Of a DNA stretch of 64,000 nucleotides, positions 1 to 64,000 are shown one piece after another. The translations under genes were made by a program, and so were the position numbers. The DNA is from Candidatus Poribacteria bacterium (GTDB taxonomy: Bacteria; Poribacteria; WGA-4E; WGA-3G), in NCBI GenBank assembly GCA_028821605.1, contig JAPPFM010000012.1, forward strand, positions 1 to 64,000, in the 5' to 3' direction. The notes under the pieces were generated by a model. The model worked only from the letters and a program-made list of their open reading frames with translations, made no database searches and was not told where the DNA came from. The first letter of the stretch is position 1. Every line of letters starts with the position of its first letter.

Positions 1-40
1 CCCAACCTACAGGACTGGAGTGCAAGAGAAGTGCCCGTTT

Positions 41-260
41 TCCTAAACCCCGTAGGGGTGGCATCTCTGTAGAAAACGTGCCACCCTTCATTTCAAACCC
101 CGTAGGGGTGACATCTCGTAAAAAAGCATCACCAGCACAAATTCAGATACCGCCCCTACGGGGCTTTTTTATCTTTTGATTCCCATTTCTACACAGATAC
201 TGAAAAAATCCGCAGAAATACCCAAGCAAAGACACCAAGCAAAAACACCCTACGGGGCTG
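41..260. repeat. Cluster of four short palindromes, family B
   Basis: Four copies of a short palindrome with core GCCCCTACGGGGC or its variant ACCCCGTAGGGGT lie near 47, 107, 152 and 246. Flanks share fragments such as TTTCTACA and AGATACCG. The copies sit in non-coding DNA in both orientations at irregular distances. The first 540 bases hold no credible gene, only this cluster and the family A element that follows. Confidence 0.75.
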
Positions 261-296
261 CATTGTATTACATTCCGCACCTACCAGAGTAGTATC

Positions 297-539
297 GTAG
301 GTTGGGTTGAGTGGAACCGGGAAAACGATGCGGATATACTAACCACCTTTACCACCCTATCCTGTCCTATCAATCAACGAGATAGCGAAACCCAACGAAA
401 ACATAACGCCATGTTTGTAGCATTTGACGCAAAGAGCGTTGGGTTTCACTCGATTTCTCTATGGCTATGCGAATATATTAGGGTTGACTTACTTTGAAAT
501 ACCTACCTTTCACCTTCAACACCGTTCAACCCAACCTAC
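297..539. repeat. Long palindromic element, family A, copy 1
   Basis: The element begins GTAGGTTGGGTTGA and ends with the reverse complement CGTTCAACCCAACCTAC. Inside are a second pair of inverted arms, GCGAAACCCAACG and AGCGTTGGGTTTCACT. It is about 243 bp, non-coding, and diverged from the copies at 2734, 8660, 12034 and 13195. The nested arms could form a cruciform or a branched RNA hairpin. Confidence 0.8.
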
Positions 540-662
540 GGGAGCTACATTACGTACAGCACTCGCCAATGAAGAGTGGAAGGGGGAAGAATGGAAGAGG
601 GGAAGGAAGCGGGATTGTCTGAAGTGGGATTTGCAGGATTTAGGGATTGACCGGATTAGGAA

Positions 663-682
663 GGCGAGGATACACTCCTCGC
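663..682. repeat. Short palindrome, family D
   Basis: GGCGAGGATAC followed by its near reverse complement ending CTCGCC. Further copies lie near 2218-2239 and 14364-14384. Non-coding. Confidence 0.6.
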
Positions 683-729
683 CCACCAGCAAGGGTGGAA
701 GATCGGGCGTAAAAGGGGCAGGTGACAGA

Positions 730-984
730 TTAATTTGATTGTTGTTTTTGCTGGCCATTATGGCTTGCCAGCACTTCTTCCAGCGTCTTGCCTTCTTTAT
801 GGGCTCGCACCAGTGCCTTATATACTTCCTCTCTACCTTCCTCTCTACCTTCCTCTCTACCTTTTTCTATACCTTTTTCTATACCTTCCTGAAGTACTTT
901 TTCTTTGAATAGCTTGGCATATCCTAACATGATAATCTCCCATATATGTGATACGATGAAAAACCAACCGACTATTAACGTCAT
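730..984 (-). pseudogene. 5'-truncated copy of the small membrane protein gene at 7181-7642
   Basis: The 84-residue frame matches the second half of the 153-residue protein encoded at 7181-7642: a membrane segment (VGWFFIVSH), then LGYAKLFKEKV, then a charged tail ending in GKTLEEVL. The first ~70 residues of the relative, including its first membrane segment, are missing. Upstream sequence is replaced at 984-1068 by a short element with inverted ends. The linker has been expanded into repeats of the type EKG/REEG, coded by 12-bp tandem repeats near 829-893. It is probably a remnant, although an internal ATG could still be translated. Confidence 0.6.
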
Positions 985-1068
985 TAAATCGGTAATTTAT
1001 TGGCGAAGTCCGGTGCGGTTCCAAACCGCACCTACCGGGCCTGGGGGGAATTGGAATTACCGATTTAA
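984..1068. mobile_element. 85-bp MITE-like element with 14-bp inverted ends
   Basis: Perfect 14-bp inverted arms, TTAAATCGGTAATT at 984-997 and AATTACCGATTTAA at 1055-1068, enclose a family C palindrome (GTGCGGTT ... AACCGCAC). It sits exactly where homology between the truncated gene at 730-984 and its intact relative ends, so it may mark the truncation event. No coding capacity. Confidence 0.6.
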
Positions 1069-1106
1069 ATAGTTATACTTCATGCGGAGCAATATATCTA
1101 TTGTTT

Positions 1107-1442
1107 CTACAGAGAATAGCGGTCAGACGGAGCGGCGACATCTGTGTAGAATGAGAGAATATCGAGTAGCCGATTTAATTGCAGCGGTTTGTTGGCATCG
1201 AGGGTATCAGAGAGATTTTGAAGATCGCTGTTTGTCTCTACGGCAAGTCTTTCAATCCCACCTTGTGCCTCTACGACATTACGTATGGCACTCGCCAATA
1301 TATTGATGTCTCGGTCTTCCTCATAGTTTTCCAAGGATACTTCCAGATAATGCTTTGCAAACCCGGGGTCGGCGAGGTCCTTGAGAAGATAGTCTCTGAA
1401 ATCCGCGGTACATTTAAGTATAGATTCTATATTCATTGTCAT
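1107..1442 (-). CDS. HigA-like antitoxin of an addiction module
   Basis: The 111-residue protein fits the probable addiction-module antidote family: an N-terminal region (FRDYLLKDLADPGFAKHYL) followed by a short helix-turn-helix-like stretch after IRNVVEAQGGIERLAVETN. In this family the antitoxin binds the toxin and represses the shared promoter. The start codon overlaps the toxin stop by one base (TAATG), so the two are translationally coupled, with toxin first as in HigBA systems. The relative at 44477-44866 shares the order and the VVEAQGG motif. Confidence 0.75.
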   Translation of the reverse strand: MTMNIESILKCTADFRDYLLKDLADPGFAKHYLEVSLENYEEDRDINILASAIRNVVEAQGGIERLAVETNSDLQNLSDTLDANKPLQLNRLLDILSFYTDVAAPSDRYSL

Positions 1443-1777
1443 TATTCCTTGATGCGCTCCAAAAAATCATTCCAATAATTTTGCGATCTTGTGATATCTC
1501 GTTGTTGCGTTCGCTTAGTTCCTCCACCAAGTAGGATAATAAAATCATGAAAACGACCGAAATAGACTCGGTAACCGGGTCCATAGTCGATTCTCAATTC
1601 ATACAAATCTTTGTTCAACCTTCTGAAATCGCCCGGATTTCCGTGTTGTAGTCGCTCAATTCTGGTGGTGATAATTGCGCGCGTTCTTCCATCTTTAATT
1701 TGTGCGTGCCATTGCCGATAAGGATCACGTCCCGTTGGTGTGATATAGTTGCGTATACCTTGCGGTCGAATCTGCAT
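1442..1777 (-). CDS. HigB/RelE-type toxin (phage Gp49-like family)
   Basis: The 111-residue protein carries hallmarks of the RelE/HigB mRNA-interferase superfamily: ARxxxRIERL-type helix, LYELRIDYGPGYRVYF, then LGGGTKRTQQRDI. Such toxins cleave mRNA, usually on the ribosome. Length is exactly that of the broken homologue at 44866-45201, and this copy has no stop or frameshift, so it looks functional. It is the first gene of a two-gene unit with the antitoxin. DNA downstream of the pair (1000-1100) is repeat sequence. Confidence 0.75.
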   Translation of the reverse strand: MQIRPQGIRNYITPTGRDPYRQWHAQIKDGRTRAIITTRIERLQHGNPGDFRRLNKDLYELRIDYGPGYRVYFGRFHDFIILLGGGTKRTQQRDITRSQNYWNDFLERIKE

Positions 1778-1984
1778 ATTTTAAGTATAATTCATTTCTC
1801 AAAGACTGTCAACCATTAAAGAATTTTATGGGATTTACGGGATTAGTGTTGCACAAGCTAACGGTTTCCTATGCTACAAAGGATTCACCCCTCCTGAAAA
1901 TCTTTGAATCTTGCCCCCCTGATAAGGGGGGATAAAGGGGGGTTATCCTGCTTCAGACAAGATATAAAGATGCTGAAGAAACAC

Positions 1985-2070
1985 CCAATTCTATAAACAT
2001 GCCGCCCCTACGGGGCTTGGGAGATGGAGGAAGCGCGTTTCTATAAACATCACATCCCTACGGGACTGAA
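1985..2070. repeat. Two family B palindromes
   Basis: Copies of the CCCCTACGGGG palindrome near 2004 and 2054, each preceded by TATAAACAT. The 1778-2700 stretch holds no credible gene, only interspersed families B, C and D. Confidence 0.65.
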
Positions 2071-2099
2071 GAGGGTTTCTGGCGTGTACAAAGTTCATG

Positions 2100-2720
2100 G
2101 CTAAAACCCGGCGCAGTTGGAAACAGCACCTACCGGATCTGGGACTACAAGGGTTATTTTTTCTAAAATTGACAGTTATGGTGCGGTTGGGAAACCGCAT
2201 CTACCGGATTAGAAAGAGGCGAGGATACAATCCTCGCCAGGGGGAGGTGAGGGACTTGCCAGCGACGGCGGGGATTTTACTACAACAAGGTTTTTGTGTA
2301 AAATCCGGTGCGGTTGGGAAGCCGCACCATAGGTGTCAATTTAAGGACTTTTCGAGGATTTTGCAACAGCCCCTCTCCAAATTCCGCCCCTACGGGGCTT
2401 AGGTCTGTGGGGTCGCGTTTTCTACAGAGATACTATCCCTACGGGATTCAAGAGGGTTTTGGAGTTTTCAAGGGGTCTGTGTAAAATCCGGTGCGGTTCC
2501 AAACCGCACCATAGGTGTCAATTTAGGGATTTTTCACGACCTTTTAGAACAGTTATTATAAACATGCCGCCCTTACAGGGCTTGGATATTTGCTCAGACA
2601 CGCTGCTATAAACATGCCGTCCCTACGGGACTAAAGAGGGGTTCTGACATGTATAAGGTTTATGACTAAAACCCAGCGCGGTTGCAAACCGCACCATAGG
2701 TGTCAATTTAAGAAAAAACC
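2100..2720. repeat. Mixed tract of families B, C and D palindromes
   Basis: Family C (GGTGCGGTT, few bases, AACCGCACC) occurs near 2181, 2311, 2490 and 2676, with a degenerate copy near 2108. Several copies continue into the phrase ATAGGTGTCAATTTA. Family D lies at 2218-2239 and family B near 2385, 2436, 2567 and 2618. The tract is non-coding; open frames in it are repeat translations. Confidence 0.7.
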
Positions 2721-2733
2721 GCGCCATAGCATC

Positions 2734-2980
2734 GTAGGTTGGGTTGAACGGATACCATCAAAACCGTGAAAATCATAGAAAAACGAACTTTTCTCCTGAC
2801 ACGCCACATACGCCGCAGAACGAGTGAAACCCAACGCTCTTGGTCTGAAGTGCCACACCTTCGAGGGGACGTATGAAGTTGGGTTTCACTATGTTCTTGG
2901 ATGTATATGGCAGCCTCTTAGACTTGAGGTGTGTTTGAAACACCCACATCTTCCTCTCAACGCCGTTCAACCCAACCTAC
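2734..2980. repeat. Long palindromic element, family A, copy 2
   Basis: Starts GTAGGTTGGGTTGAACGG and ends CGTTCAACCCAACCTAC. Internal arms GAGTGAAACCCAACG and GTTGGGTTTCACT lie about 60 bp apart. Length ~247 bp; one of the best preserved copies. A degenerate family C palindrome follows near 3012-3037. Confidence 0.85.
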
Positions 2981-3107
2981 AAGAACACAGAATCCCTAAA
3001 TTGACACCTATGGGGCGGTTCCAAACAGCACCTACCGGACCTGGGGGAATCGCCAGCGGTGCGGAAGCGATACTGATAACTGACAACTGATAACTGATAA
3101 CTATTAC

Positions 3108-3152
3108 AAAAAAAATAGAGCGGTGGACCCCGGAGTCCATCGCTCTATTTTT
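3108..3152 (-). terminator. Rho-independent terminator of the lamin-tail protein gene
   Basis: On the minus strand AATAGAGCGATGGAC pairs with GTCCACCGCTCTATT around a short CCGG loop and is followed by a run of T. It begins about 30 bases after the stop codon at 3181. The stem is long and nearly perfect. An A-rich complementary flank means it could also stop transcription from the other side. Confidence 0.9.
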
Positions 3153-3180
3153 GGGTAGGTTAGTTAGAATATCCCTGAGT

Positions 3181-6100
3181 TTACTCTTGTGATTTCAATT
3201 CGCCCCACTTCGTCGTGAGTTTACCAGCAGCGCCGATGTGACCTCTCAGGCGGGTGCCAAGCGTAAGTGTTTGGCGTTGTCCGTCTAAGGAAACATCTTC
3301 GATCTGGTAGTAGTAGACGACGTTGGGTTTCGCACTTGTGTCGGTGTAGGTATAGGACTGCTTCTCAGAAGTCGTGCCTGCACCTTGAATCATTGTTGGG
3401 TTGATGACCTTGAACTCGCCATCCTTTGCTTCACTCCGCTTGATGAAGAATCCAGCGTTGTTCAACTCGGACTGGGTTTCCCATTTGATCACAACCTGAC
3501 CGGTAAGTTGATCACGTTTCGGATAGAACATGGAGAGTTCGACGGGTAGCGGACCACCAGCATCATAGCCTGGAGTTCCTGCGTCTTCGTCGCTGCCATA
3601 CCATGTGATCTGTCCACTGGCGAGATCCGTCATGGATGCTTCTCTCCAGCCATTCGCGGCGGTGCCCATGGTCGCCATGTTAGCGGTATCCATCTCCATA
3701 CGGATCAAGGAACTCCGCATACCTTCAGCCATTGGCAATGCCCATGCTGCCGCTCCGTTTGCAAGGTTACCAGCCATGTCGCCGTAGACGGTTACACCAG
3801 TAGCCTGGGGTGGCATAAGGACAATTTTGAATGCCGTCTCACTGAGGAGCAGATACCGTCCGGTTTGTGCCAATTGATCTGCACTTGAGGCATCTATGAT
3901 AGCGACATTGTCTAAGTTATCGGAGCCACGACCGGAGAAAGCAATAACCAAGAGAGATTGCCCTTTCCCCATGTTCCCTGGATGTGCACTGACACCTAAC
4001 GTGTGACCGCTGAGGTCAATCATAAGCGAGCTGCCAAGCACATCTGCATCAGCAGGATCGTTCATGATGTTGAGCATCCAGCCATCAAGACTGACTTCTC
4101 CAGCGGCCTGGTTCGTGAGTTCAATCCACTGTGGGAATCTGCCGTTGCCACTGTCAAACATGATTTCGGTAATATCGATATCATCCTTCATCGCAACCGC
4201 TGTCGGTGTTGGCGGTGTTGGCGGTGGCGGTGGCGGCGGTGTTGGGGCTACTGGATCCGGAGCATACATGTTCGCTGCACCCGGTGTGCCAATGCGTCGT
4301 CCGCTAAGGTTAGAACTTGGACGGACCGATGCTTTCCAACTTGCCATCGCAGTGCCATCCGTTCCACCCATCACACGGGACATAGAGATGAGGTCCTGAA
4401 CTGCTATGACTGCCGGAACCTCGGCTTGACCACCGGACTCGTCTGGTGTACTAGATTTCGGCCCACTTATACCACCTTGACCCGGCACTTGCCAGAAGCC
4501 AGTAGCGGGGTTGTTGCCAACGGTATCAATGACAGTGAAGCCAGAGGGTACACTTCCGACCGTGATGACCCATTCTTTGTTATCAATGCCGATTGCTGCG
4601 GTGCCCGGATTATGCAGTTCGATATACTGGCTGTCTTTTGTACCATCATCGAGTCCCCACATAATTTCACTGATCATCAAAGCACCCGCGGCATAAGCAG
4701 TTGAGTCGGCTGCGGTATAACCCGTAGCGTCATCACCCGTGGGTCCCTTCGAGTCGCCGTGTCCGCTGCCAGTGGCTGCGGGGATGTCCGCATAAGCCAA
4801 ATTCAGCGTACCGCCATTACGGAAGAAGTTATCCAAATCGTCCGCAGGGAACGGCAATCCCAATCCGGTAACATTATAGAGTTTCTGGGCTGCGGTCAAC
4901 TTTTCCTTGGTCTTTGACTTCGGATCAGCGATACCGGCTTTCCCTCTATCCGCCACAAGCACGAGAAATCCGCCTGCTGGAATGTAAAGTTTATTACCGA
5001 GAACGATCTCGTTGCCAATCGCATCAAAGACCTTCTGACGTGCATCATAAGCCGCCTTGGCACCAGCAACTTTGGCATCCTCAATGGTATGTACCATAAC
5101 CGACAAGACTTCGCGTCCGTCCGTTACCCTTGCATCCCTCAAGCCTTCTTCAGTAGCACCGAGTCCAGTTGCTGTCCGCTGTGCTGTCAACAGAGGGATA
5201 TACATTTTGGATTGGGGAAGGAGTTGATCTTCAAACTGCTTAACCGATACCATTAGTTCAGCATCTACACCTGCGTTCGGTGTAATGGTAACGAGGTACT
5301 GGTAGAACATATCATCGTTGCCCGTAGGCTTGGGAACATCAGTAGCGGTAGCATCTCCGTCTGTTGCATAACCCCCACCAATACCACGACGAAAATCCGC
5401 GTCAATAGCAAGAGCAGTTCCATCAGCGTTCATAGGAAGTTCTATAGGTGAACCCATAACAGGCGCTCCTACTGTTGCTCCGCCTCCCTCAACCATAACA
5501 TGGTCTTTCGTGAATTCTTTCGGCTTCTCAGTGAGGATAATCCGAACGTTAAAGGGAACACCTACTGGAGCATCAAAACCAGAACGATCAAGTACCCGCG
5601 TAATAGAAACGACACCCGGCGTACCTGCTGCCACGTTAGTAGCCTCGCCATAGGCAGCGTACTCAGGATCGCCATCATCAGCACCCACTAATTGAATCGT
5701 TAGCCGGTTTGAGGCAAAATTCTTAGCGTGAGGTCTTTCATCTCCTGTAAGTGCAGGATTGGCATTTGTGAGAATCTCACGCTTCACGCTTATGAACAAC
5801 TTATCAATCATGGCCCAGTTCGTTGCAGACTCTTGCGATATTGTCAGGATGGCATTCTTACCATTGTTAGGGTTACCCACAGTAAGAGTTGGTCCAGCGG
5901 TATCTAAATTTAGATTAGGTACCGTAAGAGGTAAACCATCTTTATCAAAAGCTACAATGACGAAATCAAGTATATCAAGTGCGTTCGCATCTGCCGCTCC
6001 TGCAGCATCTGTGGCCTTTGCTGCAACACTTATGATCTGGTCAGAGCTAATCTGAACAATTATCTCGTCATCAGCTACGGCAGGACGCATCACTTGAACA

Positions 6101-6300
6101 CCGTCTGCAGAACTTAAATCATGCGCAGCTGAGACTGAAAGCGTCAGCTTCGGATGGGCAGGATCAATGTCAAACTTAGATCCATCCGCCTTCGTAACTT
6201 GTGCTTTATGCGCGTCAACTGCTATTGGTGCAAACACAAGCCCAATAGCAATCAACATAACTAAACTTGCTAAGGAAAATGTCCATTTAAGAGACGTCAT
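3181..6300 (-). CDS. Large secreted protein with two lamin-tail domains and T9SS-like C-terminal region
   Basis: The 1039-residue protein begins with a signal peptide (positive start, LASLVMLIAIGLVFAPIA, cleavage near AVDA). Two lamin-tail domains are recognisable by ISEIMW...YIELHNPG (from about residue 538) and ITEIMFD...WIELTNQ (from about 708), separated by a proline-rich linker near 692. From about 917 comes LPVELSMF...VVIKWET...NNAGFFIKRS...YYYQIEDV, the Fn3-like module that in Bacteroidetes often precedes type IX sorting domains. The extreme C terminus reads GKLTTKWGELK, closely like the LamG protein at 48127. The first 500 residues are unassigned. Six stacked promoters (6602-7126) and a strong terminator suggest an abundant surface or exported protein. 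The substrate or ligand is unknown. Confidence 0.85.
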   Translation of the reverse strand: MTSLKWTFSLASLVMLIAIGLVFAPIAVDAHKAQVTKADGSKFDIDPAHPKLTLSVSAAHDLSSADGVQVMRPAVADDEIIVQISSDQIISVAAKATDAAGAADANALDILDFVIVAFDKDGLPLTVPNLNLDTAGPTLTVGNPNNGKNAILTISQESATNWAMIDKLFISVKREILTNANPALTGDERPHAKNFASNRLTIQLVGADDGDPEYAAYGEATNVAAGTPGVVSITRVLDRSGFDAPVGVPFNVRIILTEKPKEFTKDHVMVEGGGATVGAPVMGSPIELPMNADGTALAIDADFRRGIGGGYATDGDATATDVPKPTGNDDMFYQYLVTITPNAGVDAELMVSVKQFEDQLLPQSKMYIPLLTAQRTATGLGATEEGLRDARVTDGREVLSVMVHTIEDAKVAGAKAAYDARQKVFDAIGNEIVLGNKLYIPAGGFLVLVADRGKAGIADPKSKTKEKLTAAQKLYNVTGLGLPFPADDLDNFFRNGGTLNLAYADIPAATGSGHGDSKGPTGDDATGYTAADSTAYAAGALMISEIMWGLDDGTKDSQYIELHNPGTAAIGIDNKEWVITVGSVPSGFTVIDTVGNNPATGFWQVPGQGGISGPKSSTPDESGGQAEVPAVIAVQDLISMSRVMGGTDGTAMASWKASVRPSSNLSGRRIGTPGAANMYAPDPVAPTPPPPPPPTPPTPTAVAMKDDIDITEIMFDSGNGRFPQWIELTNQAAGEVSLDGWMLNIMNDPADADVLGSSLMIDLSGHTLGVSAHPGNMGKGQSLLVIAFSGRGSDNLDNVAIIDASSADQLAQTGRYLLLSETAFKIVLMPPQATGVTVYGDMAGNLANGAAAWALPMAEGMRSSLIRMEMDTANMATMGTAANGWREASMTDLASGQITWYGSDEDAGTPGYDAGGPLPVELSMFYPKRDQLTGQVVIKWETQSELNNAGFFIKRSEAKDGEFKVINPTMIQGAGTTSEKQSYTYTDTSAKPNVVYYYQIEDVSLDGQRQTLTLGTRLRGHIGAAGKLTTKWGELKSQE

Positions 6301-6601
6301 TACTAATTTTCCTCCAATTTAAATCAAACTAAAAAACATTCGTATCAAACATCATGGGGCAGTAGGAATTCATGCCCCTGCGCGCTTTCGGAACGCGCTT
6401 CATATTGTCAAAAAGCAAGAACAGATTTTCAGGGAATGAAATCTATTCTGAACTAACCTTTGGTGGCATCGGGAATCGGAATTCCCTTCTGCCAAGTTGC
6501 GTGTGTTCACGCTTGAAAAATATGGGTTTGGGAGTTCTCTCTGTATGCTTTGTGTGAACATTGCGATAGGTTGAGCCAAACCACTTGTATAAACGTTGTT
6601 A

Positions 6602-6630
6602 ATTGTAAACGAGTTACGCAAAAATGTCAA
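6602..6630 (-). promoter_or_regulatory. Sigma-70 promoter P1 (proximal) of the lamin-tail gene
   Basis: Minus-strand -35 TTGACA (6625-6630), 17-bp spacer, -10 TACAAT (6602-6607). An A-rich tract lies upstream of the -35. It leaves a ~290-base untranslated leader before the start codon at 6300, containing hairpin-forming stretches near 6376-6398 and 6465-6490. Confidence 0.75.
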
Positions 6631-6730
6631 GTCTTTTTTGCGGTAGAGTCGGGATTGAAAATCCTTCCTACCCGCTCAAATCTTTTACATTGGTGTTGGG
6701 AATTCTGGATTCCCTACCACGTATGTAATT

Positions 6731-6760
6731 ATTATACTACATTTGTGGTATTGGTGTCAA
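6731..6760 (-). promoter_or_regulatory. Sigma-70 promoter P2 of the lamin-tail gene
   Basis: Minus-strand -35 TTGACA (6755-6760), 18-bp spacer, -10 TATAAT (6731-6736), with an A-rich upstream tract. Confidence 0.8.
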
Positions 6761-6834
6761 ATTTTTCTTCAAAAAAACTTTGTAATTTCGTTGGATGTTG
6801 GGTTTCACGTTGTTCACCCCAACCTACATCTATA

Positions 6835-6863
6835 ATTATACCCAAGAATGCGTTTCTTGTCAA
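6835..6863 (-). promoter_or_regulatory. Sigma-70 promoter P3 of the lamin-tail gene
   Basis: Minus-strand -35 TTGACA (6858-6863), 17-bp spacer, -10 TATAAT (6835-6840), A-tract upstream. A decayed family A fragment (GTTGGGTTTCACG) lies just downstream, between P3 and P2. Confidence 0.8.
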
Positions 6864-6952
6864 ATTTTTTTGAAAGAAATATTGAATCTGCGTGTCGGAA
6901 GGGTCTCCCTCCATATCCTCGCAGTCTTACCATACCCTTTTTAACACCAATT

Positions 6953-6981
6953 AGTATAAAATAGTTACGAAAAAATGTCAA
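6953..6981 (-). promoter_or_regulatory. Sigma-70 promoter P4 of the lamin-tail gene
   Basis: Minus-strand -35 TTGACA (6976-6981), 17-bp spacer, -10 TATACT (6953-6958), A-tract upstream. Confidence 0.8.
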
Positions 6982-7003
6982 TACTTTTTTTCGTCTGTTT
7001 GGA

Positions 7004-7032
7004 ATTTTACCTGAATTCCGGTTTTTTGTCAA
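7004..7032 (-). promoter_or_regulatory. Sigma-70 promoter P5 of the lamin-tail gene
   Basis: Minus-strand -35 TTGACA (7027-7032), 17-bp spacer, -10 TAAAAT (7004-7009), A-tract upstream. Only 51 bp from P4. Confidence 0.75.
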
Positions 7033-7097
7033 ACATTTTTTTTCAAAACCCCGTGAAAAACGCGTGTATTGGCGTTTTTGGCGGTTGAAACGTTATA

Positions 7098-7126
7098 ATT
7101 ATAGTGTAACGTGCGTTTTTTGTCAA
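7098..7126 (-). promoter_or_regulatory. Sigma-70 promoter P6 (distal) of the lamin-tail gene
   Basis: Consensus promoter on the minus strand: TTGACA (7121-7126), 17-bp spacer, TATAAT (7098-7103), with a run of A upstream that could act as an UP element. The 6301-7180 gap holds these six promoters and no gene. Confidence 0.85.
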
Positions 7127-7180
7127 ATGTTTTTTTGAGCAGGATTCACAGGATTTATCAGGGGTGTTCCCGATATGTTC

Positions 7181-7642
7181 CTAACGAGAGGATCGGACAC
7201 TCTGTGAAGAAGCGGACTGGCTAACTTTGTTGTCGTTTCCGGTCTCATGTTTTTTCAGCACGTCTTCAAGCGTTTTGCCTTCTTTGACTGCTTGCCTCAA
7301 CTCATTATATACTTCCTCTTTCGCTTCAGCACGCACTTTTTCTTTGAATAGTTTGGCATACCCTAACATAATAACCTCCACTATATGCGATAGGATAAAA
7401 AACCAGCCGACTGTTAACGTCATTAGAACCGCTGTTCGTGTTAATGTTGTTTCACCTAAATCTTTCCAAGCCCAACCAATCAAGAATTCAGCCAAAGTGT
7501 TGGCAATTATTAGAATTGAAAAAGTCCAGACAAATACATTAAACCATTTACGAGGGATTCTTACTAACGATACATAGTCCCTTTCGTTTTCATTCATAAG
7601 CAAACTTGTGCCTAAACATGTATACAAGATTTCCGATGGCAA
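7181..7642 (-). CDS. Small two-helix membrane protein with charged coiled-coil tail
   Basis: The 153-residue protein has two hydrophobic segments (FNVFVWTFSILIIANTLAEFL and a second one around TLTVGWFFILSHIVEVIM), then LGYAKLFKEKV and a charged tail ending GKTLEDVLKKHE. An inner ATG at 7597 is an alternative start; neither has a clear ribosome site. The protein family is not recognised. The truncated copy at 730-984 shows that it belongs to a local family. The tail resembles short linkers seen in Rpn/transposase-like proteins, but no nuclease motif is present. A promoter lies at 7685-7714. Confidence 0.65.
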   Translation of the reverse strand: MPSEILYTCLGTSLLMNENERDYVSLVRIPRKWFNVFVWTFSILIIANTLAEFLIGWAWKDLGETTLTRTAVLMTLTVGWFFILSHIVEVIMLGYAKLFKEKVRAEAKEEVYNELRQAVKEGKTLEDVLKKHETGNDNKVSQSASSQSVRSSR

Positions 7643-7684
7643 TGCATCTAAACGATGCTATTGCGTTGCAGCGAACTTTTCCCT

Positions 7685-7714
7685 ATTATACCTTAAAAAA
7701 CAGATAAAAGTCAA
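7685..7714 (-). promoter_or_regulatory. Sigma-70 promoter for the small membrane protein
   Basis: Minus-strand -35 TTGACT (7709-7714), 18-bp spacer, -10 TATAAT (7685-7690), about 40 bases before the start codon at 7642. Confidence 0.7.
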
Positions 7715-7787
7715 GTTTATTTTAGGGTGTGTAAATATTTTGGCAGCCGGTTGTCAGTATAGGGAACGCTATATTTTCGGCGTTCTG

Positions 7788-8201
7788 TTAGAGCTGGTCT
7801 TCAATCCATTCATCGTCGTGGTCTGGATTATAGATAAGGCCTTTTCTGATGTCAAGACAGAGATCCAGGTATTCCAGTACCATGTGTCCGACAAGGACAG
7901 GTAACTCGGCGGGTAGATCCGCGACTTCTATTGTCCCGTCGCGTTCTAAGACGGTATACCGGACATCTGAATAAACTGTCCGCGTTACGATCCCGTTGGT
8001 CGTCTGTGCCCTTCTACTTCTAACAGGTGTCAAGCCGAGTTGTTCAATAATAGGTTTCGGTAAAGACAACCCAGTCGCACCGGTATCAACGATTGCGTCT
8101 TCAATGGTCACTTGCCGAATATCCTCAAGTTTGATAATACCGGCTTCTGCTAAAAACTGATCTTTTCGATTTGCGAGTTGAATTTTTGTTGTGTGTTTCA
8201 T
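7788..8201 (-). CDS. Retroviral-type (clan AA) aspartyl protease family protein
   Basis: The 137-residue protein has the catalytic signature AIVDTGATGLSLP and a later hydrophobic glycine motif (PVLVGHMVLEYLDLCLD), as in single-domain bacterial aspartyl proteases that work as dimers. No signal peptide or membrane segment, so a cytoplasmic location is likely. It lies 45 bases after the HicB-like gene on the same strand and probably shares its promoter. Substrate unknown. Confidence 0.75.
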   Translation of the reverse strand: MKHTTKIQLANRKDQFLAEAGIIKLEDIRQVTIEDAIVDTGATGLSLPKPIIEQLGLTPVRSRRAQTTNGIVTRTVYSDVRYTVLERDGTIEVADLPAELPVLVGHMVLEYLDLCLDIRKGLIYNPDHDDEWIEDQL

Positions 8202-8246
8202 TAAAACAACCGTGTTTCCTGAGGTGTCTAATCAAAACTCTGCGTT

Positions 8247-8459
8247 TCATATTTGGATTGCGACTGCCTGATACCCATTCTCAACAAGGCTGATGGCTTC
8301 CTTTTCGTTGATTTCCAGCATTTCACCGAGAGTGATTTTCAGGGTATCCAGCAATTCATCGCGCGTTCTTTCTTGACAATTTACGCTGGGGATCTCCTGG
8401 ATCCGACCGACCCACCACGCTCCGCGTTGTTGAATGAGGGCAGTGTAAGTATGTGTCAT
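8247..8459 (-). CDS. HicB-like antitoxin-family protein without a visible HicA
   Basis: The 70-residue product starting MTHTYTALIQQ has the HicB fold signature: YTALIQQRGAWWVGRIQEIPSVNCQERTRDELLDTLKITLGEML, a partial RNase H-like domain. This start has a good ribosome site (AGAGGA, 7 bases upstream). An upstream in-frame ATG at 8504 also has AGAGGTGG in front of it and cannot be excluded. No ~60-residue HicA partner is encoded next to it. The following gene is an aspartyl protease. An inverted repeat over the -10 box (8514-8540) suggests autoregulation. Confidence 0.7.
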   Translation of the reverse strand: MTHTYTALIQQRGAWWVGRIQEIPSVNCQERTRDELLDTLKITLGEMLEINEKEAISLVENGYQAVAIQI

Positions 8460-8513
8460 GAGGTTTTCCTCTTTTTGTTGTTTATCGTTAAAATGATTTG
8501 CCATGTGAACGTC

Positions 8514-8540
8514 CACCTCTGTTACACTATAACAGAGGTG
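8514..8540. promoter_or_regulatory. Operator-like inverted repeat over the hicB-like promoter
   Basis: Perfect 11-bp arms CACCTCTGTTA (8514-8524) and TAACAGAGGTG (8530-8540) with a 5-base centre. The arms overlap the -10 box, so a dimeric repressor bound here would block transcription. Confidence 0.7.
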
Positions 8541-8555
8541 AATGGTGGGTGTCAA
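8527..8555 (-). promoter_or_regulatory. Sigma-70 promoter of the hicB-like/protease unit
   Basis: Minus-strand -35 TTGACA (8550-8555), 17-bp spacer, -10 TTATAG (8527-8532), or TATAGT with an 18-bp spacer. It overlaps the operator-like dyad. Confidence 0.65.
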
Positions 8556-8569
8556 ACGATAATTTATTT

Positions 8570-8650
8570 CTACACAGATACCGCCCCTACGGGGCTTGGG
8601 AAGGTGGGGACCGTTTTTCTACATAGATACCGCCCCTACGGGGCTGAAGT
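8570..8650. repeat. Two family B palindromes, direct copies
   Basis: Two copies of TTTCTACA-N-ATAGATACCGCC-type units carrying the CCCCTACGGGG palindrome, near 8582 and 8632, in the same orientation ~50 bp apart. Part of the non-coding 8556-9026 stretch. Confidence 0.7.
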
Positions 8651-8659
8651 TACGGCATC

Positions 8660-8903
8660 GTAGGTTGGGTTGAACGGATCCCACAAAAACCGTAAAAACC
8701 ATAGAAATACACAACTTTCCCCAAAGACACTACATTCACCACAAACGGAGTGAAACCCAACGCTTTGCCTTGAAGTTTCCGGGACGCTGAGCGTGTAAAG
8801 TTGGGTTTCACTACGTTCATGAATAGATATGGCGGGATATTAATTTTCAGGTGTGTTTGACATATCAACATCCGACTTCTCAACGCCGTTCAACCCAACC
8901 TAC
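8660..8903. repeat. Long palindromic element, family A, copy 3
   Basis: Starts GTAGGTTGGGTTGAACGG, ends CGTTCAACCCAACCTAC, with inner arms GAGTGAAACCCAACG and AGTTGGGTTTCACT. About 244 bp, non-coding. Confidence 0.85.
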
Positions 8904-8973
8904 ATGCTGACAATGCGTTTCCTGAAAATTTTATAATCTTGGAAATCCTGCTTCAGACAATGAACACAACGAA

Positions 8974-9006
8974 TCTTGCGAACCGCGCGCAACGTATGTT
9001 ATAATG
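8974..9006 (+). promoter_or_regulatory. Probable promoter of the UPF0182 gene
   Basis: A TATAAT -10 box lies near 9000 with TTGCGA about 18 bp upstream. The ribosome site AGGGGGT precedes the ATG at 9027. Confidence 0.5.
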
Positions 9007-9026
9007 TCTCATAGGGGGTATTCATC

Positions 9027-11954
9027 ATGACAGTGAACCTGGCAATCGCACAATTACTTTTAAGCGGACTCCTCGTCGGCGTTACCTTAATATGGGGTAT
9101 CTTCCGGTACCGACGGAGCAGCCAACGGCGACGCGATCGCTACAATAAATTGCAGGCGTACCTACTCTGGACGCTGAGCGTGCTTATCACGGGGAGCTGC
9201 TTCTTCCCGCTGGCGCACCTCTATACAGAGCACCTCTGGTTCGAGAGCGTCGTCTATACGGATGTGTTCTGGGGATTGCAAAAGGTACGGTGGCTCGGCT
9301 TCGCACTCTTCTTTATTATCGCTGCTGGGTTCATGAACGCTAACACCGCCATCGCGAACATCCTCTGCCCCGAATCCCGCGAGTTCCGACGCTGGACACA
9401 CACGCAAACCTTCTCCTTCCATCGAATCGTCATCTGTATCACCTTAATCACAAGCCTACTGCTCGCCGCACCGATGCTCCTGTTGGAGAACGCCTTTCTT
9501 CTGTACCTGAACCAACCTGAGGTTACCGCCGCTGCCGAAGGTGCGGATGAATGGCTTCACTTCGGGATGGATCGGAACTTCTATCTTTTCAGTTTTCCGC
9601 TGCATAAATGGGTAAGTCTCTGGGTTCAGATAACGATCTGGGTGACATGCCTCATCGTCGGGCTGATGTATAACTTCTACTACCGCCGAGATGCGCACAC
9701 GATGGCGCGCGTCAAGCGGCACATTATTTTCCACGGGTCGGCACTCTGGCTGCTGCTGCTCGTCGTCGCGGGATGGCGGAGTTACGTTAATCTCTGGAAT
9801 AAAGTCTACACAAGCCCACTGACGCAGGAGTTGTCATCGCTCCACGGATTGTTCTATACCGACGCGCACTTGGAAGGCGCGACGAAACTCTACTGCGGCG
9901 TGCTCGTCGGGATTGCTGTAGCCGTTGTGCTGAATCTCTTCTGGCGGAGACGGCTTCTCTGGTATACGACTTTGGGCGTGTGGGGTCTGAGTTATGTAGT
10001 GCTAATCCATGTGTACCCGTTGGGTCTCTACATCTGGGAGCTCCGCGCTGAACCGTTCGATAAAGAGGCACGGCACCTGCAACGGCACATCAAAGAGACG
10101 CGCCACGCCTTTGAACTGGATACCATTGTAACGGAGGACCGGGTGACAGGACTCGCCACACTCGATGTGATAGAAGCGAACCCCGCCGTGAAAAAGAACA
10201 TCCAACTCTGGGATAGGCGCGTGCTGTATGAGGTACTCCGTGAAGACCAGATTAAACGGCATTACGACTTCCATCCCTACACCGATGTGGATAGGTACTG
10301 GGTCGATGGTGAATACCGGCAGGTGCTGATCGCGGCGCGTGAGGTGGATCCGGCACCGAACATTCAGGACTGGTACCGACTGCGGCTCCAATTTACGCAC
10401 GGCTTCGGGGTATGTGTCGCACCCGTCAACGAGTTCATTGAGGACGGGTTGCCGAACTTCTGGGTCGGTGGCGCGCCGGTAGAAAGCATACACGACGAAC
10501 TGAACGTGGCACGTCCGGAGATTTACTACGGCGAGATGACACATGACTACGCCATCGTGAAGACCGAACGCAAGAGAAACGATATCTCCGCCGATTCCGA
10601 TACCGGCGATGCCACAGCCGCCACGCCTGAAGTCGCCGAATGGCAGCGGCATACGTATAAAGGGGACAGCGGCGTGCCGTTAGGCGGGTGGTTCCGACGA
10701 TTCTGTTTCGCCCTCCGCTTCGATTTCTTCCGTACCCTCCGTTCGGAACGGTTGACACCGGAGAGCCGTGTGATGTTCCGACGGAAGATCGGCACGCGTC
10801 GCGGGGATCGGCTTATCAAGGACCGCGTTTCGCATATCGCCCCCTTCCTCAACTACGATCCCGACCCGTACATCGTCATTAACAACGGGGATTTATACTG
10901 GATCATAGACTTCTATGTGACGAGCCGGTATCACCCGAACGCGCAGGTCTATGCTGACGACACGGCGCGGCTGACGGAGAACGATCCCTACATGGAACCC
11001 AATTTCAAGAAGTTCAACTACATCCGAAATGCGGGTGTCGCTGTCGTGAACGCCTATACTGGTGACGTGAACCTCTACGCCATCAAGCAGAAAGGGCGCG
11101 ATGAGCCGATTATGAAAGCGTATCAGCAGGCGTTTCCGAACCTCTTTAAATCCGTGTCGGAGATGCCGGACGGGTTGGCAGCACACCTTCGCTATCCAGA
11201 CTACCTCACCCGAATCCAAGCCAAAATGTATGGCGATTATCATCAGGATGCCTCTCCTTTCTTCCAAACCACGGATACTTGGTCAATCCCGAAAGAGACC
11301 TATTACTCGGAAAAACCCGATCAGGAGATGATGCCTTATTACGCTATGCTCCAGTTGCCCGGAGAGGACAAACCGGAATTCGTGAATGTGATTCCGTTTA
11401 CGCCGCCGGAGAAGGAGAAACGGCTGCAGGCGTGGATGGTCGCCCGCTGCGATGAACCGAACTACGGACAACGGATCGTTTATATCCTCCCTGAAGGTGC
11501 AGATGTTGCCGGACCGACGCAGGTTGAGGAGGACATCGATAAGGAGACCGGGCAGGAACAGGTCGGGTGGGCAAAGACGAGCGACATCATCCGCGGCAAT
11601 CTGCTGATTATCCCGATTGAGGATGCCCTCTTCTATGTTGAGGCAATCTATCTGCAAGCGAAGAAATCGGAGGAGGCGAATGGGGACGAGAGCACGCCGC
11701 GCCGCCCGAAGTTGGAGATGGTCGTCGTGAAAGCCGGGTCGAATGAGCTTGGAACGGCAAAAACGTTTGATGAGGCGTTGGATGTTATCTTTTTGGGGTT
11801 GCCAGCGAACGGTGCCGCGACAGATGACGATACCGCCGAACCGACATTGGCAGATTTGGTGAAAGAGTATCGTGACCAGCAGACGAAACGGGATGCTGAG
11901 GCGGATCGGCTCCTCAACCAAATCCTCGAGAAAATTTCAGAGAATGACAGGTAA
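9027..11954 (+). CDS. UPF0182 (COG1615) family membrane protein
   Basis: The 975-residue protein has about seven N-terminal membrane segments within the first ~330 residues (for example LLLSGLLVGVTLIWGIF and ALFFIIAAGFMNANTAIANIL), then a large extracytoplasmic region. Features typical of UPF0182 include HLYTEHLWFESVVYTDVFW near the N terminus, LWDRRVLYEVLREDQIKRHYDF, NNGDLYWIIDFYVTSRYHPN and YTGDVNLYAIK. The acidic C-terminal end is also usual. The function is unknown. It stands alone between repeat tracts; a family A half element begins just after its stop. Confidence 0.9.
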   Translation: MTVNLAIAQLLLSGLLVGVTLIWGIFRYRRSSQRRRDRYNKLQAYLLWTLSVLITGSCFFPLAHLYTEHLWFESVVYTDVFWGLQKVRWLGFALFFIIAAGFMNANTAIANILCPESREFRRWTHTQTFSFHRIVICITLITSLLLAAPMLLLENAFLLYLNQPEVTAAAEGADEWLHFGMDRNFYLFSFPLHKWVSLWVQITIWVTCLIVGLMYNFYYRRDAHTMARVKRHIIFHGSALWLLLLVVAGWRSYVNLWNKVYTSPLTQELSSLHGLFYTDAHLEGATKLYCGVLVGIAVAVVLNLFWRRRLLWYTTLGVWGLSYVVLIHVYPLGLYIWELRAEPFDKEARHLQRHIKETRHAFELDTIVTEDRVTGLATLDVIEANPAVKKNIQLWDRRVLYEVLREDQIKRHYDFHPYTDVDRYWVDGEYRQVLIAAREVDPAPNIQDWYRLRLQFTHGFGVCVAPVNEFIEDGLPNFWVGGAPVESIHDELNVARPEIYYGEMTHDYAIVKTERKRNDISADSDTGDATAATPEVAEWQRHTYKGDSGVPLGGWFRRFCFALRFDFFRTLRSERLTPESRVMFRRKIGTRRGDRLIKDRVSHIAPFLNYDPDPYIVINNGDLYWIIDFYVTSRYHPNAQVYADDTARLTENDPYMEPNFKKFNYIRNAGVAVVNAYTGDVNLYAIKQKGRDEPIMKAYQQAFPNLFKSVSEMPDGLAAHLRYPDYLTRIQAKMYGDYHQDASPFFQTTDTWSIPKETYYSEKPDQEMMPYYAMLQLPGEDKPEFVNVIPFTPPEKEKRLQAWMVARCDEPNYGQRIVYILPEGADVAGPTQVEEDIDKETGQEQVGWAKTSDIIRGNLLIIPIEDALFYVEAIYLQAKKSEEANGDESTPRRPKLEMVVVKAGSNELGTAKTFDEALDVIFLGLPANGAATDDDTAEPTLADLVKEYRDQQTKRDAEADRLLNQILEKISENDR

Positions 11955-11956
11955 CT

Positions 11957-12363
11957 GTAGGTTGGGTTGAACGGGAAAAAGAAGTTTACACTTTCGTACA
12001 GGGAATGCCATTTACAAGCAACTACATAGTCCTGTAGGTTGGGTTGAACGGATTCCACTAAAACTGTAAAAATCTTAGAAAAACGAACTTTCTTCCAGAC
12101 ACCCCGCATCAACCAGAGACCGAGTGAAACCCAACACTTTCGTTGTGAAGTTTCCAGGACTCTGAAGTATGAAGTTGGGTTTCACTATGTTCTTGAGTGG
12201 ATATGATGGTAGATTCGATTTCAAGGGGATTTGGAAAATCTACATCTCCTTTTTCACTTCCGTTCAACCCAACCTACAAGAGCACGGAAACGCTAAATTG
12301 ACGGCTGTGGGTTGAGCGCAGCGAAACCCAACATATCAAACCTATCCGTTCAACCCAACCTAC
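11957..12363. repeat. Family A element copy 4 (12034-12277) with partial copies on both sides
   Basis: A lone left arm starts at 11957, a full element spans 12034-12277 and a right-end fragment runs to 12363 (ending CGTTCAACCCAACCTAC). This tract lies directly next to the stop of the transposase gene at 12381. The whole 11955-12380 gap is repeat DNA. Confidence 0.8.
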
Positions 12364-12380
12364 ATCAAATTCACACTAAT

Positions 12381-12923
12381 TTATTCATTGCCGATTGCTG
12401 CATGAAACAAAATTTCATCTCCGGCTCCCCACATCTCATCATATAATCCCGCTTGGACGTAACGATGAAAACTGGAATGTTCCCAATCCTTCGGGGCAGC
12501 CACCAAACCGTGTTTGACTGGATTGTAATGAATGTACTCGACATGATTGATGAAGTCTTGACTGTCTCGGATCAAGTGTTCCCAAAACCTACGTTGCCAA
12601 AATCCTCGTTCCTGCTTGCTTTGCCGCGATGTGGAAATAACACCATCATATTTGTCCTGACAATGCCGACTGAAATAACTTTTGATTAACCGCCAGCGCG
12701 TTGAATAGTTGCAATCCTTTTTAGGCAACGTCCAGACAGTGTGGAGGTGATCAGGTAGCAGAACAAAGGCATCAATCTTCATCGGATGTCGCTGCATCGT
12801 ATACTGAAACGCTTGGCGTAACAATTCCACATTGTCTGGATAACAAAGAAAAGGTCTGCGATTGTGGGTGACAAGTGTAAAGAAATAAGTTCTGCCTTCG
12901 ATTTTTGCACGGCGATATTCCAT
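12381..12923 (-). CDS. REP-associated tyrosine transposase (RAYT), Y1/IS200-like
   Basis: The ~180-residue protein starts MEYRRAKIEGRTYFFTLVTHNRRP, with a ribosome site AGAGGT just upstream (an earlier GTG is less likely). It has the metal-binding His pair in LLPDHLHTVW (about residues 59 and 61) and the family motif HVEYIHYNPVKHGLV. The catalytic tyrosine is probably in this second motif. RAYT proteins cut and join single strands at REP-like hairpins. This one is full length and sits among the densest family A palindromes of the window, which are candidates for its substrates. Confidence 0.85.
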   Translation of the reverse strand: MEYRRAKIEGRTYFFTLVTHNRRPFLCYPDNVELLRQAFQYTMQRHPMKIDAFVLLPDHLHTVWTLPKKDCNYSTRWRLIKSYFSRHCQDKYDGVISTSRQSKQERGFWQRRFWEHLIRDSQDFINHVEYIHYNPVKHGLVAAPKDWEHSSFHRYVQAGLYDEMWGAGDEILFHAAIGNE

Positions 12924-12995
12924 GCACACCTCTGTTATTACAAATTGTTGGGTTTCGCTGTGCTCAGCCCATAGGTGTCAATTTACGTAAGTTTG

Positions 12996-13350
12996 GAAAT
13001 AAAAATTGAAGCGTCCTGTAGGTTGGGTTGAACGGATGCCACAAAAATTGTAAAATCATAGAAAAACAAACTCTTCTACAGACACGCCACATCAAACAGA
13101 AACCCAGTGAAACCCAACGCTTTTGTTTTCAAGTGCTGCAACTCTCACGGTATGAAGTTGGATTTCACTTGGCAAATAAAATTGAAGCGTCCTGTAGGTT
13201 GGGTTGAACGGATTACACCAAAATTGTAAAATCTATTGAAAAACAAACTCTTCTACAGACACGCCACATCAAACAGAAACCCAGTGAAACCCAACACTTT
13301 TGTTTTCAAGTGCTGCAACTCTCACGGTATGAAGTTGGGTTTCACTATGT
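12996..13350. repeat. Tandem duplication (~178 bp) inside family A elements
   Basis: The unit beginning AAATTGAAGCGTCCTGTAGG and running to GAAGTTGGATTTCACT occurs twice head to tail, at about 12996-13174 and 13175-13350, differing at a few positions. The first copy has lost its right half; the second continues into a full element ending at 13437. Confidence 0.75.
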
Positions 13351-13437
13351 TCTTGAGTGTATTGGGCAGCCCCTTGGATTTGAAGTGTGCTTGAAAATCC
13401 AAAATACACCCGCTCAACGCCGTTCAACCCAACCTAC
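13195..13437. repeat. Long palindromic element, family A, copy 6
   Basis: Full copy from GTAGGTTGGGTTGAACGG to CGTTCAACCCAACCTAC with inner arms AGTGAAACCCAACAC and AGTTGGGTTTCACT. Confidence 0.8.
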
Positions 13438-13451
13438 AGCACTGATAAATT

Positions 13452-13552
13452 ATCACGTTGGGGTTCACTATCTCCTTGAGTGTAGAGATCGGATTTGAAG
13501 TGTGCTTGAAAATCCAAAATACATACTCTCAACGCCGTTCAACCCAACCTAC
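13452..13552. repeat. Right half of a family A element, copy 7
   Basis: From the inner arm GTTGGGGTTCACT to the outer arm CGTTCAACCCAACCTAC, ending 5 bases before the stop of the sulfotransferase gene. Everything between 12930 and 13556 is repeat DNA. Confidence 0.75.
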
Positions 13553-13556
13553 ATTT

Positions 13557-14300
13557 TTATGCCGGACAAATTGCTTCCCGATGCAATACTTCATAATATC
13601 CTGAACATTCCGCAAACACCGCCTCCAATTCCGCCGGAAACGGCTCCGACTTCGGGCGATACGGCGCGAACCCCGTACTCCGATGCACATTCTGATACCA
13701 ATACCGCGCCCACACCCCATCCGCCGGATTCCCACCTGCCTCCCATGACAACATCGAATCCTCAAACTGCAGCCCCAATCGCTCACATAACTGAGCAAGC
13801 ACACTCGCTGGATCTTCCAACAAGAGCCGCGCATCCAGCACCGGGGGCGATTGCCCCACATCCCGTAACGCAATCAACAGATCGTGCTGCGTCTTGAATC
13901 CCGTATCAGCAAGCGTCGGTGTCCCGATAACCTTTGTGAGGGAAGGGAGCATCTCCCGCGGATCACGGATAAGGAAGACATTGAGGGTCCGTTCAAGGAA
14001 ACGCCTGTCAATCTCAATGAGGTGGTGCGCCATCTGTTTCATGAAAAGCACCGGTTTCTCACACGGACCGAGGATAACCTCCCTGATGACCTCCTCGCTG
14101 TCCGTCGACATGGATGCCATCACTTCCGTTGCACCGGGATGTGTGCTATCGAGTGCATCCGCGCCGTATTTCGTCCAGAGATAGTGTGCGTAGAGCGGTT
14201 CGTCAATGACCTGTGTATCGCTGCGTTGTGCGAAAGCGTACATAAGCGCGGTAGAAACGTTCCGCGGTCCCGACCAGAGACAGATGCGTTTTGTATCCAA
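13557..14300 (-). CDS. Sulfotransferase-family protein
   Basis: The 247-residue protein has the PAPS 5'-phosphosulfate loop-like start ICLWSGPRNVSTALMYAF and a later 3'-phosphate-binding-like stretch VFLIRDPREMLPS, as in the branch of sulfotransferase-like P-loop proteins annotated in many marine bacteria. Translation appears to start at TTG (14300), preceded by AGAGGAC. No signal peptide; probably cytosolic. The acceptor is unknown. A +strand frame of 131 residues over the same DNA is a codon-bias shadow. Confidence 0.75.
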   Translation of the reverse strand: MDTKRICLWSGPRNVSTALMYAFAQRSDTQVIDEPLYAHYLWTKYGADALDSTHPGATEVMASMSTDSEEVIREVILGPCEKPVLFMKQMAHHLIEIDRRFLERTLNVFLIRDPREMLPSLTKVIGTPTLADTGFKTQHDLLIALRDVGQSPPVLDARLLLEDPASVLAQLCERLGLQFEDSMLSWEAGGNPADGVWARYWYQNVHRSTGFAPYRPKSEPFPAELEAVFAECSGYYEVLHREAICPA

Positions 14301-14363
14301 GATGTGTCCTCTATATATTAAGGTATATAACCCAAGTTGCTATCTATACGAAACTTTGGAGAA

Positions 14364-14384
14364 GGCGAGGATACAATCCTCGCC
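14364..14384. repeat. Short palindrome, family D
   Basis: GGCGAGGATACAATCCTCGCC-type palindrome, same as at 2218-2239, in the spacer before the small gene at 14483. Confidence 0.6.
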
Positions 14385-14432
14385 AGCAGCGGTGAAGGTG
14401 GCATCGCGGGAGAACTGAACTGCCAAATCCGC

Positions 14433-14461
14433 TTGATTTTCCGCCAAAAACCTGCTATGCT
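14433..14461 (+). promoter_or_regulatory. Sigma-70 promoter of the small ORF at 14483
   Basis: -35 TTGATT (14433-14438), 17-bp spacer, -10 TATGCT (14456-14461). Confidence 0.55.
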
Positions 14462-14482
14462 ATATAAATGGAGGTGGATACC

Positions 14483-14710
14483 ATGGCAGAAGCATTAACA
14501 GGAACCCTTTTAGAACAAGGTATCGAACAAGGTATCGAACAAGGCGAGATACGCGGAAAACGGGATGCAGTCCTCCGAGCTCTACAGATCCGATTCGGCA
14601 GCCTCCCAGAAAACATCACCGCGCAGATAAATGCGATACAAAACCTTGCACAGCTGAATAACCTCTTTGAGAAAATCTTTGAGGCAGAGACGATTGACGA
14701 CATCTTCTAA
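14483..14710 (+). CDS. Small protein like the C-terminal part of Rpn/PD-(D/E)XK transposase-like proteins
   Basis: The 75-residue product starts MAEALTGTLLEQG; the site GGAGG lies 8 bases upstream, which favours 14483 over the ATG at 14468. It has a repeated EQGI linker coded by 12-bp tandem repeats, then RGKRDAVLRALQIRFGSLPENI...LFEKIFEAETIDDIF. This matches the C-terminal tail of Rpn/DUF4351-type proteins, with no nuclease domain. It has its own promoter and ribosome site, so it may be a genuine small gene rather than a fragment. Confidence 0.6.
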   Translation: MAEALTGTLLEQGIEQGIEQGEIRGKRDAVLRALQIRFGSLPENITAQINAIQNLAQLNNLFEKIFEAETIDDIF

Positions 14711-14795
14711 ATTCAGAACTTACGTCAACGTATCTGCTGGCGAGGTGTTTTGCTTGGGTATTTCCCCTTAGAAACCTCGCCAGCGGAGAGTGGAA
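14711..14795. repeat. Family E inverted repeat (CTGGCGAGG type)
   Basis: CTTACGTCAACG then CTGGCGAGGTGTTTTGC and, inverted, AAACCTCGCCAGCGG. Relatives lie at 17674-17794, 22053-22114 and 59796-59826. Confidence 0.65.
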
Positions 14796-14819
14796 AACTG
14801 AAGGGTTCCGACCTATCTG

Positions 14820-15662
14820 CTACCGCCGCTGACGGCGTTTGCGACTTCTGTTTCGCTGACGGGGTTCCGGTTTTTCACGCGCTGTCTCTGTTTCACCGGC
14901 GAGGTCCGCAACTACATCTTCCACCACGCGCGGACGTGTGCGTATCCAGAGAATAAATGCGATCCCACCAACGAATGCGACGATACTCAGAATCTGCGCC
15001 GCCGTCATCCATCCCCACACTCGCGGCGTGAGCCGCCAAAACTCCGCGATAAACCGCTCCACACCCAACAGCACAAAACTCGCGCCGAATATCACACCCG
15101 GCATCGTCTCAAGCTTACGCCGTTGGGACCAGAGGATACCGAAAAACGTACACGACATGAGCGTCTCATATATAGGGGTCGGATGAACAGGGACATCGGT
15201 CGGGACAGTGCCATTCGGAAACGCCATCGCCCACGGTACATCGGACGGCGGTCCATAGTCGCCGTCACCAGCGAGGAGACACCCGATTCTGCCGATGCCG
15301 TAACCGAGGATGACCGCGGGCCCAACGCAGTCAAGTGTGGGTAGGGACGGGTTCGGAGAGCGGATAACCACAAAAGCAACACAGAGACACCCGCCGATAA
15401 AACCACCATACCAGACTAATCCAGCCGTTGAGAAGAGTTCCCGGAAAGAGAACTGACCGTCGAGAAGTGCAGAATAAATCTTCGCACCGACAATCCCGCC
15501 GAGAGCCGCAGCCATGACGATGGTCGATGCAAGCTCCGGGATAAAGCCCCGCCGCTTCAATTCGGATTGTATAACAAAGACGCAAGTAATAAACGCCGTG
15601 GCTAACATCAATCCGAAAGTGTGGATACCGAAGGGCCCGAAATCAACAATTGTCGGATACAT
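14820..15662 (-). CDS. lgt: Prolipoprotein diacylglyceryl transferase
   Basis: Lgt transfers diacylglycerol from phosphatidylglycerol to the lipobox cysteine of prolipoproteins in the inner membrane. The 280-residue protein has about seven membrane segments, FGIHTFGLML at the N terminus, GLVWYGGFIGG (81-91), the Lgt signature region GYGIGRIGCLLAGDGDYG (120-137) and HPTPIYE (160-166). A basic C-terminal tail of ~35 residues is an extra. It is the last gene of a livG-livF-orf-lgt run, 19 bases after the small ORF. Its clients would include the lipoproteins at 19511, 30284, 31962 and 52958. Confidence 0.92.
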   Translation of the reverse strand: MYPTIVDFGPFGIHTFGLMLATAFITCVFVIQSELKRRGFIPELASTIVMAAALGGIVGAKIYSALLDGQFSFRELFSTAGLVWYGGFIGGCLCVAFVVIRSPNPSLPTLDCVGPAVILGYGIGRIGCLLAGDGDYGPPSDVPWAMAFPNGTVPTDVPVHPTPIYETLMSCTFFGILWSQRRKLETMPGVIFGASFVLLGVERFIAEFWRLTPRVWGWMTAAQILSIVAFVGGIAFILWIRTRPRVVEDVVADLAGETETAREKPEPRQRNRSRKRRQRR

Positions 15663-15681
15663 CGTGTGCTATTCTCCTAAG

Positions 15682-16131
15682 TCAAGGTTTCACAATCTGC
15701 TGCTTTAGTGTTTCCATTTCCTGCGTGAGCCTTTCAACCTGTTTTTCGAGAGAGCGATCCCTTCCACTCCGCCATGCCATGATGAGTTGTGGGATCGCAA
15801 TCGCTCCGACAATGAGTGCGATGAGTGCATATACCAAATAGCTCAGGAACGTTATTTTTTCTTCGACGCTGTCCACTTTGATGTTGACACCGTCCACTTT
15901 ACTGCCCACTTTGGTGTTGACGCTGTCCACTCTGAGGTTAATATACTCTCTCATGTTCTTCTCGGAATTGGCAATATCCTCTTTTATTTCCCGTTTGAGT
16001 TCAGTGATTTCCGCTTTGATTTCCTCCTTAACAATCAATCGGATCTTATCAAGGTCCTGGGACATTAATTCACCGAGCGCGGGCAGCGCGATTGCATAAA
16101 AGAGTATTGAGAAAAAAAATATAGTTTTCAT
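15682..16131 (-). CDS. Coiled-coil protein with signal peptide and one membrane segment
   Basis: The 149-residue protein has an N-terminal signal (IFFFSILFYAIALPALG), a long charged coiled coil, a repeated VDSVNTKVGSKVDGVNIKVDSV stretch, a membrane segment (YLVYALIALIVGAIAIPQLIM) and a second short coiled coil. No family recognised. It lies 36 bases after livF and 19 before lgt, so it is co-transcribed. Confidence 0.65.
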   Translation of the reverse strand: MKTIFFFSILFYAIALPALGELMSQDLDKIRLIVKEEIKAEITELKREIKEDIANSEKNMREYINLRVDSVNTKVGSKVDGVNIKVDSVEEKITFLSYLVYALIALIVGAIAIPQLIMAWRSGRDRSLEKQVERLTQEMETLKQQIVKP

Positions 16132-16167
16132 GGTGTGTCTCCTGAGATTGAATTATCCAAAACGGCT

Positions 16168-16872
16168 CTATTCTCCGAGGTAAGCCTGCCGTACGCGTTC
16201 ATCCGCTAACAGGTCGTCAGATGTACCCTCAATGGTGATCTCACCCGTTTCCATGACGTAACCTCTATCGGTCACTTGCAGCGCGATTTGCGCGTTCTGT
16301 TCGACGAGCAGGATGGTTGTGCCATCGGCGTTAATCTGCTCGATAATCTCAAAGATCTGCTTCACGATGAGCGGTGCGAGTCCTAAGGAGGGTTCGTCTA
16401 ACAAGAGGAGTTTCGGCTTCGACATCAGGGCGCGCCCGATCGCCAGCATCTGTTGTTCACCGCCACTGAGGCTCCCACCGCGCTGTTTCTGACGATCCTG
16501 TAGCACCGGAAAGAACTGCAAAATTCTGTCTAAATCGTCCCTGGTGCCTTGCTTATCGCTTCTGGTGTAAGCACCAAGTTCTAAGTTTTCAAGGACGCTC
16601 ATTTCTGCAAAGATGAGTCGTCCCTCCGGTACCTGTGAGATGCCCAAGGCAACACGTTCTTCTGCCGACATCGCTGTGATGTCTTCGCCATTAAAATGGA
16701 CACTACCTTCGACGGGTGTATGGATACCGGATGCCGTCATGAGTGTCGTCGATTTTCCCGCACCGTTGGCACCAATCAAGCATACCATCTCGTTCTCGTT
16801 GACAGTGACCGAGATGCCTCGGACGGCTCGTATATTTCCGTAGTAAGTGTGGATGTCTCTGAGTTCAAGCAT
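16168..16872 (-). CDS. livF: Branched-chain amino-acid-type ABC transporter ATP-binding protein LivF
   Basis: The ~234-residue ATPase starting MLELRDIHTYYGN has Walker A GANGAGKST, signature SGGEQQML, and Walker B LLLLDEPSLGLAPL, typical of LivF. Its ATG overlaps the end of livG (ATGCTTGA), so translation is coupled; the longer upstream frame is livG sequence read in another frame. LivF and LivG power uptake of branched-chain or other amino acids and amides through LivH/LivM, neither of which is encoded in this window. Confidence 0.9.
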   Translation of the reverse strand: MLELRDIHTYYGNIRAVRGISVTVNENEMVCLIGANGAGKSTTLMTASGIHTPVEGSVHFNGEDITAMSAEERVALGISQVPEGRLIFAEMSVLENLELGAYTRSDKQGTRDDLDRILQFFPVLQDRQKQRGGSLSGGEQQMLAIGRALMSKPKLLLLDEPSLGLAPLIVKQIFEIIEQINADGTTILLVEQNAQIALQVTDRGYVMETGEITIEGTSDDLLADERVRQAYLGE

Positions 16873-17647
16873 CTTCCGCTGCTCCCAAATACGCTTCAAT
16901 CACACGTTCGTCGTTCTGCACGTCTGTCGGTAACCCTTCGCTGATCTTTTCACCGTGGTCCAGCACCGTAACCCAATCGGAGATCTGCATCACCAACTTC
17001 ACGTCGTGCTCAATGAGGAGTACGGTGACACCCTGCTCGCGTATAGCATAGATGAGGTCAATGAGTTCCTGTGTCTCTTGCGGATTCATTCCGGCGGCGG
17101 GTTCGTCAAGAAGGAGCAGTCTCGGTTCGGTCGCCAAGGCTCTCGCGATTTCGACACGTCGTTGGTCACCATAGGAGAGATTACCAGCAGTTTGATCGCT
17201 GATATCCTCCAATCCGACGAATTCCAGCATTTCGCGGGCGTGTGCGGTGATTGCGTCTTCCTCACTTTTCTGCCTATGTGTCCGAAAAACAGAGCCGATG
17301 AATGTGCTATTCGTGCGCGGGTGCCTGCCGATCTTAACGTTATCAAGGACAGTGAGTTCTGCGAAGAGCCGTATGTTCTGAAAAGTTCTGCTAATGCCGA
17401 GTACCGTGACTTCGTCTGGTCGGAATCCAGTGATGGATTTCCCTAAGAAGTCAACGGTGCCGAATGTCGGTTTATCCAGCCCGGTGACACAGTTAAAGAG
17501 CGTCGTCTTCCCTGCGCCGTTGGGTCCGATCAAACTGAAAATCTGTCCGGGGTGTACAGCCATTGTCACTTCAGACAATGCAATGACACCACCGTAATGC
17601 CTACTGAGTCCGTTTGTTGAGAGCAGGCGTATAGGGGTGTTCTCCAT
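16865..17647 (-). CDS. livG: Branched-chain amino-acid-type ABC transporter ATP-binding protein LivG
   Basis: The ~260-residue ATPase, starting MENTPIRLLSTNGL after the ribosome site GAGGAG, has Walker A GPNGAGKTT, signature LSYGDQRRVEIARAL and Walker B LLLLDEPAAGMNPQE. The NIRLFAELTVLDNVKIGRH stretch is typical of LivG. It heads the operon livG-livF-orf-lgt. A family E repeat replaces any upstream permease gene. Confidence 0.9.
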   Translation of the reverse strand: MENTPIRLLSTNGLSRHYGGVIALSEVTMAVHPGQIFSLIGPNGAGKTTLFNCVTGLDKPTFGTVDFLGKSITGFRPDEVTVLGISRTFQNIRLFAELTVLDNVKIGRHPRTNSTFIGSVFRTHRQKSEEDAITAHAREMLEFVGLEDISDQTAGNLSYGDQRRVEIARALATEPRLLLLDEPAAGMNPQETQELIDLIYAIREQGVTVLLIEHDVKLVMQISDWVTVLDHGEKISEGLPTDVQNDERVIEAYLGAAEDA

Positions 17648-17673
17648 TTTCGTCTCCTCATCCGATTCTCTGT

Positions 17674-17794
17674 AGGACTTACGCAATTTTTTGATAACTA
17701 CCTACGTCCCGCACACCGCTGGCGAGGTTTCTCAGGGAAATTGAAGAAACACCCAAGCAAAACACCTCGCCAACAAAAGGTGCTGCGTAAGTCC
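17674..17794. repeat. Family E element with perfect 11-bp ends
   Basis: Outer arms GGACTTACGCA (17675-17685) and TGCGTAAGTCC (17784-17794) are perfect inverted repeats. Inside lie CTGGCGAGGTTT and ACACCTCGCCAAC. Non-coding, MITE-like, between the divergent livG and dprA genes. Confidence 0.7.
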
Positions 17795-17870
17795 AGTTTC
17801 TGTTTTAAAGTATACCTTTAATTAAGAGGCAATGTCAATCTGTTTTTTAGGACAGCTCGCGACACTCCAC

Positions 17871-17899
17871 TTGACATTGATAAAGTAGTATGCTATAAT
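17871..17899 (+). promoter_or_regulatory. Sigma-70 promoter of dprA
   Basis: Perfect -35 TTGACA (17871-17876), 17-bp spacer, perfect -10 TATAAT (17894-17899). Confidence 0.85.
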
Positions 17900-17952
17900 A
17901 TCCCAAAAGGAGATATTAGGAGTATATATTAAGGTATAAAGCGTAAATAGAT

Positions 17953-18915
17953 ATGACAGATCCTAAAAAGAAGACACCTCTTGAGTATTGGCTGGCTCTC
18001 GCTTCGGTTGAAGGGCTTGGTAGCGTCCGGATTAAACGATTGATCGCACGCTTCGGCAGCGCACAGGCGATTTTTGAAGCGGAGCTCCCTGAAATCTCAC
18101 GCCTGCCGTCCTTCAATCCAGTGCTCGCGTCGCGGATACTCACAGTATCGGGTAACTTTCCGATATTTCGCGAGAAACTTATCGCCCTCAAAGACCAGAA
18201 CGTTCGAGTGATGTGTCTTGAAGACCCAGACTACCCATCGCAGCTGAAAAACCTTCCTGATGCCCCCAGCATCCTTTGCAGTGTCGGTACGTTGACCGAA
18301 ATCGACGACCACCAATGCGTCTCAATTGTCGGAAGCCAAAACCCGAGTATGGAGGGTATTGAGGTGACACTCTCGCTTGCAACGCAGCTTGCACTCGCCG
18401 GATTTACCATCGTCAGCGGGCTTGCAGCCGGTATTGATACGTCTGCCCATTCTGGTGCACTCGCGGGTATGGGTAAGACGATTGGTGTCATCGGCACAGA
18501 TATCCCTTCCATCTACCCGAGACGAAACAATCAACTCGCCACGGAGATCCACAAGCATGGGTGTCTATTTTCGGAGCATCCCTTCCCGACAGCACCATCA
18601 CCCGGCAACCTTGTGCAGAGAAATCGTATTATCAGTGGACTCTCCATAGCAACAATCGTGATTGAGACTCGAAAGACCGGTGGTGCGATGCATACGGCGC
18701 GGTATGCCCAACGTCAAGACAGATCTGTCCTCGCCTGTCGATGGGACACGCAGCATCCCCAGCGCGATGGAACCCAAGAGTTGATAAAGACAGGCGCGCT
18801 TCCGTTCACCCCCACAGAAATCCAAAAAGTCATTGATATGCTAACGCATCCGGAGCGTCTTGAAACTTATGCGAGTGGCGCAGCAAGTGAGCAGATAGGA
18901 TTGTTTGAAAATTAG
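17953..18915 (+). CDS. dprA: DNA processing protein DprA (Smf family)
   Basis: DprA binds incoming single-stranded DNA during natural transformation and loads RecA. The 320-residue protein has an N-terminal helical region with WLALASVEGLGSVRIKRL, then the Rossmann core: SGLAAGIDTSAHSGAL, VIGTDIPSIYPRRN, QRNRIISGLS, VIETRKTGGAMHTARYA. Two motifs deviate from the usual form: the first strand reads SIVGSQNPS in place of the common VGTR, and TGGAMHTA replaces GSLxTA. No clear winged-helix domain at the C terminus. It stands alone behind a consensus promoter. Confidence 0.88.
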   Translation: MTDPKKKTPLEYWLALASVEGLGSVRIKRLIARFGSAQAIFEAELPEISRLPSFNPVLASRILTVSGNFPIFREKLIALKDQNVRVMCLEDPDYPSQLKNLPDAPSILCSVGTLTEIDDHQCVSIVGSQNPSMEGIEVTLSLATQLALAGFTIVSGLAAGIDTSAHSGALAGMGKTIGVIGTDIPSIYPRRNNQLATEIHKHGCLFSEHPFPTAPSPGNLVQRNRIISGLSIATIVIETRKTGGAMHTARYAQRQDRSVLACRWDTQHPQRDGTQELIKTGALPFTPTEIQKVIDMLTHPERLETYASGAASEQIGLFEN

Positions 18916-18955
18916 CAATTAGCAAATGGCTGATTGCCGATTGCTAACAAAAAAA

Positions 18956-18984
18956 TTGCTTTTTTTAGGGGTTTGTGGTATACT
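18956..18984 (+). promoter_or_regulatory. Distal promoter of the lipoprotein gene at 19511
   Basis: -35 TTGCTT (18956-18961), 17-bp spacer, -10 TATACT (18979-18984). Confidence 0.6.
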
Positions 18985-19035
18985 ATATAATGTCCTTAAA
19001 ATCTGATTGATACGAGTACATGCATCATTTTTTTC

Positions 19036-19063
19036 TTGACAACGTTTAAATTTATGGTAAATT
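19036..19063 (+). promoter_or_regulatory. Middle promoter of the lipoprotein gene at 19511
   Basis: -35 TTGACA (19036-19041), 16-bp spacer, -10 TAAATT (19058-19063). Confidence 0.5.
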
Positions 19064-19085
19064 TACGTTAAAATGAAGTTTTCTC

Positions 19086-19114
19086 TTGACAAAAGAGACT
19101 AACTTTTGTATAAT
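19086..19114 (+). promoter_or_regulatory. Proximal promoter of the lipoprotein gene at 19511
   Basis: Perfect -35 TTGACA (19086-19091), 17-bp spacer, perfect -10 TATAAT (19109-19114). It leaves a ~390-base leader. Confidence 0.85.
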
Positions 19115-19360
19115 TTTGAGAAAATCCGTAATTTACCTTTACAAAGTTTGCAATTTTTGCTAAACTTTGAGGTACTCGTTTAGATATTGACTTTCGGGCG
19201 AGGCGTGCAACAATCCAATGGTGTTTTATTCTGTTAACTGCCCTCGCGAAATTCTGTTCTCAACGTGTCGGTTTGTTCTTTACGCACTGCGGAGAGAACA
19301 ACAAACGAAATAGCCCTTTGTTACTTGACTTAACGAGAATATGATCGTAGGTTCTCAAGG

Positions 19361-19472
19361 ACGCTGTTGAATTGTACAAGCAACAGCGTAACTGAACCGA
19401 CTTTCCCTTGGTGCTTTCGCAAGCACCTACGGGAAAGTACCGAAAGTTTTAGGGCACCCTCTCCGAAGGGTG
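19361..19472 (+). promoter_or_regulatory. Structured leader RNA, three consecutive hairpins
   Basis: Hairpin 1: ACGCTGTTG (19361-19369) with CAACAGCGT (19381-19389). Hairpin 2: CTTTCCC (19401-19407) with GGGAAAG (19431-19437), closing an inner stem GGTGCTT/AAGCACC around a TCGC loop. Hairpin 3: CACCCT (19455-19460) with AGGGTG (19467-19472). The ribosome site AAGGAG follows at ~19497. No known riboswitch class recognised. A further weaker pairing (GTTTGTT ... AACAAAC) lies near 19270-19306. Confidence 0.6.
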
Positions 19473-19510
19473 TATTTTGATAAACCTTACAATTTAAGGA
19501 GTTAACTCTA

Positions 19511-20158
19511 ATGACAAAATTGTTTAGAACCTTCGCTTTCTTACTGGCAGGCTTGTTCGCCCTCTCGCTGATAGTCGGCTGTGGTGGAGGCGACGACGAA
19601 GAAGAAGAAGCTGCACCAGCTGCCTTCGTAAGTGCTGCTCCACCGGGTGGGGATCTTGCCGCGAATGGAAGCATTACCGTTACCTTTGACAATGCACCCG
19701 CTGATGTTACCGCAAGTGCTGGTACCGTCACAGTTGCAGGTAAAACGGCGACGATCGCTGGTCCCTTCACCCCTGGTCCGCTTGCATTGACGATCACGTG
19801 GGCTGATGGCACCCAGACGCTCAACTATACGGTCACCGCACCGGATAACACTGCGCCGAAAGTCACTGGCGGCACTGTTAAAGATGGGGACAAGGATGTT
19901 GATCCTGAACCTATTAACACCGATGGAATCGAGATTACCTTCGATGAAGAGGTCACCGGTAACGTTGCCCTACAGACCGAAGGTGGCGATGATGTAGGTT
20001 GGCTTGGCAAAGTTGAAGGCACCACAGCTACGCTCGAATCTGTCGCAGGTAAAGAGATCGGCAACGAAACGACCTATGTTGTTAAAGGTAAAGTTTCGGA
20101 TGCTGCCGGCAATGAGACTGAAGTTAGCGTAACCTTTGTAACCAAGGGTAAAGAGTAA
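19511..20158 (+). CDS. Lipoprotein with Ig-like (SbsA/Big_5-type) domain
   Basis: The 215-residue protein has a lipoprotein signal with lipobox IVGC (Cys ~24), then an acidic linker (GGGDDEEEE). Two Ig-like segments follow: one with PPGGDLAANGSITVTFDNAPADV and a second with DGIEITFDEEVTG...YVVKGKVSDAAGNETEVSVTFV, typical of SbsA Ig-like/Big_5 repeats on cell surfaces. It stands alone between three stacked promoters with a structured leader and a strong terminator, which suggests abundant expression. Function unknown. Confidence 0.85.
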   Translation: MTKLFRTFAFLLAGLFALSLIVGCGGGDDEEEEAAPAAFVSAAPPGGDLAANGSITVTFDNAPADVTASAGTVTVAGKTATIAGPFTPGPLALTITWADGTQTLNYTVTAPDNTAPKVTGGTVKDGDKDVDPEPINTDGIEITFDEEVTGNVALQTEGGDDVGWLGKVEGTTATLESVAGKEIGNETTYVVKGKVSDAAGNETEVSVTFVTKGKE

Positions 20159-20179
20159 ATTTGAGGCTATTTCGATAAC

Positions 20180-20215
20180 AAGGGCAGCGTATTTCCAATA
20201 CGTTGCCCTTTTTTA
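20180..20215 (+). terminator. Rho-independent terminator after the Ig-like lipoprotein
   Basis: AAGGGCAGCGTATT pairs with AATACGTTGCCCTT around a short loop, followed by a T run. Confidence 0.9.
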
Positions 20216-20367
20216 ATGGCTGATAACCAAATTTTTCTTTCCACAATTTTCGGAATAATGTTATAATAACGTGAGCTGCTACTGATAACCAAAATTTTTT
20301 GAACAGTTTTTGAAAAGGCGTTGTCTAACCGATTAATCAGTCAGAAACCTGAAGGAGATAAAGTTCG

Positions 20368-20952
20368 GTGGAAAGAACTGAAGCCTTACTTATTGCCGAT
20401 CTCTGTGAAGGCGATGAGACAGCATTAGCACCTTTGGTAGAAAAATATAAACGGATGGTTTACCGTCTCGCGATGCAGATTACCAAAAACCATGCCGATG
20501 CTGATGATGTTATGCAGGAGACCTTTATTAAGGTATACCGCTCGATCCGGACATTCCGAAAGGATGCGGCTTTTGAGACATGGCTCTATCGAATAGCCGT
20601 CAACGAAGCACTGAACTTTGTCAAGCGTAAGGAGCGGCGGCGGGAATCTGCCCTTGAGACGGCAGTAGAAGCCGAATACGAGGCAGCCACGCGATACCAA
20701 GCTCAGATAGCCAGTGATCCGCATGTCCATGCTGAAAAGGCTGAACTCCGACACTACGTCACAAAGGCAGTCAATAGTCTCTCACTTAAGCATCGAACAG
20801 TCGTTATCCTTCACGAATTTGAAGGCTTAACGCACGCAGAGATTGCTTCTATTCTTAACTGCTCCGAGGGTACAGTCCGTTCGCGTTTGCACTATGCGCG
20901 CAAAAAACTCCGAACTTTGCTCAAACCCTACGTCAATGCAAGTAATATTTAG
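20368..20952 (+). CDS. ECF-type sigma-70 family RNA polymerase sigma factor
   Basis: The 194-residue protein starts at GTG (20368) with GAAGGAGA just upstream. Region 2 contains MVYRLAMQITKNHADADDVMQETFIKVYRS, and region 4 contains HAEIASILNCSEGTVRSRLHYARKKL; there is no region 1 or 3, as expected for ECF factors. The next gene encodes a zinc-finger anti-sigma, so this is a sigma/anti-sigma pair that probably senses an envelope signal. A TATAAT at 20262-20267 lacks a good -35 and might be a dual promoter. The regulon is unknown. Confidence 0.92.
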   Translation: MERTEALLIADLCEGDETALAPLVEKYKRMVYRLAMQITKNHADADDVMQETFIKVYRSIRTFRKDAAFETWLYRIAVNEALNFVKRKERRRESALETAVEAEYEAATRYQAQIASDPHVHAEKAELRHYVTKAVNSLSLKHRTVVILHEFEGLTHAEIASILNCSEGTVRSRLHYARKKLRTLLKPYVNASNI

Positions 20953-21048
20953 GTAGGTTTCGACTGAAAAATAGATTTCAACGACTGAAATTAGTTGATT
21001 CTCATGGTTGTAGACGCGTGAAAGCACGCGATGTCGTGGAGAATAACA

Positions 21049-22032
21049 ATGAGATCGAAGTGTGACAAAATAGAACGCCTTTTATCCGACTATATAGATG
21101 GAACGCTTTCTGAACGGCAGACAGTTGATGTCTCTTGGCATCTCCGCTCCTGTCAGTCTTGTAAAAAGGAAATCGTTGACCTGAAAAAAACGAATCACCT
21201 CCTCGAAAATTTCTACGTTGAACCGGAGGCATCCGATGCCTATTACGCCCGGTTTACAACACAACTCCAACAACGGATTGAACAGAGCGCACCAACTGCA
21301 CTCCATCAACGGTTTCACGCAGCCTTAACTCGTCTTGGGTGGCACCTGCTGACCCAGGTCCATCGACGACTTGACCGATACCATCTCAGCGGATTTCTGT
21401 CCATCAGACGACACGCTTTTCCGTATTACGTTCTCGCGCTGACAATGACAATGTTGGTTGTTGCACCGCTCTTTCTACAACAGATTTCACCAGACAATAA
21501 TGGAGAGCATCTGCTTGGACGCTTGTACACATCAGCAAAAACCCGAATTTTCTCTGCCGACTCACCTGCCTCGGTTCAGCCCACTGCAACGCTTGCTATC
21601 AAACAGGATAATACTGTCGCTCAACCCATGGGCATCCGACGAAATCTCAGTAGTGAGCGGACAACAGAGAGTCCTGCTGTTGATTCAGGTGCCGATGTGT
21701 GGCAATTCACTGGTGAACCGATGACAGATGGGTACATCTTCACCAGACTCCAAAAGAATGATTCCAAAGCAGTCTCAAGTGTTGCGTTAGACATTGATTC
21801 GGAATTGCTTGCTTATGCCGAACTTCCAGCGCAGGAAGCGTTCAACAGCCGTGATGTGTTAACCGAAAGCAGGTACGCATTGCTTTTGTTGCAAGGTATT
21901 GACGCAGGACAACACGGACTCCAACAATATGAACGAAAGTGGAGCGGATCTAAAGGTTTCTCACAGAAACTGTTGGATGTGTCGCCGGAAATAGTGTCTA
22001 TTTCGGAAGTCTACGATTCGAGAGAGTTATAG
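21049..22032 (+). CDS. Zinc-finger anti-sigma factor, membrane-anchored
   Basis: The ~327-residue protein starts MRSKCDKIERLLSDYIDGTLSERQ (ATG 21049 after GTGGAGA, preferred over 21031). The N-terminal zf-HC2 domain has the ligand set H...C..C in WHLRSCQSCKKE. A membrane segment (YYVLALTMTMLVVAPLFLQ) lies near residues 125-145, followed by ~180 residues of extracytoplasmic domain of unknown type. It would hold the sigma factor encoded upstream at the membrane until a signal releases it. Confidence 0.85.
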   Translation: MRSKCDKIERLLSDYIDGTLSERQTVDVSWHLRSCQSCKKEIVDLKKTNHLLENFYVEPEASDAYYARFTTQLQQRIEQSAPTALHQRFHAALTRLGWHLLTQVHRRLDRYHLSGFLSIRRHAFPYYVLALTMTMLVVAPLFLQQISPDNNGEHLLGRLYTSAKTRIFSADSPASVQPTATLAIKQDNTVAQPMGIRRNLSSERTTESPAVDSGADVWQFTGEPMTDGYIFTRLQKNDSKAVSSVALDIDSELLAYAELPAQEAFNSRDVLTESRYALLLLQGIDAGQHGLQQYERKWSGSKGFSQKLLDVSPEIVSISEVYDSREL

Positions 22033-22052
22033 ATAGGTATTATTAGAGTTTC

Positions 22053-22114
22053 AGGACTTACGCAGCGTCCTTTGCTGGTGAGGTTTAAAACTTCGCCAGC
22101 GGCGTGCAAGTCCT
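22053..22114. repeat. Family E element
   Basis: AGGACTTACGCA at 22053-22064 and TGCAAGTCCT at 22105-22114, with TTTGCTGGTGAGG and CTTCGCCAGC inside. Shorter relative of 17674-17794. Confidence 0.65.
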
Positions 22115-22228
22115 AAGTATAGCAAAGTTGATAATTAAAGATTTTATCGAAAAGTGCTTGAAGTTAACTTAAGTATTTAAATCCCGTGGGCGTGCTTTCA
22201 GCGCGCGACGTAAACAAGGAGAATAAGA

Positions 22229-25200
22229 ATGAACCCAAGGATTTTGGGCATTATCGGTGGCCTCGCCTTAGTAGTTGCGCTCCTTTCACCTTTTATGATG
22301 GGTAGTTCCAAAAAGGTGGAGCAACTCTTCCAATCCGCTGAAGATTTATATGGACAAGCGGATTATGAGGGCGCAATTGACAAGTATACCGAGGCACTCG
22401 AAGAATCAACAAAACGCGGTGTGAAAACCGAAGTTATTGACAAGGATTTCGAGACCCTCGCCAACTATAAAATCGCAGTTAGTTATTCGCGACTCGCTGA
22501 ACAATCGGGCGATGTCAATCATTACGACACTGCGATTGAGTACATCGAAAAGGTTGCCCCGACAGCAACTATTCCGAAACACCAAGAGGGATTGACCTAT
22601 CTCTGGGGACATATCCTCTACCGGACTGAGCAGTTTGAATTAGCTGAGCCGAAATTTACGCAGCTCATTGAGAACTTCCCGAACAGCCTTTTCGTTGAAA
22701 ATGCTTGGTATGCTATCGGGCAGCTCAACTATAAACTGCAGAACTATGAAGATTCCCGACAGGCATTTAAAGCTGTTCTTGATGGTTTCCCAAACTCCGA
22801 TTTTAAGGATGATGCGCAGCACTTGATCGCGCAGTCCTTCCTTAATGAATCCAACTATGAGCAGGCGTATCAGGAATTTGACAAGATCGCGACAGAGGAA
22901 TTCAAAAACTATCCCGATCTGCAAGCCGAAGCGATGTACAAAGCCGCTTATAGTTTGAACCAGCTCGGTAGGGACGATGAAGCAATTGGTCGTTATACCA
23001 ACTTCATTACGCAGTTCCCGGAAAGTCAATACGTCACAGCGGCATACTTCGACCAAGGCGCGATTTACGCTCGGCAGAAGGACTATGACAACGCACGTGT
23101 TAACTACGAGTTGGCACTCCAAAACACCGCTGACCGCACACTACAAGCAGAAATTCAGTCTGCTATCGGGAGTACTTACTTCGACCAAGGCGACTATGAA
23201 AACGCCATTGTCTCCTATAACACGCTCCTTGAAGAATACCCAGAGAGCGACTTTATCGCTTTAGCGAAAGTGGGCATTGCTGATAGTCACTTCAAATTAG
23301 AGAATTGGAGTGAGGCGACTGTCGCTTATGAACGTGTTATTAATGAACACGAAGAAGAGACGGATTACATTCCTTATTGCTCCTATCAGATCGGTGAAGC
23401 GTACTACAAACTCGGTAGCAACCAGACAAAGGCTGGAGAAACCGAAGCAGGGATGGCAACGCTCGAACTTGCACTACAGTGGTATCAAAAAACTATTGAT
23501 AACTACCCGCAGGATCCTGTTGCACCCCATGCACTCTACGGAGCGATTTGGGCGCTCAACGATCTCGGACGGAAGGAAGAGTTGGAGGCAGTCGCACGCG
23601 AGTTTATCGAGAAGAATAAAAACGATAATGAGTTCGACATTCTCGCCGCAGAGGTGCAGCTCCGCTTTGCTGATATCAAACGCAGTGAATTCAAGCAGTA
23701 CGTTGAAGCCGCTGAAGAATACGCAAAGTTGTGGGAGTACCGTCCGCTACCGAAATTCCATCTCGTCAAGTTGATGGGTAAATTCTTTGAAGGCCGTTCC
23801 TACTACGAAGCTGCCAAACCTGAAGGCTATCAGGAAGGCGATGCAGGCACCGACTTCAACCAAGCTTACCTTGAGAAGTCTGTTTCCGCGTATCAGGAAG
23901 CTATCGATATGTTTAGTGATGCATCTTTCCTCCCCGGTGTTGCTGAGGAACGTTACGATGACTTCCCCGAACGTGTTGCTCAAGTGGAAGCGTGTACCAT
24001 GAACGAAGCACTCTCCCATGAAATGCTTGGTGACTGGGGTCAAGCTCGTGACCGTTATGCTTCTATCCCTGAGACGAGTGAATACTACGAACGCGCACTC
24101 CTTCTCGTCGCCAATAGCCATGTCAAGGAAGGCGATAAAGAAGGCGCGATTAACTATTACAATTCTATTTTAGACAAACTCGCCGATCCGAATAACCGTT
24201 CGTTGGCAGAACTCAAACTCGCTGACATGCTCCGTGCTGAAGAACGGTTTGAAGAGGCGGCTGTCCAGTATCAAGCTGTAGTTGATGGCAATCCAACAGG
24301 TGAATATGCAGATGATGCACTTTACCTCGTCGGGCTTTGTTATTACCAAGTCGCTTCTGAGAATCCGGCACTCTTGGAGTCCGCCGAGACTGCGTTCAAA
24401 CGCGTGATTACGGACTATGCCGATAGCCCTAACGCTATTGAAGCGTATTACGGTTTGGCTCTCGCCTATCGCGATGCCGCTCAAAAGCAGAATGATACGG
24501 AAAAATGGCCCCTCATTCTTCAACTCGTTGACGAAGCGCACGAAAAATACGCCGCCAGTGACAATGAGTCTATTCTCAAGGCACTCGGCCAGATCGAATT
24601 GATTAAGGCTACCGCCATTGAAAACACGAGTGAAGATGTCGATGTTGATGCGCTCGTGGCTTCACTCAAGCGGATTGTTGATAACACAGGTGCGCAGGTA
24701 GAAGCACGTAGTCGGTCACAGTTGAAGATTGGTCATACCTACTATAGTGCCAAACGCTATGACGAAGCACTTGCGGAGTATCTCCTCTTCGTGCAAACTT
24801 TCCCGAATAACGAACTCGCACCGAATGCGCAGTATCAAGCAGCAGTCTGTCACTATCAAATCGCACAAGCTGCAACAGATGCGGGCAGCAAGCAGTTGAG
24901 TCTCCAGAACGCTGTTGCTGCGGCGGAAAAAGTGGAAACACTAACCGACGATGCGAACAACCGAATCAGTGCTAACTACACTGCTGGTTTAGCATGGCTC
25001 GGGTTAGACGACAACAAAGGTGCAGCAGACGCATTCAAGAAAGTTACGGCGTTAGAGGGACAGACCGAAGATGAGGCACGGGAGACGCTTATCTTCCAAG
25101 CGCACTCACGTCTCGCTGAACTCAACGCGACTCTCGGTGACTACGCCGGAGCGGTGCAAGAGTATCAGTATATTATTGAAAACACCGAGGACGCGGACAT

Positions 25201-26929
25201 GAAGGGACGTTCCTACTTCGCGATGGCTTTTGCTCAAGAGGAACAACTGAAAGTCTATCAGGACGCGTTGATGAGTTACCAGAATGCCATTGAATTGGTA
25301 GAGGACACGCTCGTCAAAGCACAATCCTACTATCGGATGGGCTTGATTTATCAAGACCAGCTGCAACAACCGAGTAAGGCGTTGGAAGTCTTCCAAACCC
25401 TAATCGGAGAACACAGTGGTTCAGAAAACGCAAGTGTTGCGTCGATGGTAGCTGATGCAGGCATTCGTCGTTCAACCCTTTATGTTGAATTGGGACGCTT
25501 GGATGAAGCGATCGCCGAAGCGGTTGAAGCACTCGATCGGACCAAAGGGAGCGAAAAAGCGTCTGTGGCAGAAAAAGCTGCTGCGCAATATAACCTCGGT
25601 TTCCTCTATTCCGACAAGGCACGTTCCCTCTTCTCCACAGAGGCGGGTACGGATCTGAAGCCTTACATCGATGCGAGTCGGAACGCTGCAGGGACCTTCT
25701 TTGAAGTCGTCTCAATCGCGGCACCGGTAGAAAAAGCGGACAAACAGACGGTTATTCCGTATGTTCAGAATTCGCTGTTCCAAGCCGGTCAGATTTACTA
25801 CTCTGTCGGGATTGGCGTGAAACTTGACCAAGACTTAAGGAGTGCCCTAACACCGCTCACGACCTTCGTGAGTTATGTTGATAAAGGACTCTTCCCGAAA
25901 TCGGATGCGCTTCGTAAAAATACGGAGACCGCGCTGAATTACCTCGCTGCTGCCAACTTTGAACTCGGTCGTATGCAGGTAGGTATGGACGGTGAGATGT
26001 CTGATAAAGCGGTAAGTTATTTCATTGCCGCTGGAGATGTCTTCCGAGATATGGTAAGTCGCTATCCGAGTGCGAACGATGCCGCCTTCTGGCAATATCA
26101 CGTTGGGGAATCCTACTACGCCGCACAACAATTTGAGAAAGCAATTGAAGAGTACGAAAAGGTCCGTTCTGTGAACAAAACTCACAAGAGCGCGGCTGAA
26201 TCTTTGTATGCGATCTCTACTTGTGCGCAGCTTCTCAGCGAAGCCGCCGAAAAATCAGGCGATGCAGAAGCGAGACAACGCTGGTATGATCGGCTCTTTG
26301 AGGCGAACGAGGTCCTCGCCGCTGAGTATCCGAACAGTCAGTACACCGCCGATGCTCTCATCAATATCGGCAATAAGTACTATAACGCTGGCTCCGAACA
26401 AGGTCTGGAGCAAGCGGAACGGATTCGTCTCTATCAAATGGCGATAGAGAACTATCAGAAGGCGATCAATACACCTGGCATCGGTAACGAGTCAAAGTCG
26501 ACAGCAATGGGCTATCTCAATGACACCGCCAATGCACTTGCCTTCTACGAGTATGAGCGCGCAACTGATATGCTAAATGCAGCTAAACTCGCGAGAGGTG
26601 ATGAGCAGAAAACAGCAATCGAAGCCACTATCAGTGAGTACCAGAAGATCCTTGAAGCGTATCCGACAACCAAATATGCGGATCTCGGTCTTGTGCAGAT
26701 CGGTGAAGCATATATGGTGTTAGCCGATAGCGATGATGCACATTTCAACGATGCGTTGGATTACTTCAACCAGTTGTGGGCAAAATATGAGACAACGCCG
26801 CCTGTAGACACGAAAGTCAACCAGGCACTGACGTATGCGATTAGTCAGATCCAGACGATTCAAAGCTATATGCGAGCGAATAATCTGGAAATTCGTGGTT
26901 CTACTGTGGGTGGTGGCGGTGGTGAGTAA
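22229..26929 (+). CDS. Giant TPR-repeat protein with N-terminal membrane anchor
   Basis: The 1566-residue protein has an N-terminal hydrophobic anchor (GIIGGLALVVALLSPFMMG) followed by TPR-like repeats over nearly its full length, for example AEDLYGQADYEGAIDKYTEAL, ALYLVGLCYYQVA and SLYAISTCAQLL. Repeats resemble those of BamD/YbgF-type periplasmic proteins that assemble envelope complexes (NFPNS, FPESQY and YPNSQYTADAL phrases). Charge is strongly acidic; the C terminus is a Gly-rich tail. It lies after the sigma/anti-sigma pair, but a repeat intervenes, so co-transcription is uncertain. Probably a periplasmic scaffold. Confidence 0.85.
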   Translation: MNPRILGIIGGLALVVALLSPFMMGSSKKVEQLFQSAEDLYGQADYEGAIDKYTEALEESTKRGVKTEVIDKDFETLANYKIAVSYSRLAEQSGDVNHYDTAIEYIEKVAPTATIPKHQEGLTYLWGHILYRTEQFELAEPKFTQLIENFPNSLFVENAWYAIGQLNYKLQNYEDSRQAFKAVLDGFPNSDFKDDAQHLIAQSFLNESNYEQAYQEFDKIATEEFKNYPDLQAEAMYKAAYSLNQLGRDDEAIGRYTNFITQFPESQYVTAAYFDQGAIYARQKDYDNARVNYELALQNTADRTLQAEIQSAIGSTYFDQGDYENAIVSYNTLLEEYPESDFIALAKVGIADSHFKLENWSEATVAYERVINEHEEETDYIPYCSYQIGEAYYKLGSNQTKAGETEAGMATLELALQWYQKTIDNYPQDPVAPHALYGAIWALNDLGRKEELEAVAREFIEKNKNDNEFDILAAEVQLRFADIKRSEFKQYVEAAEEYAKLWEYRPLPKFHLVKLMGKFFEGRSYYEAAKPEGYQEGDAGTDFNQAYLEKSVSAYQEAIDMFSDASFLPGVAEERYDDFPERVAQVEACTMNEALSHEMLGDWGQARDRYASIPETSEYYERALLLVANSHVKEGDKEGAINYYNSILDKLADPNNRSLAELKLADMLRAEERFEEAAVQYQAVVDGNPTGEYADDALYLVGLCYYQVASENPALLESAETAFKRVITDYADSPNAIEAYYGLALAYRDAAQKQNDTEKWPLILQLVDEAHEKYAASDNESILKALGQIELIKATAIENTSEDVDVDALVASLKRIVDNTGAQVEARSRSQLKIGHTYYSAKRYDEALAEYLLFVQTFPNNELAPNAQYQAAVCHYQIAQAATDAGSKQLSLQNAVAAAEKVETLTDDANNRISANYTAGLAWLGLDDNKGAADAFKKVTALEGQTEDEARETLIFQAHSRLAELNATLGDYAGAVQEYQYIIENTEDADMKGRSYFAMAFAQEEQLKVYQDALMSYQNAIELVEDTLVKAQSYYRMGLIYQDQLQQPSKALEVFQTLIGEHSGSENASVASMVADAGIRRSTLYVELGRLDEAIAEAVEALDRTKGSEKASVAEKAAAQYNLGFLYSDKARSLFSTEAGTDLKPYIDASRNAAGTFFEVVSIAAPVEKADKQTVIPYVQNSLFQAGQIYYSVGIGVKLDQDLRSALTPLTTFVSYVDKGLFPKSDALRKNTETALNYLAAANFELGRMQVGMDGEMSDKAVSYFIAAGDVFRDMVSRYPSANDAAFWQYHVGESYYAAQQFEKAIEEYEKVRSVNKTHKSAAESLYAISTCAQLLSEAAEKSGDAEARQRWYDRLFEANEVLAAEYPNSQYTADALINIGNKYYNAGSEQGLEQAERIRLYQMAIENYQKAINTPGIGNESKSTAMGYLNDTANALAFYEYERATDMLNAAKLARGDEQKTAIEATISEYQKILEAYPTTKYADLGLVQIGEAYMVLADSDDAHFNDALDYFNQLWAKYETTPPVDTKVNQALTYAISQIQTIQSYMRANNLEIRGSTVGGGGGE

Positions 26930-26982
26930 TTGCCACAACCTATCCCTATAGCCTCGTTCTTCTGAGCGAAGCTCTCTGAAAG

Positions 26983-27009
26983 GAGGGTGCTTACAGCACC
27001 CTCTTTTTT
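26983..27009 (+). terminator. Rho-independent terminator after the giant TPR gene
   Basis: GAGGGTGC (26983-26990), loop TTACA, GCACCCTC (26996-27003), then six T. Confidence 0.92.
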
Positions 27010-27050
27010 ATGGTGTATTCCGCCTAATTTTGGAAACTGTAATTTAAAAT

Positions 27051-28244
27051 ATGTCTGAGGAGCCTGCTAAAACAGTGTATGATGAATTAATAGCGTCACC
27101 CCGCGTGTTACTCGGTCCAGGACCGAGCGAAGCCAATGCGCGGGTTCTTAAAGCGATGACGACCCCGATGTTGGGGTATTTAGATGCCGAATTTGTTCAA
27201 ATTATGGATGACACGGTCGAGCTGCTTCGTCGTGTCTTTGGAACTGAAAATAGGTTGACCTTGCCGGTCTCCGGTACTGGTACCGCAGGAATGGAAGCCG
27301 CGCTTACTAACGTTATTGAACCTGGGGATAGCGTGGTTGTGGGTATAAAGGGCTACTTCGGTGAGCGAATAGCGGATATTGCTGCCCGGTGTGGTGGTGT
27401 TGTGACACGGGTAGAAGCAGAATGGGGTACACACATTCCCGCTGAAAAAATCGCTGCAGCTGTAGCGGAAGTTTCCACCCCAAAATTGGTGGCACTGGTA
27501 CATGGAGAAACTTCTACCGGTATTCTGCAACCCCTGCGAGATGCCGTTGAGATTGCGCATCAAAGCGGTGCCCTTTTTTTGGCAGACTGTGTGACAAGTC
27601 TTGGAGGACAACCCGTAGAGATGGATGCCCTCGGCATTGATATTGCCTATAGTTGTACCCAAAAATGTCTTGCTGGCCCACCTGGACTTTCACCTATCAG
27701 TTTCAGCCAACGCGCCGTTGAAGTAATTCGGAACCGAAAAACACCCATCCAAAGTTTCTATCTTGACATGACGCTCCTCGAAAATTATTGGCACGGTGAA
27801 AAGCGGAGTTATCACCATACCGTCTCAATGTCCCTTATCTATGCGTTGCGGGAAGCATTGCGGGTTATGTTGGAAGAGGGGTTGGATGCTCGTTATAAAC
27901 GACATGAACACAATGCTCGCGCGCTCCTTGCAGGAGCAGAAGCAATTGGACTGAAACCTGCCGCCGAAGAGGGCTATCGCGCACCGATGCTCACAACCTT
28001 GCGCATTCCTGATGGCATTGACGATACGATTATTCGGAAAGGCTTAATTGCCGACTATGGGATAGAAATAGGTGCTGGTTTGGGTATTTTTGCTGGAAAA
28101 GCGTGGCGAATTGGACTGATGGGTGAATCTTCAAATCAGCGAAATGTTATGCTTGTCCTCAATGCGTTAGAGAAATTGCTAATTGAATCAGGGTATAAGG
28201 TAAAACACGGGACGGCTGTTCACGCAGCATCGCAGGTCTATTAG
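27051..28244 (+). CDS. Pyridoxal-phosphate aminotransferase, alanine/serine-glyoxylate type
   Basis: The 397-residue class V aminotransferase begins with LLGPGPSEANARVL, a family hallmark, and has PVSGTGTAGMEA, HGETSTGILQP, LFLADCVTSLGG and the PLP lysine in SCTQKCLAGPPG (K205). These features match alanine-glyoxylate, serine-glyoxylate or ureidoglycine-glyoxylate aminotransferases; the exact donor cannot be set from sequence alone. It stands alone after a terminator, before the convergent guaA. Confidence 0.88.
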   Translation: MSEEPAKTVYDELIASPRVLLGPGPSEANARVLKAMTTPMLGYLDAEFVQIMDDTVELLRRVFGTENRLTLPVSGTGTAGMEAALTNVIEPGDSVVVGIKGYFGERIADIAARCGGVVTRVEAEWGTHIPAEKIAAAVAEVSTPKLVALVHGETSTGILQPLRDAVEIAHQSGALFLADCVTSLGGQPVEMDALGIDIAYSCTQKCLAGPPGLSPISFSQRAVEVIRNRKTPIQSFYLDMTLLENYWHGEKRSYHHTVSMSLIYALREALRVMLEEGLDARYKRHEHNARALLAGAEAIGLKPAAEEGYRAPMLTTLRIPDGIDDTIIRKGLIADYGIEIGAGLGIFAGKAWRIGLMGESSNQRNVMLVLNALEKLLIESGYKVKHGTAVHAASQVY

Positions 28245-28295
28245 CCATCAGCCATTAGCAGTCAGCCATCAGGGGTCAACCATATAGGAGAAAGT

Positions 28296-28364
28296 ATGCG
28301 AGATTTCAGGAAGTTACAGGTGTGGAGCAGATCTCACGATCTAACTTTGCGGATAGATGGCTGA
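28296..28364 (+). pseudogene. Remnant of a four-helix-bundle (23S rRNA IVS-type) protein gene
   Basis: A ribosome site (ATAGGAG) and ATG start a 22-codon frame, MRDFRKLQVWSRSHDLTLRI, then DG and a stop. This is the conserved N terminus of the S23/four-helix bundle family (usual length ~115-120). The frame ends where a GATGGCTGA-type sequence resembling the upstream GCCATCAGCC repeats begins, which suggests a deletion between short repeats. Confidence 0.65.
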
Positions 28365-28370
28365 CAACTA

Positions 28371-29948
28371 CTATTCCCACTCAATCGTGCTGGGCGGCTT
28401 TGAACTAATATCATAGACGACACGATTGATGCCTTGTACCTCATTGATGATGCGGTTGGAGATTCTGGCGAGTATATCAGTTGGTATGCGCGCCCAATCC
28501 GCCGTCATCGCATCACTGCTCGTGACAGCACGGAGGGCAACCACATTTTCATACGTCCGCGCATCCCCCATCACTCCAACACTTTTAACGGGTAGAAGAA
28601 CAACCAAAGCCTGCCAAATCTCGTCGTACAATCCCGCCTCTTTGATTTCAGAAATAAAAATAGCATCCGCTGTGCGAAGCACCTCCAAACGTTCATGTGT
28701 TACTTCGCCCAAGATGCGAACAGCGAGACCCGGTCCCGGAAACGGATGGCGTCCAAGAACATGCGGTGGCATGTTTAGCTCTGCACCGACCGCTCGTACC
28801 TCATCTTTAAAAAGTTCTCTGAAGGGTTCAAGTAATTCAAACGGCATATCGGATGGCAGCCCTCCGACATTGTGATGTGTCTTGATTGTAGCCGACGGTC
28901 CTTTCACAGAGACACTCTCTATAACATCCGGATAGAGCGTGCCTTGCGCGAGGAATCGGAAGTCATGCCCCATTTCTGTCACTGTTGCTTTGAAGGTTTC
29001 AATGAACTGCGCGCCGATAACCTTTCGCTTCTTTTCGGGGTCGGTGACTCCGGCCAGTCCATTGAGAAACCGTTCCACTGCATCAACAGCGACAAGAGGG
29101 ATACCGAGCTGCTCACAGGTTTTGAGCACTTCGGCGGCTTCGTCTTTGCGGAGCAGTCCGTTGTCAACAAAGACCGGCACGAGGGCATCACCGATCGCTT
29201 GATGGAGGAGTGTTGCCAGTACCATTGAATCAACGCCACCACTGACTGCACAAAGGACGCGTTCATCTCCGACTTGTTCCTGTATTTGTGCCGTGGCTCG
29301 ATCAACAAAAGCACGCATCGTCCACGCGTTGTGACATTCACAAATGTTACGCGTAAAGTTTGCCAAAATCAGGTCAGCATCCTCAGTATGTTCAACCTCA
29401 GGATGAAATTGCAGTCCGTAAAACGCGCGTGCGGCATCCACCATAGCAGCAATCGGTGCGTTTTCTGTTTGTGCAATTGTCTGGAACCCAATGGGCGGTT
29501 TGTCAATGCGATCACCGTGGCTCATCCAAGCAGAAAAGCGTGAGGAAAGTCCTGCAAAGAGCGGATCGGTTGTACGAAGAACTTGGAGAGGGGCGTGCCC
29601 ATATTCTCGCTCAGCGGCTGGATGGACCTTTCCACCTGATAACAGTGCCGCCATGAGCTGCATACCGTAGCAGATGCCTAATATTGGCGTTTTCAACTCA
29701 AAGAGTTTCGCGTCGACTTTTGGGGCATCAGCTTCGTAGACACTCGCGGGTCCGCCGCTGAGGATGATGCCCTTCGGCGCAATGGCTTTTATCTGCGATA
29801 GCGGTAAGGTGTGTGGATAAATTTCGCAGTAGATGTTTTGCTCACGAATGCGCCGGGCAATAAGCTGCGTGTACTGTGAGCCGAAATCCAGAATAAGGAT
29901 AGTCTCTTGCTGTGCGGATTCTGTTTTTGGACTATTGGGGTTATTCAT
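28371..29948 (-). CDS. guaA: GMP synthase (glutamine-hydrolysing)
   Basis: GuaA converts XMP to GMP with ATP and glutamine. The 525-residue protein has an N-terminal class I glutaminase (Cys93 in LGICYGMQL, His182 and Glu184 in FHPEVEHT) and an ATP pyrophosphatase domain with the PP-loop [10 protein letters not shown] (234-243). A C-terminal dimerisation domain ends in [10 protein letters not shown]. Length equals the usual bacterial form. The start ([14 protein letters not shown]) includes a short non-conserved head. Confidence 0.97.
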
Positions 29949-29975
29949 ATTTTGATGGATCGGACACTTCCAATT

Positions 29976-30278
29976 TCACGTGCAAGTATGGCTACTGTAT
30001 GGGACTGTTTCGCAATCAATAATGGCACCGGTCTGTGGCTCAAAGATTACACCGTAAGCCCCAGAAGGTGCAAAATCGACATCGCTTGACATTGCCAAGC
30101 CGGTGTTTGCGTCCTCCAGATAGTAGCACCCATGATATGGATGCCCGGGTGTTTTGATGGACCGCAGATGGTAACAGTGGTTGTGGAACTGAATCGTATT
30201 CCCGTAAATGATGATATATCTGTCTCCAAACAGATGTATCGCGACCTGATTGACGAGATAAGGATCTTTGTGTTGCAC
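29976..30278 (-). CDS. Hypothetical 100-residue protein
   Basis: Reads from a GTG start 5 bases after the OmpA-domain gene. Contains HLFGDRYIIIYGNTIQFHNHCYHLR and a second half with GHPYHGCYYLEDANTGLAMSSDVDF, rich in His, Tyr and Cys. No family, signal peptide or membrane segment recognised, and no good ribosome site. It fills the gap between two real genes in the same direction, which supports it as real. Confidence 0.45.
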   Translation of the reverse strand: MQHKDPYLVNQVAIHLFGDRYIIIYGNTIQFHNHCYHLRSIKTPGHPYHGCYYLEDANTGLAMSSDVDFAPSGAYGVIFEPQTGAIIDCETVPYSSHTCT

Positions 30279-30283
30279 GAGTT

Positions 30284-31930
30284 TCAGTTCGTCCCGATGA
30301 TTATATCAATTCTGCGATTCTGTTCTGCTCTGTCCGCGCCCTCTTTGACAACAGGCTGGGTCTCACCCAAACCGACAGCAGTAAGACGCTTTGGATCCAT
30401 CCGTCCTGTATCAACAAGGAACTTCTTCACTGAGTCTGCACGCACTATACTTATGCTTTGATTGACACTCGCCTCTCCCATAGAACTCGTGTGTGCCTCA
30501 ATACGGACCGAGTAACTCTTGAATTTAGCCATCCGAAGGACTCTTGCGAGTTCATTAAACGTTGTGAAAAATTCTTCCCGGAGTTGCACGCTGCCGTAGG
30601 AAAATACGTTCCCATTGATACGGACGAGTACACTATTTCTCTGTTCTTTGACGGTGGCTCTGGGAATTTGTCTTGATGCTTTTAACAAATCCGATTTCAC
30701 AGATGTTGCGAGGTGTGTATTTGTAATGGCACGCTCAAGGTAATCGTTACCCTCCGTTGATTTTTCAATTGCGTTCTGATATTCTTTACTTGCCAACGCA
30801 GCGTTTGCTGTTACGTAAGCCGAATTGGCGAGTTCGTAGAGTTGTCCCTCTAATTGCGGGACCTGCGTCTGTGCTTGCGCGGAGAGTTTTTGTTTCAAGG
30901 CATTGACCGCTTGTCGCGCCTCTGTTGCTTGTCTATCTAATTCCTCCTGGGCACGCTCTGTGAATTCTGCGACCTCCGCGATTGTGACGGCTTGGTCAGC
31001 TGCTTGTTGTGCCTGCTGCGCAGATTGCTGAGACTGTTCATAGCGATTGGTATCCAATTCCTGTTTCGCACGCTGCAGTTGTGAAGTCGCCTCTTGAAGC
31101 TGCTTTGGGGCATGCTGACTGGCGTTGAAGTATTGGGCACGCTGGATAATCACTTCTGCTTTCGCGATTGAGATTTGCGCGTTTGTCTTTGCCTCTGCTT
31201 CTGCTTCGCGGTTCTGTACCGCCAATTGGTAGAGATTGTTGGCGAGTGTCTGTGCGTCAGTGATAGTGCTCTCTGCATCATGAAACGGTTTCTGCTCAAT
31301 CAGGTTCATGATCGAGGCAATTGCTGCCTGAACACGTTCATAGTCAGCGGTCTCTTTAATGGCAGGATAGATAACTGCAGCAATATTGACGAGCGACTCT
31401 ATGTTTACGAGTGGTACACGCAGTTCAGCTTGACGGAGTTTTGTTTTTAAATCAGCGATTTCAGATGAGAGTTGGTCTGTCTGTTGTTGTCCTTCATCAC
31501 GTGATCTCAAAGTACGAGCGAGCTGCTCTTCGGTGATCGCTTGACGGGTGCGCTCAATCTCGAGTTCATGCTCGAGTGACTTTATGGTTTGTTGATATAT
31601 CTGTTCTCGAATGGCAACAACTTTTTGTTGGGCATGGTGTTGTCGCGCTTTTGCACTGGCAATCTGTGCAACTAATTCTGCTTGATACGCGAACTCCGCA
31701 CTCTGAGGAATGTCTCCATTTTCCTGTGAATCCCGTGCGAAGTTCAGGAGTTTCACTGCACGTCCGAATTCTTCCGGTGCCACAGATTCAGCTTTCAATT
31801 CTGATGCATTACTAATTGCCTGCTGTGCGTCTTGGAATTGCGTTGCCAGCATAACCTCATCAATTTCCGGTTTAGCACATCCGAAAATAACGAGGCAGGT
31901 CCCTAAGAATAGCCATCCATAAAACTTCAT
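30284..31930 (-). CDS. OmpA-domain lipoprotein with DUF4398-like and coiled-coil regions
   Basis: The 548-residue protein has a lipoprotein-like signal (FLGTCLVIFGC), a DUF4398-like N-terminal region (AQQAISNASELKAESVAPEEFGRA), ~300 residues of Gln/Ala-rich coiled coil (AQQAQQAADQAV), and a C-terminal OmpA peptidoglycan-binding domain (VRIEAHTSSMGEASVNQSISIVRADSVKKFL...RLTAVGLGETQP...NRRIDIII). It probably tethers outer membrane to cell wall. The smaller DUF4398 lipoprotein gene precedes it by 31 bases. Confidence 0.88.
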   Translation of the reverse strand: MKFYGWLFLGTCLVIFGCAKPEIDEVMLATQFQDAQQAISNASELKAESVAPEEFGRAVKLLNFARDSQENGDIPQSAEFAYQAELVAQIASAKARQHHAQQKVVAIREQIYQQTIKSLEHELEIERTRQAITEEQLARTLRSRDEGQQQTDQLSSEIADLKTKLRQAELRVPLVNIESLVNIAAVIYPAIKETADYERVQAAIASIMNLIEQKPFHDAESTITDAQTLANNLYQLAVQNREAEAEAKTNAQISIAKAEVIIQRAQYFNASQHAPKQLQEATSQLQRAKQELDTNRYEQSQQSAQQAQQAADQAVTIAEVAEFTERAQEELDRQATEARQAVNALKQKLSAQAQTQVPQLEGQLYELANSAYVTANAALASKEYQNAIEKSTEGNDYLERAITNTHLATSVKSDLLKASRQIPRATVKEQRNSVLVRINGNVFSYGSVQLREEFFTTFNELARVLRMAKFKSYSVRIEAHTSSMGEASVNQSISIVRADSVKKFLVDTGRMDPKRLTAVGLGETQPVVKEGADRAEQNRRIDIIIGTN

Positions 31931-31961
31931 CAGTGATCCTCAACCCTTATCGTTTGGTTCT

Positions 31962-32402
31962 TTAGTAGTCCCGCAACGCATCAAGTTCAGCCTTTATAAC
32001 CTCAAGTCTCTGAAGAACCTCGTCGATGTTCTGTTCACTAAGTGTAAGCTGTGCTTGTGCTTCTTGAACACTCGCTTCCTCGCGAATAGCAATAGCAGTT
32101 TCAGTTGCGATCCGGGCATGAAGGTATGCACGAAGTGCCAATCGATATGCCCGCTCTGCATCACCAGCCTTCATTGCGTTTTCAGCGGTAATCAACATCT
32201 CTTGAGCCGTACGTAGAGATGTTTCGGCGGTTTCTTGTGCTCCCATCGCGTTTGCGGAGGTGAGAGCCACCTGGGCATTCTCCATTGTTTCCACAGCGAG
32301 CTGTGACAACTGCCCGCCACACCCTATCAATGCTGTTAGCGTGGTGAGACAGATTATCCATTTTATTGTTAATTTGTGCTGTCTATTTTTCAAGCGTGTC
32401 AT
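31962..32402 (-). CDS. DUF4398-type lipoprotein
   Basis: The 146-residue protein has a lipobox ALIGC, then an all-helical body with A-rich repeats (MENAQVALTSANAMGAQETAETSLRTAQ, AENAMKAGDAERAYRLALRAYLHARIA). Its N-terminal half resembles the same part of the OmpA-domain protein encoded next, so the two probably act together in the periplasm. Function unknown. Confidence 0.75.
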   Translation of the reverse strand: MTRLKNRQHKLTIKWIICLTTLTALIGCGGQLSQLAVETMENAQVALTSANAMGAQETAETSLRTAQEMLITAENAMKAGDAERAYRLALRAYLHARIATETAIAIREEASVQEAQAQLTLSEQNIDEVLQRLEVIKAELDALRDY

Positions 32403-32469
32403 TTGTTGAGTGGATACTTTTAAGAAGAGGGTTAAAAAATTGTGTCAGAATACAATTCTTGTGGATTAA

Positions 32470-32519
32470 AAAAGCCTCGCTTGGGGTGGTGCGCGCTGCA
32501 ACACCCTAAGGCGAGGCTT
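32470..32519 (-). terminator. Rho-independent terminator of rplU-rpmA
   Basis: Minus-strand AAGCCTCGCC ... GCGAGGCTT stem (32472-32519), closing a second GGGTG/CACCC stem, followed by a T run. It lies 33 bases after the rpmA stop. Confidence 0.9.
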
Positions 32520-32551
32520 CGGGTCCTTCGTTCCTGAGGTCAATGTATTCG

Positions 32552-32818
32552 CTAAAATTCAGGACGCTCTGTATAGACGCTCACCTTCCGGCGATATTTG
32601 TCCTTTCGTTCAAACCATACGTATCCATCAATTTTTGAGAATAGCGTATAGTCTCTTCCAACCCCGACATTGTTTCCAGGATGGATATGTGTTCCACGCT
32701 GTCGAGCGAGGATGCTTCCCGCAGTGACATAATTTCCGGAAAATCTTTTGACACCAAGTCGTTTTCCAATACTGTCACGTCCGTTCCGAGTGCTTCCTCC
32801 GCCTTTCTTATGTGCCAT
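32552..32818 (-). CDS. rpmA: 50S ribosomal protein L27
   Basis: The 88-residue protein begins [26 protein letters not shown] and has the L27 stretch [26 protein letters not shown]27 reaches toward the peptidyl-transferase centre of the large subunit. The start has no cleavable N-terminal extension as found in Firmicutes. Its first codons overlap the rplU end by 11 bases. Confidence 0.97.
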
Positions 32819-33146
32819 CAGATTGCTCCTCTACCGCACCGATCGCGGTAATTTTCACGCGTGTAAATGATTGACGGTGTCCTAATTTGCGTTTGTAACC
32901 CTTACGACGTTTCGATTTGAACACAATCGTTTTCTTCGAGCGTGCTTGTTGAATCACCTCGGCTGTAACTGAAGTATTTTCAAGATAGGGCGAGCCGGCT
33001 TGTAACTGACCTTCATCGTCAACAACAACTAAAACAGATGGGAATGTGACACTGTCACCAACATCTGCCTCAAGTTTTTCAACATCAATCAGGTTTCCCA
33101 CTTCCACCCGATGTTGTTTCCCCCCGCTCGCAAAGACTGCATACAT
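32808..33146 (-). CDS. rplU: 50S ribosomal protein L21
   Basis: The 112-residue protein begins [25 protein letters not shown] and contains the L21 signature [29 protein letters not shown]21 binds 23S rRNA. It leads the rplU-rpmA operon. Confidence 0.97.
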
Positions 33147-33176
33147 TTTTGAATATCACTCCTTTCTGCTTAAAAT

Positions 33177-33205
33177 TATACCCTAAAAACGCGTCAATGT
33201 CAATT
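33177..33205 (-). promoter_or_regulatory. Sigma-70 promoter of rplU-rpmA
   Basis: Minus-strand TTGACA, 17-bp spacer, TATAAT, about 30-60 bases before the rplU start (complement of ATTATACCC ... TGTCAA). Confidence 0.85.
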
Positions 33206-33275
33206 CAGACTTGAATTTTGTCTGCATGTCCTGTTTCAGAAGACGTGTTTTTCTCACGCCACAGGTCCCGATGCG

Positions 33276-34856
33276 TTAGTCCAGGAATAACTCTTCACCT
33301 TTTCCAACAAAGATTCGGTAATCTTCGAGGTGCAGGTCAGCATCGGATTCCAGAACGAGATCTAATTTTAACGACTTCTTGAGTTCACGCAATTTATTTG
33401 CCATCTGCGATTTTATATGTGAGATGACATAGTCATTGGCGATAACACGCAATTCGGACTGACTTGTTTGCTTATGTGCCATCTTTATCGCACGTAGCAA
33501 CTGAATAACGACGGTTTCGATGGATAGGATAGTGCCATGTCCGTCACAATAAGGGCACTCCTCCATCAACAGGGTAGAGAGACTTGGCCGGGTACGTTGG
33601 CGTGTCATCTCGACGAGTCCTAAATCTGAAAAATGGAGGATATTCGTGCGTGCGCGATCCTTTCGGAGTGCTTCCTGCAGCATTTTGAAGACTCGTTTTC
33701 GGTGCGCTGCTTCTTCCATATCAATGAAATCAACGACGATAATCCCGCCTAAATCTCGTAATTGAATTTGGCGGACGACCTCCTCAACAGCTTCAAGATT
33801 GGCACTAAGAATAGTGTTATCTGGATCAGACTTTCCGACAAACCGTCCGGTGTTGACATCAATTGAAACCATAGCTTCAGTTTGCTGGATTATAATATGT
33901 CCACCACATTTGAGCCAAATTTTCTCACTCAGGGCATCCTTGAGTGCACGTTCAACGCCGTAAGCGTCAAAGAGCGTTGCATTTTCCTGATAGAGCGAGA
34001 CTCGAGATTCAAGGTCCGGCATAACAGAGGATACATAATCTATTGTTTCCTTGTATCCCGCCTTCGAATCGATGAGCAGACGCTTGACATCCTTCGTTAG
34101 CATATCCCGGACAACTCTATTGGTGAAACTAAGGTCTTTACTCACCAGACTCGGTGCGGATTTTCGTTTTGCCCGCTCACAGGTCTGTTTCCATTGGTCG
34201 ATTAAGTATCGGATTTCAGCTGTGAACTCAGCTTCGTTCAGCCCCTCAGCGGCAGTTCGGATGATAAAGCCACCTTCAACATCGGCTTTCACGGCTTTTG
34301 CCATGTTTCGGAGCCTGTCCCTCTCGGTGGCAGACTCAATTCGTCGTGATACCCCGATGTTGGAGGAATTGGGCATATAAACAACGTAACGTCCGGGCAG
34401 TGTGATGTTACTGGTAACTCGCGCGCCTTTTGTCCCGATAGGCTCCTTACCGACTTGGACCAGAAGTTCCTGCTTTTTTGAAATGAGATCGCTTATAAGA
34501 AACGGAAATCCACGTCCACCGCGTGTTTGCTTGGAGTTCTTTGCTTTCAGGTCCAATACTGCAGTGTCCCCATTAGATTTCTGGTTTCCATTCTGCCTCC
34601 CATTTTCGTCTTCGTCTTCGTCAACGCTCTCGTATTTAAGATCCGAAATATGTAAGAAAGCATGTCGTTCTAACCCTATATCGACGAAAGCTACCTGCAT
34701 TCCAGGCAATACGTTTTCAACCCGACCTTTGTAGAGATTCCCCAATGTTTGTGTCGCTGCTTTTCGTTCAATGTAGATTTCATTCAACACCCCCTCCTCA
34801 AGTACTGCACAACGTGTTTCATACTCATCGTCAGAAATAAGTATCTCCTTTTCCAT
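33276..34856 (-). CDS. rng: Ribonuclease G/E family endoribonuclease
   Basis: The 526-residue enzyme has an N-terminal S1-type domain (GNLYKGRVENVLPGMQVAFVDIGLERHAFLHISDL) interrupted by a ~40-residue acidic/Asn-rich insert (DEDEDENGRQNGNQKSNGD). The DNase I-like core has catalytic aspartates in MVSIDVNTGRFVG and IIVVDFIDM, and the zinc-link CPYCDGHG (about residue 425). No long RNase E C-terminal scaffold, so RNase G is the better name. It processes rRNA and mRNA. It is upstream of rplU-rpmA, as in many bacteria. Confidence 0.95.
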   Translation of the reverse strand: MEKEILISDDEYETRCAVLEEGVLNEIYIERKAATQTLGNLYKGRVENVLPGMQVAFVDIGLERHAFLHISDLKYESVDEDEDENGRQNGNQKSNGDTAVLDLKAKNSKQTRGGRGFPFLISDLISKKQELLVQVGKEPIGTKGARVTSNITLPGRYVVYMPNSSNIGVSRRIESATERDRLRNMAKAVKADVEGGFIIRTAAEGLNEAEFTAEIRYLIDQWKQTCERAKRKSAPSLVSKDLSFTNRVVRDMLTKDVKRLLIDSKAGYKETIDYVSSVMPDLESRVSLYQENATLFDAYGVERALKDALSEKIWLKCGGHIIIQQTEAMVSIDVNTGRFVGKSDPDNTILSANLEAVEEVVRQIQLRDLGGIIVVDFIDMEEAAHRKRVFKMLQEALRKDRARTNILHFSDLGLVEMTRQRTRPSLSTLLMEECPYCDGHGTILSIETVVIQLLRAIKMAHKQTSQSELRVIANDYVISHIKSQMANKLRELKKSLKLDLVLESDADLHLEDYRIFVGKGEELFLD

Positions 34857-35181
34857 TGTTCCCTCCTATCGCGCTTCTTTTCCAAGAGGCACCTCGGTTA
34901 ATTATCATGTCAAAAATCGGCAGCGTTGTAAAAAGCAGTGAGGGCTTAAAAAATTATGTCCTGCGTTTTGTTCACGCTATGCAAGGCGTGCGCATCTTCA
35001 GTTAGAATTCCTCAACAAATGTGAGGGTATCCTTAGCGGGAGTATACCAAATCAACCTGTATAGAACTCTGTTTCCGTGTGTTAGCGTTTTGCTGTTTTC
35101 CAAGACACTTGACAAAGTCAATTTGATATAAATTATAGAACCGCATGTTATCTATCCAGTTCTGAACTTGCAAACTGCGCT
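34857..35181. other. Non-coding gap upstream of the RNase G gene
   Basis: No gene seen. A short TTGACAAAGTCAATTTGATAT stretch near 35108 reads partly as a palindrome (TTGAC/GTCAA), and an AGTATA (35041) could be a minus-strand -10 box with a poor -35. The signals are too weak for a firm call. Confidence 0.3.
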
Positions 35182-36750
35182 CTACAGTCGCGGTGTCAGT
35201 GTTACGACCGGTGTTATCAGTTCTCCCATCGAAATACCACCGTGCTGGAACCCTCCTTGAAACTGCCGTTTATACTTATAAAAATCGTTTGGGTAGACGA
35301 AATAATAATCGTCTTTCGCAAGAATGTAGTCCTTGCTAGCATTTTCCGCTGGTAATCGGTATTCCTTCGGGTTTCGCAGATAGACCGCTTCGCCCTCTTC
35401 GCACCCTAAATTAGAACCGATTTTGAACCGGAGACTGGTAGTGGTCTCGCGATTACCATAAGCGCGGGTCGCACGGTTACAAAAGACAGAACCGTGATCA
35501 CTCGTGAGAACTACAGTTGCGTTTTGTGCTGCAATAATACGTAAAATATCAAAAAGTACCGAATGAGAAAACCACGAACGCGCCAAAGCCCGAAAAGCGG
35601 ATTCATCCGGTGCGAGCTGCTGTAGAACATCTGATTGTGAGCGCTGATGTGTCAAAATATCAATAAAGTTGATAACCAACGCTGAGAGGCTCACGCGTGT
35701 ATTTGCCGAAACCCGCTTTTTGTAAGTGTTTCCACCCCGCGTGTCGAAAATTTTGAAGTACTGAAGCCCGGGTTTCAACTTAATGCCTCTACGTTTGAGA
35801 TGTGCTTCGAGAAGCTGACGTTCATAGCGATTCGTGCTCGTGTCTCCATCAGATTCTTCCTGCCAATACTGTGGATAGTGTTCCGCAATCTCTATTGGAA
35901 ACAAACCACTGAAGAGGGCGTTCCGTGAGTACATTGTCGCACTCGGCAGGATTGAAAAACTATACTGGCGATCAATAGAAAAATAGGGGTACAAAAGTGG
36001 TTCTACTGCCATCCAATGGTCCAGGCGGAAGCAGTCAACCACAATAAAATAGACAGATTTTCCGGCTTGAAGTTGGGGAATAACATACTGGTCCAGGATA
36101 TTCACCGACAGTGGCGGTGCGCCTGGACTCCCTTCGACCCAGTCAGGATAACGTGAGGCAACAAAATCTGAGAATTCGGCATTGCACTCTTTCTTCTGGG
36201 CAAGATGTGTTTCCTCCAACCCACCTTCGGCTAATTTTTCAGACACCAAATCCCATTGCAATAGTTTCACATAGATGCTAACCCAATCTTGCCAGCTCGG
36301 TGCCGAATCTTTCATCGCGCGGATAGCGTTGAAATCTGTCGTATATCGACTCGGGATTTGATCTATGATTATCTGAGGTTGATCCAGGACGCGTTTTAGT
36401 GTTGAGACGATCTGGGCAACACCGATTGGTTTTACCAAGAAATCGTTTACCTGTTTGCCAAGAGCCTTCTCAATAAACTGTTCGTCGCTGGATTGGGTGA
36501 CGAGAATGACTGGGATTTGTGTGTTGATGGTACGGATTGCGTCGAGCGTCGCCATTCCATCCTTACCGGGCATAACCTGGTCGAGTAGAACAGCACTATA
36601 CTGTGTTTCACCTTGCATTAAGAGGGCAATGCCATCTTCGCCATTTGTCACAGGCGTGACGGCGTAGCCCCTGTCGCGCAGCACAAGAATATGCGGTTGC
36701 AACGCCTCTATTTCATCATCAATCCATAAGATTTGGTGTGTTTGTGACAT
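35182..36750 (-). CDS. PorX-like response regulator with PglZ (alkaline-phosphatase-type) domain
   Basis: The ~522-residue protein starts MSQTHQILWIDDEIE (a longer frame begins at 36816 but has no family match there). Receiver domain: phosphoacceptor Asp in AVLLDQVMPGKDG (about residue 57), Thr in ILVTQSSDE, Lys in DFLVKPIG. The rest is a PglZ-type domain: YFIVVDCFRLDHW, SATMYSRNALFSGLFP, VVLTSDHGSVF and QHGGISMGELITPVV. REC plus PglZ is the architecture of PorX, which with PorY controls type IX secretion genes in Porphyromonas. The adjacent histidine kinase gene has the same direction. Name by architecture; the true targets are not known. Confidence 0.85.
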   Translation of the reverse strand: MSQTHQILWIDDEIEALQPHILVLRDRGYAVTPVTNGEDGIALLMQGETQYSAVLLDQVMPGKDGMATLDAIRTINTQIPVILVTQSSDEQFIEKALGKQVNDFLVKPIGVAQIVSTLKRVLDQPQIIIDQIPSRYTTDFNAIRAMKDSAPSWQDWVSIYVKLLQWDLVSEKLAEGGLEETHLAQKKECNAEFSDFVASRYPDWVEGSPGAPPLSVNILDQYVIPQLQAGKSVYFIVVDCFRLDHWMAVEPLLYPYFSIDRQYSFSILPSATMYSRNALFSGLFPIEIAEHYPQYWQEESDGDTSTNRYERQLLEAHLKRRGIKLKPGLQYFKIFDTRGGNTYKKRVSANTRVSLSALVINFIDILTHQRSQSDVLQQLAPDESAFRALARSWFSHSVLFDILRIIAAQNATVVLTSDHGSVFCNRATRAYGNRETTTSLRFKIGSNLGCEEGEAVYLRNPKEYRLPAENASKDYILAKDDYYFVYPNDFYKYKRQFQGGFQHGGISMGELITPVVTLTPRL

Positions 36751-36878
36751 ACGTAAGTTTTTGACATACTCACCCAGCGAAAGCAAGGGTGGTTCTTTTG
36801 CTCCTTTTAGGAACATTCCTCGCGTTTAAAAAGCACGGGGGTTTGTGTCGAATCCTGATAACGCCCGTTAATTTGGGT

Positions 36879-38405
36879 CTACGCAACTGGCAGTCGAATT
36901 TCAAAAGTTGTTCCCTCAGGACTCGTTTTAACGACACGAATGTTTCCGTGATGATACTCGCGGATGATACGTTGTACGACTGTCAATCCGAGTCCCCACC
37001 CATGTGCCTTCGTAGACATCCCGGGTTCAAAGATCTTTCGCTGATGCTCGCGGGCTATCCCGCTTCCATTATCGGCATACCGGATAATAATATCGTTGTG
37101 TCGTTTGTCATGCGTTGGTTCAATCTGAATCCATCCTTCCGGCTTGTCCATGGCATCCAACGAATTGCGAATTAAGTTTTCAAATACCCAATGCAGTAAT
37201 TGCGCGTTTGCCAAAATGGGCGGTGTCTCATGTAACATTAGTTGAATTTCAACGCGGCGACTAATATGTGGCAGCCGTTTATCAAAATACAATCTGACTT
37301 CTTCAAATACTTCTTCTATATTCACTTCGGTTAGAGGGGGTTGCGTGCCAATCATACCGAAGCGTGCTGTTGTTTTCTGTAAACGCTCCAGATCGTTTTG
37401 CATACTCTCGGACAGTTCAGCGAGTGTTATATCGTCTGTCTCTTTACTCCGTGCCTGCAAGAGTTCTGTCCATGCCAGCAGCGACGAAATCGGTGTTCCG
37501 AGTTGATGCGCAGTCTCTTTAGCTAAGCCCCCCCAAATTGCCGAGTGTTCATAAGACTTTATCCGTTGATAGACGAGAAAACAGACGACCCCGAATATTA
37601 ATAAAACTACCGGTACGACGAAAAGTATTACTAATCCATAGTATGGCTTACTCTCATAGTAAAAGTAACCGTTGTATGTTTCAGGTGTTGTTACAATCAT
37701 CGAGAATGCAGGCGCGTTCTGAATGAAGATTTTCGCCCGCTCGCGCTCCTGCGGAGTTGCTTCATCCGCAGTGACGACATCGCCCCATATCTGCCACTTC
37801 TGTGGCGTACCCGCGGTATCGGTTATTACAAATGGCAGGCGTGTCATCTCGCTAGGGTCAGCATCGCCGTAATAAATGTACCCTTTTAGCTGCCTATCTT
37901 TGAAGAGCATGGGTATCTTGCGTGGCGGATTCTTTTTTTTCATGCGCGCCAATGTCGATTGCAACAATGTCCTTTCATCTTCTGTTAACGAAATTCTCCT
38001 ATCTCCGTTGACATTTGTATCAAAACTCTCGATTTTTGCGTCAAGTGCTGGGTCAACACCGCGTGTGATTACAGGATTTCCTTCTGCATCTGTAATAATA
38101 AATGAGAACGCGCGCGCCCTGTTTTCGGCAAGTGATTCCTGTTTTACTATCTCAGTTAGTTTCTGTTGTAGGTCCCGGTCTTCAACAGTCGGAAGTACCA
38201 CTGCCAGATTGGCGAAAATGTCTATCTGTGCTTCTATATCCGCGTTCAGCTGCGAGATTTGCTGGTTGTAATAAGCGAACCCAAATACAAGCATACCCAG
38301 TCCAACGATGAAGTAAACGAATATTAAACGGGTAGTCGTATATCTTGGGATAATTCGACGATTCAGCCGCAATTCGTATTCCTCCATACAAATTAGACGC
38401 GACAT
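36879..38405 (-). CDS. PorY-like membrane sensor histidine kinase
   Basis: The ~508-residue protein has two membrane segments (LIFVYFIVGLGMLVFGFAYY and GLVILFVVPVVLLIFGVVCFLVY) enclosing a ~200-residue sensor region, no HAMP match, then the phosphoacceptor motif in AKETAHQLGTPISSLLAWTELL, N box NLIRNSLDAM, G1 ADNGSGI and G2 GWGLGLTVVQRI. The AHQLGTPISSL form of the H box is typical of Bacteroidetes-type kinases such as PorY. The start at 38405 is favoured by a promoter just upstream; longer frames reach 38519. It stands directly upstream of the PorX-like regulator. Confidence 0.82.
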   Translation of the reverse strand: MSRLICMEEYELRLNRRIIPRYTTTRLIFVYFIVGLGMLVFGFAYYNQQISQLNADIEAQIDIFANLAVVLPTVEDRDLQQKLTEIVKQESLAENRARAFSFIITDAEGNPVITRGVDPALDAKIESFDTNVNGDRRISLTEDERTLLQSTLARMKKKNPPRKIPMLFKDRQLKGYIYYGDADPSEMTRLPFVITDTAGTPQKWQIWGDVVTADEATPQERERAKIFIQNAPAFSMIVTTPETYNGYFYYESKPYYGLVILFVVPVVLLIFGVVCFLVYQRIKSYEHSAIWGGLAKETAHQLGTPISSLLAWTELLQARSKETDDITLAELSESMQNDLERLQKTTARFGMIGTQPPLTEVNIEEVFEEVRLYFDKRLPHISRRVEIQLMLHETPPILANAQLLHWVFENLIRNSLDAMDKPEGWIQIEPTHDKRHNDIIIRYADNGSGIAREHQRKIFEPGMSTKAHGWGLGLTVVQRIIREYHHGNIRVVKTSPEGTTFEIRLPVA

Positions 38406-38418
38406 ATCAACATACTTA

Positions 38419-38447
38419 ATGGTACCACTTTTAAAATGAAATTGCAA
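38419..38447 (-). promoter_or_regulatory. Probable promoter of the PorY-like/PorX-like operon
   Basis: Minus-strand -35 TTGCAA (38442-38447), 17-bp spacer, -10 TACCAT (38419-38424), close before the start at 38405. Confidence 0.45.
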
Positions 38448-38662
38448 GTCTATTTTGATTGTGGCATCTCGTTCTAAAAAATTTATTGGATTCTTTGGAT
38501 TCTGAATGCTCTTTTTCAATGATCAGAGCGATTAAAACCGAGTCTACCGTAGCGAACCCCTATTTTCTATACCTACAATGTTTGTTGTAATCCGTCTCTC
38601 CTTTCTTGAAAAAATCTGAAGTTCCCAGAAGACTTAGAACCTCCAGTGAAATAACATATCAT

Positions 38663-38691
38663 TTGACTTTTTTGGATAAATAGGGTAAAAT
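38663..38691 (+). promoter_or_regulatory. Sigma-70 promoter of the HAD-epimerase-aminotransferase-SDR run
   Basis: -35 TTGACT (38663-38668), 17-bp spacer, -10 TAAAAT (38686-38691), about 50 bases before the HAD start. Confidence 0.65.
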
Positions 38692-38738
38692 GAAATTTAC
38701 AATTTATAGGTTTTATACATGTGGAATGGAAACATTTG

Positions 38739-39467
38739 ATGTTCAAAGCAATTACATTTGATTTTTGGCAAACCCTCTATGCAGATTCTGACGAGAATTG
38801 GCGAAAACGTCAGGCAATTCGTGTTAAACGGTGTCATACGTATCTTTCAAACTGTGGTTATGCTTGCACACTGACTGACGTGGAATTCGGACTTGAAGAA
38901 GCCTACAACTTGGTGTCATCTTTGTGGCATCAACACCGAGGGATATCGGTAAAACGATGCATGCAGCGATTCGCAGAGGTACTTCAGCTTCAACTTCAGG
39001 ATTCAGATCTTGATCAGTTAATTGAGTGCCTTGGTGCAGCTTTTTTGGAAGCACCACCGATTATAATGCCACATATCAAACCGGTCATTTCTCGGTTGAG
39101 TAAAAGTTATCCACTTGGAATTATCTCAGACTCAGCATTGACCCCAGGCAGCTTTGCTCGGAAATTGATGGCGCGTGACGGTATTCTGCAGTTCTTTACA
39201 GCATTCACTTTTTCCGATGAAACCGATTACACAAAGCCTCAAGTGGTCCAGTTCCATTCCACCTTAGCCGAATTGAATGCCAAACCAGTAGAAGCGGTGC
39301 ACATCGGCGATATTTTCCGAACAGATATCGTCGGTGCGAAAAACGCTGGAATGAAGGCGATTCGCTTCACAGGATTCAATAAAGGGGAAGGTGATGATAC
39401 ACTTAGCGATGCCGTCGTTGACGACTATAGACAGTTGGAAACTACGATTGCTGAGTTATCAAAATAA
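38739..39467 (+). CDS. HAD-superfamily hydrolase
   Basis: The ~242-residue protein starting MFKAITFDFWQTL carries HAD motif I with the common DxDGT changed to DFWQTL, motif II ISDSA, motif III with TKPQ, and motif IV HIGDIFRTDIVGAKNAGM. Such enzymes are Mg-dependent phosphatases; the substrate is not set by sequence. An upstream GTG (38721) is an alternative start. It heads a plus-strand run. Confidence 0.82.
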   Translation: MFKAITFDFWQTLYADSDENWRKRQAIRVKRCHTYLSNCGYACTLTDVEFGLEEAYNLVSSLWHQHRGISVKRCMQRFAEVLQLQLQDSDLDQLIECLGAAFLEAPPIIMPHIKPVISRLSKSYPLGIISDSALTPGSFARKLMARDGILQFFTAFTFSDETDYTKPQVVQFHSTLAELNAKPVEAVHIGDIFRTDIVGAKNAGMKAIRFTGFNKGEGDDTLSDAVVDDYRQLETTIAELSK

Positions 39468-39485
39468 GGAACACCAGGGGGAAAA

Positions 39486-40394
39486 ATGGCAAATGTATTA
39501 GTCACCGGCGGCACTGGGTTTATCGGTACTCGGGTCTGCACTGCTCTCCATCAACAAGGTGATACGGTGCGTGTGTTATCTCGAGACCCAACACGTGCAC
39601 AAGCTAAATTAAAATGGGCAAGGGAGTTCTATGGTTGGACCCCTGAAACTGAAAAACTTCCTTCGGAAGCGACATCAGATGTAAACGCTGTAGTTCATTT
39701 AGCAGGTGAAACTATTGCGGGTAGGTGGAACACTGAAAAAAAGCGGCGGATACGGGACAGTCGGGTACTTTCTACGCGTAATCTCGTCACTTCGTTTGAA
39801 AAAGTAGAGACAAAGCCCAATGTGCTCGTCTGTGCTTCTGCAATTGGATACTATGGCGACAGTGGTGACGAACACTTTACGGAGGTGTCTCCTGTTGGCA
39901 CTGATTTTCTCGCGGAAGTCTGCGAAGAGTGGGAAGCAGAAGCACAAAAAGCAATTGCGTTTGGAATTCGGGTAGTCATGGTTCGTATCGGGCTTGTGCT
40001 TGGATTAGGCGGTGGGCTATTGGCACAAGTGCTCCTACCCTTTAAAATGGGAGTCGGCGGCATACTCGGTAGTGGACAGCAGTGGATGTCCTGGGTTCAT
40101 GTTGACGATGTGGTAGGTATTGTACTGCACGCTTTAGAAAATGGTGAGATTAGCGGTCCGTTAAACGCGACAGCACCTGTTCCAGTTAGGAACACGGAGT
40201 TCACGAAAACGCTAGGGTCAGTGCTGCGCCGGCCGACGCTGTTTCCAGTTCCAAAATTCGGTTTGAGATTAATGATGGGTGAATTTGCGGATTTTGTTTT
40301 ACTAAGTCAGAACGTGCTTCCAGAAAAGACAGAAGTCAGTGGCTACGAATTTCGCTATCGAACGCTTGAACCCGCTTTGAGAGATTTATTATAG
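39486..40394 (+). CDS. TIGR01777-family NAD(P)-dependent epimerase/SDR (YfcH-like)
   Basis: The 302-residue protein has the nucleotide-binding motif VLVTGGTGFIGTRVC, VHLAGETIAGRWNTEKKRRIRDSR, SAIGYYGDSGDE and WMSWVHVDDVVGIVLHAL, hallmarks of the YfcH/SULA group, often with a C-terminal DUF1731 (TLGSVLRRPTLFPVPKF). The substrate is unknown. 18 bases after the HAD gene. Confidence 0.88.
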   Translation: MANVLVTGGTGFIGTRVCTALHQQGDTVRVLSRDPTRAQAKLKWAREFYGWTPETEKLPSEATSDVNAVVHLAGETIAGRWNTEKKRRIRDSRVLSTRNLVTSFEKVETKPNVLVCASAIGYYGDSGDEHFTEVSPVGTDFLAEVCEEWEAEAQKAIAFGIRVVMVRIGLVLGLGGGLLAQVLLPFKMGVGGILGSGQQWMSWVHVDDVVGIVLHALENGEISGPLNATAPVPVRNTEFTKTLGSVLRRPTLFPVPKFGLRLMMGEFADFVLLSQNVLPEKTEVSGYEFRYRTLEPALRDLL

Positions 40395-40443
40395 ACGCGC
40401 GGATATTGAGACCTATTTCTGCAACGCGGAATCCAAACAAAAT

Positions 40444-41781
40444 ATGAAGATTCGCGATGTCCTGCTTTCTGAGTACGGAAAAGCTTCAAGTATACCCTCC
40501 CCTGTTAACCGGTTAATGACCGATTTTGCTGTCGGTTTTCGAGATGGACGCGACATCAATCTCGGTGTCGGATATGTCAATGAACAGACGATCCCTCATC
40601 AACAGATTCAACTCGCCTGCGAAAGAGTTCTCGCTCATCCCAAAAAGTACCGCGCCTCTCTCAACTACGGCGGTGCACAAGGTTCGCCAAACCTCATCGA
40701 ATCACTTAGAAGGTTTCATATTGAGAACCGAATTGGCGGTATAACTGAACAGACCCTAAACAACCGAGACATTGTTATCGGTGCGAACGGCGCAACGAGT
40801 TTGTTAGAGAGCATCACCCACCTTCTTCCTGCAGGTATTGTACTTACTGTAGATCCGATGTATTATATCTACTGCAACGACTTAGAGCGGAAAGGTTTCA
40901 GTGTTATTGCGATACCTGAAGATGACGAAGGACTTGACCCTGAACTTTTGAAGTCAAAACTCGCAGCCCTTGGAGACAAAAGAGAAGCTATCCGTTTCTT
41001 CTATGTAGTGACGGTTAACAATCCAACCTGCACAATCCTTTCCAACAACCGTAAGAGAGAATTGGTCGATATCGTCACGCGGTTATCGCACGAAATTGGA
41101 CGGAAAATCCCACTCTTTTTTGACAACGCCTATAGCGATCTTGTGCATGACAGCAGCGTTGAACCTTTGGAGTCGGCGTTACGCTATGATACACTTGGTA
41201 TTGTGTATGAGGTTGGCACGCTGTCAAAGATTCTCGCCCCCGGATTACGTATCGGCTATCTCATCGGTTCTAAAGGTCGATTCCTCGACAGTATAATCCA
41301 GCGTACAAGCGACATTGGCTTTAGTGCCCCGTTAATCAATCAGGAAATCGCAAGCTACCTACTCGACCACGGGATTGAATCGCAAATTGAGAAAGTCAAT
41401 AACGGATATCAGCAAAAGGCAAAACAAGTCAAAATATGGATGGCTGAACTACTTGGTGATAACCTTCAGGAGTGCCGAGGCGGAAGTGCTGGATTCTACT
41501 TTTACTTGACATTGGTAAATGTCGCAACGGGTTCAACCGCTGATTTCTTCAGGTTCTTGACGCGAACGACTGGACAGGAAGCCGTTGATGGTCCCCCAGA
41601 CTCTCAGCATCCGAAGGTGATTTACATCCCCGGTGAACATTGTGTCCATCCAAACGGCGAGATGGTTGAGGTCGGGAAGCAGCAGTTACGTATATCCTAC
41701 GGGTTTGAGGAGCTTCCTCAGATTCATACTGCGTTGAAATTCATGAAATCCGCGATAGACTATAGTCAAGAAAATTTATAG
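40444..41781 (+). CDS. Pyridoxal-phosphate aminotransferase, class I/II fold
   Basis: The 445-residue protein has LNYGGAQGSPNLIESLRRF, VIGANGATSLLES, VNNPTCTILSN, FFDNAYSDLV and the PLP lysine in GTLSKILAPGLRIGY. A late VIYIPGEHC segment with an Arg near the C terminus (LRISYGF) completes the fold I pattern. The substrate is not clear. It belongs to a plus-strand set with an SDR and epimerase. Confidence 0.85.
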   Translation: MKIRDVLLSEYGKASSIPSPVNRLMTDFAVGFRDGRDINLGVGYVNEQTIPHQQIQLACERVLAHPKKYRASLNYGGAQGSPNLIESLRRFHIENRIGGITEQTLNNRDIVIGANGATSLLESITHLLPAGIVLTVDPMYYIYCNDLERKGFSVIAIPEDDEGLDPELLKSKLAALGDKREAIRFFYVVTVNNPTCTILSNNRKRELVDIVTRLSHEIGRKIPLFFDNAYSDLVHDSSVEPLESALRYDTLGIVYEVGTLSKILAPGLRIGYLIGSKGRFLDSIIQRTSDIGFSAPLINQEIASYLLDHGIESQIEKVNNGYQQKAKQVKIWMAELLGDNLQECRGGSAGFYFYLTLVNVATGSTADFFRFLTRTTGQEAVDGPPDSQHPKVIYIPGEHCVHPNGEMVEVGKQQLRISYGFEELPQIHTALKFMKSAIDYSQENL

Positions 41782-41829
41782 TTTTCAATAGACGCGTTTA
41801 CAAGATAATATCCAGAAAGGAAATTGAGA

Positions 41830-42591
41830 ATGCGACTGAAAGATAAAGTTGCGTTATTTGCTGGTGCCGGTTCAAATATGAGTCGTGCGACTGCCTTGCT
41901 TTTTGCACAAGAGGGTGCGAAGGTGGTGCTCGCTGCACGCACAACAGAGACAATGGAAGAGACAGCGGAACGTATCCGTGCCAACGGTGGTGATGTGCTA
42001 ACGCATCAGACAGATCTAATGGGCGCAGCACAGGTAGATGCGCTGGTTGACGCTGCTGTGGCGGAATTTGGCGGCATTGACTGCCTTATCCATGCTGCGG
42101 GTGGGTTCTTTTCAACAGAACACGATATTACTACGATGGAACCAGCGTATTGGGACGGCGCGTTACAAAACAACTTGCAAACGTTGTTCAATCCTGTACG
42201 CCGACTTGTTCCGATTTTAGAGGCGCGTGGCGGTGGATGTCTTATCACGATTTCCGCGGGCGAGCGGGTGCGGCAAGATGCCAATAGTGCTTACGCTGTC
42301 GCAAAAGCGGGGATGGTCGCAGCAGCAAAAAATCTCGCGAAGGAGTTGTATGATAAAAATATTCGTGTCCACGCGTTGTCCCCGGGCATTATTTGGGATC
42401 CGTTGCCAGACGGAGAAATTGCCCCAGCAGCCACACAACTGGAACGGCTCGGTAACCCTATTGATGTGGCTTATGCAGCACTATGGCTCTGCTCAGATGA
42501 AGCAGCGTGGGTCACCGGATTGGAATTGACGATTGATGGTGGCGATTCACTATTCATTGATTCGCCAGTTCGACGGAAGGTTTTGGAATAG
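41830..42591 (+). CDS. SDR-family oxidoreductase
   Basis: The ~253-residue protein starts MRLKDKVALFAGAGSNMSRATALLF with AGGAAA upstream (a TTG 6 bases earlier is less likely). It has a variant cofactor motif GAGSNMSR, a catalytic YAVAKAGMVA motif after a Ser, and LSPGIIWDPLP. A short-chain dehydrogenase/reductase; substrate unknown. Confidence 0.85.
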   Translation: MRLKDKVALFAGAGSNMSRATALLFAQEGAKVVLAARTTETMEETAERIRANGGDVLTHQTDLMGAAQVDALVDAAVAEFGGIDCLIHAAGGFFSTEHDITTMEPAYWDGALQNNLQTLFNPVRRLVPILEARGGGCLITISAGERVRQDANSAYAVAKAGMVAAAKNLAKELYDKNIRVHALSPGIIWDPLPDGEIAPAATQLERLGNPIDVAYAALWLCSDEAAWVTGLELTIDGGDSLFIDSPVRRKVLE

Positions 42592-42628
42592 CAGGGTTAG
42601 GTTAAAAAGTTTTGATACAAACAGACAA

Positions 42629-42652
42629 GGGCGAGGCACGGAGACCTCGCCC
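42629..42652. repeat. Hairpin GGGCGAGG / CCTCGCCC
   Basis: Perfect 8-bp arms around CACGGAGA between two convergent genes. No T run on either strand, so more like a REP-type repeat than a terminator. Confidence 0.5.
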
Positions 42653-42671
42653 TACAACAAAAGTCGTTGGA

Positions 42672-43478
42672 TTACCACTGCACCTGACAGAATTCTTCGT
42701 AATTAATCAGCTCGTGGATTGTGGGATTTTCACCACACATCGGGCAGCTACTATCTTGACGAAGTTTCAGTCGCTTGAAATCCATCGATAACGCGTCGAA
42801 AAGCAGAAGGCTCCCGATCAACGGGTCGCCGATGTCCAGTAGAACTTTAATCGCTTCAACGGCTTGAATTGTTCCAATAATACCGGGCAACACACCAAAA
42901 ACACCTGCCTCTTGACAGGTCGGTACCATTCCGGGTGGCGGTGGATCGGGATAGATACACCGATAACAGGGTCCTTTGCCCGGATAGAGAACGGTGACCC
43001 GTCCTTCAAACTGGAAGATGCTGCCATGTACAACCGGTTTTCCCAGCATAACGGACGCATCGTTGAGGAGGTAACGGGTCGGTATGTTGTCGCACCCATC
43101 CACAATCAGATCATATTGCTCTAAAATTTGGAAGGCGTTTTCCGAGGTGATGCGTTCATTGTAGGGAACCACTTTGACATCGGGATTCATCTCTGCAATA
43201 GTGGCTTCTGCAGATTTCGTTTTTGGGATGCCGATGTCGCTCGTGCCGTGCAAGATCTGGCGTTGCAAATTACTGAGATCGACGACATCGTCGTCAATGA
43301 TGCCGATTGTGCCGACCCCTGCCGCAGCGAGGTAAACTCCAACCGGAGAACCGAGTCCGCCTGCTCCAATGAGAAGTACCTTCGATTCAAGTAGCCGCGT
43401 CTGCCCCATCCCACCTACTTCTTTGAGGATGATGTGTCGGCTGTAGCGTTCAATCTGTTCGTTGCTGAAATTAAACAT
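42672..43478 (-). CDS. E1-like adenylyltransferase, MoeB/ThiF/HesA family
   Basis: The 268-residue protein starts MFNFSNEQIERYSRHIILKEVGG (the longer upstream frame is not conserved). ATP-binding motif GAGGLGS (38-44), DLSNLQRQILH, zinc ligands C171/C174 and C245/C248, and the catalytic-type Cys188 in VPTCQEAGVFGVLPG. Such enzymes adenylate the C-terminal Gly-Gly of MoaD, ThiS or other ubiquitin-like carriers. The partner is not obvious: no MoaD or ThiS is encoded in the window, but the preceding gene ends in Gly-Gly and almost touches this start. Confidence 0.88.
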   Translation of the reverse strand: MFNFSNEQIERYSRHIILKEVGGMGQTRLLESKVLLIGAGGLGSPVGVYLAAAGVGTIGIIDDDVVDLSNLQRQILHGTSDIGIPKTKSAEATIAEMNPDVKVVPYNERITSENAFQILEQYDLIVDGCDNIPTRYLLNDASVMLGKPVVHGSIFQFEGRVTVLYPGKGPCYRCIYPDPPPPGMVPTCQEAGVFGVLPGIIGTIQAVEAIKVLLDIGDPLIGSLLLFDALSMDFKRLKLRQDSSCPMCGENPTIHELINYEEFCQVQW

Positions 43479-43479
43479 C

Positions 43480-44058
43480 TTAGCCTCCGAGATTGGCAAG
43501 GAGTTCCGAAATCGGTTTATCCGAATTCGCGGAAATTCGTAGGGCGAACCGTTCGCGTGCATCTTCGGAGGTGCGTTCGACAGTGAAATCGTCATCGCCG
43601 TACATCTGTTGTAGAACCGGGCTTAGGTCTGCCTCAATGGTTGCTGCAGTTTCGGATGTATTTGGTGCAATATGGCGGTTGTTTATCATAAACAGGAGGT
43701 CTGCACCGTTGAAATGCACTGCGTTTTCCAACTCCGCCGATGCTTCGAGTTGTTCACATTTGGAAAGCACCTCTGTAAGTGCTTGGCGAATCTTATCCGC
43801 GTTATCGCCTTCAACTGCCTGTTTCCGGTTGTAGAGGAAGCCGTGCTCATGATAAGCATTGTCAATACTATAGTTGGCTTGCTTCAAAATCAACAATACA
43901 CCCGGTCCTGCATCGACATGCGAATAATCGGCGTAGTTCAGATAGTCGTCTGAATCAGCGTCCTCCATCCAACGGTTAAAGACTTTGATGAAGTTGGTAT
44001 AGTTGATATTGCTGTCTTCGGTTGCGAAAACCTTGACGTTAATCTGTTGTAGATCCAT
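43480..44058 (-). CDS. Unknown 192-residue protein ending in Gly-Gly, partner candidate for the E1-like enzyme
   Basis: The product starts MDLQQINVKVFATEDSNINYTNFIKVFNRWMED and ends ...ISELLANLGG. No family recognised; middle part LLILKQANYSIDNAYHEHGFLYNRKQ and AELENAVHFNGADLLFMINNRH suggest a globular protein without signal peptide. The stop codon is two bases from the E1-like start, so translation is coupled. A start at 44115 is possible (19 more residues; the two starts follow short duplicated sequence AGAATGGATCT). The diglycine end fits an activated carrier but could be chance. Confidence 0.6.
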   Translation of the reverse strand: MDLQQINVKVFATEDSNINYTNFIKVFNRWMEDADSDDYLNYADYSHVDAGPGVLLILKQANYSIDNAYHEHGFLYNRKQAVEGDNADKIRQALTEVLSKCEQLEASAELENAVHFNGADLLFMINNRHIAPNTSETAATIEADLSPVLQQMYGDDDFTVERTSEDARERFALRISANSDKPISELLANLGG

Positions 44059-44144
44059 TCTGGTAAAAAAAGTTCCTTTCGTGAGAGGGTAAACAAGGCT
44101 GTTAGAGAGATCCATTCTGTATAAAAAACACCGAGACTTATCTA

Positions 44145-44387
44145 TTAGACCGCGAGTTCTTGGAGGTTCTGCCCATCAATACTGACAACGGTAACCTGTG
44201 TCGCCTCTAACCAGAAAATTTCGCCCTTGCTGTTACAGACGCAGACTAATGCGTACTCGCCTTCTTCCACATCAGCCATTAAATTTCCCAGAAACATGTT
44301 CGGTTTCGAGGATTGAAAGACCCCAAACCCCGCGCCGAGCAGACAGTAACGTTTGCCAGTGTCTTTATGTTTAACGATTGTTGCCAT
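44145..44387 (-). CDS. Unknown 80-residue protein, first gene of the E1-like operon
   Basis: Starts MATIVKHKDTGKRYCLLGAGFG, with AAAGGAAAT just upstream, and ends NLQELAV. Beta-rich pattern with YALVCVCNSKGEIFWLEA. Cys pair at CVC. No family recognised. A consensus promoter precedes it. Confidence 0.6.
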   Translation of the reverse strand: MATIVKHKDTGKRYCLLGAGFGVFQSSKPNMFLGNLMADVEEGEYALVCVCNSKGEIFWLEATQVTVVSIDGQNLQELAV

Positions 44388-44446
44388 CTATTTCCTTTGT
44401 AGGTGTGTTGCATTTTAGTGCCATCAACTCTACTTTCCACTTCTTT

Positions 44447-44475
44447 ATTATACTGCAAGTTAGCAGAAAAGTCAA
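44447..44475 (-). promoter_or_regulatory. Sigma-70 promoter of the E1-like operon
   Basis: Minus-strand -35 TTGACT (44470-44475), 17-bp spacer, -10 TATAAT (44447-44452). Confidence 0.8.
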
Positions 44476-44476
44476 C

Positions 44477-44866
44477 TTATTGTAATGAGATCGACCCTTC
44501 TACCACACGCGCCGTTTCTCCTCCTAACTCGTCAGCGTCAGTTTCGAGGTTAAATTTTTCGCGCTCTATCGGTTTGATCGAAAGTTGATAGCCGAGTGCT
44601 TTGAGAACGATTCCAAGTGCGTCGATTAGAGGTACCTCCTCGTTGGATAGGACCTTTGAAAGAAGCTGCGGATCCATATCAACCTGCTTGGCAACTTTGG
44701 AAACTCCGCCTTGTGCTTCAACGACGGTTTGGAGTGCTCTTAAAACCACAGTTCGTTCCCGATAAATCTGATAGTCGTCAAGGATCGCCCGAAGATAGCC
44801 AATCGCCCTCTCCTCGTCGACAAGACGCTCGATGAGATACTCCCGCAAGGTTCGCATTTTTCGCAT
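44477..44866 (-). CDS. HigA-like antitoxin, second locus
   Basis: Starts MRKMRTLREYLIERLVDEERAIGYLRAILDDY at 44866, overlapping the toxin stop by one base (TAATG) with AAGGAG upstream; the frame reaching 44893 has an extra 9 residues that are toxin sequence in another frame. The ~129-residue product has the VVEAQGGVSKVAKQVDMDPQLLSKVL helix-turn-helix, then a C-terminal KALGYQLSI. Related to, but not identical with, the antitoxin at 1107. Confidence 0.75.
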   Translation of the reverse strand: MRKMRTLREYLIERLVDEERAIGYLRAILDDYQIYRERTVVLRALQTVVEAQGGVSKVAKQVDMDPQLLSKVLSNEEVPLIDALGIVLKALGYQLSIKPIEREKFNLETDADELGGETARVVEGSISLQ

Positions 44867-45201
44867 TAGTGTCTCTCCTTGTATTCCAACCAATAAGTTT
44901 TTGCGCGCTCAATATCGCGCGTCTGTGTGGATTTGTCACCGCCACAGAGCAACAGAACAATTGTGTTGCCTACCTATCCAAAATAGATTCGGTACCCTGG
45001 CCCGAAGTCAAGACGCAGCTCAAAGACACCGCTACCAACAGATCTATAATTGCCAGGATTTCCGGACTCAAGCCGTTCAAGACGTGCCAAAATCCGATCT
45101 TGTGTGCTTTGATCTTGAATTGATAGCAACCATTCCGAGAAGGGTTCTCGCCCATTAGAGGTACGGTAGAATTCTACCTGTCGTGGATGTACGTCACGCA
45201 T
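44866..45201 (-). pseudogene. HigB-like toxin gene broken by an in-frame TAG
   Basis: From ATG 45201 the frame runs MRDVHPRQVEFYRTSNGREPF... to GPGYRIYFG, then TAG (44976-44974). The same frame continues VGNTIVLLLCGGDKSTQTRDIERAKTYW... to a TAA overlapping the antitoxin ATG. Total 112 codons, exactly the length of the intact toxin at 1442-1777, so a single base change explains the break. The C-terminal third, including GGDKSTQTRDI, is lost. The antitoxin frame stays intact. Confidence 0.85.
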
Positions 45202-45242
45202 TATTGACTAATTCATTTCTCCTTGGGCACCTCTGGTAGATT

Positions 45243-45291
45243 AAAAAAGCGATTGCCTAACCCGCCCGTTTTGGGTGCAAGCGGCAATCGC
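45243..45291 (-). terminator. Rho-independent terminator of the sulfite reductase-TusA gene
   Basis: Minus-strand GCGATTGCC (45283-45291) pairs with GGCAATCGC (45249-45257), then a T run (45243-45248). Confidence 0.88.
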
Positions 45292-45333
45292 CTTCGTACG
45301 AAACTTAGTTCCGAGGATTCACAATCTTAGACT

Positions 45334-47781
45334 TTACTCGCCCTTCCGAATGGTAAGGCGGTAGTGCTTTCCGACCTTCTTGGTGTCAACGACCTCATGT
45401 CCATCGTTGGTGAGGCTTTTCGGCACGTTCTCGATCGGTTCACCATCATCAATGGTAATTTCAAGCAGTTGCCCGAGGTCCATCGTTTCCAATCGAACTT
45501 TTGCTTGGACATAATTGAACGGGCAAGCGACACCTTTGAGATCAAGGCTATCCACGATCTCCTCAACGGGTTTCGCCTTTTCCTTGACAACCCTTGGCTT
45601 CCGTGCTGGTCGCGAGCGACGTGTTTTACGACGGCTCTCTTCCTCTTCCTCCTGCTTGATACGCATACGATTATACACGTTATGCGATTCTTCTACGAAG
45701 AGGGTGGCTTCTTCTACGCGGCGATGTGCCAATTCGTGGTCGAAAGTAGAACTATCTTCTTCCGTAGCCTTAAACAGATGTGCTCCGAATCCTGCGAAGA
45801 AGTTACCCGGATCAAAGAAATGGGTGCGGAATTCGTTGACGGTGGTCGCGTCGTCAACATACTGCAAACCTACTGTTGTCAGAAGTCCGTCTGTGGCTCT
45901 GATCATTGCATCAAAAGCCAGTTCCGCGGAATCCTCATATTTACCCTTTTCCAAGTTCAAACCGGATTCATAGATAAGCCGATCTGCTTCTTCCAACTTC
46001 ATAGAAACAAGTGCGATCACCTCTCCAGCACACTCACCGACACCGGTTTTGAGTTGATAGTCTTTCGTGTCACCTGTGTCAATATAGAATTCAGGTGCTT
46101 CCTCGTACGGGGGAATCTGATCGTACTTGGACAAGATCGTTTTGATCTCCACCTTACCGAGCCGTCCGACGTAATCAGTGAAGGTTTCGTCATCTTGCTT
46201 TTCATCGACATATTTTCCAGTCAATTCTTCAATGAACTCTGGAATATATTTGCCGTGGATTTTTCCAGTTGCAAGTCCGTAAGAACTGGCGTTTTCAATC
46301 ATGTGTCCACCGAGTAGCACTAGGTAGACAGGCGCGATATGTCCTCCCACTCGTTTTGAAGAGCCAAAGAAGCCAATATTTGCGATGTGATGCTGTCCGC
46401 ATGAGTTGGGGCAACCGCTAATTTTAATCCGAAAGTCCTTGATTTCATTCTGCACACCGGCTTCAATGAAATGGCTTCGCAGATGCGCTGCCAGACCACG
46501 TGAAGAAGAGACACCGAGTTTGCAAGAATCAGTGCCGGGGCAAGCGGTAATATCAACCATGGATTCTGCACCCGGATCACCGAGACCGATTTCTTTCAGT
46601 TCGCGATAGAGTGCTGGCAGATCCGTCATCGTCACCCAGCGGAGAACGATGTTCTGCTCGACTGTGGCGCGGATGGTGTCTTTAACGTATTTCCGAGAAA
46701 TATCTGCTAAAGCACGGGTTTGATCAGCAGTAATATCCCCAAGCGGTAGCGTAATTGTCACAAAAGCGTAGCCCGGTTGACTCTGTAACTGTACATTAGA
46801 TTTATACCATTCTTCAAACCCTTCGGGTTTCGTGGTGCCATTGAGCTGCGTCGGTGCCTTAAGCGGACTCTCATCGTAGGCATCTAAATTATCCAAATAT
46901 GCTGTCCATTCGGGGTCATGCCGGAGGGTTTCCCGATCTTCAAGCACCTGTTTGCGAAATTCTTCAATACCGTATTTGGCGATAACAAACTTCAGACGTG
47001 CCTTATTCCGATTCCTGCGTTCCCCTAAACGGGTGAAGACTCTGCAAATTGATTGTGAAATTGGGAGAAGCTCCTCTGCCGGGACGAAATCGTCAAAGAT
47101 TTTCGCTTGATGCGGGACTGCCCCGAGACCACCGCCAACATAGAGTTTGAAGCCGCGTTTGACTTCACCGTCTACCTCTTTGACCGCAGCAACCGCCCCG
47201 ATGTCGTGCATATTTGCTAAGCCGCACGCGTGTTCTTCACATCCGGAAAATGCGATTTTGAACTTACGACCAAAGTTCTCCGCATCTGGGTGTCCCAAAA
47301 GAAACGCTGACAAAGCCTTAGAGTAGGGTGTTACATCAAAGGTCTCATCATGGCATACACCGCTGAGAGGGCATGCTGTTACGTTTCGCACCACATTGCC
47401 ACACGCTTCTTTTGTTGTGATGTCAACACTTGCGAGACGACGCATCAATTCAGCGGTGGTGTTGATGTCTACGTAATGATATTGCACATCTTGACGCGTC
47501 GTAATGTGAATGATGTTATCCGAGAATTCTTCGGCAACATCTGCGAGCATTTCGAGTTGTGCCGCTGTAAGCCCTCCGAACGGGATCTTGACACGGATCA
47601 TCTGGGACCGGTCATCGCGCTGTCCATAAACGCCGCGCCGAAGTCTAAATTCAGTAAAGGTTGCCTCTTCCACTTGACCGGCTTGGAACCGATCGAGTTG
47701 AATCTCATAAATTTCAATTTCGCGGGCGACATCCGGCGGGATTGCCGAGGCATCGTAAGCACCCGCGTATTCAATAGCCAT
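45334..47781 (-). CDS. Sulfite/nitrite reductase with HEPN-like middle region and C-terminal TusA domain
   Basis: The 815-residue protein starts as a siroheme-type reductase: RIKIS...CPNSCGQHH and ITACPGTDSCKLG give C414, C420, C457 and C461, the siroheme-[4Fe-4S] quartet. The N-terminal half also has a cysteine set (C137, C143, C181, C186 in TACPLSGVC and SGCEEHACG), which is unusual because the N half of most such enzymes lacks cofactor ligands. Residues ~585-700 are helical, with EADRLIYESGLNLEKGKYEDSAELAFDAMIRATD. A basic linker (RRKTRRSRPARKPR) leads to a TusA-like domain with VACPFNYVQAKVRLE (Cys753). It probably reduces sulfite to sulfide and passes sulfur on as a persulfide; nitrite is an alternative substrate. 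Confidence 0.88.
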   Translation of the reverse strand: MAIEYAGAYDASAIPPDVAREIEIYEIQLDRFQAGQVEEATFTEFRLRRGVYGQRDDRSQMIRVKIPFGGLTAAQLEMLADVAEEFSDNIIHITTRQDVQYHYVDINTTAELMRRLASVDITTKEACGNVVRNVTACPLSGVCHDETFDVTPYSKALSAFLLGHPDAENFGRKFKIAFSGCEEHACGLANMHDIGAVAAVKEVDGEVKRGFKLYVGGGLGAVPHQAKIFDDFVPAEELLPISQSICRVFTRLGERRNRNKARLKFVIAKYGIEEFRKQVLEDRETLRHDPEWTAYLDNLDAYDESPLKAPTQLNGTTKPEGFEEWYKSNVQLQSQPGYAFVTITLPLGDITADQTRALADISRKYVKDTIRATVEQNIVLRWVTMTDLPALYRELKEIGLGDPGAESMVDITACPGTDSCKLGVSSSRGLAAHLRSHFIEAGVQNEIKDFRIKISGCPNSCGQHHIANIGFFGSSKRVGGHIAPVYLVLLGGHMIENASSYGLATGKIHGKYIPEFIEELTGKYVDEKQDDETFTDYVGRLGKVEIKTILSKYDQIPPYEEAPEFYIDTGDTKDYQLKTGVGECAGEVIALVSMKLEEADRLIYESGLNLEKGKYEDSAELAFDAMIRATDGLLTTVGLQYVDDATTVNEFRTHFFDPGNFFAGFGAHLFKATEEDSSTFDHELAHRRVEEATLFVEESHNVYNRMRIKQEEEEESRRKTRRSRPARKPRVVKEKAKPVEEIVDSLDLKGVACPFNYVQAKVRLETMDLGQLLEITIDDGEPIENVPKSLTNDGHEVVDTKKVGKHYRLTIRKGE

Positions 47782-47914
47782 CCTGTACTCCTTAATAATA
47801 ACCTCAAGTTCATAGTCTGCATTACATTAATTGATGTCCGCTGCTTTCTATTTAGGCGAACCTTGCAAGCCGATATTGCATAGGATATCCGAGTAGAAAC
47901 ACTTTAAATAGTAT

Positions 47915-47943
47915 AGTATACCAGAAACAGCAATAAAAAGCAA
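47915..47943 (-). promoter_or_regulatory. Sigma-70 promoter of the sulfite reductase-TusA gene
   Basis: Minus-strand -35 TTGCTT (47938-47943), 17-bp spacer, -10 TATACT (47915-47920), leaving a ~130-base leader. The rest of the 47782-48126 gap shows no gene. Confidence 0.7.
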
Positions 47944-48126
47944 ACCTAATTTTCGATGAAGGGTGGGCATCCCGTGTAGATGCCCACATCTTGAGAACGG
48001 TAGGGATTGGTAAAAAGGTGAAAGAAGCACAATCCCTTCCTGTCCATTTGAATAACGACAAAGCGCGAGATTGCCAGCAAACATCGAAAATTGCTAATTA
48101 ACGCAATCTTTAGGTTTGGAAGCAGA

Positions 48127-48918
48127 TTAATCGGCTTTAATGGTAGCCCAGGTCGTTGTGAGCTTTCCTAAAGGTTCAATATCAGTTGTTGCGCCTAATC
48201 CGTCAGTCATGAATGTTTCAATATCATCACCGGTCAACGCCGTATTGAAGATGGCAACATCGTCAATTGTTGCACCGAGAAACGCGCCCCACTGACCATG
48301 CTGTCCAGTGGCTAAATAGATACCTATTAAAAGGGGTTTGTCAGTTAGCGGGTTCCTTCCTATGTTTGCTCCAGTTACACCAGAACCAATCTCATCAGCG
48401 TCCAGATATACAGCAAACGCTTCACCGTCCCAAGTAACAGCAACATGATGCCAGTCTGTATCTGGCTCCCAATTGGCATCTACATAATGAAGCGTAGCCG
48501 CCGGGTCATGCGTGTGATGTCGGATTATATTTCCATCCCACCAAAATCCAGGAGCCCAATCATCTTTGGTCACAACACCCATGCCACCAGTAGGAACTGC
48601 ATCTAATTTAAACCAAAGGGCAATCGTGTGCCCGCCGCCAACGTTTAAAGAATTATCGTGCTCAATTTCGAGGTAATCATCCGAGCCGTCAAGACTCAAA
48701 CCCTTGCCAAACATGCCATCAACCCATGTTGCCCCACCGTGGATTGTGGCGTTATTGCCCCTTCCAGAGTAATCTTCGACGACATCACCGCTCCCCTCAT
48801 TAAAGAGCCACATTCCGACGCAAGTTTCAAGGTCAATTTCAGCAGAACTGATACCTACAAACATCAGACTAATAACCATGAAACTGACACATAATAACCT
48901 TGCAACTGTAACTTTCAT
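48127..48918 (-). CDS. Secreted LamG (concanavalin A-like) domain protein with GKLTTTW tail
   Basis: The 263-residue protein has a signal peptide (LLCVSFMVISLMFVGISSAEI), then a LamG-type jelly roll: TCVGMWLFNEGSGDVVEDYSGRGNNATIHGG, KGLSLDGSDDYLEIEHD, HTIALWFKLD, DWHHVAVTWDGEAFAVYLD and DDVAIFNTALTGDDI. The last residues read EPLGKLTTTWATIKAD, nearly the same as the end of the lamin-tail protein at 3181. LamG domains bind carbohydrate or protein. Minus-strand, single gene. Upstream 48919-49030 shows only a short AT-rich spacer. Confidence 0.88.
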   Translation of the reverse strand: MKVTVARLLCVSFMVISLMFVGISSAEIDLETCVGMWLFNEGSGDVVEDYSGRGNNATIHGGATWVDGMFGKGLSLDGSDDYLEIEHDNSLNVGGGHTIALWFKLDAVPTGGMGVVTKDDWAPGFWWDGNIIRHHTHDPAATLHYVDANWEPDTDWHHVAVTWDGEAFAVYLDADEIGSGVTGANIGRNPLTDKPLLIGIYLATGQHGQWGAFLGATIDDVAIFNTALTGDDIETFMTDGLGATTDIEPLGKLTTTWATIKAD

Positions 48919-49030
48919 CTTTTATTTTCTCCTTTATCATTCTCAAAGTGATATTCAGTGAATTATCAACTGGTTATAGTTTACAACCAACATAGGTAAA
49001 AACATCAAAATCGCTAAAACAGATTTAAAA

Positions 49031-50131
49031 CTAAATGTCTCTTTCTGGCGTGTCACCCCAATCCGGAATTGGGAGCAATTCGCCGTCTCGTAACGCCGAT
49101 TCATGTGCGACAAATCCGGGTGCACAGTAGCGAACGGCTTCCCAAACATTGACGCGCGGCAGCCGCTGTCGATTGACAGAATCCACAAACTCATGCACGA
49201 GATAGGCATGAGAACCGCCATGTCCGCCGAGATCCGCTGCGAGTGCTTCAGGGAGGAACTCGTGCGTTTGCGAAGGCTGGACAATCTCCCTTTCATTTTT
49301 ACTTGCCCAAACACACCCCGCAAGGCTCTGCTCGTAACTCCCCTCCGTTCCATATATCCCGCTGACGCGTTCAGATCCGGGGTGTCCAACCCGTCGGAAT
49401 TCACAGATTTGCATTGTCGCCCCATTGCTCATTGTGAAAAGCCCGACTTCATTGGAGAACGGGTTTTTGTGAATGGTATCTTCCCGAAACCAGTCGTCAT
49501 TTGGATAGATATATCCTTGTGCGGAAACCGATGTCGCGTGTGCCTTCATCACGGAAATAGGAAAACAGGTTGAATGCGTTGGATAGTACATCGGAATACC
49601 ACCCATCTTGTCGCGCCCCCATTGTGTACCCCACCGATTTTTCGCCACATCGTAAAGTCCGTGGTCCATATCGTGAAAATACTCGGCACGACAATGGACA
49701 AATTCTCCGAACGCGCCCTCCGCTGCTTTCTGGCGACAGAAGGCAGTTTCCGGACGGAAATAACTCGTCTCACCGTTCATATAGATCATTCCGGTTCGTT
49801 CAACGGTCCTGACGAGCTGCTCGCATTCATCCAATGATGCAGCGGCAGGGACAGCGGTATAAACATGCTTTCCTGCTTCCATCGCCTGAATTGCCTGCGG
49901 TGCGTGCATCCAGTGCTGAGTGATAATCACGAGGGCATCTAAATCCGATTTGCAGATATCATCAAGGCTTGTGTAGGTCTCAGAAATCTCAAATTGCTCT
50001 GCCCATTTTGTGAGGCGGTCTTCGCGTAAATCACACAACGCAAGCCGATGTACATCCGGATGTGCCTTATACGATTGGATAAACGAGGGTCCGAACATCC
50101 CTAAGCCTACCATCCCGACACTGATACTCAT
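49031..50131 (-). CDS. Gfo/Idh/MocA-family oxidoreductase
   Basis: The 366-residue protein starts SISVGMVGLGMFGPSF, the Rossmann motif, and has AGKHVYTAVPAAASLDECEQLV, the family EKP-type motif altered to AVPAAAS. The second half carries a C-terminal alpha/beta domain with HCRAEYFHDMDHGLYD. Such NAD(P)-dependent enzymes oxidise sugars, inositols or related compounds. The EKP change (Lys replaced) makes dehydrogenase activity uncertain. It diverges from the gene at 50372. Confidence 0.85.
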   Translation of the reverse strand: MSISVGMVGLGMFGPSFIQSYKAHPDVHRLALCDLREDRLTKWAEQFEISETYTSLDDICKSDLDALVIITQHWMHAPQAIQAMEAGKHVYTAVPAAASLDECEQLVRTVERTGMIYMNGETSYFRPETAFCRQKAAEGAFGEFVHCRAEYFHDMDHGLYDVAKNRWGTQWGRDKMGGIPMYYPTHSTCFPISVMKAHATSVSAQGYIYPNDDWFREDTIHKNPFSNEVGLFTMSNGATMQICEFRRVGHPGSERVSGIYGTEGSYEQSLAGCVWASKNEREIVQPSQTHEFLPEALAADLGGHGGSHAYLVHEFVDSVNRQRLPRVNVWEAVRYCAPGFVAHESALRDGELLPIPDWGDTPERDI

Positions 50132-50187
50132 CCGTCATTTCCTCCTCCGTGTTTACAAGGATTAAGGTGCAGAAGTTCTGTTATGGG

Positions 50188-50216
50188 AAAATAGCACGTA
50201 TTGGGAATCCTGTCAA
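50188..50216 (-). promoter_or_regulatory. Sigma-70 promoter of the minus-strand Gfo/Idh/MocA gene
   Basis: Minus-strand -35 TTGACA (50211-50216), 17-bp spacer, -10 TATTTT (50188-50193). Confidence 0.65.
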
Positions 50217-50238
50217 GTAATTTTTTTCAAGATATTTG

Positions 50239-50266
50239 TTGACAAAACCACGAACAGTCTTATAAT
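50239..50266 (+). promoter_or_regulatory. Sigma-70 promoter of the plus-strand Gfo/Idh/MocA gene
   Basis: -35 TTGACA (50239-50244), 16-bp spacer, -10 TATAAT (50261-50266). Back to back with the minus-strand promoter 22 bp away, so one regulator could act on both. Confidence 0.75.
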
Positions 50267-50371
50267 AAATACAAAGCCGCTATAGGGTGTTACGAGCAAC
50301 GCAAATTTAAACTGACTGCAAGTCCTCCCTATAGGCGAAACCAAACTTCATCTATTGGAAGGAACAATAAA

Positions 50372-51448
50372 ATGGCATTAAAAGTTGGCGTTGTCGGCAT
50401 GAGTGGCATTGGGAATAATCACGCAAATTGCCATGCGAATGACGACTTAGCGAAACTGGTTGCGGTGTGCGATATTGTGAAAGAACGTGCGGACAGCGCG
50501 GCAGAACGTCTTGGTGTAAAGGCATACTATAGCGTCGCTGACATGATCGACGGCGAACCCGATCTGGATATCGTTGATGTCGGCACTGGTGGGAATGAGA
50601 ACGGGAGTTGGCACTATGAACCGACGATGGAGGCTCTCGATAACGGGAAGCACGTGCTGGTTGAGAAACCGATTTCCAACGATATTAGACAAGCACGGGA
50701 GATGGTCGCGAAAGCCACGGAAGAAGACCTCTATCTCGGCTGTAATCTGAACCACTATTTCACACCGCCCGCGGAGCAAGCGAAGAAATATATCGACGAT
50801 GGGCAAATCGGGGAGCAGGTTTATTGTCTTCACAAAATGGGGTTTGCTGGCGGTGAATTTAACTATAGTTACTCAAAAGCCCCGCGTTCTGATGGGTTTC
50901 CCTACTTCCATGTGAAAGCCTTCCTGGCACACCCGTTCAGTGTGATGCGCCATTTCTGCGGTGATGTGACACACGTTCAAGCCTTTATGAATCGTCCTCA
51001 TTTTAGACGCGGTGCTGGAGATGTGATGGTTTCCATTAACAGCATACACCTTCGTTTTGAGAACGGGTGTATCGGTTATCTGTTGAGCCAACGTGGTGAT
51101 GCTACGTTCGGGCTCGGTGGTTGGTGGAGCGTTGAACTCGCAGGCACGCGTGGCACGTTCTGTATTGAAAACTGCATTGAGAAGGTTACATACTGGCCCT
51201 CTCCGGGTTCACCGGATGGTGATGAACCCGTTGTTACTGAATCCGGCATCACTGATTTTGGTCAGACGTTCCCATTACGGATTCATGCGTTTTTAGAGGA
51301 CATCACGAATGGTGTACCGAAAGAGCAGCTGCGTGCCTCCGGTAGAGATGCGCTCGCCACGCTTGAATACACTTGGGCAGCGATGGAGTCTTATGAACAG
51401 GGTGGTATCGTAGTCCGCCCGCATCCACTTCCGCCGTTAAAAGGGTAA
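50372..51448 (+). CDS. Gfo/Idh/MocA-family oxidoreductase
   Basis: The 358-residue protein has the Rossmann start LKVGVVGMSGIGNNHANCHAND and the canonical EKP motif in HVLVEKPISNDIRQAREM. Catalytic-type His and Asp are expected in the C-terminal half (HVKAFLAHPFSVMRHFCGDVTHV). NAD(P)-dependent sugar or polyol dehydrogenase; substrate unknown. The sugar-phosphate isomerase gene follows 49 bases later in the same direction. Confidence 0.9.
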   Translation: MALKVGVVGMSGIGNNHANCHANDDLAKLVAVCDIVKERADSAAERLGVKAYYSVADMIDGEPDLDIVDVGTGGNENGSWHYEPTMEALDNGKHVLVEKPISNDIRQAREMVAKATEEDLYLGCNLNHYFTPPAEQAKKYIDDGQIGEQVYCLHKMGFAGGEFNYSYSKAPRSDGFPYFHVKAFLAHPFSVMRHFCGDVTHVQAFMNRPHFRRGAGDVMVSINSIHLRFENGCIGYLLSQRGDATFGLGGWWSVELAGTRGTFCIENCIEKVTYWPSPGSPDGDEPVVTESGITDFGQTFPLRIHAFLEDITNGVPKEQLRASGRDALATLEYTWAAMESYEQGGIVVRPHPLPPLKG

Positions 51449-51497
51449 TTGTAGAGAAAGCAATGCAATATCCATCCCTACAAAAGGAGAATTACAT

Positions 51498-52295
51498 TTG
51501 AAATTAGGAGCAAATTCGGTACTGTTCGGTGGTTACGACATGGAAACCGCCTTCAAGTACATCGCGATGGCTGGCTATGATGGCATTGAACTTTCAGCAA
51601 TTGACGGGATGAGCCAGCATCTTGTCCTTGCGAACTGGCAGGAACTTGCTGCCGACATTAAGGGGTTCGCAAAAACGTACGAACTGGAGTTGTTAGCAAT
51701 GGAGCAGCCCTCACGCGACCCAGAGAGAATGGAACTTGCCTTTCAAGCAGCAGCTGATATAGGCGTTCCGATTATCAACTGCGGTCCTGGCGGCACCTCT
51801 GACGATGAATCTGCGTGGCCCGAGGTTGTTGATTCATTGGGTAGCCTCTCTGAACGTGCGGAACACTATGGCGTAACTCTCTGTGTTAAGGCACATGTTG
51901 GCGCGAGCATTTATAACACGCCGACGACACTCCGCATCATGGAAGCGATTTCGTCGCCAGCGTTTGGCATTGATATGGATCCATCTCATATTCATCGAGC
52001 GGATGAAAATCCTGTGGAGGCGATCGCTGCTGTGATCTCGCGCGTCAAACACGTACACATCCGAGATTGCAAAGGGACACAACGGGGTCCTGGTGATCCC
52101 GAATTGCAGGCGAACGGACGTGGGGACATCGATCTCGTCGGTTACATTCGCGTCCTGCATGAGAACGGTTACATCGGTCCGTTGAACCTTGAAGTCATCG
52201 GTGCAAAAGAATACAGCTTAGAGCAGTGTTGCACGATTGCCGCGGAATCGCGTGGGCACATGCAGGCGTGTTTGCAAGCGTGCGGGGCGCGCTGA
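51498..52295 (+). CDS. Sugar phosphate isomerase/epimerase (AP endonuclease 2-like TIM barrel)
   Basis: The 265-residue protein starts at TTG (51498) with AAAGGAG 8 bases upstream. TIM-barrel motifs: AGYDGIELSAIDG, metal-ligand region GIDMDPSHIHRADENP, VKHVHIRDCKG and GYIGPLNLEVIG (Glu). Such enzymes interconvert ketoses or keto-acids made by Gfo/Idh/MocA dehydrogenases, and the pair is typical of sugar or inositol catabolism. Confidence 0.85.
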   Translation: MKLGANSVLFGGYDMETAFKYIAMAGYDGIELSAIDGMSQHLVLANWQELAADIKGFAKTYELELLAMEQPSRDPERMELAFQAAADIGVPIINCGPGGTSDDESAWPEVVDSLGSLSERAEHYGVTLCVKAHVGASIYNTPTTLRIMEAISSPAFGIDMDPSHIHRADENPVEAIAAVISRVKHVHIRDCKGTQRGPGDPELQANGRGDIDLVGYIRVLHENGYIGPLNLEVIGAKEYSLEQCCTIAAESRGHMQACLQACGAR

Positions 52296-52307
52296 TTCCT
52301 GAATCTC

Positions 52308-52332
52308 GTAGGCGGGTTAATAGCCTGCCTAC
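52308..52332 (+). terminator. Possible weak stem-loop after the isomerase gene
   Basis: GTAGGCGGG (52308-52316) pairs with CCTGCCTAC (52324-52332), one G-U pair. No clear T run, so a terminator is only possible. Confidence 0.35.
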
Positions 52333-52374
52333 AATCGAACGTTTTAAGCATAAAAATACTTTGAGGAAGCCATT

Positions 52375-52863
52375 ATGAAGCAGAATTCGCTTGTAGTCCC
52401 TTTAGTAGGTGGAGGCATCGCTCTGCTTTGCTGCTTTTTGCCGTGGATTAAAATTGATATATCATCTTTAGATTTAGATCCAGTCATTTTTCCACCAAAT
52501 GAATCTCTCACTATTTCAGGCTTTCATATTGCTACACCCTATGCTTTTTTCGTTGCTTTGCTGCTTACTCTGGGTTGCCTTCGAACGTTAAAAACACCTT
52601 GGAAAGCCAGAAAACTAGTGCTAACATTTAGTAGTATTGGGTTTTTATTCGTTCTGATCAAACTTTTTTTATTCATACCAGAACTTAGTGAAAACACACC
52701 CTTGGCTGGAAAAATATTGGAATATACTACATCCAAGGTGGAATTGGGGGAACTTACCAGTCTCCAATTCGGTGGGTTTGGTACAGCTATTGGATTTATT
52801 GTTGCTTTTACTGGAGCATGGAACATTCCAAGATCAGAGCCTTTTGTGGTAGATAACGAATAG
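52375..52863 (+). CDS. Small membrane protein with four transmembrane segments
   Basis: The 162-residue protein has hydrophobic stretches VVPLVGGGIALLCCFLPWI, ATPYAFFVALLLTLGCL, LTFSSIGFLFVLIKLFLFI and GGFGTAIGFIVAFTGAW, with a dwelling loop of ~25 residues after the first. No family recognised. Confidence 0.6.
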   Translation: MKQNSLVVPLVGGGIALLCCFLPWIKIDISSLDLDPVIFPPNESLTISGFHIATPYAFFVALLLTLGCLRTLKTPWKARKLVLTFSSIGFLFVLIKLFLFIPELSENTPLAGKILEYTTSKVELGELTSLQFGGFGTAIGFIVAFTGAWNIPRSEPFVVDNE

Positions 52864-52957
52864 ATTGTAGTGTACGCCCTTATTTTGTCTACTATAAAAC
52901 TAAAAACACAATTGAAGATATCTTGCGATCCCTAAAATAGAACGGAGGAGAAACGCT

Positions 52958-54016
52958 ATGAAAGATAGAAGGTTGTTAGTTGTGCTCCTAATGTGCCTCG
53001 TTTACTTGGGCTGTGGATCTGAGAAAACTTCGGTGAAGGTTTCGGAGGAAGCTAAGGACTACAACAGTCGTGGGTTGGCAAAGGCAAAAAGCGGTGAATA
53101 CATGGAGGCGATTGAGATGTATAATGCCGCCATCCAACTGGCTCCTAATTACGCAGCTGCCTACAACAATCGGGGAGTCGCAAAGAAAAGACTCGGTGGA
53201 TACCAAGGAGCAATCGCCGACTATGACACTGCGATACGCTTGGATCCGAGTTTGGGGACACCTTACAACAATCGTGGGATTGTAAAGAAAGATCTTGGAG
53301 AATATAAGGAAGCGATCGCCGACTATGATACCGCCATTCGCCTGAAACCGAATTACGTAAACGCGCATTATAATCGCGGGGTTGCGAAGGCAAAACTCAA
53401 TCAACACGAAGCGGCAATCACGGACTATGATGCAGCAATTCAACTCAATCCTAAGTATACCAAAGCCTATTTCAGTCGGGGCGTATCTAAGGCAGATCTC
53501 GGTGAACACGAAGCAGCGATTGCGGATTACGATACAGCGATCCAGCTGAACTCGGGTGCTGCAACCGCCTACTACAATCGAGGGAATGTCAAGAGCAAAC
53601 TTGGTCAACATAAAGCGGCGATCGCGGATTATGATACAGCCATTGAACTTGTCCGTAAGGGTGATGGTGCTGCTGCATACTTCAATCGTGCGATAGCAAA
53701 GGTAGATCTCGGTGAATACGAAGCAGCAACTGTTGACTATGACACTGCTATTCGCCTGGATCCGCATGATGCGAGTGCCTACTTCGGTCGTGGGTTGGCA
53801 AAAAGAGTCCTCAATAAGACTTCGGAGGCGAAACAGGATTTTCAAACCGCCTTGAAATTCGCCACACAGGTAAGCAATGTAGAACTAAAAAACGATATCG
53901 AAGATTTTTTAGGTCAAGATGACTCAAATTCCAGAGGGCCACAAGTGGATATAGAACTAAAAGACGATGTTGAGGACTTTCTACGCCAATTTATAGTAAA
54001 ATCAGAAACTATGTGA
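52958..54016 (+). CDS. TPR-repeat lipoprotein
   Basis: The 352-residue protein has a lipobox VYLGC (Cys ~19), then about seven TPR units of 34 residues (AYNNRGVAKKRLGGYQGAIADYDTAIRLDP and similar), and an acidic C-terminal repeat (ELKNDIEDFLGQ, ELKDDVEDFLRQ). Repeats are the same type as in the 481-residue protein at 55343. Probably a periplasmic outer-membrane-bound scaffold. Confidence 0.85.
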   Translation: MKDRRLLVVLLMCLVYLGCGSEKTSVKVSEEAKDYNSRGLAKAKSGEYMEAIEMYNAAIQLAPNYAAAYNNRGVAKKRLGGYQGAIADYDTAIRLDPSLGTPYNNRGIVKKDLGEYKEAIADYDTAIRLKPNYVNAHYNRGVAKAKLNQHEAAITDYDAAIQLNPKYTKAYFSRGVSKADLGEHEAAIADYDTAIQLNSGAATAYYNRGNVKSKLGQHKAAIADYDTAIELVRKGDGAAAYFNRAIAKVDLGEYEAATVDYDTAIRLDPHDASAYFGRGLAKRVLNKTSEAKQDFQTALKFATQVSNVELKNDIEDFLGQDDSNSRGPQVDIELKDDVEDFLRQFIVKSETM

Positions 54017-54048
54017 ACACTTTGAGAAGTCACTCTCGTTCTCCGTTA

Positions 54049-54846
54049 TCAGAACTGAAATTGGATTTCTGATAAGGGAATTCCACTGTCAAACATCTGT
54101 ATCGGTGGAATTTCCTCCTCTATTTCTGCTAATCCGCATAGCCAGTTCCATGTTAATTCACCCCTGCGTCGGTCGCGATAGGATTCTATCTCCGTTACGT
54201 AGGGATGCCGTCCTTGGTGTTGGTAAGATGGAATCTCATCGGAATCCCGTACCCAATCCCGTTTGGGCATCGCGGTACGGAAGTAGGAAAACTTAATCAT
54301 CCCACGTCTATCGTCATTGAGTTTTGGACCCGCCTTATGCCAAATGCCATAACGGGTCATCGCGACGGTGCCTGCTGGAACGGTGAGTGAGAGTTGTCCG
54401 AGAATATCGCCGTAGTGAGCGATTGCCTCTCTATCCACAAGCCTCTGATGGGATCCGGGCAATATCATCGTCGGTCCGTCCTCAATTTTTACCTCCTTCG
54501 GATAGTAGTAACATTGGAGATGCGTGATGCCGTATCCGTACTCGGTAATTCCGTCGGAGTGCCACGTTTGTCCACGGTGTGCGGCTTCAAAAAGATGGTG
54601 GTGTGCACTTGTGGGCACGAGGAAATTCCCGCCCAGCAGTGAACGGACTACACCAGCCACTTCTGGGTGTAGTAGGACGTTCCGGCGGAATTCATCTGTA
54701 AGAACGAAGTCATTGAGATGTCCACCCTGTACCGATTCACATTCCTGATTGAAGTCGGCATCAATAACGCTTTCCAATGTGATATAACCGTTATGGATAA
54801 ACTGCATGATGTCGTGGTCATTTAGCGTCGGTTCAACATTAATCAT
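54049..54846 (-). CDS. Phytanoyl-CoA dioxygenase (PhyH) family protein
   Basis: The 265-residue protein has the iron-binding pair WHSDG (H96, D98), distal H170 in RYGIWHKAG and Arg in DDRRGMIKFSY, i.e. the 2-His-1-carboxylate facial triad plus the 2-oxoglutarate Arg. It would hydroxylate a substrate using Fe(II) and 2-oxoglutarate. The specific substrate is unknown; PhyH-family proteins are abundant in poribacterial genomes. Second gene after the 119-residue hypothetical. Confidence 0.9.
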   Translation of the reverse strand: MINVEPTLNDHDIMQFIHNGYITLESVIDADFNQECESVQGGHLNDFVLTDEFRRNVLLHPEVAGVVRSLLGGNFLVPTSAHHHLFEAAHRGQTWHSDGITEYGYGITHLQCYYYPKEVKIEDGPTMILPGSHQRLVDREAIAHYGDILGQLSLTVPAGTVAMTRYGIWHKAGPKLNDDRRGMIKFSYFRTAMPKRDWVRDSDEIPSYQHQGRHPYVTEIESYRDRRRGELTWNWLCGLAEIEEEIPPIQMFDSGIPLSEIQFQF

Positions 54847-54858
54847 TTCGTCCTTCCT

Positions 54859-55218
54859 TTAGACATATTTCTCTAAAATAAACTCATAAGTGAGATAAGT
54901 GTTATCAACATCTGTAAAGTTATAGAGTTCGGGACGCGGAAATTGGACGATCCGCCAACCATCGTTCACTGCATCAAGCACTGATGCATAGGGTGCATCC
55001 TGCGAGGGCAGCACGGGTTCGTCCGGCGCGGTAGCATCGTACAGTGCCCATCCACCAAGCGGTGATCGCAAATTCGTCGATTTGGAATAGAGATAGAGAA
55101 TCAGTTGCTTTTCTGCACGCAAGACGGTAGCCACACCGCGCAGGTCAGCCTCGCTTAATTCGCCCGCGTTGAGTTTTTTGACACAATCATCAAGCCATTC
55201 TTTTATCGCTGATTTCAC
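54859..55218 (-). CDS. Hypothetical 119-residue protein upstream of PhyH
   Basis: Starts at GTG (55218) with AAAGGAG 7 bases before it; longer frames lack a ribosome site. The product begins VKSAIKEWLDDCVKKLNAGELSEADLRGVATVLRAEKQLILYLYSK, then DAVNDGWRIVQFPRPELYNFTDVDNTYLTYEFILEKY. No family recognised; cytoplasmic. Ends 12 bases before the PhyH start, so the two are co-transcribed. Confidence 0.65.
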   Translation of the reverse strand: MKSAIKEWLDDCVKKLNAGELSEADLRGVATVLRAEKQLILYLYSKSTNLRSPLGGWALYDATAPDEPVLPSQDAPYASVLDAVNDGWRIVQFPRPELYNFTDVDNTYLTYEFILEKYV

Positions 55219-55253
55219 ACGCGTTTCTCCTTTCATTACGATTATTATCATTG

Positions 55254-55283
55254 TAGCACAAAAATAGAAAACATGGTATAATA
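55254..55283 (+). promoter_or_regulatory. Weak promoter of the 481-residue TPR gene
   Basis: -10 TATAAT near 55276-55281, 17 bp after TAGCAC, which is a poor -35. Confidence 0.4.
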
Positions 55284-55342
55284 GTTGAAAAATTGATAGC
55301 AACAAACGTACCTACTGATTTTTCTGGAAAAAAGGTTATATT

Positions 55343-56788
55343 ATGGGGAAAAAAAGTCGAAAAAAAAGGAAAAGACGGTTAAATAAGTCTCCAGCATCCT
55401 ATAACGCCACAGGACTTTCAAAAGCTTCGCAAGGGCACTATATAGAAGCAATTGCAAATTATGATAGAGCGATTCAGCTCAAGCCAGATTACGCTGAGGC
55501 ATACTATAATCGCGGGATGTCAAACATTGCGTTAGAGGAATATGGTGATGCGATTGAAGACTTCAATCAAATTATCGAGTTAAATCCAGAGAACGCTAAT
55601 GCCTACGTAGAGCGCGGCTATTCAAAAAACATGCTTAGTGAAGAAGCCGCCGCTATAGAGGACTGTAATACCGCTATCCGTCTAAAACCCGACTTGGCAG
55701 AAGCCTATCACGTCCGAGGCGATGCCTACTTTGATTTAGACGACTATGCGTCCGCTATTGAAGACCTTGACGAAGCGATACGTCTCCGACCCGATTACGC
55801 CGAGTTATACTACAAGCGCGGTTTTGTAAAGGGCGACATGGAGGACTATGAAGCTGCTATTGCTGACTTTGACGAAGCGATACGCTTAGAACCTACGAAT
55901 GAGGCTGCCCATCACATGCGTGAAATCGCCATGGAATCATTACAAGAAGACGTTCCGATTGTCATAGGTCCACATCCCACAAATCCGTTGGCCTCTGGTG
56001 AGATGCCGTTTGATTTCTCGAAATTGATTGAGCTTGATGAAGAAGAAATAGAAGTATACGAGGCCGCCATTGAAACCGCTAATGAAGCGATACGTTCAAA
56101 TCCCGAAAACACCGAAGCTTACTACAATCGGGCTGTCGCGCAAAACAATCTCGCCAATTTTGAGGATGCTGTCAGCGACTTTGACGAAGCGATACGCCAA
56201 AACCCAGAATTCGCTGAGGCTTATAACGGTAGAGCTTTCGCTAAGGATAAACTTGAACAAACTGAAGCCGCTATCGCAGACTATGACGAAGCAATTCGAC
56301 TGAAACCAGACTATGCTGAGGCATACTTCAATCGAGGACTCATGAAGTCTGAACTTGAACAATATGAAGCTGCGATCACAGATTATAATGAGGCAATTCG
56401 CCTCAAACCAGAGGAGGGGATATTCTACTTCACTCGAGGGTTGATAACTGCCACGCTTGCGGGAGACCCCAACAAGGATAACATTGAAGTATATAAAACT
56501 GTTATCGCTGATTATGATGAAGCAATTCGACTTGAGCCAGATTTCATGCCAGCTCATTTCAGTAGGGTTGCGACGAACGCGATGCTTGGTAGAGAGGATG
56601 CCGCTGAAGCAGCCCTTGAACAGATGTTCCAATTTGAAAATCCTTTTACAGATATTTTTCAAAATCCTTTTATAGACACAGATGACACTATAGACACAGA
56701 TGACACTATAGACACAGATGACCCAGAAGATATAGATACAGATCTTATAGAAATTATAAATATAAAAGATATAGAAGAAGAGGAATAA
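55343..56788 (+). CDS. Cytoplasmic TPR-repeat protein with acidic repeat tail
   Basis: The 481-residue protein starts with a basic stretch (MGKKSRKKRKRRLNKS), then about ten TPR units (AYYNRGMSNIALEEYGDAIEDFNQIIELNP, AYFNRGLMKSELEQYEAAITDYNEAIRLKP), an interruption near residues 205-235 (PTNPLASGEMPFDFSKLIELDEEE), and a tail of DTDDTI repeats coded by an 18-bp tandem repeat near 56676-56725. No signal peptide; function unknown. Confidence 0.85.
   Translation: MGKKSRKKRKRRLNKSPASYNATGLSKASQGHYIEAIANYDRAIQLKPDYAEAYYNRGMSNIALEEYGDAIEDFNQIIELNPENANAYVERGYSKNMLSEEAAAIEDCNTAIRLKPDLAEAYHVRGDAYFDLDDYASAIEDLDEAIRLRPDYAELYYKRGFVKGDMEDYEAAIADFDEAIRLEPTNEAAHHMREIAMESLQEDVPIVIGPHPTNPLASGEMPFDFSKLIELDEEEIEVYEAAIETANEAIRSNPENTEAYYNRAVAQNNLANFEDAVSDFDEAIRQNPEFAEAYNGRAFAKDKLEQTEAAIADYDEAIRLKPDYAEAYFNRGLMKSELEQYEAAITDYNEAIRLKPEEGIFYFTRGLITATLAGDPNKDNIEVYKTVIADYDEAIRLEPDFMPAHFSRVATNAMLGREDAAEAALEQMFQFENPFTDIFQNPFIDTDDTIDTDDTIDTDDPEDIDTDLIEIINIKDIEEEE
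56676..56725 (+). repeat. 18-bp tandem repeat coding DTDDTI
   Basis: ATAGACACAGATGACACT occurs about three times head to tail within the 3' end of the TPR gene. It keeps the frame, so copy number may vary without breaking the protein. Confidence 0.75.
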
Positions 56789-56988
56789 TCAATATTCTGA
56801 CAGCATCATGTGGATGTGAAATTTGGTGGATATTTCGCGGAAATCGTGGCAAAATTACCAAAACTGAGATGTGAGTTTTAAGGCGTTGTTTTTCTACATG
56901 TTTCGAGTACGCGCGTCTGCTCGATTTTTGAGTTTGCCGCCTTAATTGGCATAGGTGTACACTAAAACCGTCAAAGGAAAGGGTTATC

Positions 56989-57828
56989 ATGAGATTGGAA
57001 GGAAAAGTTGCGATTGTCGCAGGTGCTGCTTGGGGTGGTATTGGGGCAGCGACTGCATATAGATTCGCTTGTGAAGGTGCGAAAGTGGTTGTCAACACGC
57101 GCCGCCGCGAGCAGAAACTTGTTGAAACTGTAAACCGCATTCAAGATGCCGGTGGACAAGCAGTCGCTGTCATGGGAGATGTCGCTGATGAAACGACTTG
57201 GCAGACACTCGTCAAAACTGCCTTGTCGAGCTATGGTAAGATAACAACCCTTGTCCATAACGCTGCCCACTCCTACACCAAAAAAGCGATTGAATTCACG
57301 CCCGAAGAGTGGAATGAGAGCCTTGGTGTGACGCTGGGCGGACCGTGGCTCGGTGCAAAGTATTGTATTCCAGAAATGATTCGTAACGGTGGGGGTGCTT
57401 TGGTCTTCATCTCTACGGTCAACGCCACAATTACAAATCCGGGATTTGGACTTTATGGCGCAGGAAAAGGGGGTTTGAACGCTTTGACTCGTAGTATTGC
57501 GCTTGATTACGGCAGAGAGGGTATCCGAGCAAACGCTATCGCCCCTGGACAGATTGTCGGTGAACGCGGCGAAGCCTCTCTCGCTGAGGATACGCTGGAG
57601 GAACAAGCCTCCCGTGATTGCTATCCAATTGGACGCTATGGGAAACCCGAAGATATTGCCAACGCTGCGCTTTTCTTGGCATCTGATGAGGCGGACTTCG
57701 TTACGGGCATCGTCTTGACTGCCGATGGTGGCTTAACCCTTCAGTCGCCAGAAGCACTCGTGCGCCCATCTTTCCGTCTCCGTTGGAGAGACGATATTCT
57801 CGTTCCGCAATCGAAAAAGGATACGTAG
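56989..57828 (+). CDS. SDR-family oxidoreductase
   Basis: The 279-residue protein has the cofactor motif VAGAAWGGIGAATAYRF, catalytic Ser in FISTVNA and YGAGKGG, and RANAIAPGQIVG. A C-terminal extension SPEALVRPSFRLRWRDD is extra. The cofactor motif is spaced by a Trp-Gly insertion. Probably cytosolic, NAD(P)-dependent; substrate unknown. Confidence 0.87.
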   Translation: MRLEGKVAIVAGAAWGGIGAATAYRFACEGAKVVVNTRRREQKLVETVNRIQDAGGQAVAVMGDVADETTWQTLVKTALSSYGKITTLVHNAAHSYTKKAIEFTPEEWNESLGVTLGGPWLGAKYCIPEMIRNGGGALVFISTVNATITNPGFGLYGAGKGGLNALTRSIALDYGREGIRANAIAPGQIVGERGEASLAEDTLEEQASRDCYPIGRYGKPEDIANAALFLASDEADFVTGIVLTADGGLTLQSPEALVRPSFRLRWRDDILVPQSKKDT

Positions 57829-57881
57829 GACAATTTTATAAAAGTAGGCACCCGTGCCTATGCTTTTTCAGGAGATACGAA

Positions 57882-58598
57882 ATGTGTGGACGATTTACTC
57901 TTGCAAGCAACACTGAAGCACTAAGTCAAACTTTCTTCGACTTTGACGTACCGATGAACTTGTCCCCGCGCTACAATATCTCACCGACACAAGATGTGGC
58001 TGTTATTGCCAATACATCAACCGATACTGTGGAACCTTTAGGCGCGAGACAGGTGGAATTCTTTCATTGGGGACTCATTCCGTTTTGGGCGAAAGATCCG
58101 AAGATTGGAAACAGAATGATTAACGCCCGTTCGGAAACGCTTTCAGAAAAACCTTCGTTCCGAAATGCTTACAAACATAGACGGTGTCTTATCTTAGCAG
58201 ATGGCTACTACGAATGGCAAAAGATACCCGGTGATAGGCTCAAACAACCGGTCTACATCCGTCTTAAATCGCAGAAACCGTTTGCGCTGGCAGGATTATG
58301 GGAAACATGGCAGCCGGAAGGGATGGATGAACCGCTCTATTCTTGTACCATCATTACGTGTCCACCTAACGATTTGTTAGAAGAAGTTCACCATAGAATG
58401 CCTGTGATTCTGCCACAAGACGCTTATGCGGCGTGGCTTGCATCAGATGAACAACCAGCGGACGCGCTTCAACCTCTCCTTATCCCCTATTCTGATGAGG
58501 AGATGGAGGCGTATCCGGTATCAAGGTTTGTCAACCGTCCTACAAACGATTCGCCCGAATGCATCGCGCCATTCGAGGCTACACAATCCTTGAACTGA
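57882..58598 (+). CDS. SRAP/HMCES (YedK-like) abasic-site protein
   Basis: The 238-residue protein starts MCGRFTLA, with AGGAGA upstream. The exposed Cys2 forms the thiazolidine link to abasic sites in single-stranded DNA. Other motifs: YNISPTQ, HWGLIPFWA, NARSET, GYYEWQK and HHRMPVIL. The true start is the one that puts Cys at position 2, as the enzyme needs. Single gene between an SDR and the E1-alpha gene. Confidence 0.95.
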   Translation: MCGRFTLASNTEALSQTFFDFDVPMNLSPRYNISPTQDVAVIANTSTDTVEPLGARQVEFFHWGLIPFWAKDPKIGNRMINARSETLSEKPSFRNAYKHRRCLILADGYYEWQKIPGDRLKQPVYIRLKSQKPFALAGLWETWQPEGMDEPLYSCTIITCPPNDLLEEVHHRMPVILPQDAYAAWLASDEQPADALQPLLIPYSDEEMEAYPVSRFVNRPTNDSPECIAPFEATQSLN

Positions 58599-58661
58599 AT
58601 GACTATGAAACTGGCAGCGTGTCTTTGACACTTGTGCCGAGACAGAAATAGGAAAGGGATT

Positions 58662-59648
58662 ATGTCAAAACCGAGTAAAGAGCAGATGCTCTTCATGTAT
58701 CGTAAAATGTTAGAGATTCGTCAATTTGAAGAAGCCGCCGGGACACTTTACCAAAGTGGTCAGCTTCCCGGCTTCCTCCATCTCTATATCGGTGAGGAAG
58801 CCACAGCAGTCGGGGTTTGTGCGCATTTGGAAGACGATGATTACATCACCAGCACACATCGCGGTCACGGTCATCTCATCGCAAAAGGTGGCAAACGCGA
58901 TCGGATGATGGCAGAATTGTTCGCACGTACGACCGGCTATTGTAAAGGTAAAGGTGGTTCGATGCACATTGCCGATAAAGAGACCGGTATTTTGGGTGCC
59001 AACGGTGTTGTCGGTGCGGGCATTCCACTCGCTGCGGGTGCTGCACTCTCCGCGAAACTCCGCGGAACACAACAGGTCGCAGTGTCCTTCTTTGGCGATG
59101 GAGCAACGAATCAAGGTGTATTCCATGAGACGCTTAATCTCGCGGCTGTTTGGGAACTACCCGTCGTTTTTGTCTGTGAAAACAATCGGTTCGGTATGGG
59201 AACGCCACAACGAGAGCATCAGCGAGTAGAGGATATAGCTGCTGTTCGCGCCCCGGCTTACGATATGCCCGGTCTTACCGTCGATGGGAACGATGTGCTT
59301 AAGGTCTACGCCGCGGCAGATGAAGCTGTCGCACGAGCACGTGAAGGAGGCGGCCCAACGCTCCTTAACTGTGACACTTATAGATTCCGAGGGCATCACA
59401 TTGGTGATCCCGGTACATCCTACCGCGACCGTGAAGAGGTCCAAGAGCAGGAACGGCAACGGGATCCGATTCGGAGACTTGCTCAAGTCCTCACCGAAGA
59501 AGAGGGTGTGAGCGAAGATGAACTTTCAGCACTGGAGACGGAACTCGCAAACGAACTTGAAGAGGCACTTGAGTTCGCCAAGAATAGTCCGGAACCGCTT
59601 CCAGAAGACGCTTTGGATGACGTATATGCTGGCTCCGTTCAACCGTGA
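58662..59648 (+). CDS. Thiamine-diphosphate-dependent dehydrogenase E1 component, alpha subunit
   Basis: The ~328-residue protein starts MSKPSKEQMLFMYRKMLEIRQFEE after AAAGGGA. It has the ThDP motif region FFGDGATNQGVFHETLNLAAVW with ENNRFGMGT, and TYRFRGHHIGDPGTSYR as in pyruvate/acetoin dehydrogenase E1 alpha. The start at 58632 adds 10 non-conserved residues. No beta subunit, E2 or E3 gene follows; the next ORF is unrelated. Confidence 0.9.
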   Translation: MSKPSKEQMLFMYRKMLEIRQFEEAAGTLYQSGQLPGFLHLYIGEEATAVGVCAHLEDDDYITSTHRGHGHLIAKGGKRDRMMAELFARTTGYCKGKGGSMHIADKETGILGANGVVGAGIPLAAGAALSAKLRGTQQVAVSFFGDGATNQGVFHETLNLAAVWELPVVFVCENNRFGMGTPQREHQRVEDIAAVRAPAYDMPGLTVDGNDVLKVYAAADEAVARAREGGGPTLLNCDTYRFRGHHIGDPGTSYRDREEVQEQERQRDPIRRLAQVLTEEEGVSEDELSALETELANELEEALEFAKNSPEPLPEDALDDVYAGSVQP

Positions 59649-59795
59649 TTATGATACTCTAATCGGATTTATAGTAAAGTTTAGAATTAATTGGACATTG
59701 TAAACGGTGTGTTTGCAGGCACCCACAAGGGAAAGAAACACCCCAGCAAAAACCCCCTACAAGATGTCTCTTTATTTATAGATTTCACTATAGAT

Positions 59796-59826
59796 CCGCT
59801 GGCGAGGTTTGCAACCTCGCCTGACT
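59796..59826. repeat. Family E fragment with GCTGGCGAGG
   Basis: GCTGGCGAGGTTTGCAACCTCGCC: inverted GGCGAGG/CCTCGCC arms in the 59649-59858 spacer, similar to 14711-14795. The rest of this gap shows no gene. Confidence 0.6.
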
Positions 59827-59858
59827 TCAAAACACCCAAATAGTTAGGGGTTTTAAAC

Positions 59859-60782
59859 ATGCAAAATGCAACTACGACAGGCAAAATGTCTCCATCAGAA
59901 CTCGCGAAATGTAGAGAAAACCTCAAACGCCAATGGGAAAACCGTCAAGTTGATACAGAGCTGCTCCAACGCGCATGGAAGACCGCGCGTCGCCTCGCCA
60001 CTGTCCTTTATCGAGACTTTGGGGCGACGAAAGTTGCCGTCTTCGGTTCTCTCACTGAACCGGAACGGTTCACTCAAAACTCAGATATTGATATCGTTGT
60101 TTGGGGGGTCTCATATAACAAATGCCTGGACGCACTCTGGGAGACAAAAGGCTTGAATCCTGAGTTTAAGATAGATATTATCAATTTTAAATCCGTTAAC
60201 CGTTTGTTCCGTGAGCGGATTCTAAACCAAGCTATCCCTATTGATAAAGCAGGAACGGACATTCTCACACTGGTGAACGCATCGGACCCAGGAAATGGAG
60301 AAACTTACATAGTGAATCGGAACAAACTCATTCAACGCATCACTGATGAACGCACAAAAATAGAACGAACTGTCCGAGGCATCGCGAATGCCTTACAAGA
60401 TATTGAAATCATTGCCGCTAATCACAAAAAATATGTAGAAAAGACAATCGCTTCTGATCTCGCCGAAGTTTACAGCGGCATTGAGAGAATTTTTGAGCGA
60501 ATTGCCCGTGAGGTAGATATGAAAATACCGAAAGGGAGTCGCTGGCATAACGATCTACTTGAACAAATGGCAGAACGGCGACCAGAACGCCCGCCTGTGA
60601 TTTCCCCAAACACTTTACCGAGATTAAAAGAACTTTTAGACTTCCGACACAAAGTCAATAACATTTATCGCGATGAGTTGATTTACGAAAAAGCCGAAGA
60701 ACATGCCAAACCGATTGGGGATCTATTTGCAACCGTTTCTAAAGAACTGGATACGTTGATCGCTTTTTTGAACGAAATCTAA
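59859..60782 (+). CDS. Fused MNT-nucleotidyltransferase and HEPN-like protein
   Basis: The 307-residue protein has an N-terminal MNT-type nucleotidyltransferase: GS at 63-64 (VAVFGSLTEPERFT), D76 and D78 in SDIDIVVWG, and a third Asp in FKIDIINF. The C-terminal half looks HEPN/HepT-like: SGIERIFERIAREVD, and DFRHKVNNIYRDEL at 262-275. The usual catalytic R-x4-H-x-Y reads R263-x4-N268-x-Y270, so the His is Asn while the Tyr that the antitoxin modifies is kept. In MntA/HepT systems the two are separate proteins. A fused polypeptide suggests a self-modified or dormant toxin. Gene 60790 follows at once. Confidence 0.75.
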   Translation: MQNATTTGKMSPSELAKCRENLKRQWENRQVDTELLQRAWKTARRLATVLYRDFGATKVAVFGSLTEPERFTQNSDIDIVVWGVSYNKCLDALWETKGLNPEFKIDIINFKSVNRLFRERILNQAIPIDKAGTDILTLVNASDPGNGETYIVNRNKLIQRITDERTKIERTVRGIANALQDIEIIAANHKKYVEKTIASDLAEVYSGIERIFERIAREVDMKIPKGSRWHNDLLEQMAERRPERPPVISPNTLPRLKELLDFRHKVNNIYRDELIYEKAEEHAKPIGDLFATVSKELDTLIAFLNEI

Positions 60783-60789
60783 GACGCTC

Positions 60790-62721
60790 ATGAGAGAAAA
60801 CGAACGCCCGAAATCGCACGGGGTGACATGGAAATCTATTGTTATTACACTCGTGTTGATTCCGTTTAATTTCTACTGGATCATTGCGGGCGAAGTCGGG
60901 CTTGTCGGTTACGCACTGAATACTTACGCCGTGCCGTTTTACAACGTTGTTTTTGTTGTTTTTGCCTTTACCCTTCTCAATATTGCGACTCGCCGCCGAT
61001 TATTCACCGACGCTGAACTCCTCACAATATACATTCTGCTCAGCGCGGCATGTGCTTTCCCCTCCATTACACTGATGACGATTCTCGTCACGACCATTGG
61101 GCACGCCTTCTGGTTCGCAACCGCCGAAAATGAATGGAAACAACTCTTCTGGGATTACCTTCCGAAGTGGCTCCTTGTGGACGACCCAAAAGCGTTGGCA
61201 GGATATTATACCGGTGAATCTAATCTTTCCACACTGGATATCTTCGGTGCGTGGATAGTGCCAATCCTGTCTTGGGCAGCGTTCATGACAGTCTTGGTCC
61301 TCGTGATGTTGTGTATTAATGTCATCTTGCGGAAACAGTGGGTAGAACGCGAACGGCTCGCCTATCCGATAACGCAGATTGCGTTTCATGTCACCCATAA
61401 CACGAAATCGCTGTTTTCACACCGTATCACATGGCTCGGATTTGGGATCGCGGCATCTATTGCGATTCTCAATGGCTTCAGTTTCCTGTATCCGACGCTT
61501 CCTACCTTACCCATCAAGCGCATCGGCGGTTGGCGTGGATTTGGACATCTGTTCACAGAGAAACCTTGGAACGCCATCGGTGGTGTCAGCATGTCCTACT
61601 ACCCCTTCGTTATTGGGCTTGGGCTGTTGATGCCGCTCGATCTTTCGTTCTCCAGTTGGTTTTTCTTTATTTTCTACAAGGTACAGTTAGTCTTTGCGAG
61701 TGCTGCTGGGTTATCCAGTCTACCCGGATTCCCATACATTGATCGGCAGTGCTTCGGTGCTGCCATAGGAATTTTTATCTCTGTGTTCGTGCTGAATTTG
61801 CGTCATTTCCGAGGTGTCTTTCGTATCGCACGGCACCGCACAGGTGAAGATGCCGATGAACCGATTCCGTATAGATTTGCGCTCTGGGGCATCGTCGGAG
61901 GGCTTGCCCTACTTTTCATTTTTTCAAGACGTATCGGAATGTCTTTCTGGCTGATTCCACTCTTTTTCGCAATCTATTTCATTATCGTCTTAGTGCTCAC
62001 ACGGATGCGCGCAGAGCAGGGATTTCCGGTGCATGCGATGGAAAATATGCCGAATCATCATATCCTTGTCGACAGCTTTGGTACGCGGATGCTTGGCACG
62101 AACAACCTCGTTGCTCTGACACTTTACCGTTGGTTCAATCGGAGTTACACGAGCAACCCGATGCCACACCAATTAGAAGGCTTCAAACTCTCGGAACGTT
62201 CCGGGATCGCACCGCGGCGGTTGTTCCTCGCGCTGTTAGGGATTTCGGCGTTCGCCGCTGTGATGGTATTCGGTGTTATCCTCTACCTCTTTTATACTTA
62301 TGGCGCGTTGAATATGAGCGGGAGCAGTAGTTGGTCGACAGGATTCGGTGGACGCGTGTTTAACGGACTTCAGCGCTGGATCTATTACCCCACAGAGCCG
62401 AACTTCTATGCCACTGGCGGTATTGTGTTCGGTTTGCTCTTTTCAACACTCCTGATGTTTATGCGGGCGCGTTTCTTCTGGTGGCCCTTCCATCCGATCG
62501 GATTTGTCGTCTCAAGCGATTGGGGGATGCGGTATTTGTGGAGTTGTATGCTGGTGAGTTCGATTATCAAGTGGAGCGTCTTAAAGATTGGTGGACCGAG
62601 GGCATCACAGCAGTTGGTGATGTTTGCTATCGGATTGATGTTAGGTGATTTTACTGTGGGTGGTATCTGGAGCCTCGTCAGCGTCGTAATACAACAACCG
62701 ATGTATAATTTTTGGCCGTAG
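60790..62721 (+). CDS. DUF6785/DUF6784-type polytopic membrane protein (OPT-like)
   Basis: The 643-residue protein has at least 12 membrane segments, starting WKSIVITLVLIPFNFYWIIAGEVGLVGYALN, with conserved ERERLAYPITQ and RFALWGIVGGL regions. It resembles oligopeptide transporter-like proteins of the DUF6785 group often found in poribacterial and planctomycete genomes, but no transport substrate can be inferred. Seven bases after the MNT-HEPN gene. Confidence 0.75.
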   Translation: MRENERPKSHGVTWKSIVITLVLIPFNFYWIIAGEVGLVGYALNTYAVPFYNVVFVVFAFTLLNIATRRRLFTDAELLTIYILLSAACAFPSITLMTILVTTIGHAFWFATAENEWKQLFWDYLPKWLLVDDPKALAGYYTGESNLSTLDIFGAWIVPILSWAAFMTVLVLVMLCINVILRKQWVERERLAYPITQIAFHVTHNTKSLFSHRITWLGFGIAASIAILNGFSFLYPTLPTLPIKRIGGWRGFGHLFTEKPWNAIGGVSMSYYPFVIGLGLLMPLDLSFSSWFFFIFYKVQLVFASAAGLSSLPGFPYIDRQCFGAAIGIFISVFVLNLRHFRGVFRIARHRTGEDADEPIPYRFALWGIVGGLALLFIFSRRIGMSFWLIPLFFAIYFIIVLVLTRMRAEQGFPVHAMENMPNHHILVDSFGTRMLGTNNLVALTLYRWFNRSYTSNPMPHQLEGFKLSERSGIAPRRLFLALLGISAFAAVMVFGVILYLFYTYGALNMSGSSSWSTGFGGRVFNGLQRWIYYPTEPNFYATGGIVFGLLFSTLLMFMRARFFWWPFHPIGFVVSSDWGMRYLWSCMLVSSIIKWSVLKIGGPRASQQLVMFAIGLMLGDFTVGGIWSLVSVVIQQPMYNFWP

Positions 62722-62750
62722 GCGAAAGCGTGTTTTTCAGGTATTTTAAT

Positions 62751-62779
62751 TTGAGAAACCGCTGAAGATATGCTACAAT
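62751..62779 (+). promoter_or_regulatory. Sigma-70 promoter of the Uma2-like gene
   Basis: -35 TTGAGA (62751-62756), 17-bp spacer, -10 TACAAT (62774-62779). Confidence 0.6.
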
Positions 62780-62835
62780 TTGATACTATTTAGTAATCCC
62801 TGACTCTAAGAAATCACGGAAAAGGAGTTAGACTT

Positions 62836-63567
62836 ATGGGACATTCAAATACGTTTCCACTCCCTTCCGCACCGACAGAAACAGCGGACCTATATCCTGA
62901 ATCGGATGGCAAACCTATGGCTGAAACTGAACGCCATTTTAGAGAACTCCTAAAGAATTTTAATCGCATCGAAAACCATTTCGCACACATCCCGGATGTT
63001 TATGTCCTTGGGGATATGATGATGTATTATGAAGAGGGAAACCCCCGTAAATCCATTTCGCCCGATATTTTTGTTGCCTTCGGTATCGGCAAAAAGGAAC
63101 GTCGTATCTATAAGATATGGGAGGAGGGCAAACCCCCGGACTTCATATTAGAGTTCGCCAGCAAAGGGACCTATCGCAATGACTTGACGAGAAAGGTGCA
63201 GCTCTATGCAGAGATCGGCATTCCTGAATACTTCGTTTACGATGTTGATAGGCGTTATTTACCTTCACCTTTGCTCGGATTTCGTCTCATCGGAGACGAT
63301 TATGTTGAAATAGCGTCTCTCGCTACCGGTGGACTTCCGTCTGTAACGCTTGGTTTAGAATTCCATGCCCTTGATGATAGTTTAGGAATTTACGATCCTG
63401 AGGCAGAAGCGTGGCTAAAAACGTCTGCTGAACGTGCCGAGGATGCAGAAGAACGCGCTGAGGATGCAGAAGAACGCGCCAATCAAGAAGCCGATGCTCG
63501 GCACAAAGCAGAGGCTGAAGTTGCCCGGCTCCAAGCAGAATTGGAACGCTTGAAAGCGCGCTTGTGA
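62836..63567 (+). CDS. Uma2-family PD-(D/E)XK nuclease-like protein with coiled coil
   Basis: The 243-residue protein carries the Uma2/DUF820 signature: RKSISPDIFVAFG (Asp77), FILEFASKGTYRNDL (Glu106, Lys110) and YAEIGIPEYFVYD, i.e. the PD-(D/E)XK nuclease pattern. The C-terminal ~50 residues are a coiled coil built from the repeat ERAEDAEERAEDAEERA coded by tandem 24-bp repeats. Members are abundant in cyanobacteria and their role is uncertain. Confidence 0.8.
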   Translation: MGHSNTFPLPSAPTETADLYPESDGKPMAETERHFRELLKNFNRIENHFAHIPDVYVLGDMMMYYEEGNPRKSISPDIFVAFGIGKKERRIYKIWEEGKPPDFILEFASKGTYRNDLTRKVQLYAEIGIPEYFVYDVDRRYLPSPLLGFRLIGDDYVEIASLATGGLPSVTLGLEFHALDDSLGIYDPEAEAWLKTSAERAEDAEERAEDAEERANQEADARHKAEAEVARLQAELERLKARL

Positions 63568-63815
63568 CACGATTAAAGATGGAGAAAAAAGAAAACCAAT
63601 CTCTGCAATTTGGTCTATGCCTTAATAACGAAGGATATGCCGCTTCTCTTGAGATAGGGAAAGTATATCGTGTGATTCAGAATGACGAAGCAGCTTCTCA
63701 CGGTTATATCCGCGTCATAGATGAAAGTGGCGAAGACTATACCTATACAACCAACCGTTTTCACTTAATTCAACTGCCTGTCGCTGTTGAAAAGGTGTTG
63801 CTGTCCACCTTATGA
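63564..63815 (+). CDS. Hypothetical 83-residue protein
   Basis: Starts at GTG 63564, overlapping the Uma2-like stop (GTGA), or at ATG 63579. It contains ASLEIGKVYRVIQNDEAASHGYIRVIDESGEDYTYTTNRFHLIQLP, a small beta-rich domain. Such short proteins often accompany Uma2-like genes. No family recognised. Confidence 0.6.
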   Translation: MTRLKMEKKENQSLQFGLCLNNEGYAASLEIGKVYRVIQNDEAASHGYIRVIDESGEDYTYTTNRFHLIQLPVAVEKVLLSTL

Positions 63816-63858
63816 ATATAAATTCATAAAAAATCTAGTAACTGAAGGGAGAAAATAG

Positions 63859-64000
63859 ATGGCAGAGACAAGTCAAACTTTGATAGAACAACTAAAGAGG
63901 CTAAAATCGAAAAATGATTGGCTAGGAATCTATAGAAAATTCCAACCAATAACAGAGCTATCTCAGAATGATTTAATCTGGAATAACTCCAAGATTTTAA
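63859..64000 (+). CDS. Partial gene at the window edge
   Basis: ATG 63859 after GAAGGGAGAAA begins MAETSQTLIEQLKRLKSKNDWLGIYRKFQPITELSQNDLIWNNSKIL and runs off the end. The helical pattern hints at a TPR-like start, but too little is visible for a family call. Confidence 0.55.
   Translation, partial: MAETSQTLIEQLKRLKSKNDWLGIYRKFQPITELSQNDLIWNNSKIL

Follow-up and report, generated by a model that had tools for sequence, protein, structure and literature searches.

A porY-porX gene pair in Poribacteria, probably orthologous to the regulators of type IX secretion in Porphyromonas

Introduction

PorX and PorY are known from the protein-secretion machine of gum-disease bacteria, and Poribacteria are sponge-associated organisms far from Bacteroidota. 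The locus described here raises the question of whether a PorX-like regulator and a PorY-like kinase lying side by side in a poribacterial genome are the same two-component system, and what such a pair would control. The window that we analysed is a stretch of 64,000 nucleotides from Candidatus Poribacteria bacterium (contig JAPPFM010000012.1, positions 1 to 64,000), and the features discussed below are listed in Table 1.

NCBI taxonomy lists Poribacteria among the candidate phyla, outside the FCB group. Most papers treat the type IX secretion system (T9SS) and PorXY as specific to Bacteroidetes; one allows the T9SS in several FCB phyla and not in others (PMC11285876), and its component SprA has been described as FCB-specific (PMC12611786). 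Kamke 2014 (PMC3909097) reported Por sorting domains on many proteins of Poribacteria, and no Por machinery. Our literature search, which covered papers outside subscription, returned nothing on adjacent porYX genes or on a poribacterial PorXY, and at most a passing mention of a link to PorX.

Table 1. Coordinates of the features discussed, in window positions unless a locus (L) or contig (C) handle is given
Feature	Position	Strand	Remark
porY, membrane sensor histidine kinase	36879..38387	-	likely 502 aa, start placed from orthologues; open frame 36879-38519
porY-porX gap	36817..36878	-	62 bp to first ATG, 128 bp to likely start
porX, REC-PglZ response regulator	35182..36816	-	544-aa frame; likely true start 36750
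Two consecutive DUF4398 proteins	30284-32402	-	one fused to an OmpA domain
TPR protein	22229-26929	+	1566 aa
Lamin Tail Domain protein	3181-6300	-	1039 aa
PorX-B paralogue	C55:205931-207469 (L163:8932-10662)		further loci L202-L210
PorU-like C25 protein beside PorV-family gene	L167:8719-16345 (C2, ~68.7-76.3 kb)		2132 aa
SprA/Sov-like protein	L162:8403-15137 (C2)		2245 aa
TnpB (IS200/IS605 family RNA-guided nuclease)	L162:15356-16672		adjoins SprA-like gene

Results

The regulator is PorX

The REC-PglZ regulator had been predicted to be PorX, and the curated NCBIfam equivalog model NF052313 (T9SS_RR_PorX) settles this identity at the level of sequence, with a score of 583.9 bits (cut-off 300) and residues 28-543 aligned to model positions 2-513 of 513. 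A phmmer search matched the solved PorX proteins of F. johnsoniae and P. gingivalis (E ~1e-116), and the domains found are Response_reg (70 bits) and PglZ (59 bits). A BREX PglZ protein was considered as an alternative identity and rejected (NF033449, only 97 of 250 bits). The likely porX start is an internal ATG (MSQTHQILWIDDE...), chosen because the alignment with orthologues begins at about residue 20.

The phospho-acceptor aspartate of window PorX is Asp79 of the 544-aa frame (codon 36582-36580). The phospho-acceptor and the bimetal PglZ residues have been listed for F. johnsoniae PorX (PMC11320123), and the window protein is identical at all of these sites (D54, D237, T271, D360, H364, D414, H415 and H499 in F. 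johnsoniae numbering). The phospho-Asp and the seven zinc/catalytic residues are intact in 14/14 Poribacteria PorX-A copies, and window PorX is a predicted zinc-dependent PglZ phosphodiesterase. PorX was matched in all 85 genomes of the phylum, 81 of them above the NF052313 cut-off.

The kinase is a probable PorY orthologue

The kinase carries a HATPase_c domain (76 bits) and a weak HisKA match. The start first proposed for it, 38447, did not hold up: it adds a leader without conservation, and the likely start (MEEYELRLNRR...) is the one in Table 1. Two transmembrane segments, TM1 at residues ~20-40 and TM2 at ~249-275, enclose an extracytoplasmic loop of ~210 aa, and the phosphoacceptor, His294 (codon 37508-37506), lies ~20 residues past TM2. 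The H box of this two-TM histidine kinase, which lies upstream of porX, is IWGGLAKETAHQLGTPISSLLAW (also given as LAKETAHQLGTPISSLLAW). In its H box, its two TM segments and the distance from TM2 to the His, the protein agrees with PorY-type kinases; the topology and His193 of P. gingivalis PorY have been described (PMC5005315).

The NCBIfam matches of the kinase include no PorY model (the best named matches are to AtoS/ZraS, below threshold), and we therefore tested its orthology directly. When a Prevotellaceae (Bacteroidota) PorY-type kinase was used as query, the window kinase was the best match in its genome (170.8 bits; next 63.7), and in the other searched genomes having a PorX-adjacent kinase, that kinase was the best match. 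PorY-type kinases form one clade (support 96) against 18 other kinases, some of them from the window's own genome. P. gingivalis PorY is represented by the kinase of a Porphyromonas-like genome (G217) whose PorX is 79% identical to P. gingivalis PorX; this genome has exactly one PorY-type kinase at the threshold used, and its His is near the reported His193. With this Porphyromonas-like kinase standing in for P. gingivalis PorY, the reciprocal search, the tree and the topology support the predicted assignment of the window kinase as a PorY orthologue.

PorX and PorY are also inherited together. Their tree distances are correlated (r = 0.81 over 57 genomes; 0/2000 shuffles as high), with r = 0.87 where the genes are apart, and 35 of 38 kinase-bearing genomes, mostly from other phyla, have PorX above the cut-off.

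The loop between the TM segments is bimodal in length among PorY-type kinases (loci L065-L144), at either 106-147 or 207-255 aa, and is always near 210 aa in Poribacteria. The long loop is also seen in some Bacteroidota, Latescibacterota, a Gemmatimonadota MAG and two Marinimicrobia. The window loop contains two ITD..G / YY modules and the Porphyromonas loop one. The structure model of the kinase (mean pLDDT 75) places two alpha-beta modules in the loop, and we read the tandem modules as probably PAS/CACHE-like. A Pfam search of PorY identified no sensor domain, and a fold search with the kinase model matched the kinase core, not the sensor.

The pair is a conserved unit across several phyla

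A genome search yielded 30 PorX loci from nine families of Poribacteria, and every one of them has the kinase followed by PorX on the same strand, as do 7/7 named Poribacteria loci (37 in all), so that the arrangement is not due to chance. The named loci closest to the pair in the window are all from Candidatus Poribacteria. Together with the co-inheritance described above, this order bears out the prediction of an adjacent, co-directional cognate pair. The open frames often overlap or abut at other loci, and the gap in the window has no terminator-like stem on the minus strand. The flanking genes rng, rplU, OmpA and DUF4398 are common to the pair within the Poribacteria family and were not found beside it in other phyla or at the most distant Poribacteria locus checked; the conserved unit is therefore the pair. 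The two consecutive DUF4398 proteins lie downstream of porX-rng-rplU and are conserved in the family.

Adjacent porY and porX were also found in Zixibacteria (4 loci), Latescibacterota (4 loci, one with a 0.7-kb gap), Gemmatimonadota (2 loci), a Fibrobacteres MAG and four further MAGs, and in a MAG labelled Ignavibacterium whose place in the tree is with Zixibacteria. PorX was never directly beside the kinase in Bacteroidota, Ignavibacteria, Marinimicrobia, KSB1, Calditrichia and Kapaibacterium, with two cases 3-4 kb off; the two genes were separate in the Bacteroidota genomes checked, as the original prediction had called usual for Bacteroidetes. Its view of a pair outside the known phylum stands in that PorXY is present in Poribacteria, but the locus is not a local oddity, and adjacency is the norm once one leaves the side of the tree that holds Bacteroidota.

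In the phylogenies, the window kinase groups with PorY-type kinases of Bacteroidota, which agrees with the prediction, and both PorX and PorY of Poribacteria fall outside the Bacteroidota clades. Lineages with the genes apart make up one side of a single branch both in the PorX tree (support 99) and in the PorY tree (support 95). On the PorX tree a single change accounts for adjacency, and the separate 'orphan' genes of Porphyromonas are therefore probably a derived state. Both trees are unrooted, and the midpoint root falls beside Poribacteria; we infer from this root that adjacency is ancestral, which gives the likely direction of change. The tree thus suggests that the porYX operon came first. 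The pairing of PorX with PorY, biochemically shown for 'orphan' genes, is here visible from gene order.

T9SS parts occur elsewhere in the genome

The reading of the pair as PorXY had been tied to the occurrence of T9SS core genes in the genome, and sorting domains, PorV-family, PorU-like and SprA-like proteins were all found there. The genome-wide search for Por components that had been proposed turned up PorX, PorV-family proteins and a PorU-like protein, but not GldL and GldM, the homologues of PorL (the reported docking partner of PorX) and PorM. No T9SS genes were seen beside porX or porY in the window.

The type A C-terminal sorting domain (CTD; TIGR04183) has ~79 matches in the genome, nearly all above the cut-off and none in the window's contig. 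The PorV/PorQ family has 17 matches, 6 of them clearly above the cut-off; the scores are 227 bits against 90 on the family model and 85 against 250 on the strict PorV equivalog. The PorU-like protein, which includes a C25 peptidase domain, falls just short of the cut-off of the PorU sortase model (401 bits of 420) and contains the His and Cys motifs YAGHGG and LSCYNG and its own FlgD-like C-terminus. Its gene directly adjoins a PorV-family gene, and porU and porV are neighbours in P. gingivalis too (PGN_0022, PGN_0023). Three stretches of the SprA-like protein match SprA/Sov (E 2e-44, 151 bits; TIGR04189 cut-off 200), the protein is above the gathering score of PF14349, and SprA matches were found in 21/21 Poribacteria genomes of the order. 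A profile of this protein gave no SprA match against the PDB; its AlphaFold model has a pLDDT of 34, and Foldseek matches from so poor a model are meaningless. The gene adjoining it encodes TnpB.

Two window proteins were tried as T9SS parts and rejected. The best candidate for the large secreted protein that was originally thought to have a T9SS-like C-terminal module matches only Lamin Tail Domain, with no NCBIfam match at E <= 1 and no profile match to a T9SS CTD. It ends in an LPVELSMF...NNAGFFIKRSE module and the tail KLTTKWGELK; among the ORFs fetched, a single other one (L208) has a similar tail. The window TPR protein scores 63 of 250 bits as PorW/SprE, through TPR-repeat similarity only; it has multiple YbgF/BamD-like stretches.

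GldL and GldM gave no match in the window's genome, while most Bacteroidota controls were positive. In sets of 38 and 37 genomes both were above the cut-off only in Bacteroidota, despite the presence of PorX/PorY in many other phyla, and one weak sub-threshold GldL match was seen in another genome (G022). The GldL model gave no match for the Porphyromonas-like genome either; it can thus overlook divergent copies, and the absence is unproven.

Many Poribacteria carry a second PorX with a decayed receiver

The paralogue PorX-B, found in many Poribacteria, forms a clade (support 100) inside the phylum. The zinc/catalytic residues are all intact in the 10 copies, of which 2 retain the phospho-Asp, 7 have Asn in its place and 1 has Ser; the acidic pocket and the conserved Lys of the receiver are eroded in most copies. 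The neighbourhood glcD-glcE-porXB-dsbD-TPR is kept in most of the nine loci examined, with some loci lacking a clear glcD and one lacking dsbD and the TPR gene.

Discussion

Sequence comparison establishes the identities of the two genes, their conserved active sites and order, their co-inheritance and their co-occurrence with T9SS parts. We consider it likely, with a probability of about 0.8, that the poribacterial porY-porX operon and the PorY/PorX system controlling the T9SS in Porphyromonas are orthologous.

The signal, the phosphotransfer in this organism and the output are proposed by analogy, as follows. PorY would be an inner-membrane kinase whose extracytoplasmic loop senses an envelope signal; it would autophosphorylate on His294 and pass the phosphate to Asp79 of PorX. 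Phosphotransfer from PorY to PorX, and interaction of the two, have been reported in P. gingivalis (PMC4800418, PMC5005315). Phosphorylation would alter the dimeric state of PorX and its zinc-dependent PglZ phosphodiesterase domain, and PorX would in turn control a T9SS-like export route made up of the SprA-like, PorV-family and PorU-like proteins and the ~79 CTD proteins. The output may run through expression, with a partner sigma factor, or through a nucleotide signal. Window PorX has no recognisable DNA-binding domain, and neither has that of P. gingivalis, for which SigP or PorL are the reported partners (PMC5005315); direct promoter binding by PorX has also been reported (PMC8050853). Since GldL and GldM were not found and the PorL route has no identified partner, output through expression or a nucleotide signal is likelier than docking on PorL, and we somewhat favour it over a motor that escaped detection. 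If the motor is truly absent, PorX docking on PorL is untenable for these lineages.

These patterns suggest that the PorYX switch is older than the motor that it is thought to steer. In a more tentative extension, PorYX would be an ancient operon predating both Bacteroidota and the GldLM/PorLM motor and serving, in Poribacteria and several other phyla, a motor-less T9SS-like export by way of CTD, PorU, PorV and SprA-like proteins, with PorX acting through its PglZ phosphodiesterase domain or through expression. PorX-B, blind to phosphorylation, may as part of this same tentative picture supply PorX-type enzyme activity constitutively.

The strongest competing view, which we regard as rather unlikely, is that the PorYX pair is genuine and has an output other than the T9SS in Poribacteria, such as a PglZ nucleotide second messenger, with the T9SS a later role in Bacteroidota. 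It is favoured by the restriction of above-threshold GldL/GldM, including the reported docking partner of PorX, to Bacteroidota (the weak G022 match aside), by the retention of all PglZ metal residues, and by PorX-B, whose intact PglZ and decayed receiver sit among glcD, glcE, dsbD and a TPR gene, unrelated to known T9SS genes. The CTDs, PorU-like sortase, PorV family and SprA-like proteins of the same genome speak against it, as does the report that every species with T9SS components has PorX (PMC10951265). That the kinase is instead a generic sensor kinase beside PorX, its H box alike by convergence, could be argued from the missing NCBIfam PorY model and the sub-threshold AtoS/ZraS matches, but is very improbable and is rejected on the reciprocal best hits, the PorY clade, the co-inheritance, the adjacency in the 37 Poribacteria loci and four other named lineages, and the finding of no closer PorY homologue in the same genome. 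Least probable of all is that Poribacteria received both genes horizontally from Bacteroidota and re-paired them, a default suspicion since much of the literature restricts PorXY and the T9SS to Bacteroidetes; it is ruled out by trees that place both poribacterial proteins outside Bacteroidota clades with support 100 and 99 in a phylum-by-phylum pattern, with the split lineages all on one side of one branch and PorX throughout the phylum.

An orthologous PorYX system, together with the SprA-like, PorU-like and PorV-family genes, thus supplies concrete candidates for the export-route question raised by Kamke 2014.

Among known systems, BREX PglZ proteins resemble window PorX in their PglZ alkaline-phosphatase-like domain, but only the latter has a receiver domain. 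F. johnsoniae PorX (Fjoh_2906; PDB 8p6f, 8ted) is divergent in sequence (391 bits), yet aligns over its full length and has all zinc/catalytic residues in common with window PorX. F. johnsoniae has the canonical GldLM motor. P. gingivalis PorX/PorY (PGN_1019/PGN_2001) has the same REC-PglZ active-site residues and a two-TM kinase with its His ~20 residues past TM2, and the P. gingivalis genome resembles that of Poribacteria in CTD cargo, PorV family and PorU(-like) sortase. The P. gingivalis genes are separate, whereas the poribacterial pair is adjacent and in one direction, and the periplasmic loop of P. gingivalis PorY is ~115 aa as compared to ~210 aa in window PorY. Poribacteria further differ from P. 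gingivalis in that GldL/GldM were not found, SprA and PorV are divergent, and there is an extra PorX with a decayed receiver. Compared with the T9SS as a whole, several poribacterial parts score below curated cut-offs and GldL/GldM are missing from the set found, but CTDs, the PorV/PorQ family, a PorU-like C25 protein beside PorV and a SprA-like protein of 2245 aa are all present in the window's genome.
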